From Paracoccus marinaquae (GTDB lineage Bacteria; Pseudomonadota; Alphaproteobacteria; Rhodobacterales; Rhodobacteraceae): a DNA stretch of 64,000 bases. Shown one piece after another: positions 1-64,000 of this stretch (the stretch's first letter is position 1; every line of letters begins with the position of its first letter). Made by a program: the position numbers and the translations under genes. The stretch is from the NCBI RefSeq assembly GCF_018860165.1, contig NZ_JAHKNG010000002.1, positions 186,001-250,000 on the forward strand, in the 5' to 3' direction. Under the pieces are notes generated by a model, which was not told where the DNA came from, searched no databases, and saw only the letters and a program-made list of their open reading frames with translations.

Positions 1-2
1 GC

Positions 3-1613
3 GCCATCGCCCTGGCCACGATGATCTCGAACCACTGGATCGTGCCCGGCTGGCTGGCGCTGCGCCGCCGCCCGGCCGGCGAGGAAACCGAGGATCTGCG
101 CGGGCTGGTGCTGAACGCCCGGCGTCTGGCGATCATCGCCGTGGTCGGCGCGGGCTGGGTCTATCACGAGGCCTCGGGCGGCGGCGCGGCGCTGGCCTCG
201 ATGGGGCTGGTGGCCTTCACCGGCATGGCACAGGTGCTGCCGACGATGCTGGGCGGGCTGCTGTGGCGCGGTGCCAACCGGCGCGGCGCCTATGCCGGGT
301 TCGGGACCGGCTTTGCGCTGTGGCTGGCGCTGATCTTCCTGCCCTCGATCGGGATCGGCGCGCTGCCGCCCCTGCCCGAGAGGGTCGATCCGCTGGCCTT
401 CAGCATCTTTCTGTCGCTGTCGCTGAACACGCTGGTCTTCATCGGGGTGTCGATCTTCGGCTTTCCCGACCCGGTCGAGCGGCTGCAGGGCCTGTCCTTC
501 GTCAGCGCGGTCGAGCCGATCCGCCACAGCCGCATGACCCGCGGCGAGGATCGGGCCGAGCCCCTGCTGGCCATGGCGCGTCGGGTCTGGGGTGCCGATC
601 CGGCGCTGCGCTTTTTTCAGGCCGAGGCCGCGCAGCAGGGGAAATCCGGCTATCTGCCCGATCTGACGCCGAATTTCCTGACCCGGCTGGAGCGGCGGCT
701 GGCCGGCTCGATCGGGGCGGCGACGGCGCATGCGATGATCGACCGGGTGGCGGGGGGCGTGGCGCTGACCGTCTCGGACCTGCTGCAGGTTGCCGACGAG
801 GCACAGCGCGCCAAGGAAGAGGCGCAGCGGCTGGAAAGCGCCACCACCGAACTGGCCCGCACCGCCACCCAGTTGCGCGAGGCCAATGACAAGCTGACCG
901 CCCTGTCGGTGCAGAAGGACGCCTTTCTGGGCCAGATCAGCCACGAGCTGCGCACGCCGATGACCTCGGTCCGGGCCTTTTCCGAGATCCTGATGACGCC
1001 CGATCTGTCGGACGAGGAACGGGCCCGCTTTGCCAAGATCATCCATGACGAGGCCGGGCGGCTGACGCGGCTGCTGGACGACCTGCTGGACCTGTCGGTG
1101 CTGGAAAGCGGCCGCGCGCAACTGACCGTGACGGCGGCCAATCTGCACGACCTGATCGGCCGGGCGCTGTCGGCGGCCTCGGCCACCCGCCCCGAGCGCA
1201 GTTTCACGGTCGAGCGCGACATGCCCTCCGAACATCTTCCCGTCATCACCGATGCCGACCGGCTGTTGCAGGTGCTGATCAATGTCATCAGCAATTCGCG
1301 CAAATACTGCGATTCCGACCGGCCGGTGCTGCGCATCCGGGCGCGCCGGTCCGAACAGGGCGGCGCACAGATCGACATCATCGACAACGGCTCGGGGATC
1401 GACGCATCCCGGCAATCGCTGATCTTCGAGAAATTCGCCCGGCTGAACGATCCGGCGCGGGCGGGCGGGGCCGGGCTGGGCCTTGCCATCTGCCGCGAGA
1501 TCATGGCCGTTCTGGGCGGCGATATCACCTATCTGCCCGGTCAGGGCGGGGCGGCCTTCCGTATCGAACTGCCGCGGCGGCCCCCCGCAGGCGCCGCGCA
1601 GACGCATTCGTAA
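3..1613 (+). CDS. Sodium/solute-symporter-like sensor histidine kinase fusion (5' truncated by window edge)
   Basis: The frame is open to the left edge, so the N-terminus is missing; the first ATG in view is at 21. Seen: the first ~150 residues are hydrophobic membrane segments typical of the end of an SSS-family symporter. A linker and coiled coil follow, then a histidine kinase core with H-box (SHELRTP, His codon 942-944), N-box (NVISNSRKY) and G-boxes (DNGSGI, GAGLGLAI). Known: SSS-kinase fusions such as CbrA and CrbS sense or transport carbon/nitrogen compounds and phosphorylate a response regulator. No partner regulator follows; the next gene is unrelated. The ligand cannot be read from this fragment. 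Confidence 0.85.
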   Translation, partial: AIALATMISNHWIVPGWLALRRRPAGEETEDLRGLVLNARRLAIIAVVGAGWVYHEASGGGAALASMGLVAFTGMAQVLPTMLGGLLWRGANRRGAYAGFGTGFALWLALIFLPSIGIGALPPLPERVDPLAFSIFLSLSLNTLVFIGVSIFGFPDPVERLQGLSFVSAVEPIRHSRMTRGEDRAEPLLAMARRVWGADPALRFFQAEAAQQGKSGYLPDLTPNFLTRLERRLAGSIGAATAHAMIDRVAGGVALTVSDLLQVADEAQRAKEEAQRLESATTELARTATQLREANDKLTALSVQKDAFLGQISHELRTPMTSVRAFSEILMTPDLSDEERARFAKIIHDEAGRLTRLLDDLLDLSVLESGRAQLTVTAANLHDLIGRALSAASATRPERSFTVERDMPSEHLPVITDADRLLQVLINVISNSRKYCDSDRPVLRIRARRSEQGGAQIDIIDNGSGIDASRQSLIFEKFARLNDPARAGGAGLGLAICREIMAVLGGDITYLPGQGGAAFRIELPRRPPAGAAQTHS

Positions 1614-1670
1614 ACGCTTTCTCAACCTGTCCTTGCCAGATTGCCCCTTGGGACATGGCGAATCGGGTTG

Positions 1671-2909
1671 ATGATGGCGATGCAGGATACAGGCTTGGCG
1701 GACCGGGACGAAGGCCCCGGCAGTGGTGTTCTGCGGCGCCTGCTGACGGCGCGCGATCAATCGGCGGCGGGGGCCGAGAAGGCGCCACACCTGCCACAGC
1801 CCGTGCCTCCGACACCGGCGCGCGCCGCGGCAACGGCCATCGGACGGGCGGCCGACCGGCTCTATCATCTTGCGGTGCAGCCGGTCGCGGTGACCCCCGG
1901 CGCGCTGACCCTGGCGGAACTGCCCGAATTGCTGCCCTCGCCCGCGCTTCTGGTGGTGCTTCAGGGGCCCGGCGATCTGGTTGGCACGATCGCGCTTTGC
2001 CCGGAAACGGTGACCGCCCTGATCGAGATCCAGGCGCTTGGCCGCGTGACCGCGCGGCCGGTGGAACGGCGCCGCCCGACCCGCAGCGACGCGATGATAT
2101 GTGCCGATTTCGTCAATGCGCTGATGGCCGAACTGGCCTCGGAAATGGCCGGGATCGACGGGTTCGACGGCATCAAGGGCTATCGCTACGCAACCTATCT
2201 GGATGATCCGCGCCCCTTGGCCCTGATGCTGGAGGACAAACCCTATCGCAGCCTTGCCTTCGATTTGCGGCTGGGTGGCACCGAAACGCGGGACAGCCGG
2301 ATCTTTCTTGCGCTGCCCCAGCCGGCAGCACAGGAGAGGGCGCCGGCCGGCAGGGACGACAGCCCCACCCGGGCCACCCCCACGGAAGGCCGGTCCGCTG
2401 GACCCGTCGTGGCCGGCGCAGCCCCCCCGGTGGCGGCGCCGTCGCGGCGGCCCGCCAGCGCGTCACTTGCGTCCTCCGTCCAGCTGGCGCCGGTGGATCT
2501 GGTTGGTGTGCTGTTTCGCCGGCGTATGACTCTGGGTGAGTTGCGCGGGCTGGCGGCAGGCAGGCTTCTGCATATGCCCCGGGCAAGCCTGACCGAGGCG
2601 CGGCTGGAAACACCCTCGGGGCAACTTCTGGCCATCGGCAGGTTCGGCGAGGCCGAGGGATGCCACGCCCTGCGCCTGCGTGACCCCCTCGCGGTCCTGA
2701 CCCCGGCCCCCGCGGCGTCGGAGGCGGTTGATGCCGGGGCGGCGCGTCCGGCCGGGACCACCGCGCCGGGCGCCGCGCCCGAGCCGCCGATCGAGGATCT
2801 GTCTGAACCCGATGCCTTCCGGCAGAATGACGCCGACAGGGGATCCGTGGCGCCCGGTTCCGTCGCCACGGCCACGCAAGGTGCGGCAAAAGCGGCCGGC
2901 GGCGCCTGA
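1671..2909 (+). CDS. SpoA-domain (FliM/FliN C-terminal type) protein, orphan
   Basis: A protein of about 412 residues. The start is chosen at the ATG cluster 1671-1680; a TTG at 1641 would add ten residues. Seen: the N-terminal half holds a globular segment (residues ~85-210) followed by a Pro/Ala-rich linker. The segment around PVDLVGVLFRRRMTLGELRGL and onward resembles the SpoA (surface presentation of antigens) fold of the flagellar switch proteins FliM/FliN. The tail is again low complexity. Known: SpoA proteins build the C-ring of flagella and type III secretion sorting platforms. No other flagellar or secretion gene is in view, so its role here is unknown. A 60-bp stretch separates it from the kinase upstream. 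Confidence 0.6.
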   Translation: MMAMQDTGLADRDEGPGSGVLRRLLTARDQSAAGAEKAPHLPQPVPPTPARAAATAIGRAADRLYHLAVQPVAVTPGALTLAELPELLPSPALLVVLQGPGDLVGTIALCPETVTALIEIQALGRVTARPVERRRPTRSDAMICADFVNALMAELASEMAGIDGFDGIKGYRYATYLDDPRPLALMLEDKPYRSLAFDLRLGGTETRDSRIFLALPQPAAQERAPAGRDDSPTRATPTEGRSAGPVVAGAAPPVAAPSRRPASASLASSVQLAPVDLVGVLFRRRMTLGELRGLAAGRLLHMPRASLTEARLETPSGQLLAIGRFGEAEGCHALRLRDPLAVLTPAPAASEAVDAGAARPAGTTAPGAAPEPPIEDLSEPDAFRQNDADRGSVAPGSVATATQGAAKAAGGA

Positions 2910-2996
2910 GGGCGCTCTTTTCCCTTGAATTCCGCGCCTTGTGGACGCATCTAACGACCGTCCCGAATCTTGCGGGGCGATCATCGCGGAGTAACC

Positions 2997-3215
2997 ATGG
3001 CCAAGGAAGAAATGCTCGAATTCCCCGGCGTCGTGAAGGAACTCCTGCCGAATGCGACATTCCGGGTCGAACTCGAGAACGGCCATGAGATCATCGCGCA
3101 TATGGCAGGCAAGATGCGGAAGAATCGCATCCGGGTTCTGGCCGGCGACAAGGTGCAGGTCGAGATGAACACCTACGACCTGACCAAGGGACGTATCAAC
3201 TATCGCTTCAAATAG
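2997..3215 (+). CDS. infA: Translation initiation factor IF-1
   Basis: A 72-residue protein, exactly the usual length of bacterial IF-1. Seen: it begins [20 protein letters not shown], and holds the S1-type OB fold with [19 protein letters not shown] and ends in GRINYRFK. The ATG at 2997 is preferred over an upstream in-frame start at 2970 because it gives the canonical family length and follows a GCGGAGTAACC ribosome site. Known: IF-1 binds the 30S A site with IF-2 and IF-3. It heads a tight cluster with maf, an RNase E/G-type gene and yacG, an order common in Rhodobacteraceae. Confidence 0.97.
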
Positions 3216-3237
3216 TCTGCCGCCGGACGCGCCGGTG

Positions 3238-3840
3238 ATGACCGATCGCAGACCGCCAAGGCTTGTTCTGGGTTCGGCCAGTCCGCGCCGGCTGGAACTG
3301 TTGGCCCAGATCGGCGTCCTGCCCGATGCCGTTCGCTCGGCCGATATCGACGAGGCGCCGCGCAGGTCTGAGGCGCCGCGCGACTATGTGTGCCGCATGG
3401 CCGTCGAGAAGGCCGAGGCCCTGCCCCTGGCCGGCGATGAGGCCCTGCTGACCGCCGACACCACGGTCGCGGTTGGTCGGCGGATCCTTGGCAAGCCTGC
3501 CGATCGCGACGAGGCGGCGCAGTTCATGCGGCTGATGTCGGGCCGGCGCCACCGCGTCCTGACCGCCATCGCATTGCGCCACGACGGGCGCATCAGGCAG
3601 CGGCTGGTCGAGACGCAGGTCCGCATGCGGCCGCTGTCGGCCGCCGATCTGGAAGCCTATCTCGATATCGGCGACTGGCGGGGCAAGGCGGGCGGCTATG
3701 CGATCCAGGGCGCCGCCGCCGCCTATATCCCATGGATCCAGGGATCCTTTTCGGCGGTGGTTGGTCTGCCGCTGGCGGAAACCGCGGCCATGCTGGCCGC
3801 CATCGGCCTGAAAGGGCGCGCAAGCGAGGGGGCGACATGA
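3238..3840 (+). CDS. maf: Maf-family nucleoside triphosphate pyrophosphatase
   Basis: A 200-residue protein; a GTG directly upstream (3235) is an alternative start. Seen: the Maf signature [18 protein letters not shown] near the N-terminus, the ADTTV motif in the middle, and [10 protein letters not shown] toward the end. Known: Maf proteins hydrolyse non-canonical or modified NTPs (dTTP/UTP or 7-methyl-GTP types) to monophosphates and are linked to house-cleaning or division arrest. The gene starts 22 bp after infA and overlaps the next gene by 4 bp (ATGA), so it is probably translationally coupled to it. The exact substrate class was not assigned. Confidence 0.92.
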
Positions 3841-4889
3841 AGGGACGTCAGATCGTTCTGGATCACCTGTTCGGCGCGGCTGCCGCGGCGCTGATGGAAG
3901 ACGGCAGGCTGATCGACCTCGTCATCGATGCGGATGATCTGACGCCGCTTGCCCCGGGCGCCATCTGCCGCGGGGTCGTCGAGCGGCTGGTGAAGGGACA
4001 GGGCGGGGTCTTCCTGCGTCTGCCCGAAGGTCAGCGCGGCTATCTGCGCGACCGAACCGGTTTCCGCGAGGGGCAGTCGCTGCTGGTTCAGGTTGCCGGC
4101 GTCGCCGAAGAGGGCAAGGCGGTTCCGGTAACGTCGCGGCTGCTGTTTCGTGGCCGCTTCGGGCTGGTCACGCCCGGCATGCCCGGCGTCAACCTGTCGC
4201 GCCGTATCCGTGAGAGTGAGACCCGCGCCCGGCTGGGCGCTCTGGGCGAGGATGTTCTGGCCGGCCGCGGGCACGGCCTGATCCTGCGCAGCGCCGCCGC
4301 CCATGCTGAGGCGGACGAGATCACCGGGGAACTTGTTCCGCTGATCGATCTGGCCGACCGGATCACCGGCGAGACCAGCGGCGCCCCTGAATTGCTGCTG
4401 GATGCGTCGGACGCGTGGGAGCGCGCCTGGTTCGACTGGGCCGACCCCGAGCCGGACGCCGTGGAACGGGGCGAGGGCAGCTTTGCCCGCAATGCCGTGC
4501 TGGAGGCCGTGGACACCCTGCTGTCGCCACGCATCGACCTGCCCGCCGGGGCCGGGGCCTTCATCGAGCCGACCCGTGCGCTGGTCGCCATCGACGTGAA
4601 TACCGGCCGCGACACCAGCCCCGCGGCCAGCCTCAAGGCGAATATCGCGCTGGCGCGCGACCTCCCGCGGCAGTTGCGTCTGCGCGGGCTGGGCGGGCAG
4701 ATCATCGTCGATTTCGCGCCCGTGCCCAAGCGCGATCGCGCGACGCTGGACCAGGTGCTGCGCACCGCCTTCAGGGGCGACGGAACCGAAACCACGCTGA
4801 TCGGCTGGACCGCGATGGGGCTCTACGAGATCAGCCGCAAGCGTGATCGTGTGCCGCTGGCGCGGCTTGCCGCGGGGCGAGGCGGCTGA
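3837..4889 (+). CDS. Ribonuclease E/G family protein, short form
   Basis: A 350-residue protein that starts inside the maf stop (ATGA). Seen: an S1-like N-terminal region, then the RNase E/G catalytic core with [16 protein letters not shown] and [16 protein letters not shown]; the two aspartates correspond to the Mg-binding pair of the family. Known: RNase E is >900 and RNase G about 490 residues; this form ends soon after the catalytic aspartates and lacks the zinc-link and small domain. Short versions beside infA-maf-yacG occur in Rhodobacteraceae, so this is probably not a truncation. Whether it is an active endonuclease is not shown by sequence alone. Confidence 0.85.
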
Positions 4890-5053
4890 TGGCAGCCTGC
4901 CCCCTCTGCGGAAAGCCCTCTGCCGCGGCCTACCGTCCGTTCTGCTCGAAACGTTGCGCCGATATCGATCTCGCCCATTGGCTGCGCGGCGATTACGTCA
5001 TTCCGGGAACCTCCCAGGACGAGGTCGCGCCAGATCCCGACGAGCGCGACTGA
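4889..5053 (+). CDS. yacG: DNA gyrase inhibitor / zinc-binding protein YacG
   Basis: A 54-residue gene whose ATG overlaps the preceding stop by one base (TGATG). Seen: four cysteines in the YacG arrangement (ACPLCGK followed by [11 protein letters not shown]), then [11 protein letters not shown] and an acidic tail. Known: YacG binds zinc and inhibits DNA gyrase in E. coli by contacting GyrB. It is the last gene of the infA cluster before tRNA-Phe. Confidence 0.93.
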
Positions 5054-5138
5054 AACATTCGTGCTTTTGGGTCTGGACATGGTGCCCCGTCACCCGTAAA
5101 CAGCGCCGCACACCCGGTGTCGGACAGACGCTCAGGGC

Positions 5139-5214
5139 GCCCGGATAGCTCAGTTGGTAGAGCAGCGGATTGAAAATCCGCGTGTCGGTGGTTCGAATCC
5201 GCCTCCGGGCACCA
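5139..5214 (+). tRNA. tRNA-Phe (GAA), CCA encoded
   Basis: A 76-base cloverleaf. Seen: acceptor arms GCCCGGA and TCCGGGC pair perfectly, the D-arm holds AGCTCAGTTGGTAGAGC, the anticodon loop TGAAAAT gives GAA, the T-arm has GTTCGAATC, and the 3' ACCA is encoded. The 3' 49 bases are duplicated exactly at 14971-15019, so this tRNA is the integration target of the neighbouring element; insertion leaves the tRNA intact. Confidence 0.97.
5166..5214 (+). repeat. attL core: 49-bp 3' half of tRNA-Phe
   Basis: The anticodon stem to CCA end of tRNA-Phe, identical over 49 bases to 14971-15019 and in the same orientation. The flanking bases differ on both sides (G versus C before, T versus C after), so the repeat ends are sharp. 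Tyrosine integrases commonly use tRNA 3' ends as attB. Confidence 0.95.
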
Positions 5215-5257
5215 TCTTTTCAAAGACTTGCGTCATGTCGATGACCTCATTGCTCGA

Positions 5258-5280
5258 TTTTTGAAACAGCCGTTGAAACA
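5258..5280 (+). promoter_or_regulatory. Candidate integrase arm-binding repeats, left end (two TTGAAACA)
   Basis: TTGAAACA occurs at 5261-5268 and 5273-5280, between the att core and the integrase stop codon. The same octamer occurs twice in the same orientation at the other end of the element. Position and spacing fit arm-type sites of a tyrosine integrase; this is inference. Confidence 0.6.
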
Positions 5281-5281
5281 T

Positions 5282-6310
5282 TTACGTTCTGGGCTTGTTC
5301 TGTTCCCAGCGATTTCGGGCTTCCTGCGCCCTTGTCGCCAACTCTTTCTGCCTTATCTGTCCTCCGTATTTTTTCAGCATCTCAGCGCCAGAATGGCCGG
5401 TAACGGCCTTCACTAGCTCGTCGTCATTGCCAGCCTGATAAAGCTCAATGGTGGCGTTCTTGCGCAGCCCGTGGGTGACGTAGGTCATGGCGTCCGGGTG
5501 CTGCATCCCGGCTTTCACCTTGCGCATATCCTTGGCGACAACCTCGTATCGAACAGGGCGGCCCTTATCGTCGGTGATGACGGTCAGGCCCTTTTTCTCG
5601 ACCGTCGCGAGATAGGCATTCAGGCGGTCGGTGAACGGGATCCACAGGGGCTTGTCCGTCTTGCCTTGGGTGAAGTCCCATGCGCCGTCCTTGATATGGT
5701 TCCAGCGCATTTTCACAATGTCACCGATCCGCTGGCCGGTGCCGATGCACAACTCATAGACCAGACGGGCGCGGGGCGGGGCGAGGCATTCAAACTCGGT
5801 CCGCACGTCATCAGGCCAGGGCACCCAGCCGTCGCCTTCCTGCTTGAACAGGGGAATACCCTTGGCAGGGTTGCCGTGTTCCTTCTTGAGGAAGCCGATC
5901 AGGCGGGCGTGGTTCATTAGCACGACCATCACCTGAACCAAATAGTTCGCCTGCCGCCAGTGTTCGGCGTTGGCGCGGTGCAGTTCGTAGATGTGGTGCG
6001 TCTCGATCTTGGTCGGGTCTTTGGTGCCCCAGATCGTGCGAATGTGGCTGATATACTTCTGATAGTCGCGCTTGGTGCGCGGCTTCAACTTCTTGAAACC
6101 CTCGCTCTCATAGTAGCTGAGGATCAGCGCCTCGAAATTGCGCTTCACCGGGACAGGCTCACGGCCTTTCAGCAGCAGGTTATAATGGTCCCAGAACTCG
6201 GGCGTGCCCGGCTCCTCCTTCATCATGACCGACTGACCGCGCGCCCGGCGGATGAACCGGACATAGTTGCGATCCTGATAGACATACTTGGGCAGTTCGC
6301 TTTTCGTCAT
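5282..6310 (-). CDS. int: Tyrosine-type site-specific integrase
   Basis: A 342-residue recombinase at the left end of the element, 67 bp from the attL core. Seen: an N-terminal SAM-like arm domain (residues ~60-150), then the catalytic domain with arginine in CIGTGQRIGDIVKMRW, the HGLRK box, histidine in TGHSG and the tyrosine nucleophile in MLKKYGG. All catalytic positions are present, so it looks active. Its ATG overlaps the upstream stop (ATGA), so it is the last cistron of the element's transcript. No excisionase was recognised, although the 62-residue upstream protein could be considered. Confidence 0.95.
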   Translation of the reverse strand: MTKSELPKYVYQDRNYVRFIRRARGQSVMMKEEPGTPEFWDHYNLLLKGREPVPVKRNFEALILSYYESEGFKKLKPRTKRDYQKYISHIRTIWGTKDPTKIETHHIYELHRANAEHWRQANYLVQVMVVLMNHARLIGFLKKEHGNPAKGIPLFKQEGDGWVPWPDDVRTEFECLAPPRARLVYELCIGTGQRIGDIVKMRWNHIKDGAWDFTQGKTDKPLWIPFTDRLNAYLATVEKKGLTVITDDKGRPVRYEVVAKDMRKVKAGMQHPDAMTYVTHGLRKNATIELYQAGNDDELVKAVTGHSGAEMLKKYGGQIRQKELATRAQEARNRWEQNKPRT

Positions 6311-6495
6311 TTGCCCATCCTCAGATCGCCGCTTGTGAAGTCGTCGCCGCCCTCGGGGTCGGTCATGCTTGCATCAAGTGTGATGCTGCCGTCAGGCTTG
6401 ATCTCGAACCTTGTCCGCATCCAGCCAGCCGCCCGTGCGTCGCGCAGAAGCGCGGCAACGGTGCTTTTTGCTTGGGTGGTAGGGCGGGGGGCCAT
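6307..6495 (-). CDS. Small protein of unknown function coupled to integrase
   Basis: A 62-residue protein translationally coupled to int (ATGA at 6307-6310). Seen: a basic N-terminal half with a helix-like segment (KSTVAALLRDARAAGW), then FEIKPDGSITLDAS and an acidic end. No known domain is recognised. Small proteins of this look sit directly before integrases in several alphaproteobacterial elements (recollection, not checked). A recombination directionality role is possible but unproven. Confidence 0.7.
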   Translation of the reverse strand: MAPRPTTQAKSTVAALLRDARAAGWMRTRFEIKPDGSITLDASMTDPEGGDDFTSGDLRMGK

Positions 6496-6497
6496 CG

Positions 6498-7199
6498 TCA
6501 GGCCCCTTTCATCCAGTTAGTATCGCGAGCGCGAACATACGCCTTGATTTCGGCAAAGCGGCGCTGACGTTTTTCACCGCGCAATTCATCGTTCCAGGGA
6601 TGCGTGAGAGCCAAGGGATAACCTTGATCGTCAGCGCCATAGAAGCGACTTGCCCACATCTCGGCGGCAACGGTCAGCAGGGCCACGGGCGCAAGGCCGC
6701 GCACGCGCATGATTCCGCTATGCTCGGCACGGTCCTTATCCAGCAACTCAGCGGTAGGTTCTGGCGTTCGGAATTTGACCGTGGTGTTCTTCATCTTGAA
6801 CACAGCATTTTTCTGGTTTTCTTGGATCTCGAAATACGGAAATTCGCCGAAGTGGGATTCATCATCCAGCTCAGCGCCAAACATCCTAACCAGAACTTGC
6901 TCAAGGGTCGGACCATCTCCAAAGAGATATGCCGGAAGATTGCCATCTCCTTCAACGGTGCGCAGCTTCATGTCGCGGTATCGTTCGACAGCCTCAACCA
7001 TCTTTGCCGGACTGTCAGTCGAAAGCAGCGCAATAGTCATTCGCGCCGCGTCCAATGGTATCATGTTGGGCGCGTTGACGCCTCTTGCACCTGTCGTCAG
7101 AAGGCCCGCCTCCTTGAGGCTGCGGGCCACCAGTGTGACGGTCTTTTCGTCAACGCGATAGACGCGCGAGATAAGCGATATGAACGATCCAGATTTCAT
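6498..7199 (-). CDS. Putative winged-helix DNA-binding protein of the element
   Basis: A 233-residue protein with no named family recognised. Seen: residues ~5-50 (SLISRVYRVDEKTVTLVARS followed by LKEAGLLTTG) read like a winged helix-turn-helix; the rest is mixed alpha/beta without a clear motif. The ATG at 7199 lies just downstream of an inverted repeat (7202-7224) that overlaps a possible promoter. Inferred: this is the best candidate for the element's regulator, perhaps autoregulated. It ends 2 bp before the 62-residue gene, giving a regulator-small protein-int group. Confidence 0.6.
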   Translation of the reverse strand: MKSGSFISLISRVYRVDEKTVTLVARSLKEAGLLTTGARGVNAPNMIPLDAARMTIALLSTDSPAKMVEAVERYRDMKLRTVEGDGNLPAYLFGDGPTLEQVLVRMFGAELDDESHFGEFPYFEIQENQKNAVFKMKNTTVKFRTPEPTAELLDKDRAEHSGIMRVRGLAPVALLTVAAEMWASRFYGADDQGYPLALTHPWNDELRGEKRQRRFAEIKAYVRARDTNWMKGA

Positions 7200-7201
7200 G
7201 C

Positions 7202-7224
7202 CTTATTGTCTATCACGCAATAAG
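7202..7224 (-). promoter_or_regulatory. Inverted repeat CTTATTG-N9-CAATAAG, candidate operator
   Basis: Perfect 7-bp arms at 7202-7208 and 7218-7224, ending 3 bp before the ATG of the putative regulator at 7199. On the minus strand a TTGCGG and a TAGACA are separated by 17 bp and overlap the dyad, resembling a weak sigma-70 promoter. This is the only convincing intergenic control site inside the element. Confidence 0.45.
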
Positions 7225-7260
7225 AGGTGCCGCAATCATTTTGTGTATCGCTCAAATAGT

Positions 7261-7288
7261 GCCCGGCCAGACCTCGATCCAGCCGGGC
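7261..7288 (-). terminator. GC hairpin, possible weak terminator
   Basis: Arms GCCCGGC (7261-7267) and GCCGGGC (7282-7288) form a 7-bp stem with a 14-nt loop just past the stop of the small ORF ending at 7297. There is no T-run, so termination is uncertain. Confidence 0.3.
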
Positions 7289-7296
7289 GATCCGCA

Positions 7297-7431
7297 TCAT
7301 GCGGCTTCCCGGCGCTTGGTGCATTCGGCCTTCCAGAGTTCAAGCGCCGGTTCCAGTTCAAGGCCCTCGTCCAGAACGGCTTTCAGCACGAACGCCATTG
7401 CCTCCGCCTCGTGGCCGGTCAGGTGCCGCAA
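7297..7431 (-). CDS. Possible small ORF (44 residues) in the element
   Basis: An open frame from a TTG at 7431 (an ATG at 7398 would give 33 residues) to TGA at 7297. Seen: the sequence reads as an amphipathic helix, with HLTGHEAEAMAFVLKAVLDE and ELEPALELWKAECTKRREAA. It overlaps in another frame the abnormal 3' end of the head-closure ORF, so only one of the two can be genuine here. No family is recognised; it could be a phage gene remnant. Confidence 0.35.
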   Translation of the reverse strand: MRHLTGHEAEAMAFVLKAVLDEGLELEPALELWKAECTKRREAA

Positions 7432-7732
7432 GCCTTCCCTCGTGCGCTTTTACAGCTTGTATCCCTAGTTCGCGATTTCTTGCCGGGAAAGACGGGCGAA
7501 TGAAGCGGACGCCTCCCGACGTCGGGAGGCGCTTACCTTCGGTTCCTCCACGCGCGCGCGGGCGAATGAAGCGGGGCCGGTGCAACATCCCGCTGCCCCG
7601 CAGGTAATGGACGTGCGCCGGTATCGTGAATCGCAGCAGCCAATCTTGAATTACCTGCCCGTCAGGATCGACATCCTCGAAAGGCTCATAAAACCCGGCT
7701 ATGCGTGTCAGATCGTCAGCCGCGATTTTCAT
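7358..7732 (-). pseudogene. Head-closure/head-tail adaptor gene with abnormal C-terminus (probably disrupted)
   Basis: The ATG at 7732 overlaps the portal stop (ATGA). Seen: the first ~47 residues (RIAGFYEPFEDVDPDGQVIQ, then WLLRFTIPAHVHYLRG) match the look of the SPP1 gp16-type head-closure family, which is usually 105-115 residues. After RGSG at about 7590 the protein turns into an Arg/Pro-rich sequence containing RFIRP twice, which follows from a 16-bp direct repeat around a 22-bp palindrome (7493-7574). Inferred: the 3' half was replaced by a rearrangement or small insertion. If so, the capsid may lack its own head-closure ring. Confidence 0.6.
7493..7574. repeat. 16-bp direct repeats around a 22-bp perfect palindrome
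   Basis: CGGGCGAATGAAGCGG occurs at 7493-7508 and again at 7559-7574 (66-bp period). Between them lies a perfect palindrome at 7510-7531 with 11-bp arms beginning CGCCTCCCGAC. It sits exactly where the head-closure gene loses its family similarity, so it may be the footprint of a small mobile repeat or a recombination event. Confidence 0.75.
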
Positions 7733-8802
7733 TCCTCGGCCCAATCAATAAACGACAAAGCGTCGGTGACGGTGGCATCATCCAGCCCCGCCTCTTTCGC
7801 CTGTGCCATCGCTTGCAACATCCCCGCGAAGGCCCGTGCTTTGCCGCCATGATCGAAAGCCTGCATCGGCCTGACACAATCCAGCGTGACCTTGCTGCCG
7901 ATCTTGGCGGTGGCTTCCTCGGCCATCAAGTTGCAGATCGGTTGCAGGACAAGCTGCGCTAAATGGCGTTGCGCTTCCCTCACAAGCGGCCCGGTGGTTG
8001 CCGGGTTGTGCAGGCCGGGAAGGATACCAAACGCGCTGTAGATCGCGCCCTTGGCGTCCGTCAGCAGCGTATCCGCCAGGGTGCGTTGCAGGTCCGGGGT
8101 AAGCTGATCAGGTGCCTTGCCCAGATTGGGGTGCATACCAGCAGCGGTTGCCTGCGCCACGCCCTCGATCACAAGAGCCTGACCACGCCGCCCGCGAAAG
8201 CCCTTCCGCAAGCTATCCATATCGTCAGCCGCCGAATCCGGGACATGGACGATCTGGGAACCGATAGGCGCATCCCGGAATACATCGGTCAGCGCCGTCT
8301 CGACCGCGTTCAACAGGTTTGCCGACAGCTTGGCCCGCATCAACGGTGCCGTGCCGGTCCAAGGTGCCGCTGAATCGCTGCCGATCCTGAAATGAAGCAC
8401 CTCGCCTGCCAGCGCCGTTTCAGATCGCCCGCCGCCCGCCTCGGGGATACTCATGCGGTAAGCACGGGGTTCGCCGTTCCGCGTGGACAAGTCCCAGTCA
8501 ACCGCCGGAATCAAGCGATCCCGGATCAGCCAAACAGATTCGCCCCGCAGCGCCAGAGAACGCGCTGTGAGCGCCAGAGAGTGCCGGGATAGCAGATCGG
8601 TGCCCGACACGTCAGAAAGGCTTAGACCGGCCTCCCAGAGGCTCACAGAGGCTTGTGCAGCCGCCGTCAGTTCCGCGATCCCGGATTGCCCGCTGATCCA
8701 GCTTTCCCGAGCCGCCACGATCTGCGCCGTGAAACCGGGGGAAACTGCGCGGGTTTCGACGGGCCGGGATTTCAGCCGGTTGAATAGATCCATCAGGCCC
8801 AT
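7729..8802 (-). CDS. Phage portal protein, HK97/lambda-like family
   Basis: A 357-residue protein, slightly shorter than the usual ~400. Seen: an N-terminal MGLMDLFNRLKSRPVE, the portal core with SGTDLLSRHSLALTARSLAL and RGESVWLIRDR, a segment EVLHFRIGSDS, and a C-terminal helical region. Known: the portal forms the dodecameric ring through which DNA is packaged and to which connectors attach. It starts 1 bp after the prohead protease stop and overlaps the head-closure start. In HK97-like phages the portal precedes the protease and capsid; here it follows them. Confidence 0.88.
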   Translation of the reverse strand: MGLMDLFNRLKSRPVETRAVSPGFTAQIVAARESWISGQSGIAELTAAAQASVSLWEAGLSLSDVSGTDLLSRHSLALTARSLALRGESVWLIRDRLIPAVDWDLSTRNGEPRAYRMSIPEAGGGRSETALAGEVLHFRIGSDSAAPWTGTAPLMRAKLSANLLNAVETALTDVFRDAPIGSQIVHVPDSAADDMDSLRKGFRGRRGQALVIEGVAQATAAGMHPNLGKAPDQLTPDLQRTLADTLLTDAKGAIYSAFGILPGLHNPATTGPLVREAQRHLAQLVLQPICNLMAEEATAKIGSKVTLDCVRPMQAFDHGGKARAFAGMLQAMAQAKEAGLDDATVTDALSFIDWAEE

Positions 8803-8803
8803 G

Positions 8804-9349
8804 TCACAGCCTCCAACGGTTGAGGGGGTGAAGCGGGCGGGCGACTGCCTCTTTCATGCCCCATGCCCGAGCCTCGATCTGCGCCGAGGGATAGGCGGGC
8901 CGGGTCACTGCGCTGATCTCGAACAGATCGGCCTTTGTGACAGTCCGCAGCATCCCGTTGCCCCGCCGCTCAATCCGTTCGCCATCAGGCCGGACGCGAA
9001 AGCCCGGTGACAGCCCCCGAATCAGGCCAGAGCCATGAGCCGCCAGAAAGTCCCGCGCCCATGAAGTCCCGCCGTCCAGTGTGGCGTCGATCTGCAAGGC
9101 GTCGTCGGTTTCGGTCAGGGTCAGGTTGCCCGCCGATCTGGATGCCAGCGGGCGATTGTAGTCATGGCCCGCCAGCAGGTGAATATCTTCGCCGGTTTCA
9201 ATCCGGTCTGCGAAAGCGCGGGCGGCGATAACCTCATACCGCCCGTTAGCCAATTCGGTTTCTTGGCCGTAGGGGAACCGGGCCGACAGACGGGTTTCCC
9301 CGCCTGCCGTCCTGATTTCCAGGCTACCGATTGAGCCGCCCCACAACAT
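8804..9349 (-). CDS. HK97-family prohead protease
   Basis: A 181-residue protein, typical for peptidase family U35. Seen: the catalytic histidine in HLLAGHDYNRPLASRS and serine in RGLSPGFRV, with a later LFEISAVTRPAYPSA segment characteristic of the family. Known: it cleaves the delta domain of the major capsid protein during head maturation. The ATG overlaps the capsid stop by one base (TAATG at 9347-9351), so it is translationally coupled to capsid synthesis. Confidence 0.93.
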   Translation of the reverse strand: MLWGGSIGSLEIRTAGGETRLSARFPYGQETELANGRYEVIAARAFADRIETGEDIHLLAGHDYNRPLASRSAGNLTLTETDDALQIDATLDGGTSWARDFLAAHGSGLIRGLSPGFRVRPDGERIERRGNGMLRTVTKADLFEISAVTRPAYPSAQIEARAWGMKEAVARPLHPLNRWRL

Positions 9350-10575
9350 TACGCGGAACCGATGCCGGTGATCACGCGGACCTGTGCCTGACGCGGCATG
9401 ACCAGATCAGTGGTCAGCAGGCCGGTAAGCCGCAAGCCGCCGCTCGTGGCGTCCGAATACGGGTCGCGGATCATATCCACGCCGCCCCAAAGGCCCAGAT
9501 AGGCCGGGGAAAGCCCGCCAGCGGTGACGGTCAGCAGAGCCGTGCCAGCGTCCAGTTGCGTGGCCTTGACCACGTTGCCAGCGCCGACATGCTTCACTAG
9601 GCGGTCCCATTCGGTAATTCCGCTGCCCGCGTCCCAGATCGCATCGTCAAGATCGGACCAATCTTGCGGATTGATCGCCAGCTTGACCTGCGAAGGATCG
9701 GCAATGGCATTGGCAGCCATGAAGGCCAGAATTTCAGCCTTGAAGGTCGCCCACGTCGCCGCCCCGGTAATCGCCTCGGTATTGCTCGCCCCGGTGACGA
9801 TGCCGGTGGGTTCGCCCGAAGCGCCCGAGCCGATCAGGATCGCCCGATCCAGTTCAGCGCCGATAGCCGCCGCCATATCCCGGCGAATAGCCTGCTCAAG
9901 CCCCGCGCCGGTTTGCTTCATGGCCTTGCGAGAGATACGCATATGCGCCCCGAGCGTGTGATCGGGGGAAAGCGTAGCCTCGGCAGTCTGGAACGCGGTT
10001 GCCGCCGGAACGTCGCCGCCCTCGGTCGCAGCCCATCCAGCAGTCGCGCCAGCGGTCGCAACAGGGTATTCCTGCGATCCCTGCGCGATCTGCACCGAAT
10101 TAACGCCGATCCGGGACGCAACGGAAGTCGGAAACAGCCGGTCGAAAATGCTCAGGGTGCGCACGGGCGACGGGGTATCGGTCGAAACCGTATTCCGTTG
10201 CTCCAAGGCTTCCAGCGGAACCGGAATGCCGCGGTATCCGCCTGCCTCGCGCATCTCCTGCACAATCTCGGCCGTCTGGCCCGAGAGGCTGCGACCTTCA
10301 TCAAGCGCCAGCACAACCTGCCGAGTCTCGAAAGAGGCCATCATCTCGGCCCATTCCTTGTCGGAACGGGTTTCCAGTTCTTCGCCCGCCTCGCGCCGCT
10401 CGGTATCTTCGGCAATCAGCGCAGCCCGGTAACGGGTTTCATTGGCGCGATATTCTGCATCCAGCGATTCCATGCTGCGGGTTTCATCGTCGGACAGATC
10501 GGGCTTGCCGACCAGCGCCGAAAGTGTTTGGCGAATTTCGGACTGTCGCCGTTGCAGTCTTACAGAATCAAGCAT
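9349..10575 (-). CDS. HK97-fold major capsid protein
   Basis: A protein of 408 residues from the ATG at 10575; an ATG at 10587 adds four residues but has a poorer ribosome site, while 10575 follows GAGGTTA. Seen: a charged coiled-coil N-terminal delta domain (residues ~1-110) that the protease would remove, then HK97 capsid segments such as QEYPVATAGATAGWAATEGG, the DRAILIGSGASGEPTGI turn and a C-terminal PRQAQVRVITGIGSA. Known: this fold builds icosahedral heads. The gene appears intact, and with portal and protease should suffice for procapsid assembly. Confidence 0.93.
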   Translation of the reverse strand: MLDSVRLQRRQSEIRQTLSALVGKPDLSDDETRSMESLDAEYRANETRYRAALIAEDTERREAGEELETRSDKEWAEMMASFETRQVVLALDEGRSLSGQTAEIVQEMREAGGYRGIPVPLEALEQRNTVSTDTPSPVRTLSIFDRLFPTSVASRIGVNSVQIAQGSQEYPVATAGATAGWAATEGGDVPAATAFQTAEATLSPDHTLGAHMRISRKAMKQTGAGLEQAIRRDMAAAIGAELDRAILIGSGASGEPTGIVTGASNTEAITGAATWATFKAEILAFMAANAIADPSQVKLAINPQDWSDLDDAIWDAGSGITEWDRLVKHVGAGNVVKATQLDAGTALLTVTAGGLSPAYLGLWGGVDMIRDPYSDATSGGLRLTGLLTTDLVMPRQAQVRVITGIGSA

Positions 10576-10921
10576 GATTAACCTCATGTGTTGCTCGATT
10601 GGATTTTGCCGCTAAATCAGCGACGGCTTGCCCCCAAGCGCGTTTCTCGGGGGTGTCAAAGACCGGCGACCAGCCGACTTCGATTCGGGTTTTCTGCGCG
10701 TGACAGGACGGTGCCAGCGCCTGCAAATTGGCCGGATCGAACGCCAGTTCGGGATGCGTCCGCACGGGTTTGATGTGGTCAATTTCCAACCGCCGCCGTT
10801 CACCGCAGCCGCAAGCACAGGTCCAGTTGTCGCGTTCCAGAATGATCTGCCGCAGAACCTGCCAGCGTTTGGTTGACGTCACGCGCCGGGAATGTTTCCG
10901 ATATTCGCGTTTCAGGCCCAT
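10568..10921 (-). CDS. HNH endonuclease of the packaging module
   Basis: A 117-residue protein. Seen: two Cys pairs (CACGCGE and a later SCHAQKTR) and the HNH core LEIDHIKPVRTHPELAFDP followed by ANLQAL. Known: HNH proteins next to terminase genes cooperate with terminase for cos cleavage in HK97-like phages. It overlaps the terminase 3' end by 10 bp and the capsid start by a few bases. Its presence suggests cos-type packaging, although a cos site was not located. Confidence 0.88.
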   Translation of the reverse strand: MGLKREYRKHSRRVTSTKRWQVLRQIILERDNWTCACGCGERRRLEIDHIKPVRTHPELAFDPANLQALAPSCHAQKTRIEVGWSPVFDTPEKRAWGQAVADLAAKSNRATHEVNHA

Positions 10922-12441
10922 GCGATTCTCGCTTTCTTCGCGGGTGCAGCCAGCATCCGGGCACCTTGCGCCACAGCCAGGACGGTTGCCGCCACAGCGT
11001 CTATGCGGCCCAGAGAGCGGCCTTTCGCCAGCTTGGCGTTGCCGTTCGGATCATGAATGACAATGGCGTCACTGAACGCGCTGCGCAGCAGCAGGGACGG
11101 GATAACGCTGATCTCGCCATCGAACAGTGCCCGCCTGAACCGCTCAATATCTTCGGAGCCGTCTTTCCAGCCAAAGCCCCGCCAGATGAACGGCACCTTG
11201 CCCAGCCCCGCCTTGTCCATCGCCTCGGTAAACTCGGCATGGCGGAACCTGTCTCCGCAGATACAGGCCGGGGTGATCCCGTCCAGCATCCGAACGATCT
11301 CGGCCAGCCACGGCCCCGGCGGAACGGTGTTTTCGCCCATGACCGACAATTCGCCGCGTTCCTGCATCTCGACATAGCGGCCTGACACGCCATCAGCCGC
11401 GCCACGATCCGAAAGGCCGGGTTTGCCGGGAAAGGTGCCTATCGCTTCAAGTCTGCTTGTCTGGGGCCAGTAGAACGCCGCTGCCGACATTGACCGAGAT
11501 CCACCAAGATCAACGCCAAGGATGCACGGCCCTTCCCGTGCAGGCAGTTCATCCGGGTTGACCTCGGCAGTCAGCCATTCATCCACGGTGATCAGGACCG
11601 ACTTGTCCTCGGTGCTGACACGCTCGTTTCTGTTCAGGTTGCGGAAGCTGGACAGCGCCGATCCGCCCCGCGCAATCGCCCGCCGCGCTTGTGCGACCAG
11701 CCATTCCGGGCTGGAACCGATGCCTTCCTTAGCGCCGGGATTGGCTTCCAGCAGCGAATCCAGATCGTCCGCAGGCAGGCCAAATGCGGGCCGGTGTTCT
11801 TGCACGAAAGTGCCGGGGGGCGGTTCATCAAGCCAGCGGGAAAAGGTATTCGCATCATCCGGTGCGGACGTGCTGATGATCAGGGCGCGACCATCGCGCT
11901 TGCCAAGGCCCGACAAGATCGCGTTTTCCAGATTGTCGCCCTTGTCGCGTTCCCATGCGGCCCGCTCATCCATGATCGCCAGTGTCGGTGCGCCGCCCAA
12001 GATCGACTTGCCATCTGCCGCAATGACGCGGGCCAAGCCGCCGCCATTGTCGGGATATTCGACCTCAAGTTTGCTGCCGCGCCGGATCGTGAACAGTTCC
12101 TGTTCTTCCTCGGGCAAGGATTCGATGAAGCCGACCAGAAACCCGAAAGCCGTTTTCGCCTGATCCCGATTTCGGGCCGCGAATATGATTTCCCGCTTGG
12201 GCTGATCGTCCCATGCCCCGACCAGATGCCCGAGAGACAAGCCCGCCGAAAGCGCGGTTTTTGCGTTGCCGCGACCGATCGACAGAACGCCGATCATGTT
12301 GCCCGGTGCCAGAGCGCCGCGAACGAATTGCTTCTGATACCGCGCCAGTTTCAGCGGCTTGCCAGCAAGTTTGCCCTCGGGGATCGTCAGCCCGGCAAGG
12401 AATTTCAGCGCCGCAGCGGCATGTTTCGTTGGACGGCTCAT
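10912..12441 (-). CDS. Terminase large subunit
   Basis: A 509-residue DNA packaging motor. Seen: ATPase domain with a variant Walker A (LSIGRGNAKT), Walker B LAIMDERAAW, coupling segment ALIISTSAP, then a nuclease domain with aspartates in LGVDLGGSRSM, CGDRFRH and GRIDAVAA. Length and motif order fit HK97/phiC31-type large terminases. Unusually, no small terminase gene is visible next to it; the 88 bp upstream (12442-12529) hold no gene. A helper-supplied or highly divergent small subunit would be needed. Confidence 0.92.
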   Translation of the reverse strand: MSRPTKHAAAALKFLAGLTIPEGKLAGKPLKLARYQKQFVRGALAPGNMIGVLSIGRGNAKTALSAGLSLGHLVGAWDDQPKREIIFAARNRDQAKTAFGFLVGFIESLPEEEQELFTIRRGSKLEVEYPDNGGGLARVIAADGKSILGGAPTLAIMDERAAWERDKGDNLENAILSGLGKRDGRALIISTSAPDDANTFSRWLDEPPPGTFVQEHRPAFGLPADDLDSLLEANPGAKEGIGSSPEWLVAQARRAIARGGSALSSFRNLNRNERVSTEDKSVLITVDEWLTAEVNPDELPAREGPCILGVDLGGSRSMSAAAFYWPQTSRLEAIGTFPGKPGLSDRGAADGVSGRYVEMQERGELSVMGENTVPPGPWLAEIVRMLDGITPACICGDRFRHAEFTEAMDKAGLGKVPFIWRGFGWKDGSEDIERFRRALFDGEISVIPSLLLRSAFSDAIVIHDPNGNAKLAKGRSLGRIDAVAATVLAVAQGARMLAAPAKKARIAWA

Positions 12442-12529
12442 ATCTGCCCCCGGAATTTTTTCGGAAGAGAGAAAAGAACACTCAGGCGCGGGTCACACGC
12501 CATTGCAGGTTTCCGGGCATTGGGACCAG

Positions 12530-13060
12530 TCATACCGCGACCCTCCGATAGCGGGCTGCGATCCGTGACGCTGCCGGTGTCAGGTGCGGACGCTTGGTAT
12601 CGTCGCCCCGGTAGTCGAAGATCCCCGAAGCCTGATCCATGACGGCCAGCTTCAGATCGTCGGGCACGTCTGCCGGGTCTGTGCCGTATCCCGCTTCATA
12701 GCTGATCGTCAGTGCGCCGCTCATGTCCTCGGGCAGCGTGAGCCGGGGATACCTGCCGCCTTCCACTGTGCCGGTGAAGGCTGTGCCGTTGACAGTGACG
12801 GTGCTGCCTGGTGCAAGCGGGCCAACGGGCAGGCTGATCAACTCGCCCGCCTCTGCAAACGTGTGTGCCGTGATCGTCTGCGTGGTCAGGCTGATCTCGC
12901 AATAAGCCTCGATCTCCATCGCTGCCGCATCTGCCAGCCGCTGGCACTCGGCCAGTATGGTGGGTTCGGTATCCGCAGCCGTGAAGCCGGTGCGCATGTG
13001 GACAACCAGCGCGTCCATATCGACAGCCGCCGAAGCGCGTGGAGTGCGTTCGTATCTCAT
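12530..13060 (-). CDS. Head-tail connector, HK97 gp6-like
   Basis: A protein of about 176 residues. The start at 13060 is chosen because it overlaps the helicase stop (ATGA); 13066 is an alternative. Seen: an N-terminal helical region (EPTILAECQRLADAAAMEIE), a beta-rich middle with GPLAPGSTVTVNGTAF, and a final helix where PADVPDDLKLAVMDQAS starts, which is the shape of gp6-type adaptors. Known: gp6 forms the ring below the portal. Here it lies upstream of terminase rather than after capsid. Confidence 0.75.
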   Translation of the reverse strand: MRYERTPRASAAVDMDALVVHMRTGFTAADTEPTILAECQRLADAAAMEIEAYCEISLTTQTITAHTFAEAGELISLPVGPLAPGSTVTVNGTAFTGTVEGGRYPRLTLPEDMSGALTISYEAGYGTDPADVPDDLKLAVMDQASGIFDYRGDDTKRPHLTPAASRIAARYRRVAV

Positions 13061-14526
13061 TGCCATGCCTCGCTGTTGTTGGGATCGTTCATCGCCTCGA
13101 AGTCATCAGCCGCCGACTGTGCGCCGGTGCTGATCGCCTCATCAGTGAAGCGCTGGGGTTCTCGTTGCGGTGAAGGCGTTACCGTTACCGGGTCAGATTC
13201 TTGGTAACGGTCACGGTCCGAAGTCGTTACCTCGTTAACCGGCGGGGTCTCCGTTACCGCGTTACCCCCCTTTAGGGGGGAGGTAACGCCGGTAACGCTG
13301 GATTGACCGGATTCAGAAGCGTTAACGGTTTCTTTGGTAACGGTCGGTAACGCCGGTAACGGTGCATCATCTGGGGCGACTTTCCACAGCCAACCATCAA
13401 TGATCCTGACAACCTCTTTCTCTTGCAGTCGGTTCTTGACCTTGTGGAAGGCCACCCGCTTGGCGCTATCGCTTTCGCCGCTCGAAAGGCTGTGCCGGTC
13501 GCAATACTCGCGCCATTTTTCCAGAGATATACAGCGCCGGTTGCGGGGGTAATTGTCACTGCTCATCTTCTGGCCATGATCGCGGACACAATCATCCAGA
13601 GCCTGCAATGCGATCTTGTCGGTGCCCGTCAGCCTGACCTTTTTCGCCACCGGCTCGGCGGGAACCACCACAGCGGATGCCACCTGATCGCCATCTTCAT
13701 CGAAGCCGATATGGACCAATTTCAGGCTATAGGCGAATACGCTGTCACAGGGCAGATCGCGTTGCTTGCGCGCCTCGGCCTGCACGATGCCATCATTGCG
13801 GGTCAGTTCGATTTCTGTATCCGCAGCCGCGCGAAGGCTGCCAGAGCCTCGCGCGCCCTTGCTTTCGTCTTTGCCGCTGTGATGCACGACCATGACATGC
13901 GCCCCGGTCGCTGCCCGTATGTCATCCACTGACCGGACCAGCTGGCCCATGTCCTTGGCGCTGTTCTCGTCGCCACTGCCCATGACGCGGGCCAGCGTGT
14001 CGATGACGATCAGGGCGGGCATTGCCTTGAATCCTTCGCGGATCGCCTCGACCAGATATTTGGCGTCCTCGGCGGTGCAGAGGTCCAGCGGTGCCGACAG
14101 GATCGACAGATGGCCCCCGGCCTCGATCCGGCCCATCAGGTCGGGGTTGTGCCGCCTCATGGCCTCGATGCGGCTGCGGATGCCTCGCCCGCCCTCTGCC
14201 GCGACATACAGCACCGGCCCGGCGAATTTGTCATCGGTCGGGACGCGGCTGCCGTGCCAGTCCTCGCCCGCAGCTATGTGCAGCGCCAGGTCCATCGCGA
14301 AGAACGTCTTGCCGACATTTGACTGACCGTAGACCACGCTGAACGCGCCGCGATCCAGCCAGCCCTTGACCAGATACCGCGACCGCAGATCGGCCTTGAT
14401 CCGTGCCAGCGGCATGATGGCTGCCGACAGGTCCGCAGTTCGGCCTGTCAGTCGGCTGCGGCTGTCAAAGCCCATGTCTGCCCGGTGCTGGGCGTCCAGA
14501 TCGCCCATTTGCTGAAAGACGGTCAT
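13057..14526 (-). CDS. RepA-like replicative helicase/AAA ATPase
   Basis: A 489-residue protein. Seen: RecA-like core with Walker A YGQSNVGKTFFA (residues ~70), Walker B ALIVIDTLARV, and a switch-type HVMVVHHSGKDES, matching plasmid RepA/AAA_25 helicases. A winged-helix-like segment follows (residues ~320-380), then a disordered, Thr/Val/Ser-rich tail. The DNA of that tail holds 11 exact GTTACC/GGTAAC hexamers, a possible origin. Inferred: it replicates the excised element. Its ATG overlaps the upstream ORF stop (ATGA), and its own stop is coupled to the connector. Confidence 0.85.
   Translation of the reverse strand: MTVFQQMGDLDAQHRADMGFDSRSRLTGRTADLSAAIMPLARIKADLRSRYLVKGWLDRGAFSVVYGQSNVGKTFFAMDLALHIAAGEDWHGSRVPTDDKFAGPVLYVAAEGGRGIRSRIEAMRRHNPDLMGRIEAGGHLSILSAPLDLCTAEDAKYLVEAIREGFKAMPALIVIDTLARVMGSGDENSAKDMGQLVRSVDDIRAATGAHVMVVHHSGKDESKGARGSGSLRAAADTEIELTRNDGIVQAEARKQRDLPCDSVFAYSLKLVHIGFDEDGDQVASAVVVPAEPVAKKVRLTGTDKIALQALDDCVRDHGQKMSSDNYPRNRRCISLEKWREYCDRHSLSSGESDSAKRVAFHKVKNRLQEKEVVRIIDGWLWKVAPDDAPLPALPTVTKETVNASESGQSSVTGVTSPLKGGNAVTETPPVNEVTTSDRDRYQESDPVTVTPSPQREPQRFTDEAISTGAQSAADDFEAMNDPNNSEAWQ
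13177..13361. repeat. Iteron-like GTTACC/GGTAAC cluster, candidate replication origin
   Basis: Exact GTTACC at 13178, 13184, 13226, 13253 and 13261; exact GGTAAC at 13203, 13282, 13291, 13336, 13346 and 13355; near copies at 13234 and 13321. That is 11 in about 183 bp, against roughly 0.1 expected by chance. A C-run/G-run hairpin (13261-13287) sits in the middle with a hexamer at each end. The cluster lies inside the helicase gene, as lambda iterons lie inside gene O. Confidence 0.65.
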
Positions 14527-14883
14527 GCCGCAGCCCTCCCTTGCACGTAGCCCAGGAAGGCGTGTTGATCCGATGCCGACAGGCGCGTGTAGCAGGCCAG
14601 CGCATAGGCTTTCAGTTCCGCCGCGCTGGCCCAGTCGGCCCAGTGCGATGCCTCGGCCATGACGCTATCGAAGGCCGGGACGGGCTGGCCGGGGCGCAGC
14701 GCCTCGATGAACCGCTCCATCAGCGGAACGCGGTCACGGCGGTCGCAGGCCAGCACGGCCTCCAACAGCCCCCTTGCCGCCGCCTCGCGGCGTGTGCTAG
14801 TGTCGATCCATTCGAACCACGAATGCAGATCAGCCCCGATTGCGCCCGCCAGCGCGTCGGGGTTTTCATTTGCGCCTGTCAGA
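14523..14883 (-). CDS. Unknown first gene of the element (start uncertain)
   Basis: The frame is open from 15083, outside the element, but the part over the att core (PGGGFEPPTR) is only a translation of the tRNA repeat, and the arm-site repeats also lie within the extension. The true start is therefore probably near 14883 (CTG) or at the ATG 14720. Seen: helical, soluble sequence with HSWFEWIDTSTRREAAARGL and a C-terminal LKAYALACYTRLSASDQHAF. It is coupled to the helicase (ATGA). No family is recognised; a replication or regulatory role is possible, and a divergent small terminase cannot be ruled out. Confidence 0.55.
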
Positions 14884-14888
14884 TAGGC

Positions 14889-14941
14889 GTTTGAAACATT
14901 CTCGTTAAGTTCACGATTTGTCGGGGCCGCTTTTGAAACAG
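14889..14941 (+). promoter_or_regulatory. Candidate integrase arm-binding repeats, right end (two TTGAAACA)
   Basis: TTGAAACA occurs at 14891-14898 and 14933-14940, about 30 bp inside the right att core. Together with the left pair, four same-orientation copies would flank the core in the excised circle. They also argue that the first gene of the element starts to the left of 14889. Confidence 0.6.
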
Positions 14942-14970
14942 AAGCCCGTTGATTTTCTTGGATTTCGTGC

Positions 14971-15019
14971 CGGATTGAAAATCCGCGTGTCGGTGGTTCG
15001 AATCCGCCTCCGGGCACCA
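14971..15019 (+). repeat. attR core: duplicate of tRNA-Phe 3' half
   Basis: Perfect 49-bp direct repeat of 5166-5214 without the 5' half of the tRNA. It marks the right boundary of the element. The perfect identity suggests a functional or recent integration. Confidence 0.95.
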
Positions 15020-15169
15020 CAACTATTCTATAGCCGATTTCTGCACGAGAAAATCGAGTAAAGTCAATTTGCGTGGTATCCATGCGTCCGTATGCATCCC
15101 CATGCGTCTCACGCCCCTGACGATAAATGCGACGGTAGAGCGACGACCTGGTCCCTCGCTCATGATTGA

Positions 15170-15485
15170 TCCTCTGTCCTGAGAGTATATTGGCTCCCAG
15201 TCTCGGATCACGGGCAAGGTCAGTCCTGCCGGCTGGTCAGCATGCGGCGGGTCTCCTTCCGGCAGCGTGGCAGCTACCGGGCGCCCTTCACCCCGGTCGT
15301 GCAGGGTCTGACGGTCCGTCCCGCAGGTTTCTGCCGATGTCCTGCGATCCAGCGCCTTCCAGAACCAATACGATTGCCAGTGTCCGGCGCGCCGCATTCG
15401 CTTCCTGCGCCGGCACCGCTGCCAAACGAAGCTTGCCTGCCGGAACATCCTGCCGTGTGATTTCAACCGCCATCCAACCTTCCAT
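15170..15485 (-). pseudogene. IS630-type transposase remnant
   Basis: Two overlapping frames together resemble the N-terminal helix-turn-helix part of IS630-family transposases. One frame gives VEITRQDVPAGKLRLAA and ARRTLAIVLVLEG; after a shift the other gives SAETCGTDRQTLHD. In intact relatives these are continuous and followed by the rest of the catalytic protein, which is absent here. No terminal inverted repeats are evident. The surrounding 15020-15558 holds nothing else that can be supported. Confidence 0.55.
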
Positions 15486-15558
15486 CCTGCAACAGCAGTG
15501 ATTCAGATTATCTGACGGAAGGGAACCCAGTGCGAGTCACAGGCGAAGGCCGTTGGTC

Positions 15559-17862
15559 TCAGTTTCCGCCCAGAATGCCGTTCAGCACCTGGCTCAGCGC
15601 GTCGTCCGAACTGACCGAATTGCTGCTGCCGGGCGTTCGCGGCGCCCCTCCCTGAACCTCGGTCGGTGCGGTGATGACGCGCCCGCCGCCCTGAGGGGCG
15701 CGGCGTTCGCCATCGACGCTGTTCATCACGCCGGCCAGGGCGGCGGCCAGCGGGTCGTCCGCTGAACCCGAGGTGACCACTTTGGGCGTGCTGGTGCCTT
15801 CCGAGACGATGATGCCGCTGCCATCGGGCGAGACCGTCGAAAGCGGCAGTTCCGGCAGTCCGTCGTGAATTTCGGACATCACCGCCTGCCAGATCTCGGC
15901 CGGAAGCCCGCCCCCGGTCACGCCTTTCAGCGGGGTGTTGTCGTCATAGCCCATCCAGACCCCGGTCACATATTGCTCGGTGAAGCCGACGAACCAGGCG
16001 TCACGATAGCTGCTGGTGGTGCCGGTCTTGCCGGCGGCGGGGCGCGATCCCAGCCGGGCGCGGGTGCCGGTGCCCGAATCGATGACCTGCTGCATCATGT
16101 AGATCAGCTGTCCGGCGGCGCGCTGGCTGATGACGCGCTGGCCCATGCCGCCCAGCTGGCCCATCAGCGGCTGGTCGTCGCCCTTGATGCTCAGCTCGAC
16201 CAGGCCGTAGGGCGCGACCGAGGTGCCGCCATTGCGGATCCCCGCATAGGCGCCGGTCAGTTCCAGCAGCGTCGCCTCGGAGGCCCCAAGCCCCAGCGAG
16301 GGACTGGTGGTCAGGTTGCTCACGATCCCGAAGTCATAGGCCACGCGGCGCACCGCATCGCGCCCCACCGCCTCTTGCAGGCGGATCGTCGCGGTGTTCA
16401 GCGAGTTCTTCAGCGCGCTGGTGAGCGGCACCTGGCCATAGAACTTGCGGGTGTAGTTCTGTGGTGACCAGGGCTTGCTGCCGGGGATCCGGATGGTCAG
16501 CGGGCCGTCCTGAACCAGATCCGAGGGCGAATATCCGGCATCCAGCGCGGCCGCATAAACAAAGGGCTTGAAGCTGGAACCGGTCTGCCGCTTGGCCTGG
16601 GTGGCGCGGTTGAAGGCGCCGTTGACGGTGGTGTCGCGGCCGCCGACCATCGCGCGGACGGCACCATCGGCAGACATCACGACGACGGCTGCCTCGGCCT
16701 TGCTGCCGTCATTGACCTTTTCGGCAAAGACCCGCTGCAGGGCGCGCTCGGCCGCGCGCTGGATGCCCTGATCGAAGGTGGTCTTGATGGTAACGTCCTC
16801 GGTGGTCTCGCTGGTCAGGAAGCCGGGGCCCGATTCCATCACCCAGTCGGCGAAATAGCCGCCGGCGCGCTCGGCCGCGGCCTTGGACAGAACCGCCGGG
16901 TTTGCCTTGGCGCTGGCGAGTTCCTGTTCGGTCAGATAGCCCTGATCGCGCATCAGCCCGAGGATGACGCCGGCGCGGTCCTGGCTGCGCTGCAGATCGG
17001 CGGTCGGCGCGAAATAGCTGGGCGCCTTCAGCAGGCCGGCCAGCATCGCGGCCTCGGCCGGGGTCACATCGGTCGCGGGCTTGTTGAAATACCGCTGGCT
17101 GGCGGCCTCGAAACCGCGCGCGCCGGCGCCCAGATAGGACCGGTTCATATAGATATTGAGGATGTCATCCTTGGAATACTTTGCCTCCAGCGCGAAGGCG
17201 AAGGGCACCTCCTTGACCTTCCGCCACAGGCTGCTGGTGCGGCAGTCGGCCTCGAACTCGGCCTCGTTCTTCCAGCGGATCGGATCGAAACTGTCGCCAA
17301 GGCACAGCAGCTTTGCCACCTGCTGGGTAATGGTCGAGCCGCCATTGCCCTCCAGCGGCCCGCGCCCTTCGGCAAGGTTGATCCTGATCGCGCCGGCGAT
17401 GCCGCGCGGGCTGACGCCCAGATGGCCGTAGAAGCGGCGATCCTCGGTCGCGATCACCGCCTCACGCAAGACGGGCGCGATCCGGTCGCTGGTCACGGTG
17501 CCGAAGGTCTCGCCACGCCAGGCGAAGACGCGGCCCTCGCGGTCCAGCATGGTCACCGATCCGCGGGCGCGGGCGTCGAACAGATCCTCGGGCTCGGGCA
17601 GGCCGCTGTAATAATAGAGCGAGGCGCCGCCGATGATCAGCGCCATCACCATCGCCAGCCGCCAGATCGAGCCCCAGACGACGCGCCAGATCAGGCCGAT
17701 CGTGCCGGAAATCGCGCGCAGAACCGCGTTGCCGCGCCGGGGCGGGCGCGACTTGTGCCGCTTGACGCCGCTTTTGCCCGTCGCAGAGGGTTTGGAAATG
17801 CTGCGCTTTTCGGCAACGGGGCTGCGGCCCGTGCGCTTCGGGGTGCCGGTGGGTCGTTTCAT
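15559..17862 (-). CDS. Class A penicillin-binding protein (glycosyltransferase/transpeptidase)
   Basis: A protein of 767 residues from the ATG at 17862; the open frame extends further upstream but that part is not family-like. Seen: a basic cytoplasmic N-terminus, one membrane anchor (LAMVMALIIGGASLYYYSG), the GT51 domain with EDRRFYGHLGVSPRG and GGSTITQQVAK, and the transpeptidase with SxxK (TGSSFKPF), SxN (KNSLNTA) and KTG (AGKTGTTSS). The tail is Gly/Ser/Pro-rich. Known: it polymerises and cross-links peptidoglycan in the periplasm. It is monocistronic and divergent from amtB. Confidence 0.93.
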   Translation of the reverse strand: MKRPTGTPKRTGRSPVAEKRSISKPSATGKSGVKRHKSRPPRRGNAVLRAISGTIGLIWRVVWGSIWRLAMVMALIIGGASLYYYSGLPEPEDLFDARARGSVTMLDREGRVFAWRGETFGTVTSDRIAPVLREAVIATEDRRFYGHLGVSPRGIAGAIRINLAEGRGPLEGNGGSTITQQVAKLLCLGDSFDPIRWKNEAEFEADCRTSSLWRKVKEVPFAFALEAKYSKDDILNIYMNRSYLGAGARGFEAASQRYFNKPATDVTPAEAAMLAGLLKAPSYFAPTADLQRSQDRAGVILGLMRDQGYLTEQELASAKANPAVLSKAAAERAGGYFADWVMESGPGFLTSETTEDVTIKTTFDQGIQRAAERALQRVFAEKVNDGSKAEAAVVVMSADGAVRAMVGGRDTTVNGAFNRATQAKRQTGSSFKPFVYAAALDAGYSPSDLVQDGPLTIRIPGSKPWSPQNYTRKFYGQVPLTSALKNSLNTATIRLQEAVGRDAVRRVAYDFGIVSNLTTSPSLGLGASEATLLELTGAYAGIRNGGTSVAPYGLVELSIKGDDQPLMGQLGGMGQRVISQRAAGQLIYMMQQVIDSGTGTRARLGSRPAAGKTGTTSSYRDAWFVGFTEQYVTGVWMGYDDNTPLKGVTGGGLPAEIWQAVMSEIHDGLPELPLSTVSPDGSGIIVSEGTSTPKVVTSGSADDPLAAALAGVMNSVDGERRAPQGGGRVITAPTEVQGGAPRTPGSSNSVSSDDALSQVLNGILGGN

Positions 17863-18249
17863 GCCTTGGATGCCTGCGTTTCTGCCGGGCCGGTTGTCCG
17901 GGCCAAATTTCGCGCCAGCATACAGGAAGAATCGCGTCGTGGGAATTGACCTGACCAATCCGTGATGCACCGCAGCAATATCCGCGCATGATCGCGGCAG
18001 CAGCCGTGTCGGAGTCGTCCGAAAACTGCCCAAGCCTTGGGCGCAGGTGCCAGAGAATGGGTCGGATCGCAGGCCAAACCTGCCGGAAACTCGGGCAAAT
18101 CCGGCAATAACTGCCCGATTATCAGGCAAAAGCTGATTCTGCACCGCGGCATTCCGCCCCCAGCTTGTGCGAATTGGTGTGAACCGGGGATCAAGGCATC
18201 AGATGCGGCCCGGCTCGCGGTCGCCGAAGCTAGAAGACAGCGAGGAACC
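17863..18249. other. Divergent intergenic region between PBP and ammonium transporter
   Basis: This 387-bp spacer must hold the promoters of both flanking genes. A search by eye for sigma-54 (-24/-12) and NtrC-type dyads upstream of the ammonium transporter found nothing convincing. No gene or RNA could be supported. Confidence 0.5.
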
Positions 18250-19593
18250 ATGAAACAGAGACTTCCAGGATTGGTCGCGGCGCTGCTGCTGTGTGCGCTG
18301 CCAGCGGTGGCACAGGATGCCGCGGCGCCCGTCGAGACCCCCGCGGTGGCCGAGGCCGTCAGCGCGGAGGTCGCCTATATCTTCAACACGCTGCTGTTCC
18401 TGATCGGCGGCTTTCTGGTCATGTGGATGGCGGCCGGCTTTGCCATGCTGGAAGCCGGGCTGGTGCGGTCCAAGAACGCGACCACGCAGCTGTTCAAGAA
18501 CATCGTCCTCTTCGCCATCGCCGGGATCATGTACTGGCTGGTCGGCTATAACCTGATGTATCCGGGCGACGGCTGGACGGTGCCGGGCGTGATCGGCCAG
18601 ATCTTCAGCCCCAAGACGCTGGATCCGGCTGGCGCGGGCGAAGTCAGCGCGGGCTATTCCGCCGGTTCGGACTTCTTCTTCCAGCTGATGTTCTGCGCCA
18701 CCACCGCCTCGATAGTCTCGGGCACGCTGGCCGAGCGCGTCAAGCTGTGGCCCTTCATGATCTTCACCGTCGTGCTGACCGGGCTCATCTATCCGATCGA
18801 GGCCAGCTGGCAGTGGGGCGGCGGCTTCCTGTCCGAGATGGGCTTCTCGGATTTCGCCGGCTCGACGCTGGTTCATGCCACGGGCGGTTTCGCGGCGCTG
18901 GCCGGTGCCATCGTGCTGGGTGCGCGCTATGGCAAATACCGAGCCGACGGGCGGATGCAGCCGATGCCGGGCTCGAACCTGGCGCTGGCCACGCTGGGCA
19001 CGTTCATCCTGTGGCTGGGCTGGTTCGGTTTCAACGGCGCCTCGCAGCTGGCCATCGGTTCGGTCAATGATGCCGCCGATGTCAGCCGGATCTTCGTGAA
19101 CACCAACATGGCCGCCTCGGCCGGTGCGGTTGCCGCGGTCATCGCCACGCAGCTGCTTTACGGCAAGATCGACCTGACCATGGTGCTGAACGGTGCGCTG
19201 GCGGGCCTCGTGTCGATCACCGCCGAGCCGCTGATGCCCTCGATCCTTGCGGCGGTGCTGATCGGTGCTGTGGGCGGCGGGCTGGCGGTATTCGTGGTGC
19301 CGATGCTGGACCGCCTGAAGATCGACGACGTTGTCGGCGCCATCCCGGTGCACCTTGTCGCCGGGGTCTGGGGCACGATGATCGTCCCGGCGACCAATCC
19401 CGATACCAGCTTCGTCACCCAGGCCACCGGCATCCTTGCGATCGGCGCCTTCACCTTCGTTCTCAGCATGATCCTCTGGACGGTGCTGAAGATGACGGTC
19501 GGCATCCGGGTGGATCGCGAAGCCGAGATCAACGGGCTCGACATCTCGGAAATGGGGATGGAAGCCTATCCGGACTTCGTGCAGGCGAAATAG
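18250..19593 (+). CDS. amtB: Ammonium transporter, Amt family
   Basis: A protein of 447 residues from the ATG at 18250, which follows GAGGAA; upstream in-frame starts are rejected because this ATG opens a clean signal peptide (LVAALLLCALPAVAQ). Seen: about 11 membrane segments and Amt signatures such as MWMAAGFAMLEAGLVRSKN, ASIVSGTLAERVKLW, STLVHATGGFAALAGA and AIPVHLVAGVWGT with the conserved pore histidine. Known: Amt proteins conduct ammonium and are gated by the PII protein GlnK. No glnK lies next to it here, unlike in many bacteria. Confidence 0.95.
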   Translation: MKQRLPGLVAALLLCALPAVAQDAAAPVETPAVAEAVSAEVAYIFNTLLFLIGGFLVMWMAAGFAMLEAGLVRSKNATTQLFKNIVLFAIAGIMYWLVGYNLMYPGDGWTVPGVIGQIFSPKTLDPAGAGEVSAGYSAGSDFFFQLMFCATTASIVSGTLAERVKLWPFMIFTVVLTGLIYPIEASWQWGGGFLSEMGFSDFAGSTLVHATGGFAALAGAIVLGARYGKYRADGRMQPMPGSNLALATLGTFILWLGWFGFNGASQLAIGSVNDAADVSRIFVNTNMAASAGAVAAVIATQLLYGKIDLTMVLNGALAGLVSITAEPLMPSILAAVLIGAVGGGLAVFVVPMLDRLKIDDVVGAIPVHLVAGVWGTMIVPATNPDTSFVTQATGILAIGAFTFVLSMILWTVLKMTVGIRVDREAEINGLDISEMGMEAYPDFVQAK

Positions 19594-19697
19594 CCGGCAC
19601 AACGGGTCTCTTCCCGGAGAGGGGGCGGGCTGCGCAAGCGGCTCGCCCTTTCCGTTCGGCGCGGGCTGCAGCGCGGGTGCGACCGGCGTTGGCCGGA

Positions 19698-20699
19698 TCA
19701 GGCGACCCGGCTGACCACGAAATCGGCCAGATCGGACAGCATGGCGCGAATCGGATGATCCGGCAGCGCCTGCAACGCCGCCTTGGCACGACCCGCCCAT
19801 TCCAGCGCGTCCTGTCGCGCCGCCTGCATCGTACCGTGACGGGCCAGTAATTGCAGGGCCTGCTCCAGATCACCCTCGCGCTGGTCGCCCTTCTCGATGG
19901 TCCGGCTCCAGAAGGCGCGTTCCTCGGCATCCGCCCTGGCGACGGCCTTGATGACCGGCAGGGTCAGTTTCCGTTCGCGGAAATCGTCACCGACATTCTT
20001 GCCGATGGTCTGCGTCGCGCCGCCGTAATCCAGCAGGTCGTCGACGATCTGGAAGGCGATCCCCAGGGCGTCGCCATAGTCGAACATGGCCTGCACCTGC
20101 GCCGCCGGGGCGCCGGCGATCACCCCGCCGACCTCGGTCGCGGCCGAGAACAGCGCCGCGGTCTTGCCGCGGATCACCTGCAGATACAGCGCCTCGTCGG
20201 TGCGCAGGTCCTGCGCGGCGGTCAGTTGCAGCACCTCGCCCTCGGCGATGGTCGCGCTGGCATTGGCGAGGATCTCGAGCGTCCGCAGATTGCCCGGCTC
20301 GACCATCAGCTGGAAGCTGCGCGCGAACAGGTAGTCGCCGACCAGAACCGAGGACTTGTTGTCCCACAGCAGGTTCGCCGTCGGTCGCCCGCGCCGCTGG
20401 CTGCTTTCGTCCACCACATCGTCATGCAGCAGCGTGGCGGTGTGGATGAACTCGACGGTCGCGGCCAGATGGATGTGGAAGGGGCCGTCATAGCCGGCCA
20501 GCTTGGCCGTCGCCAGCGTCAGCATCGGGCGCAGCCGCTTGCCGCCCGCCTCGATCAGATGCGCCGTCACCTCGGGGATGCGCGGCGCGTGATGGCTGCT
20601 CATGCGTTGCCGGATCAGGGCGTTGACCGCCTCCATCTCCGTGGCCAGTTCGGCCGACAGTTGATCCAGCGGTTTCTGGACGTTTTCTTTCACACCCAT
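19698..20699 (-). CDS. Polyprenyl (decaprenyl-type) diphosphate synthase
   Basis: A protein of about 333 residues; the ATG at 20705 is an equal alternative. Seen: GGKRLRPMLTLA, the first aspartate-rich motif LLHDDVVDES, and the second QIVDDLLDYGG, with GKTAALFSAATEVGG and GKNVGDDFRERKLTLPVI between and after. These are the signatures of long-chain trans-prenyl synthases such as IspB/DdsA. Known: they make the ubiquinone side chain from IPP and FPP; in Rhodobacteraceae this is usually Q-10, so decaprenyl is likely but chain length is inferred. It is divergent from the DUF2007 gene with a 75-bp spacer. Confidence 0.9.
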   Translation of the reverse strand: MGVKENVQKPLDQLSAELATEMEAVNALIRQRMSSHHAPRIPEVTAHLIEAGGKRLRPMLTLATAKLAGYDGPFHIHLAATVEFIHTATLLHDDVVDESSQRRGRPTANLLWDNKSSVLVGDYLFARSFQLMVEPGNLRTLEILANASATIAEGEVLQLTAAQDLRTDEALYLQVIRGKTAALFSAATEVGGVIAGAPAAQVQAMFDYGDALGIAFQIVDDLLDYGGATQTIGKNVGDDFRERKLTLPVIKAVARADAEERAFWSRTIEKGDQREGDLEQALQLLARHGTMQAARQDALEWAGRAKAALQALPDHPIRAMLSDLADFVVSRVA

Positions 20700-20774
20700 G
20701 CCCATACCCCGTTGCTGGCCCAACGCATTGCCACGCCATCGACAAATTCGCAACCGCCGCTTACCTATTGAGCC

Positions 20775-20984
20775 ATGAAAGAGCTATTGCGCAGCACCGA
20801 TCCCGTCCGCATCTCGCGCGTCCTGGGCCTGTTGGGGGCCGAGGGCATCATGGCTTTCGAGATGGATCAGCACATGAGCGTGCTGGAAGGATCAATCGGC
20901 ATACTGCCGCGCCGGATCATGGTCGCCTCCCGCGACGAGTTCATGGCCCGCGCCATCCTGCGCGATGCCGGGCTGGATGACTGA
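20775..20984 (+). CDS. DUF2007-type small protein
   Basis: A 69-residue protein. Seen: MKELLRSTDPVRISRVLGLL, then EMDQHMSVLEGSIGILPRRI and a DEFMARAIL helix, matching the ferredoxin-like DUF2007 family (once called putative signal-transducing protein). Function is unknown. Its end overlaps the start of the methyltransferase gene by 8 bp, an arrangement common in Rhodobacteraceae, so the two are probably co-transcribed. Confidence 0.85.
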   Translation: MKELLRSTDPVRISRVLGLLGAEGIMAFEMDQHMSVLEGSIGILPRRIMVASRDEFMARAILRDAGLDD

Positions 20985-21735
20985 CAGCCGCGAGGACGGC
21001 TTTCTAGGCGGTCGGTTGCGGATTGCCCAGCCGGCGCGGGGCTATCGCTCGGGCGCCGATGCGGTGATGCTGGCCGCCGCCTGCCCCGCAAGCCCCGGCG
21101 AATCGGTGCTGGAACTGGGCTGCGGCGCGGGGGTCGCCAGCCTCTGCCTCGGCTGGCGCGTTCCCGGCCTGCGGCTGATCGGGCTGGAACGGCAGGCCGA
21201 CTATGCCGATCTGGCGCGTCGCAATGCCGCGGCCAACGGCATCGCCCTGACGGTGCTGACCGGCGATCTTGCGGACCCGCCACCCGAGTTGCGCGGGCAG
21301 AGCCTCGATCACGTCATCGCCAACCCCCCGTATTTCCTGTCCGGCACCTCGGCGCCGCAGCCGGGGCGCGCCGCCGCGCGGCAGGAGGCGACGCCGCTGG
21401 CCCTCTGGATCGACGCCGGGCTGAGGCGGCTGCGGCCCGGTGGCGTCCTGACGCTGATCCAGCGCGCGGACCGGCTTCAGGACGTTCTGGCCGCGCTGTC
21501 GGGGCGGGCCGGCGCGGTCACGATCCTGCCCCTGGCCGCGCGCGCCGGGCGCGAGGCCGGGCGGATTCTGCTGACGGCGCGCAAGGGCGCGCGCGGCCCG
21601 CTGCGCCTGCTGGCACCGCTGATCCTGCACGCGGGCACCCGGCACGAGGCCGATGGCGAGGATCTGACGCCCGCCGCGCAGGCGGTGCTGCGGCATGGCG
21701 ACACGCTCACGAGGCTGTTTGCGAAAGTCTCGTGA
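20977..21735 (+). CDS. tRNA1(Val) adenine-37 N6-methyltransferase-like SAM enzyme
   Basis: A 252-residue class I methyltransferase. Seen: substrate segment YRSGADAVMLAAACPASPGE, SAM motif VLELGCGAGVASLCL, acidic LIGLERQ, and the catalytic NPPY box (VIANPPYFLSG) typical of exocyclic-amine N-methyltransferases. Known: TrmN6 (YfiC) methylates A37 of tRNA-Val in E. coli; the alphaproteobacterial members are assigned to that family by similarity. The ATG at 20977 overlaps the DUF2007 stop. Confidence 0.85.
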   Translation: MTDSREDGFLGGRLRIAQPARGYRSGADAVMLAAACPASPGESVLELGCGAGVASLCLGWRVPGLRLIGLERQADYADLARRNAAANGIALTVLTGDLADPPPELRGQSLDHVIANPPYFLSGTSAPQPGRAAARQEATPLALWIDAGLRRLRPGGVLTLIQRADRLQDVLAALSGRAGAVTILPLAARAGREAGRILLTARKGARGPLRLLAPLILHAGTRHEADGEDLTPAAQAVLRHGDTLTRLFAKVS

Positions 21736-21794
21736 CAAACACGGAAAGCTGTGCTGCAATCCCTTGGTTCGACACAACCACAGAGGAGGACGCG

Positions 21795-21959
21795 ATGTCG
21801 GTTACTTCCCATGTCGAGGAGCTGCGCAGGAAGCACCAGACCCTTTCGGACGCCGTTGAAAAGGCTCAGAGAAGTCCGGGGGCCAGCGATCTTGAGATTA
21901 CCGCGATGAAACGGGAAAAGCTTCGCCTCAAGGAAGAAATCACCCGCCTGTCCCATTGA
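21795..21959 (+). CDS. YdcH-family (DUF465) small coiled-coil protein
   Basis: A 54-residue protein with a strong ribosome site (GAGGAGGA) before the ATG at 21795. Seen: an all-helical, charged sequence, with HVEELRRKHQTLSDAVEKAQ followed by an LEITAMKREKLRLKEEIT segment, matching the YdcH/DUF465 family. Function is unknown. A hairpin terminator follows 30 bp downstream. Confidence 0.9.
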   Translation: MSVTSHVEELRRKHQTLSDAVEKAQRSPGASDLEITAMKREKLRLKEEITRLSH

Positions 21960-21988
21960 TCCGTTGAACAGTGACAGAGTTATGAACA

Positions 21989-22013
21989 AGGCCCGCGCAA
22001 ACTGCGCGGGCCT
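21989..22013. terminator. Hairpin terminator between convergent genes
   Basis: An 11-bp perfect stem, AGGCCCGCGCA (21989-21999) with TGCGCGGGCCT (22003-22013) and a 3-nt loop, followed by CTCTCGTT. It lies between the convergent ydcH and phaB genes and may serve both. The T-tract is weak on the plus strand. Confidence 0.7.
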
Positions 22014-22036
22014 CTCTCGTTGCCGGGCTGGCTGGC

Positions 22037-22762
22037 TCAGACGAAGAACTGGCCGCCATTGGCGCTGATCGTCGAGCCGGTGATGAAGCCGGCCCCGTCG
22101 GAGGCCAGGAACACCACGCAGCGGGCGATTTCCTCGGGCTCGCCCAGACGGCCGACCGGGATCAGCGGGATGATCCGCTCGTTCAGGACCTTCTCGTCGA
22201 TGGCGCGAACCATCTCGGTGCCGATATAGCCGGGGCAGATGGCGTTGACGGTGATGCCCGCCCGCGCACCTTCCTGTGCCAGCGACTTGGTAAAGCCCAG
22301 ATCGCCCGCCTTGGCCGAGGAATAGTTGGCCTGGCCGGCCTGGCCCTTCTGCCCGTTGATCGAACTGATGTTGATCACCCGGCCGAACTTGCGGTCACGC
22401 ATCCCGCCCCAGACCGGATGGGTCATGTTGAACAGGCCCGTCAGGTTGGTGTCGATGACCTCTTTCCACTGCTGCGGCGTCATCTTGTGGAACATGGAGT
22501 CGCGGGTGATGCCGGCATTGTTGACCAGCACGGCGACCGGACCCAGTTCGTCCTCGACCTGCTTGATGCCGGCGGCGCAGGCGTCGTAATCGGCGACCGA
22601 CCATTTGTAGGTCTTGATCCCGGTTTCCGCGGTAAAGGCCTTGGCGGCGTCGTCATTGCCGGCATAGTTCGCCGCAACGGTGTAGCCGGCCTCTTTCAGT
22701 GCCTTCGAAATTGCCGCGCCGATGCCGCGCGACCCCCCTGTCACCAGAGCAACTTTCGACAT
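22037..22762 (-). CDS. phaB: Acetoacetyl-CoA reductase
   Basis: A 241-residue short-chain dehydrogenase. Seen: cofactor motif VTGGSRGIG, NNAG, the catalytic serine in NISSINGQKGQAGQ, and YSSAK; the C-terminus is SANGGQFFV, characteristic of PhaB. Known: it reduces acetoacetyl-CoA to (R)-3-hydroxybutyryl-CoA with NADPH, the second step of polyhydroxybutyrate synthesis. It lies 85 bp downstream of phaA in the same direction, so they probably form an operon; the PHB synthase is not in the window. Confidence 0.95.
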   Translation of the reverse strand: MSKVALVTGGSRGIGAAISKALKEAGYTVAANYAGNDDAAKAFTAETGIKTYKWSVADYDACAAGIKQVEDELGPVAVLVNNAGITRDSMFHKMTPQQWKEVIDTNLTGLFNMTHPVWGGMRDRKFGRVINISSINGQKGQAGQANYSSAKAGDLGFTKSLAQEGARAGITVNAICPGYIGTEMVRAIDEKVLNERIIPLIPVGRLGEPEEIARCVVFLASDGAGFITGSTISANGGQFFV

Positions 22763-22847
22763 GGATCCCTCCTTCCGTTAGAGTCGTTGAAATCTTGCTA
22801 CCCAACGGGGCGTCTGCGCGCAACATGATTGCGCGCAGGATCGTCCG

Positions 22848-24020
22848 TCAGCGTTCGAGACACAGGGCGACGCCCATGCCGCCGCCGATGCACAGCGTCG
22901 CCAGACCCTTCCGGGCATCGCGGCGCTTCATCTCGAACAGAAGCGTATTCAGGATCCGGCAGCCGGAAGCGCCGATCGGGTGGCCGATGGCGATGGCGCC
23001 GCCGTTCACGTTCACGATCGACGGATCCCAGCCCATGTCCTTGTTGACCGCGCAGGCCTGCGCGGCGAAGGCCTCATTCGCCTCGACCAGTTCCAGGTCG
23101 CCGACCGACCAGCCGGCCTTTTCCAGCGCCTTGCGGCTGGCCGGGATCGGGCCGGTGCCCATGATCGCCGGGTCGAGGCCGGCGGTCGCGTAAGAGGCGA
23201 TGCGGGCAATCGGGGTCAGGCCGCGGCGATTCGCCTCATCCTCGGTCATGACCATCACCGCGGCGGCGCCATCGTTCAGACCCGAGGCGTTGGCGGCGGT
23301 CACCGATCCGTCCTTGGTGAAGGCCGGGCGCAGCTTCTGCATCGCCTCGATGGTGGCGCCGTGACGGATATACTCGTCCTTGTCGACCACGATGTCGCCC
23401 TTGCGGGACTTGACGGTATAGCCGACGATCTCGTCGTTGAAACGGCCTTCCTTCTGTGCCGCCTCGGCCTTGTTCTGCGAAGCCACGGCAAATTCGTCCT
23501 GCTGCTCGCGGCTGATCTGCCATTTCTCGGCCACGTTCTCGGCCGTCTGGCCCATGTGGTAGTTGTTGAAGGCGTCCCACAGCCCGTCGCGGATCATCGT
23601 GTCCACGGCCTGCATGTCGCCCATCTTCTGCCCGGCGCGCAGATACGAGGCATGCGCAGACAGCGACATGCTTTCCTGGCCGCCGGCCAGAACGATATCG
23701 GCATCGCCCAGGCAGACCTGCTGGGCCGCCAGCGCGACGGCGCGCAGCCCCGAGCCGCAAACCTGGTTCAGCAGCCATGCCGGCGCTTCCTTGGGCAGGC
23801 CGGCATTGATATGCGCCTGGCGCGCCGGGTTCTGGCCCTGGGCGGCGGTCAGCACCTGCCCCAGGATGGTTTCGCTGACCTCGGCGGGGTCCACCCCGGC
23901 GCGAGAGACGACCTCCTTCAGGACGACCGCGCCGAGGTCGTGGGCCGGCACATTGGCGAATGATCCAAGAAAACTGCCGACCGGCGTGCGGGCGGCTGAT
24001 ACGATAACGGCTTTGGTCAT
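22848..24020 (-). CDS. phaA: Acetyl-CoA C-acetyltransferase (beta-ketothiolase)
   Basis: A protein of 390 residues from the ATG at 24020 behind AAGGAG. Seen: the acylated cysteine in [15 protein letters not shown], the GHPIGASG box and the second cysteine in [15 protein letters not shown], and the start [15 protein letters not shown]. Length is normal for the thiolase family. Known: it condenses two acetyl-CoA to acetoacetyl-CoA, first step of PHB synthesis. First gene of the phaAB pair. Confidence 0.95.
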
Positions 24021-24205
24021 GTCGGGCTCCTTCCCCTCGACGCCGGAACATCGGCGAATCGCGGCTAGGATGCGGGTTCGTGCCGTCGCGTCAAGCGCAT
24101 CGCGGGCCAAACCGTTCAGAACAGATGTGCTTTGCGGATGGTGCAACCCTCGGCCCGCGCGGGCCCCCTCTTCCGGGGCGGAACCTGCCGGCGAGGCCGG
24201 GAACC

Positions 24206-25021
24206 TCAGCGTCGTGCGATCGATGGCGGGTTTTTCCACGGCGGGGCGATGGTCGGCGCCCCGAAATAATAGCCTTGCAGGCAGTCGATGCCGTTATCGA
24301 TCAGGAAGCTGGCATCCTCGGCCGTCTCGACCGATTCGGCGACGGTGAACATGTCGAAATGCTGCGCGATGGACATCAGCGCGCGGGTCAGGACCTGATT
24401 GTCCGGGTGTTCGGCGATCTCGCGGATGAACTGGCCGTCGATCTTGATCATGTCGAAGCAGAAGTCACGCAGATAGCGGAAGGAGGTGTAGCCTGCGCCG
24501 AAATCGTCCAGCGCCAGCGAAACCCCATGCCGCTGGACCTCGCGCATGAAGTTCTGCACCTGACCCGGCATCCCCATGGCCGAGCTTTCGGTGATTTCCA
24601 GAATCAGTCTTTCGCCGACATGCGGATCCTCGGCGATGCCCTCGCGCAGCAGGCGCAGCCAGTCGGGATAGCCGATCGAGCGCGCCGACATGTTGATCGA
24701 CAGGCGCAGCGACGGATCCTCCATCAGGGCCTCGAGCCCCAGCGACAGCGACAGGCAGTCGATCTGGCGCCCGAGTTCGGTGGTTTCGGCGACGGGCATG
24801 AAATCCTTCAGCGGCACGATGCGGCCGCTGTCGTCGATGATGCGGATCAGCCCTTCATAGAAGGCCGCGCGTTCGGTCCGCTGCGCCTGAACAATGGGCT
24901 GATAGGCCAGCACGCCATGACCGCGTTCGACCGCGGCACGCACGGCAGGCAGGGTCAGCCGGCTTTGCCGGTCGACGGCATAATCCAGCGGCGATCCTTG
25001 GGGCGTGGTGCCGTTGTTCAC
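24206..25021 (-). CDS. Stand-alone EAL-domain protein
   Basis: A 271-residue protein that is almost entirely one EAL domain. Seen: the EAL motif is YEGLIRI, with [20 protein letters not shown], the [10 protein letters not shown] loop, [10 protein letters not shown], a glutamate in [11 protein letters not shown] and QGYYFG. The metal and catalytic acidic residues and lysine are kept although surrounding signature letters vary (AES instead of AEG, DDFGAG instead of DDFGTG). Known: EAL enzymes hydrolyse c-di-GMP; divergent ones can be inactive sensors. No GGDEF or sensor domain is attached. Divergent from tag with a 99-bp spacer. Confidence 0.85.
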
Positions 25022-25120
25022 ATCAGGCCTCTTCTACGGACAGGTTTCCTTGCACTCTCGCCATGTTTCCCTAATTTTGCGTCAACTTGCAGGATTTTCT
25101 GGACTCAGGGTTAACAGGCC

Positions 25121-25696
25121 ATGGCGCGCTGCAGCTGGTGCGGGACCGATCCGCTTTATGTCGCCTATCACGACGAGGAATGGGGCGTGCCCGAACATGA
25201 CCCGCGCGCGCTGTGGGAAAAGCTGGTGCTGGACGGGTTTCAGGCCGGGTTGAGCTGGATCACCATCCTGCGCAAGCGCGAGGGGTTCCGCGAGGAATTC
25301 GAGGGTTTCGACCCCGAACGCGTGGCCCGCTGGGACGAGGCGCGGATCGACCGCGCGCTGCAGAACCCCGGCATCATCCGCCATCGCGGCAAGATCGCGG
25401 CGACGGTCAAGGGTGCGCGGCTGTTCCTCGAGATCGAGGAGGTCGAGGGGTTCACGCCATGGCTGTGGTCCTTTGTCGGCGGCGCCCCGATTCGGAACGA
25501 CTTCGCCAGCATGGCCGAGGTTCCGGCCTCGACCCCCGAATCGACCGCCATGTCGAAGGCGCTGAAGAAGCGCGGCTTCAACTTCTGCGGGCCGGTCATC
25601 ACCTATGCCTTCATGCAGGCGACCGGCATGGTCAATGACCACATGACCGGCTGCCCGCGCCATGCCGAGGTCAGTCGGCTGTCATCTGCCGGATGA
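25121..25696 (+). CDS. tag: DNA-3-methyladenine glycosylase I
   Basis: A 191-residue protein. Seen: the start MARCSWCGTDPLYVAYHDEE followed by WG, LVLDGFQAGLSWITILRKRE, and a C-terminal HMTGCPRH; the first Cys and His plus the last His and Cys form the family's zinc site, and the GLSW region with its glutamate forms the base pocket. Known: Tag removes 3-methyladenine from alkylated DNA. Its 3' end overlaps the convergent thioredoxin-like gene by 26 bp. Confidence 0.95.
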   Translation: MARCSWCGTDPLYVAYHDEEWGVPEHDPRALWEKLVLDGFQAGLSWITILRKREGFREEFEGFDPERVARWDEARIDRALQNPGIIRHRGKIAATVKGARLFLEIEEVEGFTPWLWSFVGGAPIRNDFASMAEVPASTPESTAMSKALKKRGFNFCGPVITYAFMQATGMVNDHMTGCPRHAEVSRLSSAG

Positions 25697-26219
25697 CCTG
25701 CCTGGCGGGCTCGCTGGCCCAGTCGGCGTCGCCGATCAGCCGCGCCACCTCGCGGCCCTCGCGGTCGATCAGCACCGTCACGGGCAGGCCCAGAACGCCC
25801 AGATCGCGGGCCAGCTGCTGCTTCGGATCCAGCAGCACGGGCAGGTTCCGGACCCCGGTTTCCTCGAAGAACTTGTCGATCTTCGCGGGTGGGTTGCGGC
25901 CGGTGGCGACGGTCACGACCTGGAAGTCCTCGCCGCCCATATCGGTCTGCAGTCTGTCCAGGGACGGCATTTCCTCGCGGCAGGGGGCGCACCAGGTCGC
26001 CCAGAAGTTCAGCAGGACGACCTTGCCACGATAATCCGCAAGGCTGTGGCTGCCGCCCTCGGGGTCGGTGAATTCGGTATCGGGCACCGCCGGACGGTCC
26101 TCGTTCGGAACCAGCTTGACCAGCCCGGCACCATGCGCCGCCGCCCAGTCCACCTCGCCCGCGAAAGCGGCATTTGCACCGAAAACCAGTGCCGTATAAA
26201 GCAGGAATGAACGCAGCAT
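25671..26219 (-). CDS. TlpA-like periplasmic thiol-disulfide oxidoreductase
   Basis: A protein of 182 residues from the ATG at 26219. Seen: an N-terminal signal peptide ([15 protein letters not shown]), the thioredoxin active site [17 protein letters not shown] and the cis-proline segment [12 protein letters not shown]. Known: TlpA/ResA-type proteins reduce periplasmic disulfides, often for cytochrome c maturation or copper centres. Only 21 bp separate its start from argH, which runs the other way; this head-to-head pairing is common in Rhodobacteraceae. Confidence 0.9.
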
Positions 26220-26240
26220 GAGACCTCCGAAGGACCTGAT

Positions 26241-27647
26241 ATGACCGACCGGCCCCAGACCAAGGACGCCGCCAACAGCATGTGGGGCGGACGCTTTGCC
26301 GCCGGACCCGACGCGATCATGGAGGCGATCAACGCCTCGATCGGCTTCGACCGGCGGCTTTACGCCCAGGATATCCGGGGCAGCCGGGCCCATGCCGCCA
26401 TGCTGGCGGCACAAGGCATCATCAGCGATAGCGATGCAAAGGCCATCGGGGAAGGGCTGCTCACCGTCTTGTCAGAAATCGAGGCGGGGAATTTTCCCTT
26501 CTCGACCGCGCTTGAGGACATTCACATGAATGTCGAGGCGCGGCTGAAGGAGATCATCGGCGAGCCCGCCGGCCGGCTGCATACCGGGCGGTCGCGCAAC
26601 GATCAGGTGGCGACGGATTTCCGGCTCTGGGTGCGCGATCAATGCGATGCGGCAATCGCGGGACTTCAGGCGCTGATCCGCGCGGCGCTGGCGCAGGCAG
26701 AGAGCGGCGCCGACTGGGTGATGCCGGGCTTCACCCATCTGCAGACCGCCCAGCCGGTGACCTGGGGGCATCACATGATGGCCTATGTCGAGATGTTCGG
26801 CCGCGATCTGGGCCGGTTCCGCGATGCCCGCGCACGGATGAACGAATCACCGTTGGGCGCTGCGGCGCTGGCCGGGACCGGCTATCCGCTGGACCGTGCG
26901 ATGACCGCAAGCGCGCTGGAGTTCGACCGGCCGATGGCCAACAGCCTCGATGCCGTCAGCGACCGCGATTTCGCGCTGGAGTTCCTGTCGGCGGCCTCGA
27001 TCTGCGCCGTGCACCTGTCGCGGCTGGCGGAAGAACTGGTGATCTGGTCCTCGGCCCAGTTCCGTTTCGTGTCGATGTCGGACAAGTGGTCGACCGGTTC
27101 GTCGATCATGCCGCAGAAACGCAATCCCGACGCAGCCGAACTGATCCGGGCCAAGATCGGTCGGATCCTCGGGGCGACGGTGGCGCTGTTCACGGTGATG
27201 AAGGGCCTGCCCTTGGCCTATTCCAAGGACATGCAGGAGGACAAGGAACAGGTCTTCGACGCGGCCGACAGCCTGATGCTGGCGCTGGCGGCGATGGGGG
27301 GCATGTTGTCCGACCTGACCGCCAATCGCGCCAATATGGAGGCCGCCGCCTCGGCCGGGTTCTCGACCGCGACCGATCTGGCCGACTGGCTGGTGCGCGA
27401 GGCCGGGCTGCCCTTCCGCGACGCCCATCACGCGACCGGGGCGCTGGTCGCGCTGGCCGAGAAGAAGGGCTGCGATCTGGACGAATTGTCGCTGGCCGAG
27501 ATGCAGTCGGTGAACCCGGCCATCAACCAGTCGGTCTATTCGGTGCTGGGCGTCCATAATTCGGTCGCCTCGCGGCAAAGCTATGGCGGCACGGCGCCCG
27601 ATCAGGTGCGCGTGCAGATTACCCGCTGGAAGGAGAGACTGGCATGA
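26241..27647 (+). CDS. argH: Argininosuccinate lyase
   Basis: A 468-residue member of the fumarase/aspartase superfamily. Seen: MWGGRF near the start, [14 protein letters not shown] with the catalytic histidine region, and the signature [16 protein letters not shown]. Full length. Known: it cleaves argininosuccinate to arginine and fumarate, the last step of arginine synthesis. The stop overlaps the start of the small lipoprotein gene (ATGA). Confidence 0.97.
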
Positions 27648-27787
27648 AACGTCTGGTATTGATAGCGGTTCTGGGACTGGCGGGCTGCGGTGTCGACGGC
27701 CCGCCCGAGCGTCCGGCCGAGGAGGCTCCGCAGACCGGGGTGACCATCTCGGGCGATGCCCGGATCGGCGTGATGACGGAGCTGTAG
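27644..27787 (+). CDS. Small lipoprotein between argH and lysA
   Basis: A 47-residue protein. Seen: [16 protein letters not shown], a lipoprotein signal with lipobox LAGC, followed by a short Pro/Glu-rich mature part ending [11 protein letters not shown]. It is coupled to argH (ATGA) and its stop abuts the lysA GTG. A short lipoprotein at this place recurs in Rhodobacteraceae (family recollection); function is unknown. Confidence 0.85.
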
Positions 27788-29053
27788 GTGGATCACTTCA
27801 ACTATCGGGATGGCAGCCTGCACGCCGAGGAGGTGCCGCTGACCCGCATTGCGGCCGAGGTCGGAACACCGGTCTATGTCTATTCCACCGCCACGCTGAC
27901 CCGCCATTTCGGCCTGTTCCGGCAGGCGCTGGACTGGACCGATCATCTGGTCTGTTTCGCGGTGAAGGCCAATTCCAATATCGCCGTGCTGAAACTGCTG
28001 GGCGATCTGGGTGCGGGCATGGATGTCGTCTCGGGCGGCGAATACGCGCGCGCGAGGGCCGCCGGCGTGCCGGGCGGGCGGATCGTGTTTTCCGGCGTCG
28101 GCAAGACCCGGGCCGAGATGCGTCAGGCCATCGAGGGTGGTATCCGGCAGTTCAATATCGAAAGCGAACCCGAGATGCGGGCGCTGTCGGATCTGGCCGT
28201 CAGCATGGGCGTGCAGGTGCCGGTGGCGATCCGGGTGAACCCGGATGTGGATGCCAAAACGCATGAGAAGATCTCGACCGGGAAATCGGAAAACAAGTTC
28301 GGCATCCCGATCGCCCGGGCGCGCGAGGTCTATGCCGAGGCGGCGGCGCTGCCGGGGCTGAAGGTGGTCGGCATCGACGTGCATATCGGCAGCCAACTGG
28401 TCGATCTGGAGCCCTTCCGGCATGCCTATGCCAAGCTGGGCGATCTGACCCGCGCGCTGCGCGCCGACGGGCATCAGATCAGCCGTCTCGATCTGGGCGG
28501 CGGGCTGGGCATCCCCTATCGTCGCGACAACAACGCGCCGCCCCTGCCGATCGAATACGGGCAGGTGATCCGCGAGACCGTCGGCGACCTGGGCTGCGAG
28601 ATCGAGATCGAGCCGGGCCGGAACATCGCCGGCAATGCCGGCGTGCTGCTGGCGCAGGTCGTCTATCTGAAAGAGGGCGAGGGCCGCGATTTCCTGATCG
28701 TCGATGCGGCGATGAACGATCTGCTGCGCCCCTCCATGTATGGCGCCCATCACGATATCGTCCCGGTGACCGAGCCCGCGCCGGGCGCCGAGGTCAGCCC
28801 CTTCGACGTGGTCGGCCCGGTTTGCGAATCGGGGGATACCTTCCAGAAGGGTACGCAACTGTCGCGGCTGGCGGCCGGCGATCTGGTCGCCTTCCGCTCG
28901 GCCGGGGCCTATGGCGCGGTGATGGCCTCGGAATACAACTCCCGCCCGCTGGTGCCCGAGGTTCTGGTCAGCGGCGATCACTTCGCCGTCATCAGGGCCA
29001 GACCGACATATGAGGAAATGCTGGCCCGCGATACCATCCCCGGATGGCTTTGA
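27788..29053 (+). CDS. lysA: Diaminopimelate decarboxylase
   Basis: A 421-residue PLP enzyme starting with GTG directly after the lipoprotein stop. Seen: the PLP lysine in CFAVKANSNIAVL, HIGSQLVDL, the GGGLGIPYR phosphate loop, EPGRNIAGNAG, and CESGDTF with the active-site cysteine. Known: it converts meso-diaminopimelate to lysine. Third gene of the argH-lipoprotein-lysA unit. Confidence 0.96.
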   Translation: MDHFNYRDGSLHAEEVPLTRIAAEVGTPVYVYSTATLTRHFGLFRQALDWTDHLVCFAVKANSNIAVLKLLGDLGAGMDVVSGGEYARARAAGVPGGRIVFSGVGKTRAEMRQAIEGGIRQFNIESEPEMRALSDLAVSMGVQVPVAIRVNPDVDAKTHEKISTGKSENKFGIPIARAREVYAEAAALPGLKVVGIDVHIGSQLVDLEPFRHAYAKLGDLTRALRADGHQISRLDLGGGLGIPYRRDNNAPPLPIEYGQVIRETVGDLGCEIEIEPGRNIAGNAGVLLAQVVYLKEGEGRDFLIVDAAMNDLLRPSMYGAHHDIVPVTEPAPGAEVSPFDVVGPVCESGDTFQKGTQLSRLAAGDLVAFRSAGAYGAVMASEYNSRPLVPEVLVSGDHFAVIRARPTYEEMLARDTIPGWL

Positions 29054-31596
29054 CGCGGCGCCAGCATCGGACGTCACAGCCGGGGGCTGTTTCCCCCCGG
29101 ATGCCTGCGGACATGTCCGCGAAGACCACGGGCCGTGTCGCCCGCGCCCTGCGCCTGACCCGCTGGGGCATGGTCTGGGAACGCGGGGCCCGCGCCTTCT
29201 GGCCTGTGGCAACGATCCTGGCCTGCCTGTTCGCCGCCTTTGCCCTGGGAATCGTCGCGGCGGTGCCGCCGCAGGCGCTGCTATGGCTGGCCGGGATGGC
29301 GCTGGTCGCGCTGATCGCGGCCGCGATCCGCGGCGGGCTCAGCTATCGCCGGGTGCGGGCGGTCGATGCGGTCGAACGGTTGGACCGGACCCTGCCGGAC
29401 AGGCCCCTGGCCGCGCTGGCCGACCGCGCGGCGATCGGCGGTGAGGGGGCGTTGTGGCAGGCGCATCTGGCGCAGATGCAGGCGCGGGCGGCGCAGGCAC
29501 GGGCGGTCAGGCCGGATGCCGGCCTGGCGCGGCGCGATCCTTTCGCGCTGCGGCTGGCCGGGCTGGTCGCGCTGGCGATGGCGCTGCTGTTCGGCGGTGC
29601 GGCGCAGATGGGGCAGGGGGTTCAGGCGATTGCCGCGACCGTCAGCCGACCACTTGCCGGCGATACCGGGACCGCCGTCGGTCCCAGCTGGGAAGGCTGG
29701 GCCGAACCGCCGGCTTATACCCGGCGCCCGACCATCTATCTGAACGCCCTGCCCGAGGGCGAGGTTCTGGAATTGCCCAGGGGCAGCGCCGTCAGCTTTC
29801 GCCTCTATGGCGACGGGGTCACGGTGACGCAGGGGATCGGCGCCGCGGTCGGCGACGATCCGCGCGCGCCCGGGTTTCGGGCCGATGCGTCGGGCGTGAT
29901 CGAGGTGGCTGGCCGGCGTTTCGACGTGACGGTGCTGCCCGATCTGGCGCCGCTGATCCGGGCCGGTGCGGCGCCGGTGCGGCGGGCGGATGGCCGGCTG
30001 GTGCAGGATTTCCGGGCCGAGGACGATCATGGCGTCATGGCGGGTCGGGCACGCATCGATCTTGATCTGGTCGCGGTCGATCGCCGCTTTGGCCTTGCCG
30101 CGCCGCCCGAGCCGCGCGAGGCGGTGGAACTGGCCCTGCCGCTGCCGCGCGGCGGGGATCGGCGCGAGGTCAGCGGGCAACTGGTCGAGGATCTGTCCCG
30201 CCACCCCTGGGCCAATCTGCCGGTGACGCTGGTCCTCGAGGCGGTGGACGGGATCGACCAGACCGGCGCGGCCGCGCCGATGCAGATGGTGCTGCCGGGG
30301 CGGCGCTTCTTCGAACCGCGGGCGGCGGCGCTGATCGAGTTGCGCCGCGATCTTCTGTGGTCGCGCGAGAATGCCGGGCGCAGCGCCGAGATTCTGCGCG
30401 CGATCACCTGGCGGCCCGACGGGTTCATCGACCAGCCGCTTTACCTGCAGCTGCGCGGCGGGGTGCGGGTTCTGGAAAGCGGTCCGCTGTCCGGGGAAGC
30501 CCGCGACAAGCTGGCCGAGGCGCTGTGGAAGGCAGCGATCCAGCTTGAGGATGGCGGGCTGGCGGACGCGCTGGAGCGGATGAAGCAGGCGCAGGAAAAG
30601 CTGTCCGAGGCGATCCGCAACGGCGCCAGTCCCGACGAGATCCAGCGCCTGATGGACGAGTTGCGCGAAGCGACCGACGCCTATACCCGGATGCTGGCCG
30701 AGCAGGGCGAGCGCGACCCGGCCGAGCGCTTTACCCAGAACCAGGGAGGGCAGCGCATCACCGGCGACCAGATCCAGCAGATGATGGATGAGATCCAGCG
30801 GCTGATGAACGAGGGCCGGATGGCCGAGGCCCAGCAGTTGCTGGAACAGTTCAACCGGATGATGGAGAACCTTCAGGTCCAGCAGGCCCAGGGTGGCGAA
30901 GGCCAGCAGGGGCAGGGCAACCCGTCGATGAACGGTCTGGCCGATACCCTGCGCCAGCAGCAGCAACTGTCGGATGAGGCTTTCCGCGACCTGCAGGAAC
31001 AGTTCGGCGAGGGGCAGTTGGGTCAACCCTCGGAGCGCGGGGGCGAATTTGCCGACCGTCAGCGGCAGCTGCGCGAAGAGCTTGGCCAGCAGCGCGGGCT
31101 GTTACCCGGGCAGGGCTCGGATCTGGGCGATCAGGCGGGGCGGCAACTGGATGAGGCCGGCCGCGCGATGGAGGATGCGGAACAGGCGCTGCGCGATGGC
31201 GATACCGGCGGGGCGCTGCAGCGGCAGGCCGACGCGATCGAATCGATGCGCGAGGGGATGCGGGCCCTGTCCGACATGCTGGGGCAGCAGGACCGCCGTC
31301 AGGCTGGCGAGGGCCAGGAAGGGCAGGACGGCCAGCAGCCGGAAGGCCAGCCGGGCGAAGGCCCGCGTGCAGGAAGCGATGCCACGACCCGGGACCTGCG
31401 GCCGATGCTGGATCCGCTGGGCCGGCAGATGGATGGCAACGGCAACATGATCACCCTGGGCGACCCGCTGGCCGAGGGTGCCGATCCCTCCAGACGCGCG
31501 CGCGACCTGCTGGACGAGATCCGCCGCCGCAGCGGTCAGCGCGAGCGGCCGCAGGACGAGCGGGACTATCTGGGTCGGCTGCTCGAGCGGTTCTGA
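29044..31596 (+). CDS. TIGR02302-family (DUF4175) membrane protein
   Basis: A protein of up to 850 residues; ATGs at 29101 or 29113 are equally plausible starts and would avoid overlapping lysA. Seen: two hydrophobic segments near the N-terminus (AFWPVATILACLFAAFALGI and a second one about 15 residues on) and a third at ~180. A beta-rich middle and a long Gln/Glu/Arg-rich helical C-terminal third (QQMMDEIQRLMNEGR-type repeats) follow. Known: TIGR02302 proteins are confined mostly to alphaproteobacteria and lack an assigned function. Possible cell-envelope role. Confidence 0.85.
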   Translation: MALTRRQHRTSQPGAVSPRMPADMSAKTTGRVARALRLTRWGMVWERGARAFWPVATILACLFAAFALGIVAAVPPQALLWLAGMALVALIAAAIRGGLSYRRVRAVDAVERLDRTLPDRPLAALADRAAIGGEGALWQAHLAQMQARAAQARAVRPDAGLARRDPFALRLAGLVALAMALLFGGAAQMGQGVQAIAATVSRPLAGDTGTAVGPSWEGWAEPPAYTRRPTIYLNALPEGEVLELPRGSAVSFRLYGDGVTVTQGIGAAVGDDPRAPGFRADASGVIEVAGRRFDVTVLPDLAPLIRAGAAPVRRADGRLVQDFRAEDDHGVMAGRARIDLDLVAVDRRFGLAAPPEPREAVELALPLPRGGDRREVSGQLVEDLSRHPWANLPVTLVLEAVDGIDQTGAAAPMQMVLPGRRFFEPRAAALIELRRDLLWSRENAGRSAEILRAITWRPDGFIDQPLYLQLRGGVRVLESGPLSGEARDKLAEALWKAAIQLEDGGLADALERMKQAQEKLSEAIRNGASPDEIQRLMDELREATDAYTRMLAEQGERDPAERFTQNQGGQRITGDQIQQMMDEIQRLMNEGRMAEAQQLLEQFNRMMENLQVQQAQGGEGQQGQGNPSMNGLADTLRQQQQLSDEAFRDLQEQFGEGQLGQPSERGGEFADRQRQLREELGQQRGLLPGQGSDLGDQAGRQLDEAGRAMEDAEQALRDGDTGGALQRQADAIESMREGMRALSDMLGQQDRRQAGEGQEGQDGQQPEGQPGEGPRAGSDATTRDLRPMLDPLGRQMDGNGNMITLGDPLAEGADPSRRARDLLDEIRRRSGQRERPQDERDYLGRLLERF

Positions 31597-31611
31597 CGCC
31601 GGTCGCCGGCC

Positions 31612-32469
31612 TCAACCCGCGACGATGCCGACCTGTGCCTGCAGCCAAAGCCGGCCTTCGTCGACCACCCGCCTGAGCCCGCCGAGCGCGTCGCCCAGGG
31701 GGCCGGCGTCGGCCAGAACCGGGGCCAGCAGATAGAGCGCCAGGCCGATCCCCGTGACCATCGCCGCCACCGCCAGACCCTGCCGGTAGGGGGCGCCATC
31801 CGCTTCGGGCGCCGTCGGGGGCAGGGTCAGCGGTTGCGGCGGCTGGTCATCAGTCAGGATCGACTGCGCCTCTGGGACCGGGGCGGGAGCGGGTTTCCCG
31901 GGGAATGTTGTGGCCGCCGTTGCTGCACCGGTCGTGGCTGCTGCGGCGGCCGCGGCCGGGATCCTGACCGGCGGCCGGGGCGCTTGCGGCTTTTCGCCCT
32001 GCGGTGGTTCCGGGGCCGGCGCGGCACCGCCTGCCGGGGTGACCACCGTGGTCGCCGGCCAGTCGCCTTCCGAGACCGGGATGTCGGGCTGCGCCGGATC
32101 CGGCATGGGTCTGGGGCTTTCCTGATCCTTGCCGAAAGCCGTGTCCTCGGCCATCCGTGCCCGGCGCTCGTGCTCGACCTCGCCGCGCAGGATGTTCAGG
32201 ACCGAGTCGGGCAGCTTGCGGCTCAGCTGCTGCTCGGCCGGCGAGGGCGCGGGCAGATCCTCGCGCGGGGGCTCGGGGGTCGGGCCGAACGCCGCCTGCT
32301 TCTGCTGCGGTTCCCGGTCGGTTGCCGGTTGCGGCACCGGCAGGCGCCGTGCCTGCCAGACATGGCCGCAGGCGGTGCATTCGACCTCGCGTCCCTCGGC
32401 GGGGATGGCATTCTCGGGCAGCCGGTACTGGGCGGCGCAGCCCGGACAGATCAACCTCAATTCAGCCAT
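31612..32469 (-). CDS. Zinc-ribbon (MJ0042-type) single-pass membrane protein
   Basis: A 285-residue protein. Seen: an N-terminal zinc ribbon with two Cys pairs (LICPGCAAQYRLPE and VECTACGHVW), a long Pro/Ala-rich linker, and one membrane segment near residues 235-255 (VAAMVTGIGLALYLLAPVLA). Known: alphaproteobacterial proteins with this layout are common but uncharacterised. It is convergent with the TIGR02302 gene (15-bp gap) and divergent from ftsE. Confidence 0.85.
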   Translation of the reverse strand: MAELRLICPGCAAQYRLPENAIPAEGREVECTACGHVWQARRLPVPQPATDREPQQKQAAFGPTPEPPREDLPAPSPAEQQLSRKLPDSVLNILRGEVEHERRARMAEDTAFGKDQESPRPMPDPAQPDIPVSEGDWPATTVVTPAGGAAPAPEPPQGEKPQAPRPPVRIPAAAAAAATTGAATAATTFPGKPAPAPVPEAQSILTDDQPPQPLTLPPTAPEADGAPYRQGLAVAAMVTGIGLALYLLAPVLADAGPLGDALGGLRRVVDEGRLWLQAQVGIVAG

Positions 32470-32563
32470 GCCGACCCTCGCATTCGTCCTGTGGCTGTTC
32501 TATCAAGCGCGGGGCCGGCTTCCAAGCCGCCGATGGACGAACCCGAACACGAGGGGGTGTGGC

Positions 32564-33238
32564 TTGATCGAGATGCAGGAGGCCGGTTTCGGCTATCAGG
32601 ACGGGGCCGAACTGCTGTCGGGCATGACGCTGAGCCTGCAGCCGGGGATGTTCCATTTCCTGACCGGGCCTTCGGGATCGGGCAAGACCACGCTGCTGCG
32701 GCTGCTTTATGCCGATCTGCTGCCGACCTCGGGCCGCATCACCGCCTTCGGGCAGGATCTGCGCGGGCTTGGCCGCGACGAGATCGCCGCGCTCCGCCGC
32801 CGGGTCGGGGTGGTGCATCAGGACACGCAGTTTCTGGATCATCTGCCGGTGGCCGAGAATGTCGCCCTGCCGCTGGCGGTTTCGGGGCAGGGGGTGGACA
32901 TGACCGCGCTGCGCGATCTGCTGGGTTGGGTCCAGCTGGGGCAGCAGGCGCGGGCCTTGCCGCCCTCGCTGTCGGGGGGCGAGCGGCAGCGCGCAGCACT
33001 GGCCCGCGCTGTGATCCTGTCACCGGATCTGGTGCTGGCGGACGAGCCGACCGGCAATCTGGACTGGGACATGTCGATGCGGCTGATGCAGTTGCTGATC
33101 GAGTTGAACAAATCGGGCAAGACCGTTCTGGTGGCGACGCATGACCTGAACCTGATCCGCGCCGCCAAGGCGCAGGTGGCGGCGCGGGTGTTGCGGATCG
33201 CTGGTGGGAAGTTGCAACTGGCGGGGGCGGATCTGTGA
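32564..33238 (+). CDS. ftsE: Cell division ATP-binding protein FtsE
   Basis: A protein of 224 residues. The TTG at 32564 is chosen because it gives the family start M-I-E-M and follows GAGGGGG; an ATG at 32573 is the alternative. Seen: Walker A GPSGSGKTT, signature LSGGERQR, Walker B LVLADEPTG and the H-loop ATHDLNL. Known: FtsE with FtsX acts at the septum and controls peptidoglycan hydrolase activation. The stop overlaps the ftsX start (GTGA). Confidence 0.93.
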   Translation: MIEMQEAGFGYQDGAELLSGMTLSLQPGMFHFLTGPSGSGKTTLLRLLYADLLPTSGRITAFGQDLRGLGRDEIAALRRRVGVVHQDTQFLDHLPVAENVALPLAVSGQGVDMTALRDLLGWVQLGQQARALPPSLSGGERQRAALARAVILSPDLVLADEPTGNLDWDMSMRLMQLLIELNKSGKTVLVATHDLNLIRAAKAQVAARVLRIAGGKLQLAGADL

Positions 33239-34164
33239 GGAGAACCGAGTTCAGGGCGCTGCGTCTGCGGGCGCTGTGGCGGGGATTGCTGCACAGCGAG
33301 GGCGGCAGCGGCGACCGGATCGTGCCGCCCACCGGCATCACGGCGCAGCTGACCCTGTTTTCGGCCGGGGCGATGGCCTTCCTCGCGGTGTTCGCGCTGG
33401 CCCTCGCGCTGGCCTCGGGGCGGCTCGCTGAACGCTGGTCGTCGGAACTGGGCCAGTCGGTGACGGTCCGCGTCTCGGCCCCGGCGGCCGAACAGGAGGC
33501 GCGGGCGCAGGCGGTGCTGCAGATCCTGCAGGCAACGCCGGGGGCCGGTCGGCCGCGGCTTCTGTCCGAGGATGAGGTGACCGAGTTGCTGATGCCCTGG
33601 TTCGGACCCGACATGCCGGTTGCGGCGCTGCCGGTTCCGGCGCTGATCGACCTGCCCATCGCCGGCGACGATTTCGACGCCGAGGGCCTGCGCCTGCGGC
33701 TTGAGGCCGAAGCGCCCGGTGCGATCCTCGACGACCATACGCAATGGCGCCGGCCGCTGGTCTCGGCGGCCAGCCGGCTGCGGGTCCTGGGGGCCGTTTC
33801 GCTGCTGCTGATCGCGGGCGCATCGGGGGCGATGATCGCGCTGGCGGCCAAGGCGGCGCTGGCCGCGAACGGGCAGGTGATCAGGGTGCTGCGGCTGATC
33901 GGTGCGCGCGACATCACCATCGCCACCGCCTTCGTGCGCCGCTTCACCCGCCGCGCAGCCATCGGCGCCGCGGCCGGCACCCTGCTGGGCATGGGGGCCG
34001 TGGCCCTGCTGCCCGACATGAGCGCGGCCGGCGGCTTTCTGACCGGGCTGGGCTTTCAGGGCTGGGGCTGGCTGTTGCCGCTGCTGATCCCGGTCATCTC
34101 GGCCGCTGTCGGCTTTCTCGCCACACGCTGGGCGGCGCTGACCATGCTGGGCGCGGTCAGATGA
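33235..34164 (+). CDS. ftsX: Cell division permease FtsX
   Basis: A 309-residue protein starting with GTG within the ftsE stop. Seen: four membrane segments, the first after residue ~40 (FSAGAMAFLAVFALALALAS), a periplasmic loop of ~120 residues, then three near the C-terminus with the FtsX pattern IRVLRLIGARDITIATAFVR. Known: partner of FtsE. Coupled to plsC downstream (ATGA). Confidence 0.92.
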   Translation: MRRTEFRALRLRALWRGLLHSEGGSGDRIVPPTGITAQLTLFSAGAMAFLAVFALALALASGRLAERWSSELGQSVTVRVSAPAAEQEARAQAVLQILQATPGAGRPRLLSEDEVTELLMPWFGPDMPVAALPVPALIDLPIAGDDFDAEGLRLRLEAEAPGAILDDHTQWRRPLVSAASRLRVLGAVSLLLIAGASGAMIALAAKAALAANGQVIRVLRLIGARDITIATAFVRRFTRRAAIGAAAGTLLGMGAVALLPDMSAAGGFLTGLGFQGWGWLLPLLIPVISAAVGFLATRWAALTMLGAVR

Positions 34165-34934
34165 GTATGCGGAACCTCTCACCCGTGCCCGGCCGGCTGG
34201 GGCCGTGGCAATATCTTCAGAACGCGCTCTATTACCTGCATGTCGGGCTGGCGACGCTGCTGATCGGTCTGGCCGGGCTGCCCTTCGTGGCCTTCGGGGG
34301 CCGCGACGCCGCGAATGCGGTCGCGACGCGCTGGATCGGCTATATGCTGTGGGCGGCGCGGCTGCATCTGGGCGTCACTTGCGAGTTGCGCGGCACGCCC
34401 CCCGAAGGCGACTGCATCGTCGCGGCCAAGCATCAGTGCTTTTTCGATATTCTGGTCATCGCCCATGCCCTGCCGCGTCGTGCCTTCGTCATGAAGCGCG
34501 AGGTGATGCGGGTTCCGATCATGGGCTGGTATGCCTACAAGGTCGGCTGCATTCCGATCGACCGCGCGCGCGGCCGCGATGCCCTGCGAGCGATCGCGGG
34601 CGAGCTCAGGGCGCGGCTGGCCTCGGCCGGCGGGCTGGGCCAGCTGATCATCTATCCCGAAGGCACCCGGACCCGGCCGGGCGAGCGGCGCGACTACAAG
34701 CACGGTGTCGGGACGCTGCGCCTTGCCGCCGATCTGCCGGTCGTGCCGGTCGCGGTCAATACCGGGCTGTTCTGGCCCCGCAAGGGCTGGGGGGTGCGCC
34801 CGGGGCGTGCAGTGGTCGAGTTCCTGCCGGTCATCGCGCCGGATTTCCCGCGCGACGAGTTCATGTCTCGGCTGCGGGCGGATATCGAGGATAATTCCGA
34901 CAGATTGCTGGCCGAGGCGGGGTTCCGGCAATGA
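34161..34934 (+). CDS. plsC: 1-acyl-sn-glycerol-3-phosphate acyltransferase
   Basis: A 257-residue membrane-bound acyltransferase. Seen: a hydrophobic N-terminal helix (LATLLIGLAGLPFVAFG), the HX4D box as KHQCFFD, the GCIPIDR and YPEGTRTRPGE motifs. Known: it acylates lysophosphatidate to phosphatidate in phospholipid synthesis. The ATG overlaps the ftsX stop and its own stop overlaps the next start, giving the unit ftsE-ftsX-plsC-PPOX. Confidence 0.93.
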   Translation: MSMRNLSPVPGRLGPWQYLQNALYYLHVGLATLLIGLAGLPFVAFGGRDAANAVATRWIGYMLWAARLHLGVTCELRGTPPEGDCIVAAKHQCFFDILVIAHALPRRAFVMKREVMRVPIMGWYAYKVGCIPIDRARGRDALRAIAGELRARLASAGGLGQLIIYPEGTRTRPGERRDYKHGVGTLRLAADLPVVPVAVNTGLFWPRKGWGVRPGRAVVEFLPVIAPDFPRDEFMSRLRADIEDNSDRLLAEAGFRQ

Positions 34935-35533
34935 ACTGGCTGGATGAGGCCGATCTGGCGCGGCTTTATGACGAGCCGCGGCCGACGGCGCTGCGCAAGG
35001 TGGCAGATCGCCTGACACCGGATTACGCGGCGTTCCTGCGGGCGGCGCGGTTCTGCGTGCTTGCGACGGTCGGACCCGAGGGCACCGATGCCAGCCCGCG
35101 CGGAGACGAGGCGCCGGTGGTGCGCGCGCTGGACGATCGGCATCTGGCACTGCCCGACTGGCGCGGCAACGACCGCATCGATTCGCTGAGGAACATCGTG
35201 CGCGACGGGCGGGTCAGCCTGACCTTTCTGGTCCGCGGCTCGGGCAACGCGATCCGGGTGAACGGCCGGGCACGGCTGACCGATGACGCGGAACTGCTGC
35301 AGGGTTTCGAGCGGCAGGGAAACCTTCCCCGGGTGGTGATCGTCGTGCGCATCGCCGAGGTCTATTTCCAATGCGCCCGGGCGGTCATCCGCTCCGGGCT
35401 GTGGGAAGACCGGGATGACAGCGAGGGCCTGCCGAGCCCCGGCCGGATCCTTGCGAACCTGACCGGAAACGAGGTCGGTGGCCCGGCCTATGACGCCGAA
35501 TGGCCGGTCCGCGCCGCCCGCACGATGTGGTAG
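34931..35533 (+). CDS. Pyridoxamine 5'-phosphate oxidase-family flavoprotein
   Basis: A 200-residue protein. Seen: the split-barrel FMN-binding pattern with ARFCVLATVGPEGTDASPRG, LALPDWRGNDRIDSLRNI and AIRVNGRARLTDD, which fits the MSMEG_1061-type subfamily of PPOX proteins. The substrate is not known for this subfamily. It is the last gene of the ftsE operon, coupled by ATGA to plsC, and converges on accA. Confidence 0.85.
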   Translation: MNWLDEADLARLYDEPRPTALRKVADRLTPDYAAFLRAARFCVLATVGPEGTDASPRGDEAPVVRALDDRHLALPDWRGNDRIDSLRNIVRDGRVSLTFLVRGSGNAIRVNGRARLTDDAELLQGFERQGNLPRVVIVVRIAEVYFQCARAVIRSGLWEDRDDSEGLPSPGRILANLTGNEVGGPAYDAEWPVRAARTMW

Positions 35534-35566
35534 CCGGTTCGACGGCGCGACCTTGCCGCCTGCGGT

Positions 35567-36526
35567 TCAGGCCAGCGATTTCGATCCCATGGACAGGAAT
35601 TTCTGCCGCCGGTCGCGGATCAGATCGGCGGGCTGGCGGCCTGAAAGCTCTTTCAGCATCGCCGCGATCTCGTCACCCACGGCCGCCATGGCAGCGGCGG
35701 GATCGCGCTGCGCGCCGCCCATCGGTTCGGGCACGATGCGATCGATCACGCCCAGCTTTTTCAGATCCTGGGCGGTCAGGCGCAGCGCCTCGGCGGCGTC
35801 GCGCATCTTGTCGGCATCCTTCCACAGGATCGAGGCGCAGCCCTCGGGCGAGATCACCGAATAGATGGAATGTTCCAGCATGGCGATGCGGTTCGCCGTG
35901 GCAAAGGCCACCGCCCCGCCCGAGCCGCCCTCGCCGATGATGACCGAAACCAGCGGCACGCCGATATCGAGGCATTTCTGGGTGCAGCGGGCGATGGCCT
36001 CGGACTGGCCCCGTTCCTCGGCGCCCTTGCCGGGATAGGCGCCCGGGGTATCGACCAGCGTCACCACCGGCAGGCCGAACCTGTGCGCCATGTCCATCAG
36101 CCGGATCGCCTTGCGATAGCCCTCGGGCCGGGCCATGCCGAAATTGTGGTGAATCCGGGTCCGGGTGTCATTGCCCTTCTCATGGCCGATCACCACGCAG
36201 GGACGGTCCCGAAAGCGGGCGAGGCCGCCCATCACGGCGTGATCGTCGCCAAAGGCGCGGTCCCCGGCCAGGGGCGTGTATTCGTTGAACAGCGCCTCGA
36301 TATAGTCGCGGCAATGCGGCCGGTCGGGATGGCGCGCGACCTGGGTTTTCCGCCAGGGATCGAGGCTCTTGTAAAGCTCTCTCAGCAGGTCGCCGGCCTT
36401 CCGGTCCAGCGCCGCGGCCTCTTTCTCGACATCGACCGCATCCTCGGCCTTGCGGGCCATGGCGCGAAGCTCTTCGGCCTTGCCCTCGATATCGGCCAGC
36501 GGCTTCTCGAAATCCAGATAGACCAT
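35567..36526 (-). CDS. accA: Acetyl-CoA carboxylase carboxyltransferase subunit alpha
   Basis: A 319-residue protein of standard length. Seen: an N-terminal coiled coil, then [14 protein letters not shown], the [20 protein letters not shown] core, and [12 protein letters not shown] with [12 protein letters not shown]. Known: with AccD it transfers carboxyl from biotin to acetyl-CoA for fatty acid synthesis. Single gene here, divergent from nothing and 105 bp from the aminotransferase gene. Confidence 0.97.
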
Positions 36527-36631
36527 GCGCGGGATGCTCCGGGGCTGTTCGCGGTTCGCGCCCCTATATGATCGCGCCCGCGCCGGATTGCAACGCGCGG
36601 CCTGCCGTGGCCGGTCGGGCGCCGCTGCCGA

Positions 36632-37819
36632 TTACTGCAGGTCCGCGAAGGCGCTTTTCAGGCGGCGGACGGCCTCGGCCACATGCGCGCGCGGCGTCGC
36701 GAGGTTGAAACGCAGGAAGGTTTCGCCGCCCCGGCCGAAGCTGGCGCCGTGGTTGGCGGCGATCAGGGCGGTCCGTTCCACGCGGGCGGTGAATTCGGCC
36801 GGGCTCATCCCGGTGCCCGAGAAATCGACCCAGGCCAGATAGGTCGCCTCAAGCGGCATCGAGCGCAGGCCGGGGATGGCGTTCACGCCCTCGTCGAAGA
36901 GGCGCCGGTTGCCGTCCAGATATTCCACCAGCGCATCGGCCCATGCCGCGCCTTCGGGGGAATAGGCGGCGGTGACCATGTCCATGCCGAACAGGCCGGG
37001 CGAGATCGACAGCGCCGCAATCCGGGCCTTGAAGCGGGCGCGCAATCCCTCGTCGGCGATGATCGCGTTGCCCAGATGCGCGCCGGCGATGTTGAAGGTC
37101 TTGGTGGCGGCATTGAGCGTGACCAGCCGGTCGGCGATTTCGGGCACCGCCGCCGCCGTGACCAGGTGGCGCGGGCTGCCGGGCATGACCAGATCGCAAT
37201 GCACCTCGTCCGAGATCAGGATCAGGTCGTGGCGGATGCAGAAATCCGCGACCTCGCGCAGTTCCGCCTCGGTCCAGACCCGTCCGCCGGGATTGTGCGG
37301 CGAGCAGAGGATCAGAAGTCTCTCGCGGCCGGTCAGCATGGTTTCCCACCGCGACCAGTCCATGCGATAGGCGCCGTCCCGATTTGCCAGCGGCAGTTCC
37401 AGCAACTCGCGCCCGGCGGCGCGGGTGACGCGGCCGAAGGCGTGATAGACCGGCGACATCACCGCCACGCCGTCGCCGGGCCGGGTATAGGCGTCGATTG
37501 CCAGCGCCACGGCATTGACCAGACCGGCGGTGGTCAGGATCCAGCCGGTATCGACCTTCCAGCCGTGGCGGTTGGCCATCCACCACGCGATCGCGTCCAG
37601 ATAGGGGCCATGCGCGCCGGGATAGCCATAGACGCCATGCGCGGCCGTCGCCTCGACCGCGCGCTGGACGGCGGCGGGCGGGCGGAAATCCATGTCGGCC
37701 ACCCACATCGCCAACCCGCCCTCGGCCGGGCAGACCCCATAGGCGCCCTTCATGTCGTCCCATTTCGAGCAATGGGTGCCGGTGCGGTCGATGATCTCGT
37801 CGAAATCCGGGCGGGTCAT
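36632..37819 (-). CDS. MalY/PatB-family PLP-dependent C-S lyase or aminotransferase
   Basis: A 395-residue fold-type I PLP enzyme. Seen: WVADMDFRPPAAV near the N-terminus, CSPHNPGGRVW, ISDEVHCDLV, and the Schiff-base lysine in NAATKTFNIAGAH. These signatures define the MalY/PatB group. Known: members cleave cystathionine or other cysteine S-conjugates; some act in regulation. The precise substrate is not evident. Confidence 0.9.
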   Translation of the reverse strand: MTRPDFDEIIDRTGTHCSKWDDMKGAYGVCPAEGGLAMWVADMDFRPPAAVQRAVEATAAHGVYGYPGAHGPYLDAIAWWMANRHGWKVDTGWILTTAGLVNAVALAIDAYTRPGDGVAVMSPVYHAFGRVTRAAGRELLELPLANRDGAYRMDWSRWETMLTGRERLLILCSPHNPGGRVWTEAELREVADFCIRHDLILISDEVHCDLVMPGSPRHLVTAAAVPEIADRLVTLNAATKTFNIAGAHLGNAIIADEGLRARFKARIAALSISPGLFGMDMVTAAYSPEGAAWADALVEYLDGNRRLFDEGVNAIPGLRSMPLEATYLAWVDFSGTGMSPAEFTARVERTALIAANHGASFGRGGETFLRFNLATPRAHVAEAVRRLKSAFADLQ

Positions 37820-37899
37820 GGGGGCCTCGTCGCTGTGGCGGTCAGGCCCTGCATACGCCGGTTGTTGCGTCTGGTGAAGCCATCCCCTAAATCGCCCAT

Positions 37900-38421
37900 A
37901 TGACCCTGCGCCCGATCCTGATCCATCCCGACCCGCGCCTGAAGAAGGTGGCCGAGCCCATCGCCCGCATCACGCCCGAGATCGAGGCGCTGGCGGAGGA
38001 CATGCTGGCGACCATGTACGAGGCGCCGGGGATCGGGCTGGCCGGCCCGCAGGTCGGCGTGCTGAAGCGCATCTTCGTGATGGACGCGACCCGCGATCCC
38101 GAGGCCGAGCGGACGCCTCTGGTGCTGGTCAATCCCGAGATCGAACAGGTCTCGGAAGACCTGAACGTCTATGAGGAGGGATGCCTGTCGATCCCCGATC
38201 AATATGCCGACGTGACCCGGCCCGCGCAGGTGCGGATGCGCTGGCTGGGGCTGGACGGCAAGACCCATCAGCAGGATTTCGACGGGCTCTGGGCGACCTG
38301 CGCCCAGCACGAGCTGGACCACCTGAACGGGGTGCTGTTCATCGACCATATCTCGGCCATCAAGCGGCAGATGATCACCCGCAGGATGGTCAAGCTGAAG
38401 CGCGAGCAGGCGCGTGCCTGA
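37900..38421 (+). CDS. def: Peptide deformylase
   Basis: A 173-residue protein with all three deformylase motifs: GIGLAGPQVGV, EEGCLSIPD with the metal-binding cysteine, and the HEXXH helix QHELDHLNG. Known: it removes the N-formyl group from nascent proteins. This copy appears catalytically complete, in contrast to the paralogue 27 bp downstream. The usual partner fmt is not adjacent. Confidence 0.96.
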   Translation: MTLRPILIHPDPRLKKVAEPIARITPEIEALAEDMLATMYEAPGIGLAGPQVGVLKRIFVMDATRDPEAERTPLVLVNPEIEQVSEDLNVYEEGCLSIPDQYADVTRPAQVRMRWLGLDGKTHQQDFDGLWATCAQHELDHLNGVLFIDHISAIKRQMITRRMVKLKREQARA

Positions 38422-38448
38422 GCCCGGCCGCCGGTCCAAGGCCCGCGC

Positions 38449-38952
38449 ATGACCGTCCGGCCCTTCCTCGGCCATGATGACCGCCGCCTGCACCTGCCGG
38501 CCGGGCCGGTCGCCGCCGTGACCGAGACGGTGCAGATGATCTGGGACGACATGATCGACACGATGGAGGCGATGCCGGGGGTGGGGCTGGCGGCGCCGCA
38601 GATCGGCATCATGCTGCGGCTGGCGGTGGTCGATGCCTCGGAGAGGCGCGGGCAGGCGCTGCGCTTGGCCAATCCCGAGATCCTGCATGCCAGCGCGCAG
38701 CTGCGCGCCCATGACGAGGCCAGCCCGAACCTGCCCGGCGTCTCGGCCCGGATCAGCCGGCCGCGGGCGGTGACGGTGCGGTTCCTGAACGCGGCGGGCG
38801 AGGTCGAAGAGCGCGATTTCGTCGGCCTCTGGGCGGTCAGCGTCCAGCACCAGATCGACCATCTGAACGGGCGGCTCTATGTGGACCACCTGTCGCCCCT
38901 GCGCCGCAAGATGCTGGTGCAGAAATCGGCCAAGCTGGCGCGACGGGGATAG
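38449..38952 (+). CDS. Deformylase paralogue lacking catalytic residues
   Basis: A 167-residue protein clearly of the deformylase fold (motif 1 is GVGLAAPQIGI). Seen: the EGCLS motif is EASPNLPGV, so the metal-binding cysteine is gone, and the HEXXH helix is QHQIDHLNG, so the catalytic glutamate is glutamine while both histidines remain. It follows the complete def gene. Inferred: it is not a normal deformylase; it may bind nascent chains, assist Def, or act on another substrate. Confidence 0.9.
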   Translation: MTVRPFLGHDDRRLHLPAGPVAAVTETVQMIWDDMIDTMEAMPGVGLAAPQIGIMLRLAVVDASERRGQALRLANPEILHASAQLRAHDEASPNLPGVSARISRPRAVTVRFLNAAGEVEERDFVGLWAVSVQHQIDHLNGRLYVDHLSPLRRKMLVQKSAKLARRG

Positions 38953-39476
38953 CGCCCCGACCCCGAAACCAACCGTCCTGACCCCCGGCCGCGTTGCGGC
39001 GGGGGATGCAACACGGGCGGGCGTTGCGTGTTGCGCTGCCCGGCGGGGTGGTCGTGGAATGGCCAGCAAATGCCGGGTTTTGCGAGGCACGGCGCGTCCA
39101 CCGGGGCGGCACCGGATGTGCACAGCGCGTACACAGCCTGCGAACGGTGGATCAAGACATGGTTGAACAGGGCCGGATGGTCCTGCCCCAACGTCAGAGG
39201 TCCTGCCGGTGGGGCGACGGTCGGTGTGCAGCCGCCATGCGCGAAGGGTTGATCAGATGACGGCTAGGCGGGATGAAGCGGGCCTTCGCTGGGCGGCGCA
39301 AAATATGCGCTGCGGCTGTCAGGGGTTCGAAAAGTGGGCGGTAAGTCGGCTTTCGCTGCGTATGGCGCGAACGTCAGGAACGCGCAGTTTTCGGTCGGCT
39401 CGGACTTTCCAACATTCGGAATGACAAGCTAACGCTTCGCCCGTATGCTGACCGCCAAAAAAGGTTTGGGGCGGCA
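38953..39476. other. 524-bp stretch without a supportable gene
   Basis: Composition shifts from GC-rich at the left to more balanced near 39300-39470, matching the unusual gene downstream. A frame containing ALRVALPGGVVVEWPA (~39024-39071) looks slightly like an insertion-sequence accessory protein, but it is too short to call. Nothing else is seen. Confidence 0.4.
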
Positions 39477-40391
39477 GTGAGCACTTTCAAAATCGGATTT
39501 GACGGACCATCAGTCGAGAACGGCGAAATTGATGTCGCCGATCTCGCCCCCGCGCTTCTCGCGCTTGGAGAGCTTTTTTCTGCTGCCAATCAGGCGCTTA
39601 ACCAGGATCGTGCAGAAGCCAAACTGCGAATCCGGGCCTCAGAAAAGGGCAGCTTTGTTGCCCTGCTTTCCTTAGATGTCAGCTTCGTCACCGACCTTCT
39701 AGATATGGTCGCCGCGTACCCAGACCGAGTCACAGCGGCGGACCAACTGCTAGACCTTCTGATAAAAGGCGGCGGCGCGCTCGCAACGGGAACGGTCGGA
39801 CTGTTTGGCGCTCTACGCTTCCTGAGAGGCAAGCGCCCTGACAAGACTGAAAAGAATGGAAACGGAACCACCTCGATCACTGTCGGCCCGACGACCATCG
39901 TCGTTGACCAGCGGACGGTCGTTCTTCTCGAGGACTACCGCACCCGCGAGGCCACCGAGAAATTCGTCGGAACTGCCCTCAATGCGAAGGGGATCAACAA
40001 GGTTTCCTTCGATGAAGAGCCCGACGGAACGCCCGAACTCATCCTTACCAAGGATGACATTGCGGCGGTTAAGGTCCCAGAGCCGGAAGACGATGATAAG
40101 ACAGAAACTACCACGAAGCGCGAAGCCTTGGTAAAAATCGTTAGCGCACAATTCGCCGAAGGTTATCTCTGGCGCTTCACCGACGGCACAAACACATTCA
40201 CCGCCTCAATGGAAGATCAGGATTTCTTGAATCGGCTGGACCGCTCGGAAGTCGTCCTTTCCAAGAACGACACCCTGCGCTGCGAAATCGAAGAAACGCA
40301 GACTCTCGCAGGCAACAAATTGAAGACAGACGCCAAAATTCTCGAAGTCAAAGAACATATTTCCGGCGCTCGCCAGTTGAAGCTCCTCTGA
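39477..40391 (+). CDS. Hypothetical protein, probable recent acquisition
   Basis: A 304-residue protein starting at GTG. Seen: an N-terminal part TFKIGFDGPSVENGEIDVAD followed by LAPALLALGELFSAAN, a hydrophobic Gly/Leu segment near residue 100 and a charged C-terminal half rich in Asp/Glu/Lys/Thr. I recall similar N-termini in uncharacterised proteins of genomic islands, but no function. Codon use is visibly less GC-biased at third positions than neighbouring genes, and the gene sits between two stretches without genes, so horizontal transfer is likely. A defence role is conceivable but nothing in the sequence shows it. Confidence 0.75.
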   Translation: MSTFKIGFDGPSVENGEIDVADLAPALLALGELFSAANQALNQDRAEAKLRIRASEKGSFVALLSLDVSFVTDLLDMVAAYPDRVTAADQLLDLLIKGGGALATGTVGLFGALRFLRGKRPDKTEKNGNGTTSITVGPTTIVVDQRTVVLLEDYRTREATEKFVGTALNAKGINKVSFDEEPDGTPELILTKDDIAAVKVPEPEDDDKTETTTKREALVKIVSAQFAEGYLWRFTDGTNTFTASMEDQDFLNRLDRSEVVLSKNDTLRCEIEETQTLAGNKLKTDAKILEVKEHISGARQLKLL

Positions 40392-40730
40392 ATCTAGCGT
40401 TACAGCCAAGCGGACTTAACAACGGTCGGGGTGTTTTTTCGGCACTGTATTCGATCTCCCCTCACCTTCGCATCCCTCCGGCGGAGGCTGTCTGATGTGG
40501 TTTCGGGCTGGGAACCGGCCATCTGCTACGTCTTCCACGAAGGTCCGCTCAGGGCCGGCCTTTCCGGGCCGCCTAAGTTTTGACTGCAGAATGCAGCACC
40601 GGCACGCTCGGTAGATTGGGTTCAATCCTGCGGCGAGAGTTTTCCGGTCCGGTTCCAAACGACATTCCGTGCCCGACAAGACAGGTCCTGTGGCCCCGGC
40701 CGATGATGGTTCCGCCTGCGTGGCGCGGGG
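40392..40730. other. 339-bp stretch without a supportable gene
   Basis: It holds a short hairpin CCTCC-GGC-GGAGG near 40475-40490 and a six-T run near 40433 after the hypothetical gene, which may help termination. No coding sequence could be supported. Confidence 0.4.
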
Positions 40731-41516
40731 CTAGAGGTCGAAGCTGGCGAAGACCGGGACGTGGTCGCTGGGCTGGTCCCAGCCGCGCACCGGGCGCAGC
40801 ACGCGGCTGCCGTGGCCGGCATTGGCGATGTCGGGGCTGGCCCAGACGTGGTCCAGCCGGCGGCCCTTGTCGGCGGCGTCCCAGTCGCGGGCGCGATAGC
40901 TCCACCACGAATAGAGCAGCCCCTCGGGGATGTCCTGGCGGGTGATGTCGACCCATCCGCCGGCATCCTGCGCGGCCAGCAGATGCTCGACCTCGATCGG
41001 GGTGTGGCTGACGATCTTCAGAAGCTGCCTGTGGGACCAGACATCATCCTCGCGCGGGGCGATGTTGAAATCGCCGACCATGATCGCGCGCCGGGGCCGG
41101 TCGGCATGGAAGACGTCGCGCATCTCGGCCACGAAATCGAGCTTCTGGCCGAATTTCTCGTTCACCGTGCGGTCGGGGATGTCGCCGCCGGCCGGCACAT
41201 ACATGTTGTGGATCACCACGCCGTTCTCCAGCCGGGCGGCGACATGGCGGGCATGGCCCATGCGCGCCCAGTCGCGGTCGCCCGCATCCTCGATCGGCAG
41301 GCGCGACAGGATGGCGACGCCGTTATAGCCCTTCTGCCCGCGCGCGACGATATGGCTGTAGCCGAGATCGCGGAACTGTTCGGTCGGGATCTTCTCGACC
41401 GGCGACTTGCATTCCTGCAGGCAGAGGATATCGGGCGCCTCGTCGCGCAGGAGCCGGGCGACCAGCCCCTCGCGCAGTCGGACCGAGTTGATGTTCCAGG
41501 TGGCGATGGTGAACAT
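40731..41516 (-). CDS. xth: Exodeoxyribonuclease III
   Basis: A 261-residue EEP-family nuclease. Seen: ATWNINSVR at the start, LCLQECKSP with the metal-binding glutamate, the GYNGVAILSR segment, MVGDFNIAPREDDVW, and the C-terminal RRLDHVWASPD and PSDHVPV with the catalytic histidine. Full length. Known: 3'-5' exonuclease and AP endonuclease in base-excision repair. Confidence 0.95.
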   Translation of the reverse strand: MFTIATWNINSVRLREGLVARLLRDEAPDILCLQECKSPVEKIPTEQFRDLGYSHIVARGQKGYNGVAILSRLPIEDAGDRDWARMGHARHVAARLENGVVIHNMYVPAGGDIPDRTVNEKFGQKLDFVAEMRDVFHADRPRRAIMVGDFNIAPREDDVWSHRQLLKIVSHTPIEVEHLLAAQDAGGWVDITRQDIPEGLLYSWWSYRARDWDAADKGRRLDHVWASPDIANAGHGSRVLRPVRGWDQPSDHVPVFASFDL

Positions 41517-41666
41517 GGGCGGGCTCCTTCTTGCCGGCGGACCCTAGCGGCGGCGCCGGGCGGTGTCGAGCCGGGGGCCGATGCCGCGCTGCCGCAATGA
41601 AGGCTTGGTGATCGCGGGCGCGGGCGCTAAGCAGGACAAAAGCGCGGCAGGAAAAGGGGCCCGGGG

Positions 41667-42983
41667 ATGCAGTTGACCGTGGATGAGGCGCTGGCGCAGG
41701 GCGGGACCGGGCGGTTCCAGTGGCGGCTTCTGGGCATCTTCGGGCTGGTCTGGGCGGCCGATGCGATGCAGGTGATCGCGGTCGGCTTTGCCGCGCCCTC
41801 GGTCGCCGCGACCTTCGGGCTGGAGCGGGTGACGGCGCTGCAGATCGGCACGCTGTTCTTCCTTGGCATGTTCGTGGGCGCCTGGGGGTTCGGGCGCATC
41901 GCCGACCGGATCGGGCGGCGCAACGTGCTGATCGGCACGGTGGCGATGGATGCGGTCTTTGGCCTCGCCTCGGTCTTTGCGCAGGACTTCACCCTGCTTC
42001 TGGCGTTGCGCTTTCTGACCGGGGTGGCGGTGGGCGGCACCTTGCCGGTGGATTACGCGATGATGGCCGAGTTCCTGCCGCCGAGGAACCGAGGCCGCTG
42101 GCTGGTCTGGCTGGAGGGGTTCTGGGCCATCGGCACCATCGTCATCGCGCTGACCGCCTGGATCGCGGCCAGCCTGGGTGCGGTGGCGCCGTGGCGCTGG
42201 ATCTTCGCCGTGGCCGCCATCCCGGCGGTGATCGGCATCTTCCTGCGGCTCTGGGTGCCGGAATCGCCGATGTATCTGGTCCGCAAGGGCCGGGCGGCCG
42301 AGGCGAAACGGGTGGTCAACCGGGTGCTGACCGCCAATGGCGTCCACGGGCTGCCTGCCGATGCCGTGCTGGTGCCCGCGCCGCTGCCCGAAGGGGCCGA
42401 GACCTCGATCTTCGCGCCGCTGCTGCGGCTGCGGACCTTCGGCGTGCTGGCCGTGTGGTTCCTTGTCTCGCTGTCCTATTACGGCGTCTTCATCTGGGTG
42501 CCGGGCCAGCTTGCGACCGAGGGCTTCGGCTTCGTGCGCGGCTATGGCTTTCTCGTGGTGCTGGCGCTGGCGCAGATCCCCGGCTATGCGCTGGCCGCCT
42601 GGGGCGTCGAGGCGCTGGGCCGGCGCACCACGCTGATGGGCTTTCTGTTCCTCAGCGCGGCGGGCTGTTTCCTGTTCACCATCGCCAGCGGCACCGCGAT
42701 GGTCGCCGGCTCGCTGATCCTGATGAGCTTTGCGCTGCTGGGCACCTGGGGGGCGCTTTACGCCTTCACGCCCGAGCTTTACCCGACCAATCTGCGCGGC
42801 ACCGGCATGGGTACGGCCAGCGCCATGGCGCGGCTGGGCGGCATCCTGGCGCCAAGCCTGCTGGCCATGGTCTTCGCGCGCGGCTTCGATCTGGCCATCG
42901 GCGTCTTTGCGCTGCTGCTGCTGCTGGGCGCGGCGGCGCTGCTGTTCGTGCGCTCGGAAACCCGCGACGCCGCCATCGCCTGA
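41667..42983 (+). CDS. MFS transporter, sugar-porter/NiaP-like type
   Basis: A 438-residue 12-helix transporter. Seen: the motif A loop FGRIADRIGRRNVL between helices 2 and 3, RFLTGVAVGGTLPVDYAMMA, the central loop LWVPESPMYLVRKGRAAEAK, and PELYPTNLRGTGMGTA toward the end. This pattern fits the metabolite:H+ symporter or sugar-porter-like branch. The substrate is not evident, and no enzyme genes in the same operon point to one. Confidence 0.88.
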   Translation: MQLTVDEALAQGGTGRFQWRLLGIFGLVWAADAMQVIAVGFAAPSVAATFGLERVTALQIGTLFFLGMFVGAWGFGRIADRIGRRNVLIGTVAMDAVFGLASVFAQDFTLLLALRFLTGVAVGGTLPVDYAMMAEFLPPRNRGRWLVWLEGFWAIGTIVIALTAWIAASLGAVAPWRWIFAVAAIPAVIGIFLRLWVPESPMYLVRKGRAAEAKRVVNRVLTANGVHGLPADAVLVPAPLPEGAETSIFAPLLRLRTFGVLAVWFLVSLSYYGVFIWVPGQLATEGFGFVRGYGFLVVLALAQIPGYALAAWGVEALGRRTTLMGFLFLSAAGCFLFTIASGTAMVAGSLILMSFALLGTWGALYAFTPELYPTNLRGTGMGTASAMARLGGILAPSLLAMVFARGFDLAIGVFALLLLLGAAALLFVRSETRDAAIA

Positions 42984-43063
42984 GGCGCGGCAAGGCTGCA
43001 CCCGGCCACCGGTTGGGCGGCCGGGTGCGTCACTGCCCCGGTTCTTCTTGCCTTGCCTGGGTG

Positions 43064-43585
43064 TCAGTCGTCGTCGCCGTCGTCATCGCGGTCGTCGTCG
43101 CGATCACCGCCCCGGCCACGCCCGCCGCCATGGCCGCGGCCATCGTCGTCGTCCCGGTCGCTCCGGCCGGCGCTGCGGCCGCCACCGCGACGACCGCGAT
43201 CGTCGTCATCGTCGTCGCGGTCAAAGCCGCGGCCCCCGCGCCCACGGCCGCGATCATCGTCGTCATCGTCGTCGTCACGCCCGAAGCTGGATCCGCGCCG
43301 GCCGCGGCGGTCGTGATCGTCGTCGTCGTCGCCCCACCAGTCGCCGCGCGCGACCTGCCAGCTGTCGCGGTCGAGCAGCCGCCCGGTCCGGGCGCTGTAA
43401 TCCAGTTCGACCCGCTGGCCGCCGCGCCGGGCCGACACCTCGATCCGCCCGTCGTCGCGATCGATATTGATCGAATGGAAGCCCTGCGCCCGCAACTGGC
43501 TGCGGATCTGCGCCTCGGGGCTCTGTGCCAGGGCCGGCGCGGCGGCCATGACCAGGGCGGCGATCAGAGGAAGCTTGATTTTCAT
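43064..43585 (-). CDS. Secreted PepSY-type protein with Asp/Arg/Gly-rich tail
   Basis: A 173-residue protein. Seen: signal peptide (LPLIAALVMAAAPALAQ), a PepSY-like domain at residues ~22-85 (QLRAQGFHSINIDRDDGRIE, VELDYSARTGRLL), then ~85 residues composed almost only of Asp, Arg and Gly in runs such as DDDDDDDD and RGRGRGGRG. Known: PepSY domains are found in periplasmic protease inhibitors and related proteins. Inferred: the acidic/basic tail may bind metal or polyanions. Divergent from the glutathionyl-hydroquinone reductase gene. Confidence 0.8.
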   Translation of the reverse strand: MKIKLPLIAALVMAAAPALAQSPEAQIRSQLRAQGFHSINIDRDDGRIEVSARRGGQRVELDYSARTGRLLDRDSWQVARGDWWGDDDDDHDRRGRRGSSFGRDDDDDDDDRGRGRGGRGFDRDDDDDDRGRRGGGRSAGRSDRDDDDGRGHGGGRGRGGDRDDDRDDDGDDD

Positions 43586-43651
43586 CGGATTAACCCTTTC
43601 CGTGATATGGATGTCTGGTCTGATTACGGGCGGGGCGCAGGGTTATTCCCG

Positions 43652-43675
43652 CCGGACCGAAAATTTTCGGTCCGG
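43652..43675. promoter_or_regulatory. Perfect 24-bp palindrome in a divergent promoter region
   Basis: Arms CCGGACCGAAAA (43652-43663) and TTTTCGGTCCGG (43664-43675) are exact complements with no spacer. It lies 25 bp before the ATG at 43701 and 67 bp from the divergent PepSY gene start. The location fits an operator; as RNA it could also form a hairpin. Confidence 0.55.
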
Positions 43676-43700
43676 GCCGGAGGACAGGCGGAGGGGACGG

Positions 43701-44675
43701 ATGGGCAAGCTGATCAACGGGGTCTGGGCGGATCAATGGTACGACACCAAGAGCCATGGCGGCGAATTCATCCGCGACACGTCGAAATACCGCAACTGGG
43801 TGACGGCGGACGGCAGCCCCGGCCCCGACGGCGAGGGCGGCTTTCGCGCCGAAAGCGGGCGCTATCACCTCTATGTCTCATATGCCTGCCCCTGGGCGCA
43901 TCGCACCCTGATCTTCCGGGCGCTGAAGGATCTGGGCGATCACATCGAGGTTTCGGTCGTCCATCCCGACATGCTGGCCGATGGCTGGAGCTTTGACGAG
44001 GATTTCCCCGGCGCCACCGGTGACGGCCTGTTCGGCAGCGATTTCCTGCGCGACATCTATCTGCGCGCCAATCCCAGGGCCTCGGGCCGGGTGACGGTGC
44101 CGGTCCTGTGGGACCGCGAGCGCGATACCATCGTGTCGAACGAAAGCGCGGACATCATCCGCATGTTCAATTCCGGCTTCGACCGGATCACCGGGAACGA
44201 GGACGATTACTGGCCCGAATCGCTGCGCGGGCGCATCGATCAGGTCAATGTCCGGGTCTATGACACGGTGAACAACGGTGTCTACCGGGCCGGGTTCGCC
44301 ACCTCGCAGGCGGCCTATGACGCCGCGGTGGTGCCGCTGTTCGACAGCCTCGACTGGATCGAGGCGCTGCTGGGCGTGAACCGTTACCTGACCGGGCATC
44401 GCATCACCGAGGCCGACTGGCGCCTGTTCACCAGCATCTGCCGCTTTGATGCGGTCTATCACACGCATTTCAAGTGCAACCGCCGCCGGGTGACGGATTA
44501 TCCGAACCTGTGGGGCTGGGCGCGCGAACTGTATCAATGGCCCGGCATCGCCGAGACGGTGCGCCCCGAGCATTATGTCCGCCACTATTACTTCAGCCAC
44601 ACCACGGTGAACCCGCATCGCATCATCCCGATCGGCCCGGACGAGGACTGGACCGCGCCGCACGGGCGGGGCTGA
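43701..44675 (+). CDS. Glutathionyl-hydroquinone reductase (Xi-class GST)
   Basis: A protein of 324 residues from the ATG at 43701 behind GAGGGGACGG. Seen: the catalytic cysteine in SYACPWAHRTLIF, SNESADIIRMFNSGFD, and the C-terminal domain with RYLTGHRITEADWRLFT and YPNLWGWARELYQWPG. These are signatures of the YqjG/PcpF-type glutathione transferases. Known: they reduce glutathionyl-hydroquinones to hydroquinones with GSH. A 24-bp palindrome lies upstream. Confidence 0.93.
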   Translation: MGKLINGVWADQWYDTKSHGGEFIRDTSKYRNWVTADGSPGPDGEGGFRAESGRYHLYVSYACPWAHRTLIFRALKDLGDHIEVSVVHPDMLADGWSFDEDFPGATGDGLFGSDFLRDIYLRANPRASGRVTVPVLWDRERDTIVSNESADIIRMFNSGFDRITGNEDDYWPESLRGRIDQVNVRVYDTVNNGVYRAGFATSQAAYDAAVVPLFDSLDWIEALLGVNRYLTGHRITEADWRLFTSICRFDAVYHTHFKCNRRRVTDYPNLWGWARELYQWPGIAETVRPEHYVRHYYFSHTTVNPHRIIPIGPDEDWTAPHGRG

Positions 44676-44685
44676 GCAACGAAAA

Positions 44686-44711
44686 ACCCCGGCGCGGGGG
44701 GCGCGCCGGGG
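44686..44711 (-). terminator. Rho-independent terminator of the choloylglycine-hydrolase-family gene
   Basis: A 10-bp perfect stem, CCCCGGCGCG (44687-44696) with CGCGCCGGGG (44702-44711) and a G5 loop. On the minus strand it is followed by TTTTTC, a proper terminator for the gene ending at 44760; it may also stop the plus-strand gene ending at 44675. Confidence 0.75.
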
Positions 44712-44759
44712 GCATCAGAGAGAGACGTGGCCGCATCCGCCGACCACTGGGCTTCGGGA

Positions 44760-45935
44760 TCATAACGCCGGAATCGAAGGGCGGTTCCGGAGGCGGCGGC
44801 TGACCGCGGGATCAGACGGCTGGCCCTGGAAACCGGACCATTTGTCAGACGTGCGGTTGAGAACCCTGAACTCGCTGCTCATGGGAATGACGCTGACCTT
44901 GTCGATGTCCTTGACCACCTGCCGGATGTCGATGCTTTCGACCACCTGCGACTTGTAGCTCTTGAAGAAATAGACGGCGTTGCGGGTGTCGGAGGCCGAA
45001 GTCCAGATCGTGTAGTCCTTCAGGACCTGGCCATCCGGGTTCTGTTCCTGGATGGCCCCCATGGGAATGTCGAAGGCATTGAGAATGTGAAAGCTGCGGA
45101 ACACCGCCTCGGCCGCGTCCGCCGAGGGCTGGGCGGTATTGGCAAAGGCCACCGCGCGGACGAAGCGCGACGGAGAGGTGAAGTCCCCGGGCAGGCCGGC
45201 CATGCCGGTGCCCTGACCGAAGGGCCGGAGGGTTTCGCGGCCGATCGTGATCTCGTCGCGGTTCTCGAAGGAAAGCCCGATATAGGAGCGAAGATTCGTC
45301 AGGTGCCAGTCAAAGGGCGGGTTATTGGTCAGGGCGTTGACCGTGTTGTCATGGACCGCCAGGCCATCCTTGGTGTATTCGATCACGATCGAGGCGCCGC
45401 TTGCATCGGTCACGGCATAGTGGAACGGCGCAAATCCCTTGATCGCGTCGATATAGGTTCCGACAACGGTGATCTTGGGCAGTGCTTCCCTGACCTCGGC
45501 CACGGTTGCGAACTGCCCGAGGATCCAGTTCCCCAATTCGTCGGACGAGACGGCCTGATCGCGGTTTTCCTCGGTCAGATCCGCGAAGACGGCCGGGCCT
45601 GCGAAATAGAACGCGCCGAAATAGAGCCCCTCGGTGTTCATGCCGTCGAACACGATGGGCATGTCGAGGCCGTTGGCACCGGCGAAGCCGTATTTCGCCT
45701 CGAAGGAAAAGCCGGTGACGTCCTTGTTCAGGACCAGCATCTCGATATTCGTGCCTGCGGGAACGGCGATGATGTCGGACTGGATGTCGAAGCCGAACTC
45801 CATCGTGCGGCCCTGCACGACGGCCCCGTCATCGGCGCGAAGAATAATGCCGGTGCAGGCCAGCGCCGACTGACTTGCGACTGCAATGGCGAGGGCCGCC
45901 ACGGCGACCCGCCTCAAGGTTTTCTGCAATATCAT
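44760..45935 (-). CDS. Secreted choloylglycine-hydrolase-family amidase
   Basis: A protein of 391 residues from the ATG at 45935. Seen: signal peptide ending in SQSALA directly before [20 protein letters not shown], so signal peptidase cleavage would expose the nucleophilic cysteine, followed by the family arginine in GRTMEFG. Other conserved parts are [20 protein letters not shown] and [19 protein letters not shown]. Known: relatives include bile-salt hydrolases, penicillin V acylases and Gram-negative acyl-homoserine lactone acylases; the substrate here is unknown. It is monocistronic with a clear terminator. Confidence 0.88.
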
Positions 45936-46106
45936 TCGGTTAATCTCCCGGACCCGATCTCTGATGGTGAAACACAACCGCAAATTGCATTCCGCCCGTG
46001 CGGAGGGCAAGTGAATATTTGTCGCATCGCGGGGATCAAAAAAGGCCCGGCATCACGGCGGGCCTTTCCTGGCCGCATCCGCCGGCTGGCGGGCCTTGGG
46101 ACCGGC

Positions 46107-46793
46107 TCAGGCGACCAGGCGATAGCCGCCCGATTCCGTCACCAGCAGCCGCGCGTTCGAGGGATCGGGCTCGATCTTCTGGCGCAGCCGGTAGATATGG
46201 GTTTCCAGCGTGTGGGTGGTGACGCCGGCATTATATCCCCAGACCTCGTGCAGCAGCACATCGCGCGCCACCACGCCGTCCTGCGCGCGATAGAGGAACT
46301 TCAGGATATTGGTTTCCTTCTCGGTCAGGCGGATCTTGCGTTCTCTGGCGTCGATCAGCATCTTCATCGCCGGCTTGAAGGTATAGGGCCCAAGCTGGAA
46401 GATCGCGTCCTCGGACTGTTCATGCGTGCGCAGCTGCGCCCGCAGCCGGGCCAGCAGCACCGGGAACTTGAAGGGCTTGGTCACATAGTCGTTGGCGCCC
46501 GCGTCCAGCCCGAGGATGGTGTCGGCATCGGTGTCATGCCCGGTCAGCATCACGATCGGGCATTTCACGTTCAGCTTGCGCAGCTTCTTGCACAGCTCGC
46601 GCCCGTCGGTATCGGGCAGCCCGACATCGAGGATCACCAGATCGAAGATGGCGGTCTTCGTCGCCTCGACCGCCTCGGCGCCGCTGCCGGCCTCGATCAC
46701 GTCGAAATCGTCGGTCGCCACCAGCTGCTCGGCCAGCGCCTCGCGCAGGTCTTCCTCGTCATCGACCAGCAGAATCTTTTTCAGTCCGGCCAT
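46107..46793 (-). CDS. OmpR-family response regulator
   Basis: A protein of 228 residues from the ATG at 46793 behind AGGAGG. Seen: receiver domain with acidic pocket LLVDDEEDL, phospho-acceptor aspartate in [13 protein letters not shown], the threonine in VMLTGHD and lysine in VTKPFKF; then a winged-helix DNA-binding domain with [16 protein letters not shown] and [13 protein letters not shown]. Known: two-component output regulators of this type act as dimers on promoters. No histidine kinase lies beside it, so its partner is elsewhere. Confidence 0.92.
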
Positions 46794-46937
46794 ACTTGCC
46801 TCCTTGTGCCTCATTGCGCAAATGAGTGGGGCGATGCCGGCCCTGCGTCCAGCGACATGTCGGAAATCTCACATGGAGTTGTCGGAGAAAGCCGGTATGT
46901 TTCAGTTTGTTTCAGTTTTGCGCCCCTCGGACCGCCC

Positions 46938-47996
46938 ATGAGCCTGATCCCGACCCTTGCCGAAACCGTCTCGCGTGCCCGCGCCGATCTGCGCATGGGC
47001 CTGCCGGTGATGATCGGCGGGCATCTGGCGGCGGCGGTGGAAACGCTGTCGGCGGAACGGCTGGCGGACATCAAGGCTCTGGGCCGGCCGCTCCTGGCGC
47101 TGACCGGGCGGCGGGCCGAGACGCTGAAGGCGCGGGCCTATGACGACGGGCTGGCGCGGGTGCAGGTGCCGGGGGACGCGGATCTGGGCTGGCTGCGGGC
47201 GCTGGCCGATCCGGCGGGCGACCTGATGACGCCGATGAAGGGGCCGCTCTTCACCGAACGCGAGGGCGATGCCGGTCCGCACAAGGCGGCGCTGGCGCTG
47301 GCGAAATCGGCGCAGTTGCTGCCGGCGGTGCTGTTGGTGCCGGCCCATGCGCCGGCCGGGCTGACGGTGCTGGCGCCGGGGCAGGTGCTGGCGCATCTGG
47401 CGGGCGAGGCGGCGCTGGCCCCGGTCGCCTCGGCCCGCCTGCCGCTGATGGCGGCGGAACGGTCGCGGCTGCATATCTTCCGCCCCGATGACGGCGGCGA
47501 GGAACATTACGCCATCGAGATCGGCGATCCGCCGCGCGACCGACCGGTGCTGGCGCGGCTGCATTCGGCCTGTTTCACCGGCGACGTGCTGGGCAGCCTG
47601 AAATGCGATTGCGGCCCGCAGCTGCAGGCGGCGCTGGCGGCGATGGGGCAGGCGGGGGCGGGGGTACTGCTGTACCTGAACCAGGAGGGGCGTGGCATCG
47701 GGCTGGCCAACAAGATGCGCGCCTATGCCCTGCAGAACCAGGGTTTCGACACGGTCGAGGCCAATCACCGGCTGGGGTTCGAGGATGACGAGCGCGATTT
47801 CCGCATCGGTGCCGGCCTGCTGAAACGGCTGGGCTTTTCCGCGGCGCGGCTGATGACCAACAACCCGAGGAAGGTCGCCATGCTGGAAGGCCACGGCATC
47901 GCGGTGCCCGAGCGCGTGCCGCTGGTCACCCCGCGCAACCGCTTCAACACCGGCTATCTGGACACCAAGGCGGAAAAATCGGGGCATCTGCTGTGA
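46938..47996 (+). CDS. ribA: GTP cyclohydrolase II
   Basis: A 352-residue protein. Seen: the C-terminal ~200 residues are a complete GTP cyclohydrolase II, with zinc cysteines in [16 protein letters not shown], the [14 protein letters not shown] motif and [13 protein letters not shown]. The N-terminal ~150 residues resemble a degenerated half of the RibB type (GLPVMIGG, then a [16 protein letters not shown] segment) rather than an active DHBP synthase. Known: it opens GTP for riboflavin synthesis. Its stop overlaps the following GTG start. Confidence 0.9.
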
Positions 47997-48523
47997 GCCC
48001 CCGTGATCTGGTCCTGACCCCGCGGGGCATCCGCTTTCGCGGCCGCGTCCTTCCCTGCAGCATCGGCAAGGGCGGCGTGACCGCGACCAAGTGCGAGGGC
48101 GACGGCGCCACCCCCGCCGGCATGCATGTCATCACCGGCCTCTGGTATCGTCCCGACCGGATCGCGCCGCCCGCGCCCTGGGCGCGGCCCATCGGCCCCG
48201 GCGATCTGTGGTGCGATGCGCCGGATCATCCGGCCTATAACCGCCATGCCCGCGCGCCGCTGGCCGCCAGCCATGAACGGCTGCGCCGCGCCGATCCGCT
48301 GTATGACCTGATCCTGACCACCGACTGGAACTGGCCGGACGCCATTCCCGGCTGGGGCTCGGCCATCTTTCTGCATCAATGGCGCCGTCCGCGTTTCGGC
48401 ACCGAGGGCTGCATCGCCTTCGCCCGGCCCGACCTGATCTGGATCGCAGGACATGCCGCGCCGGGTACATCTCTGATCGTGACCGCCCCCGGATCGCACC
48501 TTGTGGCTCCGCCGGCCGGTTGA
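47993..48523 (+). CDS. L,D-transpeptidase (YkuD) family protein
   Basis: A 176-residue protein with GTG start overlapping the ribA stop. Seen: an N-terminal [20 protein letters not shown] and the YkuD active site as [18 protein letters not shown] (His...Gly-x-x-Gly-Cys). Known: YkuD enzymes form 3-3 cross-links in peptidoglycan or attach lipoproteins; no signal peptide is visible here, so location is uncertain. It converges on dnaE2 with a 20-bp gap. Confidence 0.85.
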
Positions 48524-48543
48524 CCGGTCAAGGCGGGTTGCCC

Positions 48544-51500
48544 TCAATGGAAATCCCTGCTTGGGAAAAGCCTTTTGGCCTGATCGCGGGGATGCCTGGT
48601 GCGTGGCGCCGGGCGCCGGCAGGGTGCATCGTCGGCCTTGGTGCTGATCTGGCCGATCGCGTCTTCCATGGGATGGCCGAGATCGCTCAGGCGGTGCGAG
48701 ACATCCGTGATCTGCTGCGCGATGAGGTGGACGACAATGCCTTCGCGTTGCAGCGTGCCGGTGACGCGCAGCAGACGCCCCCCCATCACGGCACGGCGGT
48801 ATTGCGCGAAGGTCTTTTTCCAGACGACGACATTCGAGACGCCGGTTTCATCCTCGAGCGTCAGGAAGATCACGCCCGAGGCGGTGCCCGGACGCTGGCG
48901 GGTGATGACGAGACCGCAGACGGTGGTGCGCTGCAACGGTGCCCTGACCAATGTGTCATGGCGGGTGAGACCGGGCATGGAGGGGCGCAGGATCTCCATC
49001 GGGTGGGCGCGCAGGGTCAGGCGGGTGGCGACGTAATCCTCGACCACCTCCTCGCCCAGATGCATCTGCGGCAGGGTGACCGCGGGCTCGTGGATCGCCT
49101 CGCCGTCGATCGGGTCGTTGAACAGCGGCAGGGGCTCCTGCCCCCGGATCGCGCGCACCTGCCACAGCGCGTCGCGGCGATTGAGGCCCATGCCGGAAAA
49201 CGCGTCCGCCTCGGCCAGACGTTCCAGAACGGCGGGGGCGATGCCGGCGCGCAGCCACAGGGATTCGGGGTCGGGATAGCCATTGCCGCGCGCGGCGGCG
49301 ATCCAGTCGGCGTCGTCCTGCCTGAAGCCCTTGATCTGGCGAAAGCCGAGCCGCAGCGCCAGCGCGCCGTCGGCCCGGCGTTCCAGCGTATTGTCCCATG
49401 CGCTGTGGTTGGCGCAGATCGGGCGGACCTCGACATGGTGTTCGCGGGCGTCGCGGACGATCTGGGCCGGGGCGTAAAACCCCATCGGCTGGGAATTCAG
49501 AAGCGCGCAGGCAAAGACCGCCGGGTGATGGCATTTGAGCCATGCCGAGACATAGACCAGAAGCGCGAAGGCCGCCGCGTGGCTTTCGGGGAAGCCGTAA
49601 TCGGCAAAGCCCTCGATCTGGGAAAAGCAGCGCTCGGCGATTTCCGGGGAATAGCCGCGCGCCAGCATGCCGGTGATGAACTTGTCCTTATGCGCGCCAA
49701 TCGTGCCCATGCGCCGGAACGAGGCCAGCGCCCGGCGCAACTGATCGGCCTCTTCGGCGGTATAGCCCGCGCCGACCACGGCGATCTGCAGGGCCTGTTC
49801 CTGAAACAGCGGCACGCCCAAGGTGCGGCGGGTGACGGCTTCCAGTTCCGGGCCGAAGGGTTCGGGCTTTTCCAGACCCTGACGGCGGCGGATATAGGGC
49901 TGGACCATGCCGCCCTGAATGGGGCCGGGGCGGACGATGGCGACCTCGATCACCAGATCATAGAATTCGCGCGGCTGCATGCGGGGCAGGAAATTCATCT
50001 GCGCCCGGCTTTCGACCTGAAAGACGCCGACCGCATCGGCCACGCAGAGCATGTCATAGGTGGCGGGATCCTGGGGCGGGACAGAGGCCAGCGTCAGCGC
50101 CGTCCCTTCGTGATCGGCCAGCAGCCCGAAAGCCTTGCGGATGCAGGTCAGCATGCCAAGGCCCAGCACATCGACCTTCAGGATCCCAAGCGCGTCGATA
50201 TCGTCCTTGTCCCATTCGATGACGGTGCGATCCTCCATCGCGGCGTTCTCTATCGGGCACAGTTCATCCAGCCGGCCCTTGGTGATGACGAAGCCGCCGA
50301 CATGCTGGGACAGGTGGCGCGGAAAGCCGATCAGTTCCCCGATCAGGCGCAGGGTCTGGGCCAGCCGGCGGTCGTCCGGGTTCAGGCCCAGTTCGCGCAC
50401 GCGGCCCATGTTCGGGCCATCGCTGGATTGGCCCCAGATCGAGCCGGACAGCCCCGCCGTCACGTCCTGGCTTAGTCCCATGACCTTGCCGACCTCGCGG
50501 ATCGCGGCGCGGGATCGGAAATGGATCACGGTGGCGCAGAGGCCCGCGCGGTGGCGGCCGTATTTCTGGTAAATCCACTGGATCACCTCCTCGCGACGCT
50601 CATGCTCGAAATCGACATCGATATCGGGTGGCTCGCCCCGGTGGCGCGAGACGAAACGCTCGAACACCATGCCGATCTGGTCGGGGCTGACATCGGTGAT
50701 GCCCAGCAGGTAACACAGGATCGAATTCGCCGCCGAGCCGCGCCCCTGGCAGAGGATGCCCTGCGACCGCGCATATTGCACGATGTCGTGGACGGTCAGG
50801 AAATAGGCCGGATAGTCGAGTTCCCCGACCACGGCCAGTTCCTTGGCCATCAAGCCCTGCGCCCGTTCCGGCGCACCACCCGGATAGCGCCGCCGCATCC
50901 CTTCCTGCGCCAGCCGGGTCAGCCGGGCCATCGGCGTCTCGCCGCCCTCGGCGATCTCGTCGGGATATTGATAGCTGAGTTCCTGCAAGTTGAAGGCGCA
51001 GCGCGCGGCGATTTCCAGCGTGCGACGCAGGGCGGCGGGGTGGTTGTAGAACACCCGCTCCATATCCGCATGGCCCTTCAGCCGCCTTTCGGCGTTCAAG
51101 AGCGCGCGGGTGCCGATATTGTCGATGGTGCAGCCCAGGCGCAGGCAGGTCAGCACATCGGCCAGTTGGCGGCGCGAGGCCCGGTGCATCAGCACATCGC
51201 CGACCGCCACCATCGGCGCGGCACAGCGCAGCGCCAGCCGGGCGCAGGCGTCCAGATGCGCCTGATCCGAGCCGTCATAGCGCGGGGCGGCCCCCAGAAA
51301 GACATGGCCCGGGAAACGGCGGCGGATCCGCTGGATATCGGGCGCGGCCGCGCCCAGCCCGCCCTGCGGCAGGGCGATCAGGATCATGCCGGCGCAGTGA
51401 TCCAGCATATCCGCAAGGTCGAGATGACATTCCGCCTTTCCGGCCCGGCGCTTGCCCAGCGTCAGCAGCCGCGTCAGCCGCTGATAGGCGGCCAGATCGG

Positions 51501-51921
51501 TGGGCAGCGCCAGCCATTCCACCCTGCTGTCGCGCAGCAGCAGACGACAGCCGGTGATCAGCTTTGGCAGATGCGGCGCCTCTGGCGGGGGAATATCCTC
51601 GGGCGTGCCAATTTCCTGCCGCGAGCAGTTGTCCATCCGGTGTTGCGAACGGATGCGGATCGCCTCATCCGCCTTCTCGGCAAGGATTTTCAATGCGGAA
51701 TAAGCCCGCACCACGCCTGCCAGCGAGTTGCGGTCGGTAATGGCGATGGCCGACAGGCCCAGTTCGGCCGCGCGCGTGACCAGTTCCTCGGGGTGGGATG
51801 CGCCCGTCAGGAAGGTGAAATTCGTGGTTACGCAAAGCTCGGCATAGCCATCCGCCTGCTCTGGCCGCGCGTTGCGGCGGGGCGTCTGGGTCGGGCGATA
51901 TTCGCGATTGATCTCGATCAC
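48544..51921 (-). CDS. dnaE2: Error-prone DNA polymerase III alpha-type subunit DnaE2
   Basis: A protein of 1125 residues. The GTG at 51921 is chosen because it overlaps the imuB stop (GTGA). Seen: N-terminal PHP domain (YAELCVTTNFTFLTGASHPE), the polymerase aspartates in GEPPDIDVDFEHERR, RGSAANSILCYLLG, and a C-terminal OB-fold (TVCGLVITRQRPGTASGVIF). Known: DnaE2 works with ImuA and ImuB in SOS-induced lesion bypass. Last gene of the cassette. Confidence 0.96.
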   Translation of the reverse strand: MIEINREYRPTQTPRRNARPEQADGYAELCVTTNFTFLTGASHPEELVTRAAELGLSAIAITDRNSLAGVVRAYSALKILAEKADEAIRIRSQHRMDNCSRQEIGTPEDIPPPEAPHLPKLITGCRLLLRDSRVEWLALPTDLAAYQRLTRLLTLGKRRAGKAECHLDLADMLDHCAGMILIALPQGGLGAAAPDIQRIRRRFPGHVFLGAAPRYDGSDQAHLDACARLALRCAAPMVAVGDVLMHRASRRQLADVLTCLRLGCTIDNIGTRALLNAERRLKGHADMERVFYNHPAALRRTLEIAARCAFNLQELSYQYPDEIAEGGETPMARLTRLAQEGMRRRYPGGAPERAQGLMAKELAVVGELDYPAYFLTVHDIVQYARSQGILCQGRGSAANSILCYLLGITDVSPDQIGMVFERFVSRHRGEPPDIDVDFEHERREEVIQWIYQKYGRHRAGLCATVIHFRSRAAIREVGKVMGLSQDVTAGLSGSIWGQSSDGPNMGRVRELGLNPDDRRLAQTLRLIGELIGFPRHLSQHVGGFVITKGRLDELCPIENAAMEDRTVIEWDKDDIDALGILKVDVLGLGMLTCIRKAFGLLADHEGTALTLASVPPQDPATYDMLCVADAVGVFQVESRAQMNFLPRMQPREFYDLVIEVAIVRPGPIQGGMVQPYIRRRQGLEKPEPFGPELEAVTRRTLGVPLFQEQALQIAVVGAGYTAEEADQLRRALASFRRMGTIGAHKDKFITGMLARGYSPEIAERCFSQIEGFADYGFPESHAAAFALLVYVSAWLKCHHPAVFACALLNSQPMGFYAPAQIVRDAREHHVEVRPICANHSAWDNTLERRADGALALRLGFRQIKGFRQDDADWIAAARGNGYPDPESLWLRAGIAPAVLERLAEADAFSGMGLNRRDALWQVRAIRGQEPLPLFNDPIDGEAIHEPAVTLPQMHLGEEVVEDYVATRLTLRAHPMEILRPSMPGLTRHDTLVRAPLQRTTVCGLVITRQRPGTASGVIFLTLEDETGVSNVVVWKKTFAQYRRAVMGGRLLRVTGTLQREGIVVHLIAQQITDVSHRLSDLGHPMEDAIGQISTKADDAPCRRPAPRTRHPRDQAKRLFPSRDFH

Positions 51922-53396
51922 GGGAATTCCCCCTGCACGAACCAGCCGGGATTCTGCGGCGTATGGAACAGCCAGAGGCGGCGGCCCTGCGTGGTCTCGA
52001 CCCGCCAGTAATCGCGGGCGCCGCTGCGCCAGTTTTCGTCGTCGAGCCACCATTCCGGCGCGATCCGTTCGGGGCCTGTCGCGCGCATGGTGGTCAGGCG
52101 CATCCGCCGCCAGCGGAACTGCTGCGGCGGGCGCGGGCCGGTGGCGGTGATCGGTTCGGGCGGGAACATGATCAGCGGACGGGGGCGCGGGCTTGGGGGA
52201 AAGGGTTCGGGCCGGGAATAGGCCGCGGGTGCGATGATGAAGCCGCGCTCGGGGATATGGCTGTCGGCGGGCAGGACGCGCAGGATATTCTCAAGCCCGA
52301 TCCGCGTGCCGATGCGGGTGATCAGATCGTCCAGCCGGTCACGTCTGTCCGGCCCGGCATGGCTGATCTGTTCGCTTGGCAGGGATTCGACCTGCGTGGC
52401 CTCAAGCCGAAGCTGGTCGATGCCATAGCCCGCATCCACCTCGCCGATGCCACGGGTGAAAAGCGGCAGGATGCGGGCCGGATCGCGCGAGCCCCGCGCA
52501 AGACGCAGTTCCACATGCTGCGCCTGTTGATCCACCCGGCGCAGGGTCAGGCACAGGATCCGCGCCCCGGCCTCATGCTGTTTCAGCCGGTCGCAGAGAC
52601 GGATCAGCAGGCGTTCCGTTCCGGCCATGACATCCGCCTGCAGCCCGATGGGGTCCGGCAGGCTGATCCGGACGCCGTAATGCGGCGGCTCGGACCGCGG
52701 GGAAATCTGTTCGGGCTGCGCCCCAAGCGCCTGATCCAGACGCATCAGCAGCCCCGGCCCGAAGCGGCGCGCAAGCGGGGCCCGGGCGGTATCGGCCAAT
52801 TGCCCGACGGTCCGCAGGCCCAGCCGTTGCAAGGCCGTGACAAGCTCGGCGTCCAGCCGCAAGGCCGCCACCGGCAGCGGGCCAAGCGCCGCCAGCGCCG
52901 CACCCGGCGCCGCCACCCCCTCGCCATGCCGCGCCAAAGCCCAGGCCGCGCCTCGCGTGTCGCCCAGCCCGATCCGCGCGGTCAGCCCGATCCGGCCAAG
53001 CCGCTGGCGCAGATCGCCCAGCATCGCCGCCTCGCCCCCCGCAAGATGGGCCGAGCCGGTGATGTCCATGACCAGCCCGTCATCCCCCTCGACCCCGACC
53101 CAGGGACAGTATCGCGTCGCCCATCGGCGCAGGCCCATGAGAAACCGCAGGTCTGCCTTCGGCTCTGCCGGACGGCTTTGCAGGTCGGGGCAGAAGGCGC
53201 GGGCATCCGAGAAGGCCATGCCGCGATAGAGCCCCTGACGCTCGGCCACGGCATTTAGGCAATGGATGCGGTTGGTGTTGTCCTGCCGCAGCGTCAGCGC
53301 GAAAGGCCCATGGGCAGGGCATCCCCGCAAGGCCCGGTCACTCGCGAGCCTTGGAAACCACAATGAGACGGTGCGCCGGCTGGCTCCATCGAACAT
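51918..53396 (-). CDS. imuB: Y-family-like mutagenesis protein ImuB
   Basis: A 492-residue protein. Seen: SLWFPRLASDRAL at the N-terminus, a little-finger and thumb organisation like Y-family polymerases, GLRTVGQLADT helix-hairpin-helix, and a Pro/Arg-rich C-terminal region (PRPRPLIMFPPEPI) ending in a WFVQGEF segment. Known: ImuB lacks the catalytic acidic residues of Pol IV and instead bridges DnaE2 to the beta clamp. It overlaps imuA by 59 bp. Confidence 0.93.
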   Translation of the reverse strand: MFDGASRRTVSLWFPRLASDRALRGCPAHGPFALTLRQDNTNRIHCLNAVAERQGLYRGMAFSDARAFCPDLQSRPAEPKADLRFLMGLRRWATRYCPWVGVEGDDGLVMDITGSAHLAGGEAAMLGDLRQRLGRIGLTARIGLGDTRGAAWALARHGEGVAAPGAALAALGPLPVAALRLDAELVTALQRLGLRTVGQLADTARAPLARRFGPGLLMRLDQALGAQPEQISPRSEPPHYGVRISLPDPIGLQADVMAGTERLLIRLCDRLKQHEAGARILCLTLRRVDQQAQHVELRLARGSRDPARILPLFTRGIGEVDAGYGIDQLRLEATQVESLPSEQISHAGPDRRDRLDDLITRIGTRIGLENILRVLPADSHIPERGFIIAPAAYSRPEPFPPSPRPRPLIMFPPEPITATGPRPPQQFRWRRMRLTTMRATGPERIAPEWWLDDENWRSGARDYWRVETTQGRRLWLFHTPQNPGWFVQGEFP

Positions 53397-53898
53397 GCCA
53401 GATGCCTAATGTTCCTGATTTGTTCTTGATAAGCGCCCATCGCTGCAGAGTCGAGTCCTCAGGCGCGCTGTCAGGATCGGGAAGCGGGCTGATATGCCAC
53501 CGGGTTTCCGCCGCCGGGCTGCCCATGCCTTCGGGGATCAGGCAAAGCCCGGTGGCTTGCCCCGCCTTGGCCGCCAGTTGCAGCCTGCGCCCGGCCGTCA
53601 GATCAAGCGGCGCGGTCAACTCGACCACCACCAGCGGGACATGTCCGTCGCGCAGCCCTTCCTCGGCAACCGCGAGGGTTTCCGTCTGGTCCCTTGTCTG
53701 CGCAAGCAGAAGCCGGGACGGGTCGAGATAGGCGGCAAGTCCGGCAGGACCGATCGTCCGGGGCTGCCAGCCTTCCCGCACCCACAGAAGATCGCCCGCT
53801 TGCGCAGCCGCCACCGCCGCCAGACTGACCGCCAGGGGACCACAGGCTTCGTGAACGCGACCGGGGAGAAGGGGAAAAGCAGTGATCCGGAAGGGCAT
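53338..53898 (-). CDS. imuA: ImuA-type protein (SulA/RecA-like)
   Basis: A protein of 186 residues from the ATG at 53898 (MPFRITAFPLLPGRVHEACG); the open frame continues up to an ATG at 54033, giving 231 residues. Seen: a RecA-core-like pattern with LAAYLDPSRLLLAQTRD and VPLVVVELTAPLDLTAG, but no intact Walker A, as in short ImuA proteins. Known: ImuA is required with ImuB and DnaE2 for damage-induced mutagenesis. No alphaproteobacterial LexA box (GTTC-N7-GTTC) was found by eye upstream. Confidence 0.82.
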   Translation of the reverse strand: MPFRITAFPLLPGRVHEACGPLAVSLAAVAAAQAGDLLWVREGWQPRTIGPAGLAAYLDPSRLLLAQTRDQTETLAVAEEGLRDGHVPLVVVELTAPLDLTAGRRLQLAAKAGQATGLCLIPEGMGSPAAETRWHISPLPDPDSAPEDSTLQRWALIKNKSGTLGIWHVRWSQPAHRLIVVSKARE

Positions 53899-54309
53899 AC
53901 GGACAGGATAGAGGCTTCGGCCGCCCGGATCAAACCATGGCAGCAGAAGAAGAGAATCATCACGGCCCGCATGGAGGTCGAGGGGATCATCGGGGCAACC
54001 CGTCGCGCGGAACGCCATTCCGCAATCTGGCAATACCGGCCGCGCCCGACCGGATCTGTGCAGAAATTGTCATGATCGTTCAATACCATCCCGCATCAGG
54101 CACATGATTTTGGTGAGACAGGCCGGAAAGGGAAGCTGCGATGCCCGTCGCTGTGAGAGGCAAAACAACCATATTTCAATGCACTGGATGGGCGGGGCGC
54201 GTCTGTTCTTTCGGCCTGATGCGGGCGGGGCCGTCATCGCCGATGCAGTCCGGCTCGCCACGGGCGCTTGCCCCCAGCGGTTTTCAATCATGGCAGAGGA
54301 TCTTTCGAC

Positions 54310-54924
54310 ATGACCAGGCATGAACGACTGACCGATCCACGGGATCGGCATTTCTCGGCGGCGCTTGATTTCGGCCGCGAATGGCTGCGCGCGCCGCTTC
54401 GCGTCGGCGCCGTGGCCCCATCCGGCTCGGCGCTGGCGCGGGCGATGACCAGGGGGTTGTCGGATGAGGACGGGCCGGTGCTTGAACTCGGCCCGGGCAC
54501 CGGCGTCTTCACCGCCGCCCTGCTGGCGCGCGGCATTCCGCCCGAACGGATCGCGGCGATCGAACTGGGCGAACATTTTGCCGTGGCACTGGCCCGCCGC
54601 CTGCCGCGCGTGACGGTGCTGCAGGGTGATGCGGCGCGTGTCGGGCGCCTCACCCCGTTCGGCGCCGGGCAGGCTGGCAGCGTCGTCTGCGGCTTGCCGC
54701 TGTTGTCGATGCCGCCCTCGATCGTGCTCAGGATTCTTGCCGGCGGTTTCGCCGCCCTGAAGCCTGACGGACAGTTCCGCCTGTTCACCTACGGGCCGAA
54801 ATGTCCGGTGCCGGCACCCATCCTCGACCGTGTCGGCATTGTCGCGCGGCGCGCGGCCTTCGTTCCGCTGAACATTCCGCCCGCCTCGGTCTATATTCTG
54901 AAGCGGGAGGTTCGCGCCGCATGA
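54310..54924 (+). CDS. Phospholipid N-methyltransferase-like (PmtA-type) SAM enzyme
   Basis: A 204-residue class I methyltransferase. Seen: an N-terminal basic amphipathic part, VGAVAPSGSALARAMTRGL, SAM motif VLELGPGTGVFTAALL, acidic IAAIELG, and VVCGLPLLSMPPS in place of the usual catalytic motif. This pattern matches the Rhodobacter/Sinorhizobium PmtA group. Known: PmtA converts phosphatidylethanolamine to phosphatidylcholine. rRNA-dimethyladenosine-type relatives share the fold, so assignment is probable rather than certain. Confidence 0.75.
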   Translation: MTRHERLTDPRDRHFSAALDFGREWLRAPLRVGAVAPSGSALARAMTRGLSDEDGPVLELGPGTGVFTAALLARGIPPERIAAIELGEHFAVALARRLPRVTVLQGDAARVGRLTPFGAGQAGSVVCGLPLLSMPPSIVLRILAGGFAALKPDGQFRLFTYGPKCPVPAPILDRVGIVARRAAFVPLNIPPASVYILKREVRAA

Positions 54925-55181
54925 AGATACAGGCCGATCCGAATGACTTCGCATCAGCCGCCATGATGCGCCTTCTGGCGGCGGGGCTGGCGCGGCAGGG
55001 CATTCCCGTGCCTGTCCGCCCGCCTTCCGGTGCGCATGTGCCGCGCCCCCTCAAGCGCGGCGTTCTTCAGGCGGTGATGGCCGCGCATGGTCCATTGGCG
55101 ATCCCCCGGGCACCCGAAGGAATGGCCCGGCACGCGCCATCCAGATATTGCCCCATTGGAGCGGGCGAGCGTTCGGGCTAG
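54921..55181 (+). CDS. Small hypothetical protein coupled to the methyltransferase
   Basis: An 86-residue protein starting inside the preceding stop (ATGA). Seen: two helix-like parts (FASAAMMRLLAAGLARQGIP, PLKRGVLQAVMAAHGPLA). The style slightly resembles the start of an AraC-type regulator lacking its DNA-binding domain, but no family is firmly recognised. It ends 10 bp before the hydrolase gene. Confidence 0.5.
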   Translation: MKIQADPNDFASAAMMRLLAAGLARQGIPVPVRPPSGAHVPRPLKRGVLQAVMAAHGPLAIPRAPEGMARHAPSRYCPIGAGERSG

Positions 55182-55191
55182 AACGATCCCC

Positions 55192-55941
55192 ATGACAGCT
55201 TCGACACAGATCTGGACAGACAGCGCCCGGCGCTTTGCGGTTGCGACGCGCGGTGGCAGCATTCCCGTGGTCGTGGCCGCGCCCTCCGACAATCCGCCGG
55301 GGACAGTGCTGCTGGTCCATGGCCGGAACGGCGCCCCCGGCCAGATCCAGATCGCCGAAATCGCCGATGCCTATCTGGCCCGCGGCTGGCGCGTCGCGGC
55401 GCCGGAACTGCCGAATTCCGTCGCCCTGCCCGAATCCGGCCCGCCCGATCAGGTGACCTTCTCGGGCCATACCGCTGCCGCCGCCAAGGCATGGGCCTGG
55501 CTTGCCGGGCAATGGCCCGATCAGCCGCGCGCGCTGGCGGGGCACAGCATCGGCGCCTATGCGATCGCGCATCTGGCCGGCGCGACGCCCGAACTGCAGC
55601 ACGTCCTTGCCGTCTCGCCGCCGCTTTCGGGTCGCGTCCTGCTGAAGGCGCGCGAGGCGATGGGTCCAGCCGCGATCGAGGCCGTGAAGCGCGAGGCGCC
55701 GGGATATTTCGCCGAGATGGCCACGGCGGATGCCGCCCCGGCGCTGGCGCGCGTGACCGCGCCGCTCGCGGTGGTCACCGGTGCCGAGGATGGGCTGGTG
55801 CGCTTGCAGGACGCGCGCGCCTATTTCAACGCCGCGCCGAACGGGCGTTTCTTCGCGGCGCTGCCGGGCCTGCATCACTGCCCGGCGGGCGAGGACTGCG
55901 GCCGGATGTTGGCGGATGCGCTCGTGGCGCTCGGCGCCTGA
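55192..55941 (+). CDS. Alpha/beta hydrolase
   Basis: A protein of 249 residues from the ATG at 55192. Seen: LLVHGRNGAPGQ (oxyanion region), the nucleophile elbow ALAGHSIGAYAIA, an aspartate in TGAEDGLV and a histidine in LPGLHHCPAG, a complete Ser-Asp-His set. Substrate unknown; dienelactone-hydrolase-like or esterase activity is possible. It is followed after 2 bp by the GH15 gene, so they may be co-transcribed. Confidence 0.82.
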   Translation: MTASTQIWTDSARRFAVATRGGSIPVVVAAPSDNPPGTVLLVHGRNGAPGQIQIAEIADAYLARGWRVAAPELPNSVALPESGPPDQVTFSGHTAAAAKAWAWLAGQWPDQPRALAGHSIGAYAIAHLAGATPELQHVLAVSPPLSGRVLLKAREAMGPAAIEAVKREAPGYFAEMATADAAPALARVTAPLAVVTGAEDGLVRLQDARAYFNAAPNGRFFAALPGLHHCPAGEDCGRMLADALVALGA

Positions 55942-55943
55942 AC

Positions 55944-57230
55944 ATGGACCGCCCCGATCCCGGCTGGATCGAGGCGCAGCGGCTGGCCTCTGCCCGCGCC
56001 ATGCGCGGGGCCTGCTCGGCCACCCATCTGACCCGCCATCGCGAGGGGTTCGGCTGGGTGCTGCGCCCTGCGCCGGGCTCGATGCTGGCCTCGCCGCGCA
56101 TGGCGGCCTGGGATCCCGAGCCTGATTACTTTCACCACTGGATCCGCGATTCCGCCATTGTCCTGCGCGCCGTGCCGCTGGCCATTGCCGCCGAGCCGGG
56201 GGCGCGCGGCTTCTGGCTGCGGCATCTGGTCGATTTCATCCGGTTCTCGCTGGCGATCTCGGACCCTGAACGGCGCGGACCGGCGCGGAACCCGCTGCGC
56301 GCGACCGTCTTGCCCAGCCATGCGCAATATCTGCGCCCGGACGCGGAACTGGCGGCGCTGACCGGCGCGGCCTGGCTGGAGGAGCCGCGCGTCGCCGCCG
56401 ACGGCGCGCCCGATCCCGAACAATGGAGTCGCCCGCAGGACGATGGCCCGGCACTGCGGGCCACGGCGGTCATGGTCGTGCTGGACCTGTTGCCCGAGGC
56501 CGCCCGGCCCGAGGCCGAGGCGCTGGTCGCCCGCGACCTTGCCCATACGGCGCGCATCGCCGGCCGGTCCTGCATCGGCCCGTGGGAGGAGGCGCCGCCC
56601 CGCCGCACGACGTTTACCCTTCTGACGCAATGGGACGCGCTGGATCGGGCCTGCGCGCGCGATCCGCAGATGCGCGAGGCCGCCGACCGGATAGAGGCGC
56701 TGATCGCCAAGGCCGAGGATGCGGCGACCGGCGGCTGGCGCGAAAGCGTCGAGGCGCCCGAGGGGCGGTTGGACGCGGCGACCTGCCTTGCCATCCTGCA
56801 TACGCGGCGCCAGCAGGGCCCGTTCGCCATCACCGCCCCGCGCGCCCGCGCCACGATGGCGGCGCTGGAGGCGATATTCGCGGGTCTTTACCCGATCAAT
56901 CGCGGCCGCGCGGTCCCTGCCATCGGCCGCTGGGCGGGGGATGTCTATTGCGACGGCAATCCCTGGTATCCGACGACGCTGGGCTATGCCGAACTGCATT
57001 ACCGCATCGCTGCCGCCACCGCCGACGCCGAGGCCCTGGCCAAGGCCGAGGCGTGGATGCATCTGATCCAGCAGGTCGCGCCGCGACCCGCCGGCCCGCT
57101 GCCCGAACAGTTTGACCGCCATGACGGCGCGCCGGTCTCGTGCCTCGATCTGGCATGGTCGTCGTCGGCCTTTCTTGAGGCCGCGGCGGCGCGGGACATG
57201 GCGATTCAGGCGCTGGCGGGGTCCAGATAG
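55944..57230 (+). CDS. Glycoside hydrolase family 15 (glucoamylase-like)
   Basis: A 428-residue (alpha/alpha)6-barrel protein. Seen: DYFHHWIRDSAIVLRAVPLA, RPQDDGPALRATA, the first catalytic region SCIGPWEE, GDVYCDGNPWYPTTLGYAE, and the second glutamate in LPEQFDRHDG. These are GH15 signatures. No signal peptide is visible, so it probably acts in the cytoplasm. Known: GH15 enzymes release glucose from alpha-glucans or trehalose. Its end overlaps the convergent GH144 gene by 25 bp. Confidence 0.88.
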   Translation: MDRPDPGWIEAQRLASARAMRGACSATHLTRHREGFGWVLRPAPGSMLASPRMAAWDPEPDYFHHWIRDSAIVLRAVPLAIAAEPGARGFWLRHLVDFIRFSLAISDPERRGPARNPLRATVLPSHAQYLRPDAELAALTGAAWLEEPRVAADGAPDPEQWSRPQDDGPALRATAVMVVLDLLPEAARPEAEALVARDLAHTARIAGRSCIGPWEEAPPRRTTFTLLTQWDALDRACARDPQMREAADRIEALIAKAEDAATGGWRESVEAPEGRLDAATCLAILHTRRQQGPFAITAPRARATMAALEAIFAGLYPINRGRAVPAIGRWAGDVYCDGNPWYPTTLGYAELHYRIAAATADAEALAKAEAWMHLIQQVAPRPAGPLPEQFDRHDGAPVSCLDLAWSSSAFLEAAAARDMAIQALAGSR

Positions 57231-58462
57231 GGCGCGGAAAAGCCAAGCGCGCGCAGCCCGCGCCGGATCTCGGGGCGGCCCGAGATCAGCCGCCACAACA
57301 GGCCCGAGCGGTGGTTTTCCAGCCCGATGACGATGGGGGCCTGATCGATGGCCAGCCGGCTTTCCGCCACCCAGTCATGCGACAGGCTGAAGGCATCGAA
57401 AAACCCCGCCTCGCCCCAGATCCTTGCGCCCAGATCGTCATGCAGGTGACGCAGGAACGGCATCGCCTCATCCGGCGCAAAGGGGAAAGAGCCAAGCGCG
57501 GCGGTGGGTGTGATGACGCCGGTATCCACGGTCGGCGAATGGGCGGCGTAGCCTGCGGGGTCGTCGCTGGCGGTCAGGCCCCAGCATTGCGGCCCGTAGC
57601 CCGTCCAGCCATGCGGGTTGGTCAGGCAGTGATGGCGGTTCACCAGCGCATGCGCGCGCGCCTGCATGCCGTAATCGGCATAGGCGTCGCGCAGCCCGCG
57701 CGGGTCGATGCCCAGAAACGGGTATTGCGACATGAACAGCGGCCCGCCCCAATCGGGACCCAGCGGCAGGGGTATGTCGCCATAGCTGCGCCCGTTGCGA
57801 AAGGCCGGCGCTTGGGCCCAACTGTCATGATACGAGGTCGCGGGGATCGGGTGGTCAAGCGAGCCGGCGCCCAGCACGAAGACCGGCAGCGCCTCGTTCC
57901 AGCCCCGGATCGGCAGCGCCTCGGGCTTCCATGGCCGGTCGGGGTGGCGGTGCCAGATGACCGCGCCATCCTCGCGCAGATGCGCGGCCCAGTTCACGGC
58001 ATTGAACAGCGCCTCGATCCGCGCGCCGACCGAGGGTTCCTCGGCAAAGAAGGCCGCCGCGCCCAGCAGTCCCAGCATCAGAAACGCGGTCTCGACCAGA
58101 TCGCCGCCATCGTCACCCGCCATGAAGGGGATGACCCGCCCGGTGCTGCCGTTCATGAAATGCGGAAACACCCCGTCGAAACAGTCGGCACTTTCCAGAA
58201 AACCCACCAGCCGCTCGACCCGGTCAAGGATCTCGCGCCGGGGCCGCCAGCCGCGTTCGGCGGCGACGATCTGCGCCAGCAGGCCAAAGCCGGTGCCGCC
58301 GGTGCAGACGGTTTCCTCGACATCATAGCCGAAGGCGCCGCCGCTGCGTTCGCGCGCCATGCCGCTGACCGGGTGGCTCCAGTCCAGGAAATAGAGCGCG
58401 GTGGCCTGTGCCACGCGGTCGCGCAGGGCGGCATCGTCAAGGCCCCGGATCAGGTCAGCCAT
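57206..58462 (-). CDS. Glycoamylase-domain protein (PF10091, GH144-like)
   Basis: A protein of 418 residues from the ATG at 58462; it overlaps the GH3 stop by 13 bp. Seen: ATALYFLDWSHPVSGMARER, GTGFGLLAQIVAAERGW, GDDGGDLVETAFLMLGLL, LFMSQYPFLGIDPRG and GLTASDDPAGYAAHSP, the conserved run of the glycoamylase family that includes endo-beta-1,2-glucanases of GH144. No signal peptide is visible. Known: GH144 enzymes cut beta-1,2-glucans to sophorooligosaccharides. Activity here is inferred from family and from the GH3 neighbour. Confidence 0.85.
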   Translation of the reverse strand: MADLIRGLDDAALRDRVAQATALYFLDWSHPVSGMARERSGGAFGYDVEETVCTGGTGFGLLAQIVAAERGWRPRREILDRVERLVGFLESADCFDGVFPHFMNGSTGRVIPFMAGDDGGDLVETAFLMLGLLGAAAFFAEEPSVGARIEALFNAVNWAAHLREDGAVIWHRHPDRPWKPEALPIRGWNEALPVFVLGAGSLDHPIPATSYHDSWAQAPAFRNGRSYGDIPLPLGPDWGGPLFMSQYPFLGIDPRGLRDAYADYGMQARAHALVNRHHCLTNPHGWTGYGPQCWGLTASDDPAGYAAHSPTVDTGVITPTAALGSFPFAPDEAMPFLRHLHDDLGARIWGEAGFFDAFSLSHDWVAESRLAIDQAPIVIGLENHRSGLLWRLISGRPEIRRGLRALGFSAPYLDPASA

Positions 58463-60693
58463 GTCAGTTCCACCATTTGCGTGTCGCGGCTGTTCGGGCC
58501 GACATGCAGCCGGATCAGGCCGGGGTCGCGCAGCCATTCCACCGCCTCAAGCGAGGGCGCGAGGGGATAGCGGAACTGTTCGGCATGGACCGGAAACACG
58601 AGTTCGCAGCTTTCGCCGGGGGCCAGCGTGACCTGCCTGAAATCGATCAGCCAGCGGCCCGGGCGGGTCACGCGGGCCACGGGGTCGCTGGCGTAAAGCT
58701 GCACCGTCTCGGTCATTTCGACCGCGCCCGTATTGCGCAGGGTGACGCGCAGTTCCACCGGCTGATCGGCCCGGGCCGCATCGGTTGACAGGCGCGGCGG
58801 ATCATAGTCGATCCGGCCATAGCCAAGCCCGAAGCCAAAGGGAAAGCGCGGCGCATCGTCGGGCAGATCCAGCCAGCCGGTGCGGAACTTGGCGAAACGG
58901 CCGGGATCGGGTCGGCCGGTGGGTTCATGGGCATGCGACAGCGGCACCTCGCCCGGATGCGCGGGCAGGGTGACGGCAAGCCGCCCCGCCGGGCTGGCCG
59001 CGCCGAAGATCAGATCCGTCACGCCCTCGGGGCCGGCGACGCCGCCATGCCATGCGTAAAGCAGCGCATCGGCCTGTTCCGCGATCCTGCCCAAAGCCAG
59101 CGGCCGGCCGGCAAAGACCACCACCGCCAGCGGCTTGCCGGTGCCCGCCAGCGCCTCGATCAGGCGGCATTGCGGCGCGGGCAGGACAGGCGACAGGACC
59201 GAGGAGGATTCGCCCGCGTGCTCCTTGGCCTCGCCCACCGCCGCCACGATCACATCCGCCGCGCGGGCGGCGGCCAGCGCCTCGGCCAGCAGTTCGGCTT
59301 CGGGGCGGGGGTCGCGGGTGACGGTCACGCCATGCACGTTCAGGCGCTGCTCCAGCCAGGGTTCATCGACGATATTCGCGCCCCAGACGGTATCCGGCGC
59401 CCGCCCGGTCAGCGCGGCCACGGCCTCGTGCAGCGGCACGACATCCTCGGCCCGGCCCGAGACGGACCAGGTGCCCAGCATGTTCGCACGGTCCGCCGCC
59501 ATGGGGCCGATCAGCGCGACCCGGGCCGAGCGCGACAGCGGCAGCACGCCGTCGTTCTTCAGCAGGACGGCGGCGCGGGCGGCGGCCCTTCGCGCCAGAT
59601 CGCGCCCCGCGCGACGCGAGGGCGCAGGCGTCCCGCCATCCAGCCCGCGAAACGGATCGTCCAAGAGGCCCAGCCGTTCCTTGAATTGCAGCACCCGGCG
59701 GCAGGCGCGGTCGATCAGCGCCACGATCGCGCTGGCGGGCAGCACCAGCCCGGCCTCGGGCGCATCCAGCCCGTCGCAGGCCAGCGCCGGCAATTCGCGC
59801 AGGTAATCCTCGCCCACCATGTCCATGTCGACGCCCGCATGCAGTGCCCGCGCCACCACCACCGGCGCCGGGCCAAGCCCATGCGCGATCAGTTCCTGCA
59901 CACCCGTATAGTCCGAAACCACCAGCCCGTCGAAGCCCTGGCCCCCGCGCAGCCAGCCCTCGACCAGCGGTGCGTTGGCGTGCATCGGCAGCTTGTTGAC
60001 CGCGTTGAAGGCGGTCATGACGCTGGCCGCGCCGGCCTTGATCCCGGCCTCGAAGGGCGGCAGGTAGACCGACAGCAGATCCTCCCATGCCAGGCTGACA
60101 TTGTCGTAGTCCCGGCCGCTATCCGGCGCGCCGTAAGCCACGAAATGCTTGAGACAGGCTGCCAGCCGGCGCGGCCCGGCGGGGTCATCGCCCTGAAAGC
60201 CGCGCACCGCGGCGGCGGCCGCGCGTGCGGCCAGCAGCGGATCCTCGCCCGGCCCTTCGGCCACCCGGCCCCAGCGGGGATCGCGGCAGATGTCGATCAT
60301 CGGCGCGAAGGTCAGATGCAGCCCCTCGGCCGCGGCCTCGGCGGCGGCGAAGGCCGAGGTTTCCTCGATCAGCGCCATGTCCCAGCCGCAGGTCAGCGCG
60401 ATGTTCAGCGGGAATATCGTGCGCTGGCCGTGGATCACGTCTTCGGCAAAGAACAGCGGGATGTTCAGGCGCGAACCGGCCAGCGCGCGGTCCTGCATGG
60501 CGCGCGCGCTGGCCAGCGACTTGGTGCCGAAGATCGCGCCGACCTGCCCGGCATCCAGCCGGGCAGAGAGGGATGTGGACTGGCCGGCACCGGTCACCAG
60601 CCCTTCGCCGGCGGCCAGCAGGTTCAGCTGACCGATCTTTTCCGCCAGCGTCATGGCGGCCATCAGCCGCTCGACCTTGCCCTGTTCCTGCAT
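58450..60693 (-). CDS. GH3 beta-glucosidase
   Basis: A 747-residue enzyme. Seen: N-terminal TIM-barrel with MIDICRDPRWGRVAEGPGED, CLKHFVAYGAPDSGRDYD and the nucleophile aspartate in FDGLVVSDYTGVQEL, then the alpha/beta sandwich (AARAAVLLKNDGVLPLSRSA) and a C-terminal fibronectin-III-like domain. No export signal is visible. Known: BglX-type GH3 enzymes remove glucose from beta-glucooligosaccharides, including sophorooligosaccharides. Upstream neighbour of GH144 and 24 bp downstream of the ABC transporter gene: probable operon. Confidence 0.93.
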   Translation of the reverse strand: MQEQGKVERLMAAMTLAEKIGQLNLLAAGEGLVTGAGQSTSLSARLDAGQVGAIFGTKSLASARAMQDRALAGSRLNIPLFFAEDVIHGQRTIFPLNIALTCGWDMALIEETSAFAAAEAAAEGLHLTFAPMIDICRDPRWGRVAEGPGEDPLLAARAAAAAVRGFQGDDPAGPRRLAACLKHFVAYGAPDSGRDYDNVSLAWEDLLSVYLPPFEAGIKAGAASVMTAFNAVNKLPMHANAPLVEGWLRGGQGFDGLVVSDYTGVQELIAHGLGPAPVVVARALHAGVDMDMVGEDYLRELPALACDGLDAPEAGLVLPASAIVALIDRACRRVLQFKERLGLLDDPFRGLDGGTPAPSRRAGRDLARRAAARAAVLLKNDGVLPLSRSARVALIGPMAADRANMLGTWSVSGRAEDVVPLHEAVAALTGRAPDTVWGANIVDEPWLEQRLNVHGVTVTRDPRPEAELLAEALAAARAADVIVAAVGEAKEHAGESSSVLSPVLPAPQCRLIEALAGTGKPLAVVVFAGRPLALGRIAEQADALLYAWHGGVAGPEGVTDLIFGAASPAGRLAVTLPAHPGEVPLSHAHEPTGRPDPGRFAKFRTGWLDLPDDAPRFPFGFGLGYGRIDYDPPRLSTDAARADQPVELRVTLRNTGAVEMTETVQLYASDPVARVTRPGRWLIDFRQVTLAPGESCELVFPVHAEQFRYPLAPSLEAVEWLRDPGLIRLHVGPNSRDTQMVELTWLT

Positions 60694-60717
60694 CCCCTCG
60701 CCCCTGCTGCGAAGCCG

Positions 60718-62643
60718 TTATTCCGCCGCGTGCCGGACGGCGATGTAGCCGCTGGCAAGGCTCGGGCGCAGCTGCGCCATGCCGTCGCGAATCTCCAGCG
60801 CGGCCGAATAGAACGGCTCGCCGTCAGGGTCGCATGGCGGGTATTCGCTGTGCAAGACCGACAGGATCGCGGTCTGGGGCAGGCTGTCGCGCAGGATCAG
60901 GTGGAATTCCATCGCGGCATCGGTGTCCAGCGCGGCGGTCGCCTCGTCCAGCAGCAGGATATCGGGCCTGGCCAGCAGGATGCGGGCCAGCACCAGACGC
61001 TGTTTCTGGCCGCCCGACAGAACATCGCGCCAGTTCCGGCCCTGATACAGATCGTGTTCAAGGCTGTTGATGAAATGCCCCAGACCCACCCGCGACAGCG
61101 CGGCGGCGGCGGCGATATCGGAATGTTCTTCGGGGTGGTCGGGATAGGTGACCAGCGCCTTCAGCATCATGCGGTCGGGAATGTCCGCTTCTTGCCCGGC
61201 GAAGAACAGGCTTGCGCCCTCGCGCAGCGAGACGCGCCCCTCACCATAGGGCCAGAGCCCGGCCACGGCCTTCAGAAGACTGCTTTTGCCGCAGCCGTTC
61301 TGACCCGAGAGATAGATCCGGTCGCCGGGATAAAGCCGCAACTTGGGCACCGTCAGGAAGGCCGGCGTGTCATGGCCGCGATGGTGCAGGTTGAGCCCCT
61401 CCAGCGCCAGAACCGGCCCGGACGGCCGGCGGTCGCGCCGGAAGCGGCTGACGCCCGTCTCGGCATAGAAGTCCTGCCGAGCGCGCACCCGCTCGACGGC
61501 GTCGGCGACCTCGGTCAGGCGCGAGGCATTGGCGCGCAGCGTGGCGATGGCGGGCATCACGTTGATGAACCACGAGACATCCCCGATCAGCTCCGCCGTC
61601 AGCTCGCTGTTGGCGACGAAATCGCGAAAACTCATCCTGTCGGCCATGAAGGCGGGCAGGGCGGGCAGATAGGCCAGCAGTCGCGCGGACAGGAACTTGT
61701 AGACATTGGTGAACATCATCATCCCGGCGGCCAGCCAGTTCTGCTTGCCCCAGGTCTGGTCCAGATCGGCATAGAGCCGCCCGTTGATGCGGCTCTGGGC
61801 GCGTTCGCCGCGCGCCGCGGCCAGATGCCCGACGCGGTTCAGGAGGCCGCCCCATTCGCCGCGCCAGGCGCCATCGCGCCGCTGACGTTGCAGGCTGAGA
61901 CGTTCGATGATGCGGCCCAGCCGCCAGGCGATGAAGGTCATGGTGGGGACATAGACCGCGACCAGCGCCAGCGCCAAAAGCGCCGAGCCGCTGTCGCCGG
62001 GCACCAGATCGATGCGCGCGGCCAGGCCCGGCCCGAACCAGCCTTCCAGCACGCCATTGGCCTGCGCCCCCCAACGATCAAGGAAGGCCACGCTCTGGCT
62101 GCGCTCCATCAGCGCGACCGAGACGAAATAGATCGAGGTGACGGAACCCCAAAGGCCCATGGTCAGCCCGATGACGCCGCCATAGAGGCTGCCGGAACAT
62201 TCGTCGATGCGCTGATCGATCGCATCCGGCATCCGCGAACTGCCGCCCGATTCCGAACGATCGCTCATCAGGTCAAGGGCGATCCGCTCATCGGCCAGGA
62301 TCGCATCGTTGAACCGGCCGACCAGCCAGCCCCGCGCGCGGCGGTGCAATGTGGCCGAGACCAGGTGGCGCAAGGCCACGCCGGCGGTCCGGGCAAGGAA
62401 AATGGCCAGATAGGCCGCTGCCGCCAGCAGCACCACCCGGACCGGATCGACCCCCGCCTCGGCATCATGGAAATTCGCCAGCGACGCCAGAAAATCGGCG
62501 CTGGCGACGGCGACCCAGACGCTGGACTTGCTGAGCAAGGTGGTGATCGCGAAGACGATCACCGTCAGCAGCCAGGCCTCGCGCCACCGTTCTGATACCC
62601 AATAGGCCGACAACAGGCCCCAAAAACCACTTAACCGCTTCAC
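60718..62643 (-). CDS. SbmA/BacA/ABCD-type ABC transporter (fused permease-ATPase)
   Basis: A 641-residue half-transporter. Seen: about six membrane segments in residues 1-310 and an ATPase with Walker A LSGQNGCGKSSLLKA, signature VLSGGQKQRLVL and Walker B DILLLDEATAALD. The permease (LYADLDQTWGKQNWLAAGMM and similar) resembles the SbmA/BacA/ABCD group rather than MsbA. Known: such transporters move peptides, cobalamin or fatty acyl compounds. It heads the unit ABC-GH3-GH144, so a role in oligosaccharide movement is possible but not shown. Confidence 0.85.
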   Translation of the reverse strand: MKRLSGFWGLLSAYWVSERWREAWLLTVIVFAITTLLSKSSVWVAVASADFLASLANFHDAEAGVDPVRVVLLAAAAYLAIFLARTAGVALRHLVSATLHRRARGWLVGRFNDAILADERIALDLMSDRSESGGSSRMPDAIDQRIDECSGSLYGGVIGLTMGLWGSVTSIYFVSVALMERSQSVAFLDRWGAQANGVLEGWFGPGLAARIDLVPGDSGSALLALALVAVYVPTMTFIAWRLGRIIERLSLQRQRRDGAWRGEWGGLLNRVGHLAAARGERAQSRINGRLYADLDQTWGKQNWLAAGMMMFTNVYKFLSARLLAYLPALPAFMADRMSFRDFVANSELTAELIGDVSWFINVMPAIATLRANASRLTEVADAVERVRARQDFYAETGVSRFRRDRRPSGPVLALEGLNLHHRGHDTPAFLTVPKLRLYPGDRIYLSGQNGCGKSSLLKAVAGLWPYGEGRVSLREGASLFFAGQEADIPDRMMLKALVTYPDHPEEHSDIAAAAALSRVGLGHFINSLEHDLYQGRNWRDVLSGGQKQRLVLARILLARPDILLLDEATAALDTDAAMEFHLILRDSLPQTAILSVLHSEYPPCDPDGEPFYSAALEIRDGMAQLRPSLASGYIAVRHAAE

Positions 62644-63068
62644 TTACCTGCCTCTTCTTTTCTTGCACTGCCTCCTTGATGCCGTGGCACAGCCGTGCCC
62701 TCCCACAGGAACGCCCAAGCGCCTGCGGGCCGATTTACGGCATATTTTCCGGTTTGGTTCTGGCCGCGTGGTACGATTCCCCGTGTGCGCGACCAAGCTT
62801 TAAAAATCACAATAGCAAATATATGCATGGGCGGTAAGCTGCCGATGCATATATCGACTTGTCATTTTAGATAGTTGCCGTCGATTGTTTCATCTTGGCC
62901 ACAGTGTACGGCACCGCGGACATGCTGGAGGCGCGGGGCATCGGCGCCGCGCCGGTCCTGACCGCGGTCGAGCTACACACCGTCAGGAAGCCCGCATAGC
63001 GGGCTGTCCCAGGCCGATCCGGCGGGGCGGCTTCAACGCCCCCTGGCGGGCAGGCAGCACCTGCCGGC
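62644..63068. other. 425-bp intergenic region with AT-rich core
   Basis: It lies upstream of the ABC-GH3-GH144 unit and downstream of the TRAP gene. It includes an AT-rich stretch (62800-62880) with a 10-bp dyad and a small hairpin AGCCCGC-ATA-GCGGGCT (62989-63005) that may end TRAP transcription. The bases around 62894-62998 encode a short open fragment without a start or recognisable family, possibly a decayed gene. Confidence 0.45.
62819..62854. promoter_or_regulatory. Inverted repeat ATATATGCAT-N16-ATGCATATAT
   Basis: Perfect 10-bp arms at 62819-62828 and 62845-62854 with a GC-rich 16-bp spacer, in an AT-rich island about 180 bp upstream of the ABC transporter start. The symmetry fits binding of a dimeric regulator. 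Confidence 0.5.
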
Positions 63069-64000
63069 CTAACCGAACAGGCGCACCAGCCCCAGCGTGA
63101 CGATCGGGAAGACGATCAGCACCCCGATGCGGATGATGTCGCTGATCAGGAAAGGCAGGACCCCCCGGAAGCTTTCCAGCATCGGCACATCCTTGGCCAT
63201 GCCGTTGATGACGAAAACGTTCATGCCCACGGGCGGCGTGATCAGCCCGACCTCGACCACCACCACGGCAAGGATGCCGAACCAGATCAGCGTATCCTCG
63301 CGCGGCATGCCGAAATCGAGGCCCGCGATGATCGGGTAAAAGATCGGGATGGTCAGCAGAAGCATGGACATGGAATCCATCACGCAGCCCAGCACCAGAT
63401 ACAAGAGCAGCATGGCCAGCAGGACCAGCATCGGCGTCAGCCTCGATTGCTGGATCGCGCCCGCCAGCAGCATCGGCGTCTGGGTCTGGGCAAGGAAGGC
63501 GTTGAAGGTCTCGGCCCCCAGCAGGATCAGGAAGATCATCGCCGAGGTCGTCGCCGTCCCGCGCAGGCAGGCCATCAGCCCGGACAGCCGCAAGCCTCCA
63601 TGCGTCACCGCCAGCACGCCGGTGCCGAAGGCGCCGACCGCCGCCGCCTCGGTCGGTGTGAACCAGCCGCGATACATGCCGACGATGACCAGCGCGAAGA
63701 TCAGGATCAGCGACCAGGTCTCGCGCAGGGCCACCAGCCGTTCGGGCCAGGTGGCGCGGGGGCCGGCGGGGCCGTCCTCGGGGTTGCGGCTGACGAAGAT
63801 CGCCACCGCGATCATGTAGCCCACCGCAGCCAGCACGCCCGGCACCATGGCGGCGACGAACATCTTGGCGATGCTCTGCTCGGCCATCAGCGCATAGAGG
63901 ACCAGAATCACCGAGGGCGGGATCAGGATGCCCAGCGTGCCTCCCGCCGCCAGCGAGCCGGTGGCCAGCGCGCCGCTGTAGTTATAGCGCCGCATTTCCG
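63069..64000 (-). CDS. TRAP transporter large permease DctM (5' end beyond the window)
   Basis: The C-terminal ~310 residues of a DctM-type protein; the frame stays open through the right edge. Seen: MRRYNYSGALATGSLAAGGT followed by LGILIPPSV, FTPTEAAAVGAFGTGVL and VVVEVGLITPPVGMNVFVI, all typical of DctM, with about eight hydrophobic segments. Known: DctM with DctQ and a periplasmic DctP imports carboxylates or related solutes using the sodium gradient. The partners should lie to the right of this window. Confidence 0.93.
   Translation of the reverse strand, partial: EMRRYNYSGALATGSLAAGGTLGILIPPSVILVLYALMAEQSIAKMFVAAMVPGVLAAVGYMIAVAIFVSRNPEDGPAGPRATWPERLVALRETWSLILIFALVIVGMYRGWFTPTEAAAVGAFGTGVLAVTHGGLRLSGLMACLRGTATTSAMIFLILLGAETFNAFLAQTQTPMLLAGAIQQSRLTPMLVLLAMLLLYLVLGCVMDSMSMLLLTIPIFYPIIAGLDFGMPREDTLIWFGILAVVVVEVGLITPPVGMNVFVINGMAKDVPMLESFRGVLPFLISDIIRIGVLIVFPIVTLGLVRLFG

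Follow-up and report, generated by a model that had tools for sequence, protein, structure and literature searches.

The window analysed here is a 64,000-nt stretch of the Paracoccus marinaquae genome (assembly GCF_018860165.1, contig NZ_JAHKNG010000002.1, contig positions 186,001–250,000), and coordinates are given as positions within it. This stretch carries a 9.8-kb element (5166–15019) integrated at a tRNA-Phe gene, which is kept intact and whose 3′ part contains one of two att repeats (Table 1). As claimed in an earlier note on this DNA, these repeats are perfect and the element genes are all co-oriented, lying on the minus strand. The G+C content, calculated over 1-kb windows, is ~0.56–0.64 inside the element versus ~0.63–0.71 outside.

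Table 1. Features of the tRNA-Phe element of P. marinaquae, by position in the window
Feature	Position	Strand	Evidence or remark
tRNA-Phe(gaa), integration site	5139–5214	+	ARAGORN
att repeat, copy 1	5166–5214	none	49 bp, 100% identical to copy 2
Tyrosine integrase, 342 aa	5282–6310	-	PF00589 E=1.6e-16; phrog_1
62-aa protein, in the slot of relatives' small excisionase-like proteins	6307–6495	-	no Pfam/PHROGs family
p233, 233-aa cargo protein	6498–7199	-	no Pfam/PHROGs family; 92% in relative L083
44-aa remnant or small ORF (p44 cluster)	7297–7431	-	gene caller and clustering
RNA 3′ hairpin remnant	7565–7600	-	29 nt identical to L084 RNA 3′ end; nhmmer model 219–254, E=0.03
Truncated head-closure (Hc1) gene, N-terminal part	7591–7732	-	open frame continues to 7358
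Portal, 357 aa	7729–8802	-	PF04860 E=3.3e-8 (below curated cut-off); phrog_12 E=8.9e-5
Prohead protease, 181 aa	8804–9349	-	PF04586 (Peptidase_S78) E=3.1e-23
HK97-type major capsid protein	9349–10587	-	PF05065 (Phage_capsid) E=9.8e-18
HNH endonuclease	10568–10921	-	PF01844; phrog_144
Large terminase (TerL), 509 aa, HK97 type	10912–12441	-	PF03354 and PF20441 (ATPase, nuclease); phrog_9 E=1.7e-58
Head-tail adaptor (connector)	12530–13066	-	phrog_442 E=4.7e-14
RepA-like AAA ATPase (AAA_25), replication	13057–14526	-	PF13481 E=6.8e-42
p186, conserved first gene of the element	14523–14900	-	conserved in relatives
att repeat, copy 2, distal element end	14971–15019	none	49 bp, identical to copy 1

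The integrase is indeed full length, and the AAA_25 match agrees with the RepA-like helicase proposed initially; a Roseobacter phage primase/helicase matches the protein at 39% over 71%. TerL shares 29.5% identity over 93% with that of HK022, and the portal is full length in the relatives as well. The HK97 head and packaging genes listed in the earlier note (capsid, protease, portal, connector, large terminase, HNH) were all confirmed; the one correction concerns a head-closure gene, Hc1, which is truncated by a ~0.4-kb deletion.

Pfam and PHROGs assigned no family to the 62-aa protein, to the 233-aa protein or to the ORF at 7358–7744, and Pfam none to the p186 ORF. Its gene position suggests a putative excisionase-like role for the 62-aa protein. 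As regards regulators of the PICI type (Stl, AlpA), relatives encode excisionase-like and Arc-like proteins according to PHROGs, none being recognised by Pfam or PHROGs in the P. marinaquae copy; PHROGs matches to a "partition protein ATPase" were about as numerous as the Arc-like ones and were read with caution. Clustering of the element proteins placed p233 in other elements of the family as well. In structure searches with AF2 models, p233 (pLDDT 75.8) had no PDB match and the all-helical p186 no viral fold match, both at E≤0.001, and p233 was rejected as a hidden tail protein on this PDB search. Likewise, p186 was discarded as a small terminase, since it co-occurs with a recognised one in other elements, has no viral match at this threshold, and was matched by VIA-align to one chain only (Z 3.7). 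Its start is uncertain because no ATG, GTG or TTG was seen between att and the conserved part of the frame. Defence was not retained as a common cargo: PADLOC, run on 104 proteins (set A2), found no shared system, and its matches were scattered, nearly all of one protein each (HEC-09, RmrA, capH, others).

Pfam and PHROGs scans of the P. marinaquae element recognised no tail, lysis or small-terminase gene, in agreement with the first reading. Small terminases diverge fast in sequence, and none was recognised by these two resources in the relatives either. Across 24 elements, 202 non-core proteins searched against PHROGs gave no tail or lysis family, a result that covers families matched by at least two proteins, 2 and 23 single-protein families lying outside it. 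All 53 loci with enough flanking sequence were devoid of matches to the major tail, tape measure, chaperone or neck proteins of larger sibling elements (see below); 19 of them have an unassigned ORF of at least 500 aa in the searched flanks, mostly beyond the att limits, one of these ORFs (726 aa, in L242) lying inside the element, before terL.

By its sequence, the P. marinaquae element is a member of a conserved family of predicted head-making, tail-less mobile elements, whose genes keep the same order between att repeats at numerous tRNAs in Paracoccus, further Rhodobacteraceae and some proteobacteria outside that family, including the betaproteobacterium Pusillimonas. Capsid relatives occur in 34 of 125 Paracoccus genomes at E≤1e-10 (29 of the 34 at ≥55% identity across 280 residues or more), and a capsid model (E≤1e-60) was matched in 36 of 292 Rhodobacterales genomes and 26 of 112 genera. 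The head gene order is common to 23 elements delimited by direct repeats of 16–58 bp, namely the P. marinaquae element, 21 further loci of the genus and one IMG/VR contig, and is additionally found on two circular-looking contigs. Within a search range of 7–18 kb, the repeats of these delimited elements are spaced by 9.4–11.4 kb, and the integration sites comprise tRNA-Phe, Ala, Arg, Cys, Lys, Glu, Asn, Thr, Tyr and His; the same gene set with conserved boundaries, which the earlier note had proposed to look for at tRNA-Phe, recurs across these tRNAs. An automatic rule allowing 7.5–16 kb delimited 42 of 80 named-genome loci at 9,650–11,346 bp (median 10,338.5) and left 38 undelimited; the 42 include 2 contigs with terminal repeats and 12 genus loci counted again. 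Three relatives (L040, L069, L245) are integrase-less and circular-looking.

The head genes of the family are under purifying selection, with omega values of 0.06–0.32 for capsid, portal, protease and terL among the pairs listed; values for rep and int were unusable, reaching 1.36 at 24–30% identity between non-equivalent genes. It is extremely improbable that the element is what chance deletion has left of a full-length prophage: full tailed prophages do exist in Paracoccus (32.8–61.8 kb among the rows listed in the available part of PMC6536676), but the same reduced gene set recurs in many hosts and at many tRNAs, with narrow sizes and genes under selection, and the nearest capsids among isolated phages (19 matching records of 50,697) are at most 32.4% identical. 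At the family level we found no irregular sizes or boundaries, gene decay or full-length relatives as expected of defective prophages, the P. marinaquae copy having one deletion. The earlier rejection of a random remnant thus holds for the family, and the two observations that the earlier note named as contrary to it, relatives that are all full prophages or sister head genes that are broken, were not made: delimited relatives are ~10 kb and omega is low.

The deletion affects the frame after the portal gene. What is left of this gene corresponds to the first ~50 codons of Hc1 (51–63% identity over residues 1–55 with L062, L065, L069 and L070), whose intact gene in relatives encodes 108–112 aa and is assigned in L062 to phrog_25 (head closure Hc1). 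A junction at 7591–7600 joins the truncated gene to the 3′ hairpin of a structured RNA, ~401 nt being missing relative to L069; compared with its relatives, the P. marinaquae copy has lost the C-terminal half of Hc1 and the RNA downstream of it, and may therefore be less complete than first supposed. A decayed, immobile satellite, whose heads could no longer take a tail once head closure and RNA were removed, is a somewhat doubtful yet serious reading of this copy. The truncated Hc1, the lost RNA core, the RNA not being found in the rest of the genome by a search with strict filters, and the uncertain p186 start all point that way. Conversely, the integrase and the other head ORFs are open, omega is low in pairs including this copy (a measure in which very recent loss would leave no trace), and an Hc1-like gene is also missing next to the portal in several relatives with att boundaries (L054, L055, L061, L083 and L084 among them), others having no RNA. 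As other members also lack Hc1, the RNA or both, the P. marinaquae copy may still move, though less surely.

In the relatives, this RNA (R1) is ~163 nt long and structured, 29 of its 45 pairs showing changes on both sides; the weakest part is a proposed pseudoknot helix (66.9% of cells paired, 2 of 5 pairs mostly broken). In 37 of 38 loci its start falls at most 8 nt from the stop codon that ends the last structural gene; in most small loci with R1, this places it directly 3′ of the portal gene. It is absent from 32 of 70 loci. At gathering score, Rfam recovered only tRNAs in six RNA-bearing loci; its best match below that score had E=0.4 (L084, 12000–12700). Among the 849 pair cells, G.U occurs in 85 and A.C in only 16, so that an RNA of the late-operon strand is favoured over a DNA-level cos/pac site, which is disfavoured as the main reading. 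A repeat near 7560 was dismissed as a cos candidate, convincing matches (at most 3 mismatches) being confined to the P. marinaquae element and L069.

Two ~50-kb phage contigs also carry the RNA, there with a repressor and a clamp-like gene nearby, and plasmids of P. liaowanqingii hold five copies, with no shared neighbour gene in the three of five regions examined. The larger siblings (one firmly delimited at 17.7 kb, two at 18.9 and 20.6 kb by short repeats; a 45-bp tRNA-Leu repeat marks one sibling) share rep and R1 with the small elements and encode a head and a tail tube, with no recognised tail tip or lysis gene; here R1 follows the tail chaperone, and both small and large terminases are present. 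The packaging RNA (pRNA) of phi29 offers only a remote parallel, against which speak this chaperone-adjacent position in siblings with both terminases, the repressor and clamp-like neighbours in the phage contigs, and the loci without R1. We tentatively suggest, at chances just short of even, that a single satellite chassis (p186, RepA-like ATPase, R1, Arc-like repressor, cargo, integrase) serves as the base for interchangeable particle modules, either head-only (~10 kb, P. marinaquae type) or head plus a complete tail tube with tape measure and with neither tail tip nor lysis genes (~18–20 kb), the small kind needing the whole tail of a helper and the large kind the tail tip only. R1, tied to the end of the last structural gene, whichever this is, and also present in the phage contigs and plasmids, would be a trans-acting or late-mRNA regulator common to satellites and phages of the same hosts.

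Taken at the family level, recurring ~10-kb elements, gene order and selection support the capsid-forming satellite proposed in the earlier note, helper dependence being inferred: the element is very probably a phage satellite that builds a small HK97 head itself and relies on a helper for everything else. With head genes of their own and no recognised tail genes, family members probably use the tail of a helper phage. As predicted from gene content, the element would be passive while integrated at tRNA-Phe; once a helper phage is active, it would excise by its integrase and be replicated by the RepA-like ATPase, while capsid, protease, portal and adaptor would build a head sized for ~10–11 kb, filled with element DNA by the element's own large terminase and HNH nuclease, tail and lysis being supplied by a helper siphophage. 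A tail-less mode of spread, for instance in vesicles or through natural transformation, in which the head would serve some other function, would fit the unrecognised tail genes and the integrase-less circular-looking forms; it is most improbable given that members retain the portal and the adaptor, and several of them head closure, all parts that join a tail.

The P. marinaquae genome also holds a cluster (L094) that we take to belong to the Rhodobacterales gene transfer agent (GTA) family. It resembles the element in its HK97-type portal, protease, capsid and adaptor, and differs in that its own tail genes follow the head genes. Similarity between them is of partial length (protease 30%, capsid 26%, no portal match at E≤0.01) and too weak for the GTA to be retained as ancestor of the satellite heads. 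That the GTA instead serves as resident helper, lending its tails to satellite heads, is very unlikely: Phage_tail_2 matches occur nowhere else in this genome, and the adaptor of one satellite (L072) matches the GTA adaptor over 183 residues (27.9%, E=7e-12 in a small database), but phage adaptors match about equally (49 versus 54.7 bits), and a relative is present in Pusillimonas, where the occurrence of a GTA lay outside the comparison.

Capsid-forming PICIs (cf-PICIs) have their own capsid, protease, portal, connector, terminase and HNH genes without tail or lysis genes, according to the available sections of PMC10690885 and PMC11389934. The P. marinaquae element is likewise a small integrated island, with integrase and att, its own capsid, protease, portal and connector (Hc1 truncated), TerL and HNH, and no tail or lysis gene recognised in it or its relatives; its own capsid operon sets it apart from classical PICIs, which use the helper capsid. 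By its gene content, its family would work like cf-PICIs and may belong to them, for which PMC11389934 describes three capsid clades; it differs from them by the unrecognised small terminase, mainly alphaproteobacterial hosts, the RepA-like AAA_25 module and the structured RNA common to many relatives. Elements from Alphaproteobacteria may already figure in the cf-PICI tables of earlier publications. The cf-PISP satellite plasmids of Vibrio, as presented in extracts of PMC13230959, similarly combine head genes without tail and a small replicon, and the circular-looking relatives resemble this plasmid form; the P. marinaquae element differs by being integrated, with integrase and att, by its size (~10 versus 15.8 kb) and by its hosts. 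The Streptomyces satellites MulchRoom and MiniFlayer also have their own encapsidation genes and, unlike the element, virulent helpers, no obvious replicase and direct terminal repeats, MiniFlayer showing no integration (accessible text of PMC10690885). Our open-access literature searches found no report of phage satellites in Rhodobacterales, a statement that holds for those searches.

If these readings are true, Rhodobacteraceae genomes would regularly include head-making satellites (36 of the 292 Rhodobacterales genomes match the capsid model), and these are missing among the prophages listed for some of the same Paracoccus strains in the available portion of a published survey (PMC6536676). 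Since members occur in culturable strains such as P. sediminis DSM 26170, whose att-delimited element retains both head closure and R1, helper, particle and RNA are directly testable. For the same strain a siphophage of 48.5 kb is listed, and P. denitrificans DSM 413 likewise carries a member of the family. The larger siblings would place the line between satellite and phage at the tail tip and not only at the tail, and in R1 satellites and phages would have a novel regulator or particle factor in common.

The element of the P. marinaquae window is enclosed by two identical 49-bp repeats, and the tRNA-Phe gene stays whole since the first repeat corresponds to its 3' part. Read from the distal end on the minus strand, its genes encode the conserved protein p186, a RepA-like AAA_25 protein, a head-tail adaptor, the large terminase (TerL), an HNH protein, the capsid, the protease, the portal, a short head-closure-like frame, a 233-aa cargo protein (p233), a 62-aa product and a tyrosine integrase. 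Its scanned proteins matched no family of tail, lysis or small-terminase proteins. Repeat and family scans thus confirmed the anatomy described in the earlier note, and the stop-to-start overlaps mentioned there are present between several adjoining genes.

Relatives of the capsid were detected in 34 of 125 genomes of the genus, Paracoccus (E<=1e-10), 29 of them with at least 55% identity over at least 280 residues and the others partial or remote. Among the 59 loci compared (38 genus surroundings and 21 IMG/VR loci) plus the window, direct repeats of 16 to 58 bp, mostly at tRNA genes, delimited 23 elements with a repeat spacing of 9.4 to 11.4 kb (allowed range 7-18 kb); loci ending at contig borders or without a clear repeat were left out of this size count. 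A capsid-alignment scan of named genomes yielded 245 relatives among 396 pattern stretches. Hosts of the best 80 of these 245 were mostly Rhodobacteraceae, together with Chelativorans, Jiella, Aliihoeflea, Chelatococcus, Hansschlegelia, Hyphomonas, Citromicrobium, Altererythrobacter and one Pusillimonas. With a repeat spacing of 7.5-16 kb allowed, 42 of the 80 loci could be delimited, all of 9,650 to 11,346 bp (median 10,338.5), including 2 contigs with terminal repeats and 12 loci repeating genus loci. The Pusillimonas noertemannii locus (L210; 10.4 kb, 56-bp repeat) is a member of the family outside Alphaproteobacteria. In the order sample, hits of the capsid model (E<=1e-60) came from 36 of 292 genomes, representing 26 of 112 genera; isolated phages gave nothing close (19 of 50,697 records, identity <=32.4%). 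Two integrase-less contigs, L040 (10,022 bp) and L069 (P. binzhouensis; 10,206 bp), carry terminal repeats of 99 and 88 nt, respectively, as expected of circles. A circular-looking, integrase-less, head-making contig of ~10 kb was also observed in Gemmobacter serpentinus (L245), with a coverage of 941 in its title; these three are perhaps satellite plasmids.

Tail and lysis genes were sought across the family by scanning 202 non-core proteins from 24 delimited or circular-looking elements, all other than that of the window, against PHROGs. Families matched by at least two proteins, all of which were listed, comprised adaptors, head closure, Arc-like and other regulators, excisionases, topoisomerase, DNA-binding proteins, unknown families and a doubtful 'partition ATPase', with no tail or lysis family among the matches listed; the families outside this list (2 and 23) each matched a single protein. 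Unassigned ORFs of at least 500 aa occurred in the searched flanks of 19 of 53 named-genome loci with sufficient flank, one of which, in L242 (726 aa, before terL), lies within the att limits. The AlphaFold models of p186 (pLDDT 84.5) and p233 (pLDDT 75.8) had no match at E<=0.001 among viral models and in the PDB, respectively.

Broken copies do occur in the family: the portal is split in L080, and terL has a deletion in L088. The head genes show purifying selection. For terL, capsid, protease and portal, Nei-Gojobori ratios ranged from 0.06 to 0.31 in the closest pairs listed, and they were 0.15-0.20 for terL, 0.20-0.32 for capsid, 0.21-0.31 for protease and 0.20-0.30 for portal between the window and its relatives, the latter being approximate because synonymous divergence reaches ~0.8-1.2. 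Ratios for rep and int included pairs that are not equivalent genes, giving meaninglessly high values. The satellite set does not look like a collection of prophage remnants, in line with the doubt about a random remnant voiced in the earlier note.

Many members carry ~250 non-coding bases directly after the portal or head-closure gene, which contain a structured RNA with no Rfam match at its position in six loci. An alignment of 19 core sequences supports a structure in which both partners vary at 12 pairs (covariation 0.196 vs 0.096 shuffled). In a larger alignment of 36 diverse sequences, made without use of structure, paired cells made up 90.0%, both partners varied in 29 of 45 pairs (17.6 shuffled, 13-19 slid) and covariation reached 0.299 (0.148 shuffled, <=0.090 slid). 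RNAalifold alone recovered the five nested helices with 35 pairs, 23 of them changed on both sides; a proposed pseudoknot helix was weak (66.9%). Among 849 cells, G.U pairs (85) were common relative to A.C (16), so the structure belongs to the RNA of the late-operon strand. The covariance model matched 28 of the first 60 loci, the window not among them. Across the genus it hit 70 places, spread over 45 of 125 genomes; it also matched 39 of 79 named-genome loci (E<=0.01) and, under strict filters, 20 of 394 family genomes. The first base of the model falls between -8 and +7 nt relative to the stop codon that ends the last structural gene in 37 of 38 RNA-bearing loci. Some loci hold instead c16, a zinc-ribbon-looking protein of 148-178 aa without Pfam family: of the 70 loci in which 700 nt or more follow the portal, 37 contained the RNA only, 10 c16 only, one both (L223) and 22 neither, counts which, the loci being related, are not a test of independence. 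Both also occur together in the IMG/VR contig L287.

The DNA pattern of the RNA core alone retrieved 42 contigs from IMG/VR, 30 of which measure 8.0-13.2 kb; 36 contain the RNA and 30 were classified by rule as head-only satellites, with some repeating earlier loci. BLASTN of one RNA found no match in isolated phages and hit five P. liaowanqingii plasmids (NZ_CP040761, 040759, 040756, 040762 and 040765; L126-L130), a single strain with one copy per plasmid and no phage structural genes seen nearby. The RNA was also observed in two viral-labelled IMG/VR contigs, L293 and L326 (total lengths 48.8 and 52.8 kb; 13.1 and 10.3 kb examined), upstream of genes for a 166-aa and a 369-aa protein, the latter sliding-clamp-like as read from its sequence. 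Two ~10-kb regions (L160 and L156, in genomes G014 and G024) carry the RNA together with a p186-like gene and an integrase of satellite type, with no satellite capsid or terminase recognised, and are possibly a third, capsid-less kind. Our guess is that the RNA acts as a regulator, of the late-mRNA or the trans-acting type.

The window copy has lost this RNA. Over residues 1-55, the frame following its portal shares 51-63% identity with relatives from L062, L065, L069 and L070, whereas L076 and L080 match less well; the intact gene of relatives encodes 108-112 aa (phrog_25, head closure Hc1, in L062). Compared with L069, the first half of the head-closure gene joins directly to the end of the downstream RNA, with ~401 nt missing, and 29 nt agree without mismatch with the 3' hairpin of the L084 RNA; this fusion indicates that the window copy lost the end of the head-closure gene together with the RNA, of which the model found no copy in its own genome. 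The head module described as near-complete in the earlier note therefore stands for the other head genes, with head closure broken off and the RNA lost.

Coordinates of the window element, RNA slot features and larger sibling elements
Feature	Location	Strand	Remarks
Element	window:5166-15019	-	
att repeats	window:5166-5214 and 14971-15019		
tRNA-Phe gene	window:5139-5214		
RNA remnant	window:7565-7600		
Deletion junction	window:7591-7600		10-nt overlap
RNA core, 163 nt	L084:12233-12395	+	model R1
c16 in RNA-less post-portal slot	L053:6911-7423		also L177, L201, L224, L225, L227, L232
Sibling G084	L146+L133		limits rest on a short repeat, 16 bp, no tRNA; 20.6 kb
Sibling G010	L147+L139		firmly delimited, 45-bp tRNA-Leu repeat; 17.7 kb
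Sibling G017	L149+L141		limits rest on a short repeat, 14 bp at tRNA-Ser; 18.9 kb
Sibling G063	L148+L132		no delimiting repeat found

Four RNA copies lie in larger elements with backbone genes of the window type but a different particle module. Their rep (66-72% identity in three of four), p186 (67-71% in two) and Arc-like protein (80-82% in two) resemble those of the window kind, and their integrase is distantly similar (29-33%). The module encodes a portal, a protease-capsid fusion, HNH (three of four), a major tail protein, adaptor, neck, head closure, small and large terminases, a tape measure and a chaperone, followed directly by the RNA, cargo and integrase, the last at the opposite end in G017. 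PHROGs names derive from G084 and from scans of leftovers in G084, G010 and G017, which added a tail terminator and a tail-assembly chaperone; G063 was named by similarity only, and G084 probably contains an inserted transposon. No tail-tip or lysis family occurred among the matches listed (25 of 54 and 25 of 32 families). Tape-measure relatives (E<=1e-20) were found in 29 of 125 genus genomes; among nine further surroundings, the block ends after the chaperone with no large genes behind in G072, G062 and G031, G041 and G032 show the block end only, G042, G012 and G021 belong to a second subfamily and G097 is a fragment. The major tail, tape-measure, chaperone and neck proteins of these siblings matched none of the 53 named-genome loci with sufficient flank. 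We read the larger siblings (~18-20 kb) as satellites that would also make their own tail tube, putatively lacking the tail tip only.

The window kind would sit integrated, be replicated by its own RepA-like protein, build a small head of fixed capacity and fill it by means of a large terminase of HK97 type and an HNH protein, both its own, with tail and lysis supplied from elsewhere. The phage terminases closest to its TerL are those of HK022 and relatives (29.5%). The portal and the adaptor, joined in several members by head closure, would make sense only if a tail is added, and we infer that a helper's tail is used. The Paracoccus prophages considered here from a survey (PMC6536676) measure 32.8-61.8 kb, and four strains with full phages in its table, P. 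denitrificans DSM 413, P. sediminis DSM 26170, P. sphaerophysae HAMBI 3106 and P. yeei ATCC BAA-599, carry the satellite capsid here, a co-occurrence that does not name the helper. The window's own genome holds a GTA-like (gene transfer agent) cluster (L094, G000:C76) and a 3,144-bp fragment of another phage (L095, G000:C146) with portal, ClpP-type protease and capsid genes, named by eye.

The element shares its plan of working with capsid-forming PICIs as outlined in PMC10690885 and PMC11389934 and is a candidate member of that group, with no small terminase recognised in it. The circular-looking members resemble the satellite plasmids (cf-PISPs) of Vibrio as presented in PMC13230959. As a plan of working, the capsid-forming satellite proposed at the outset is supported by the gene set and the anatomy of the family. 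What should surprise specialists here are the structured RNA and the larger siblings.
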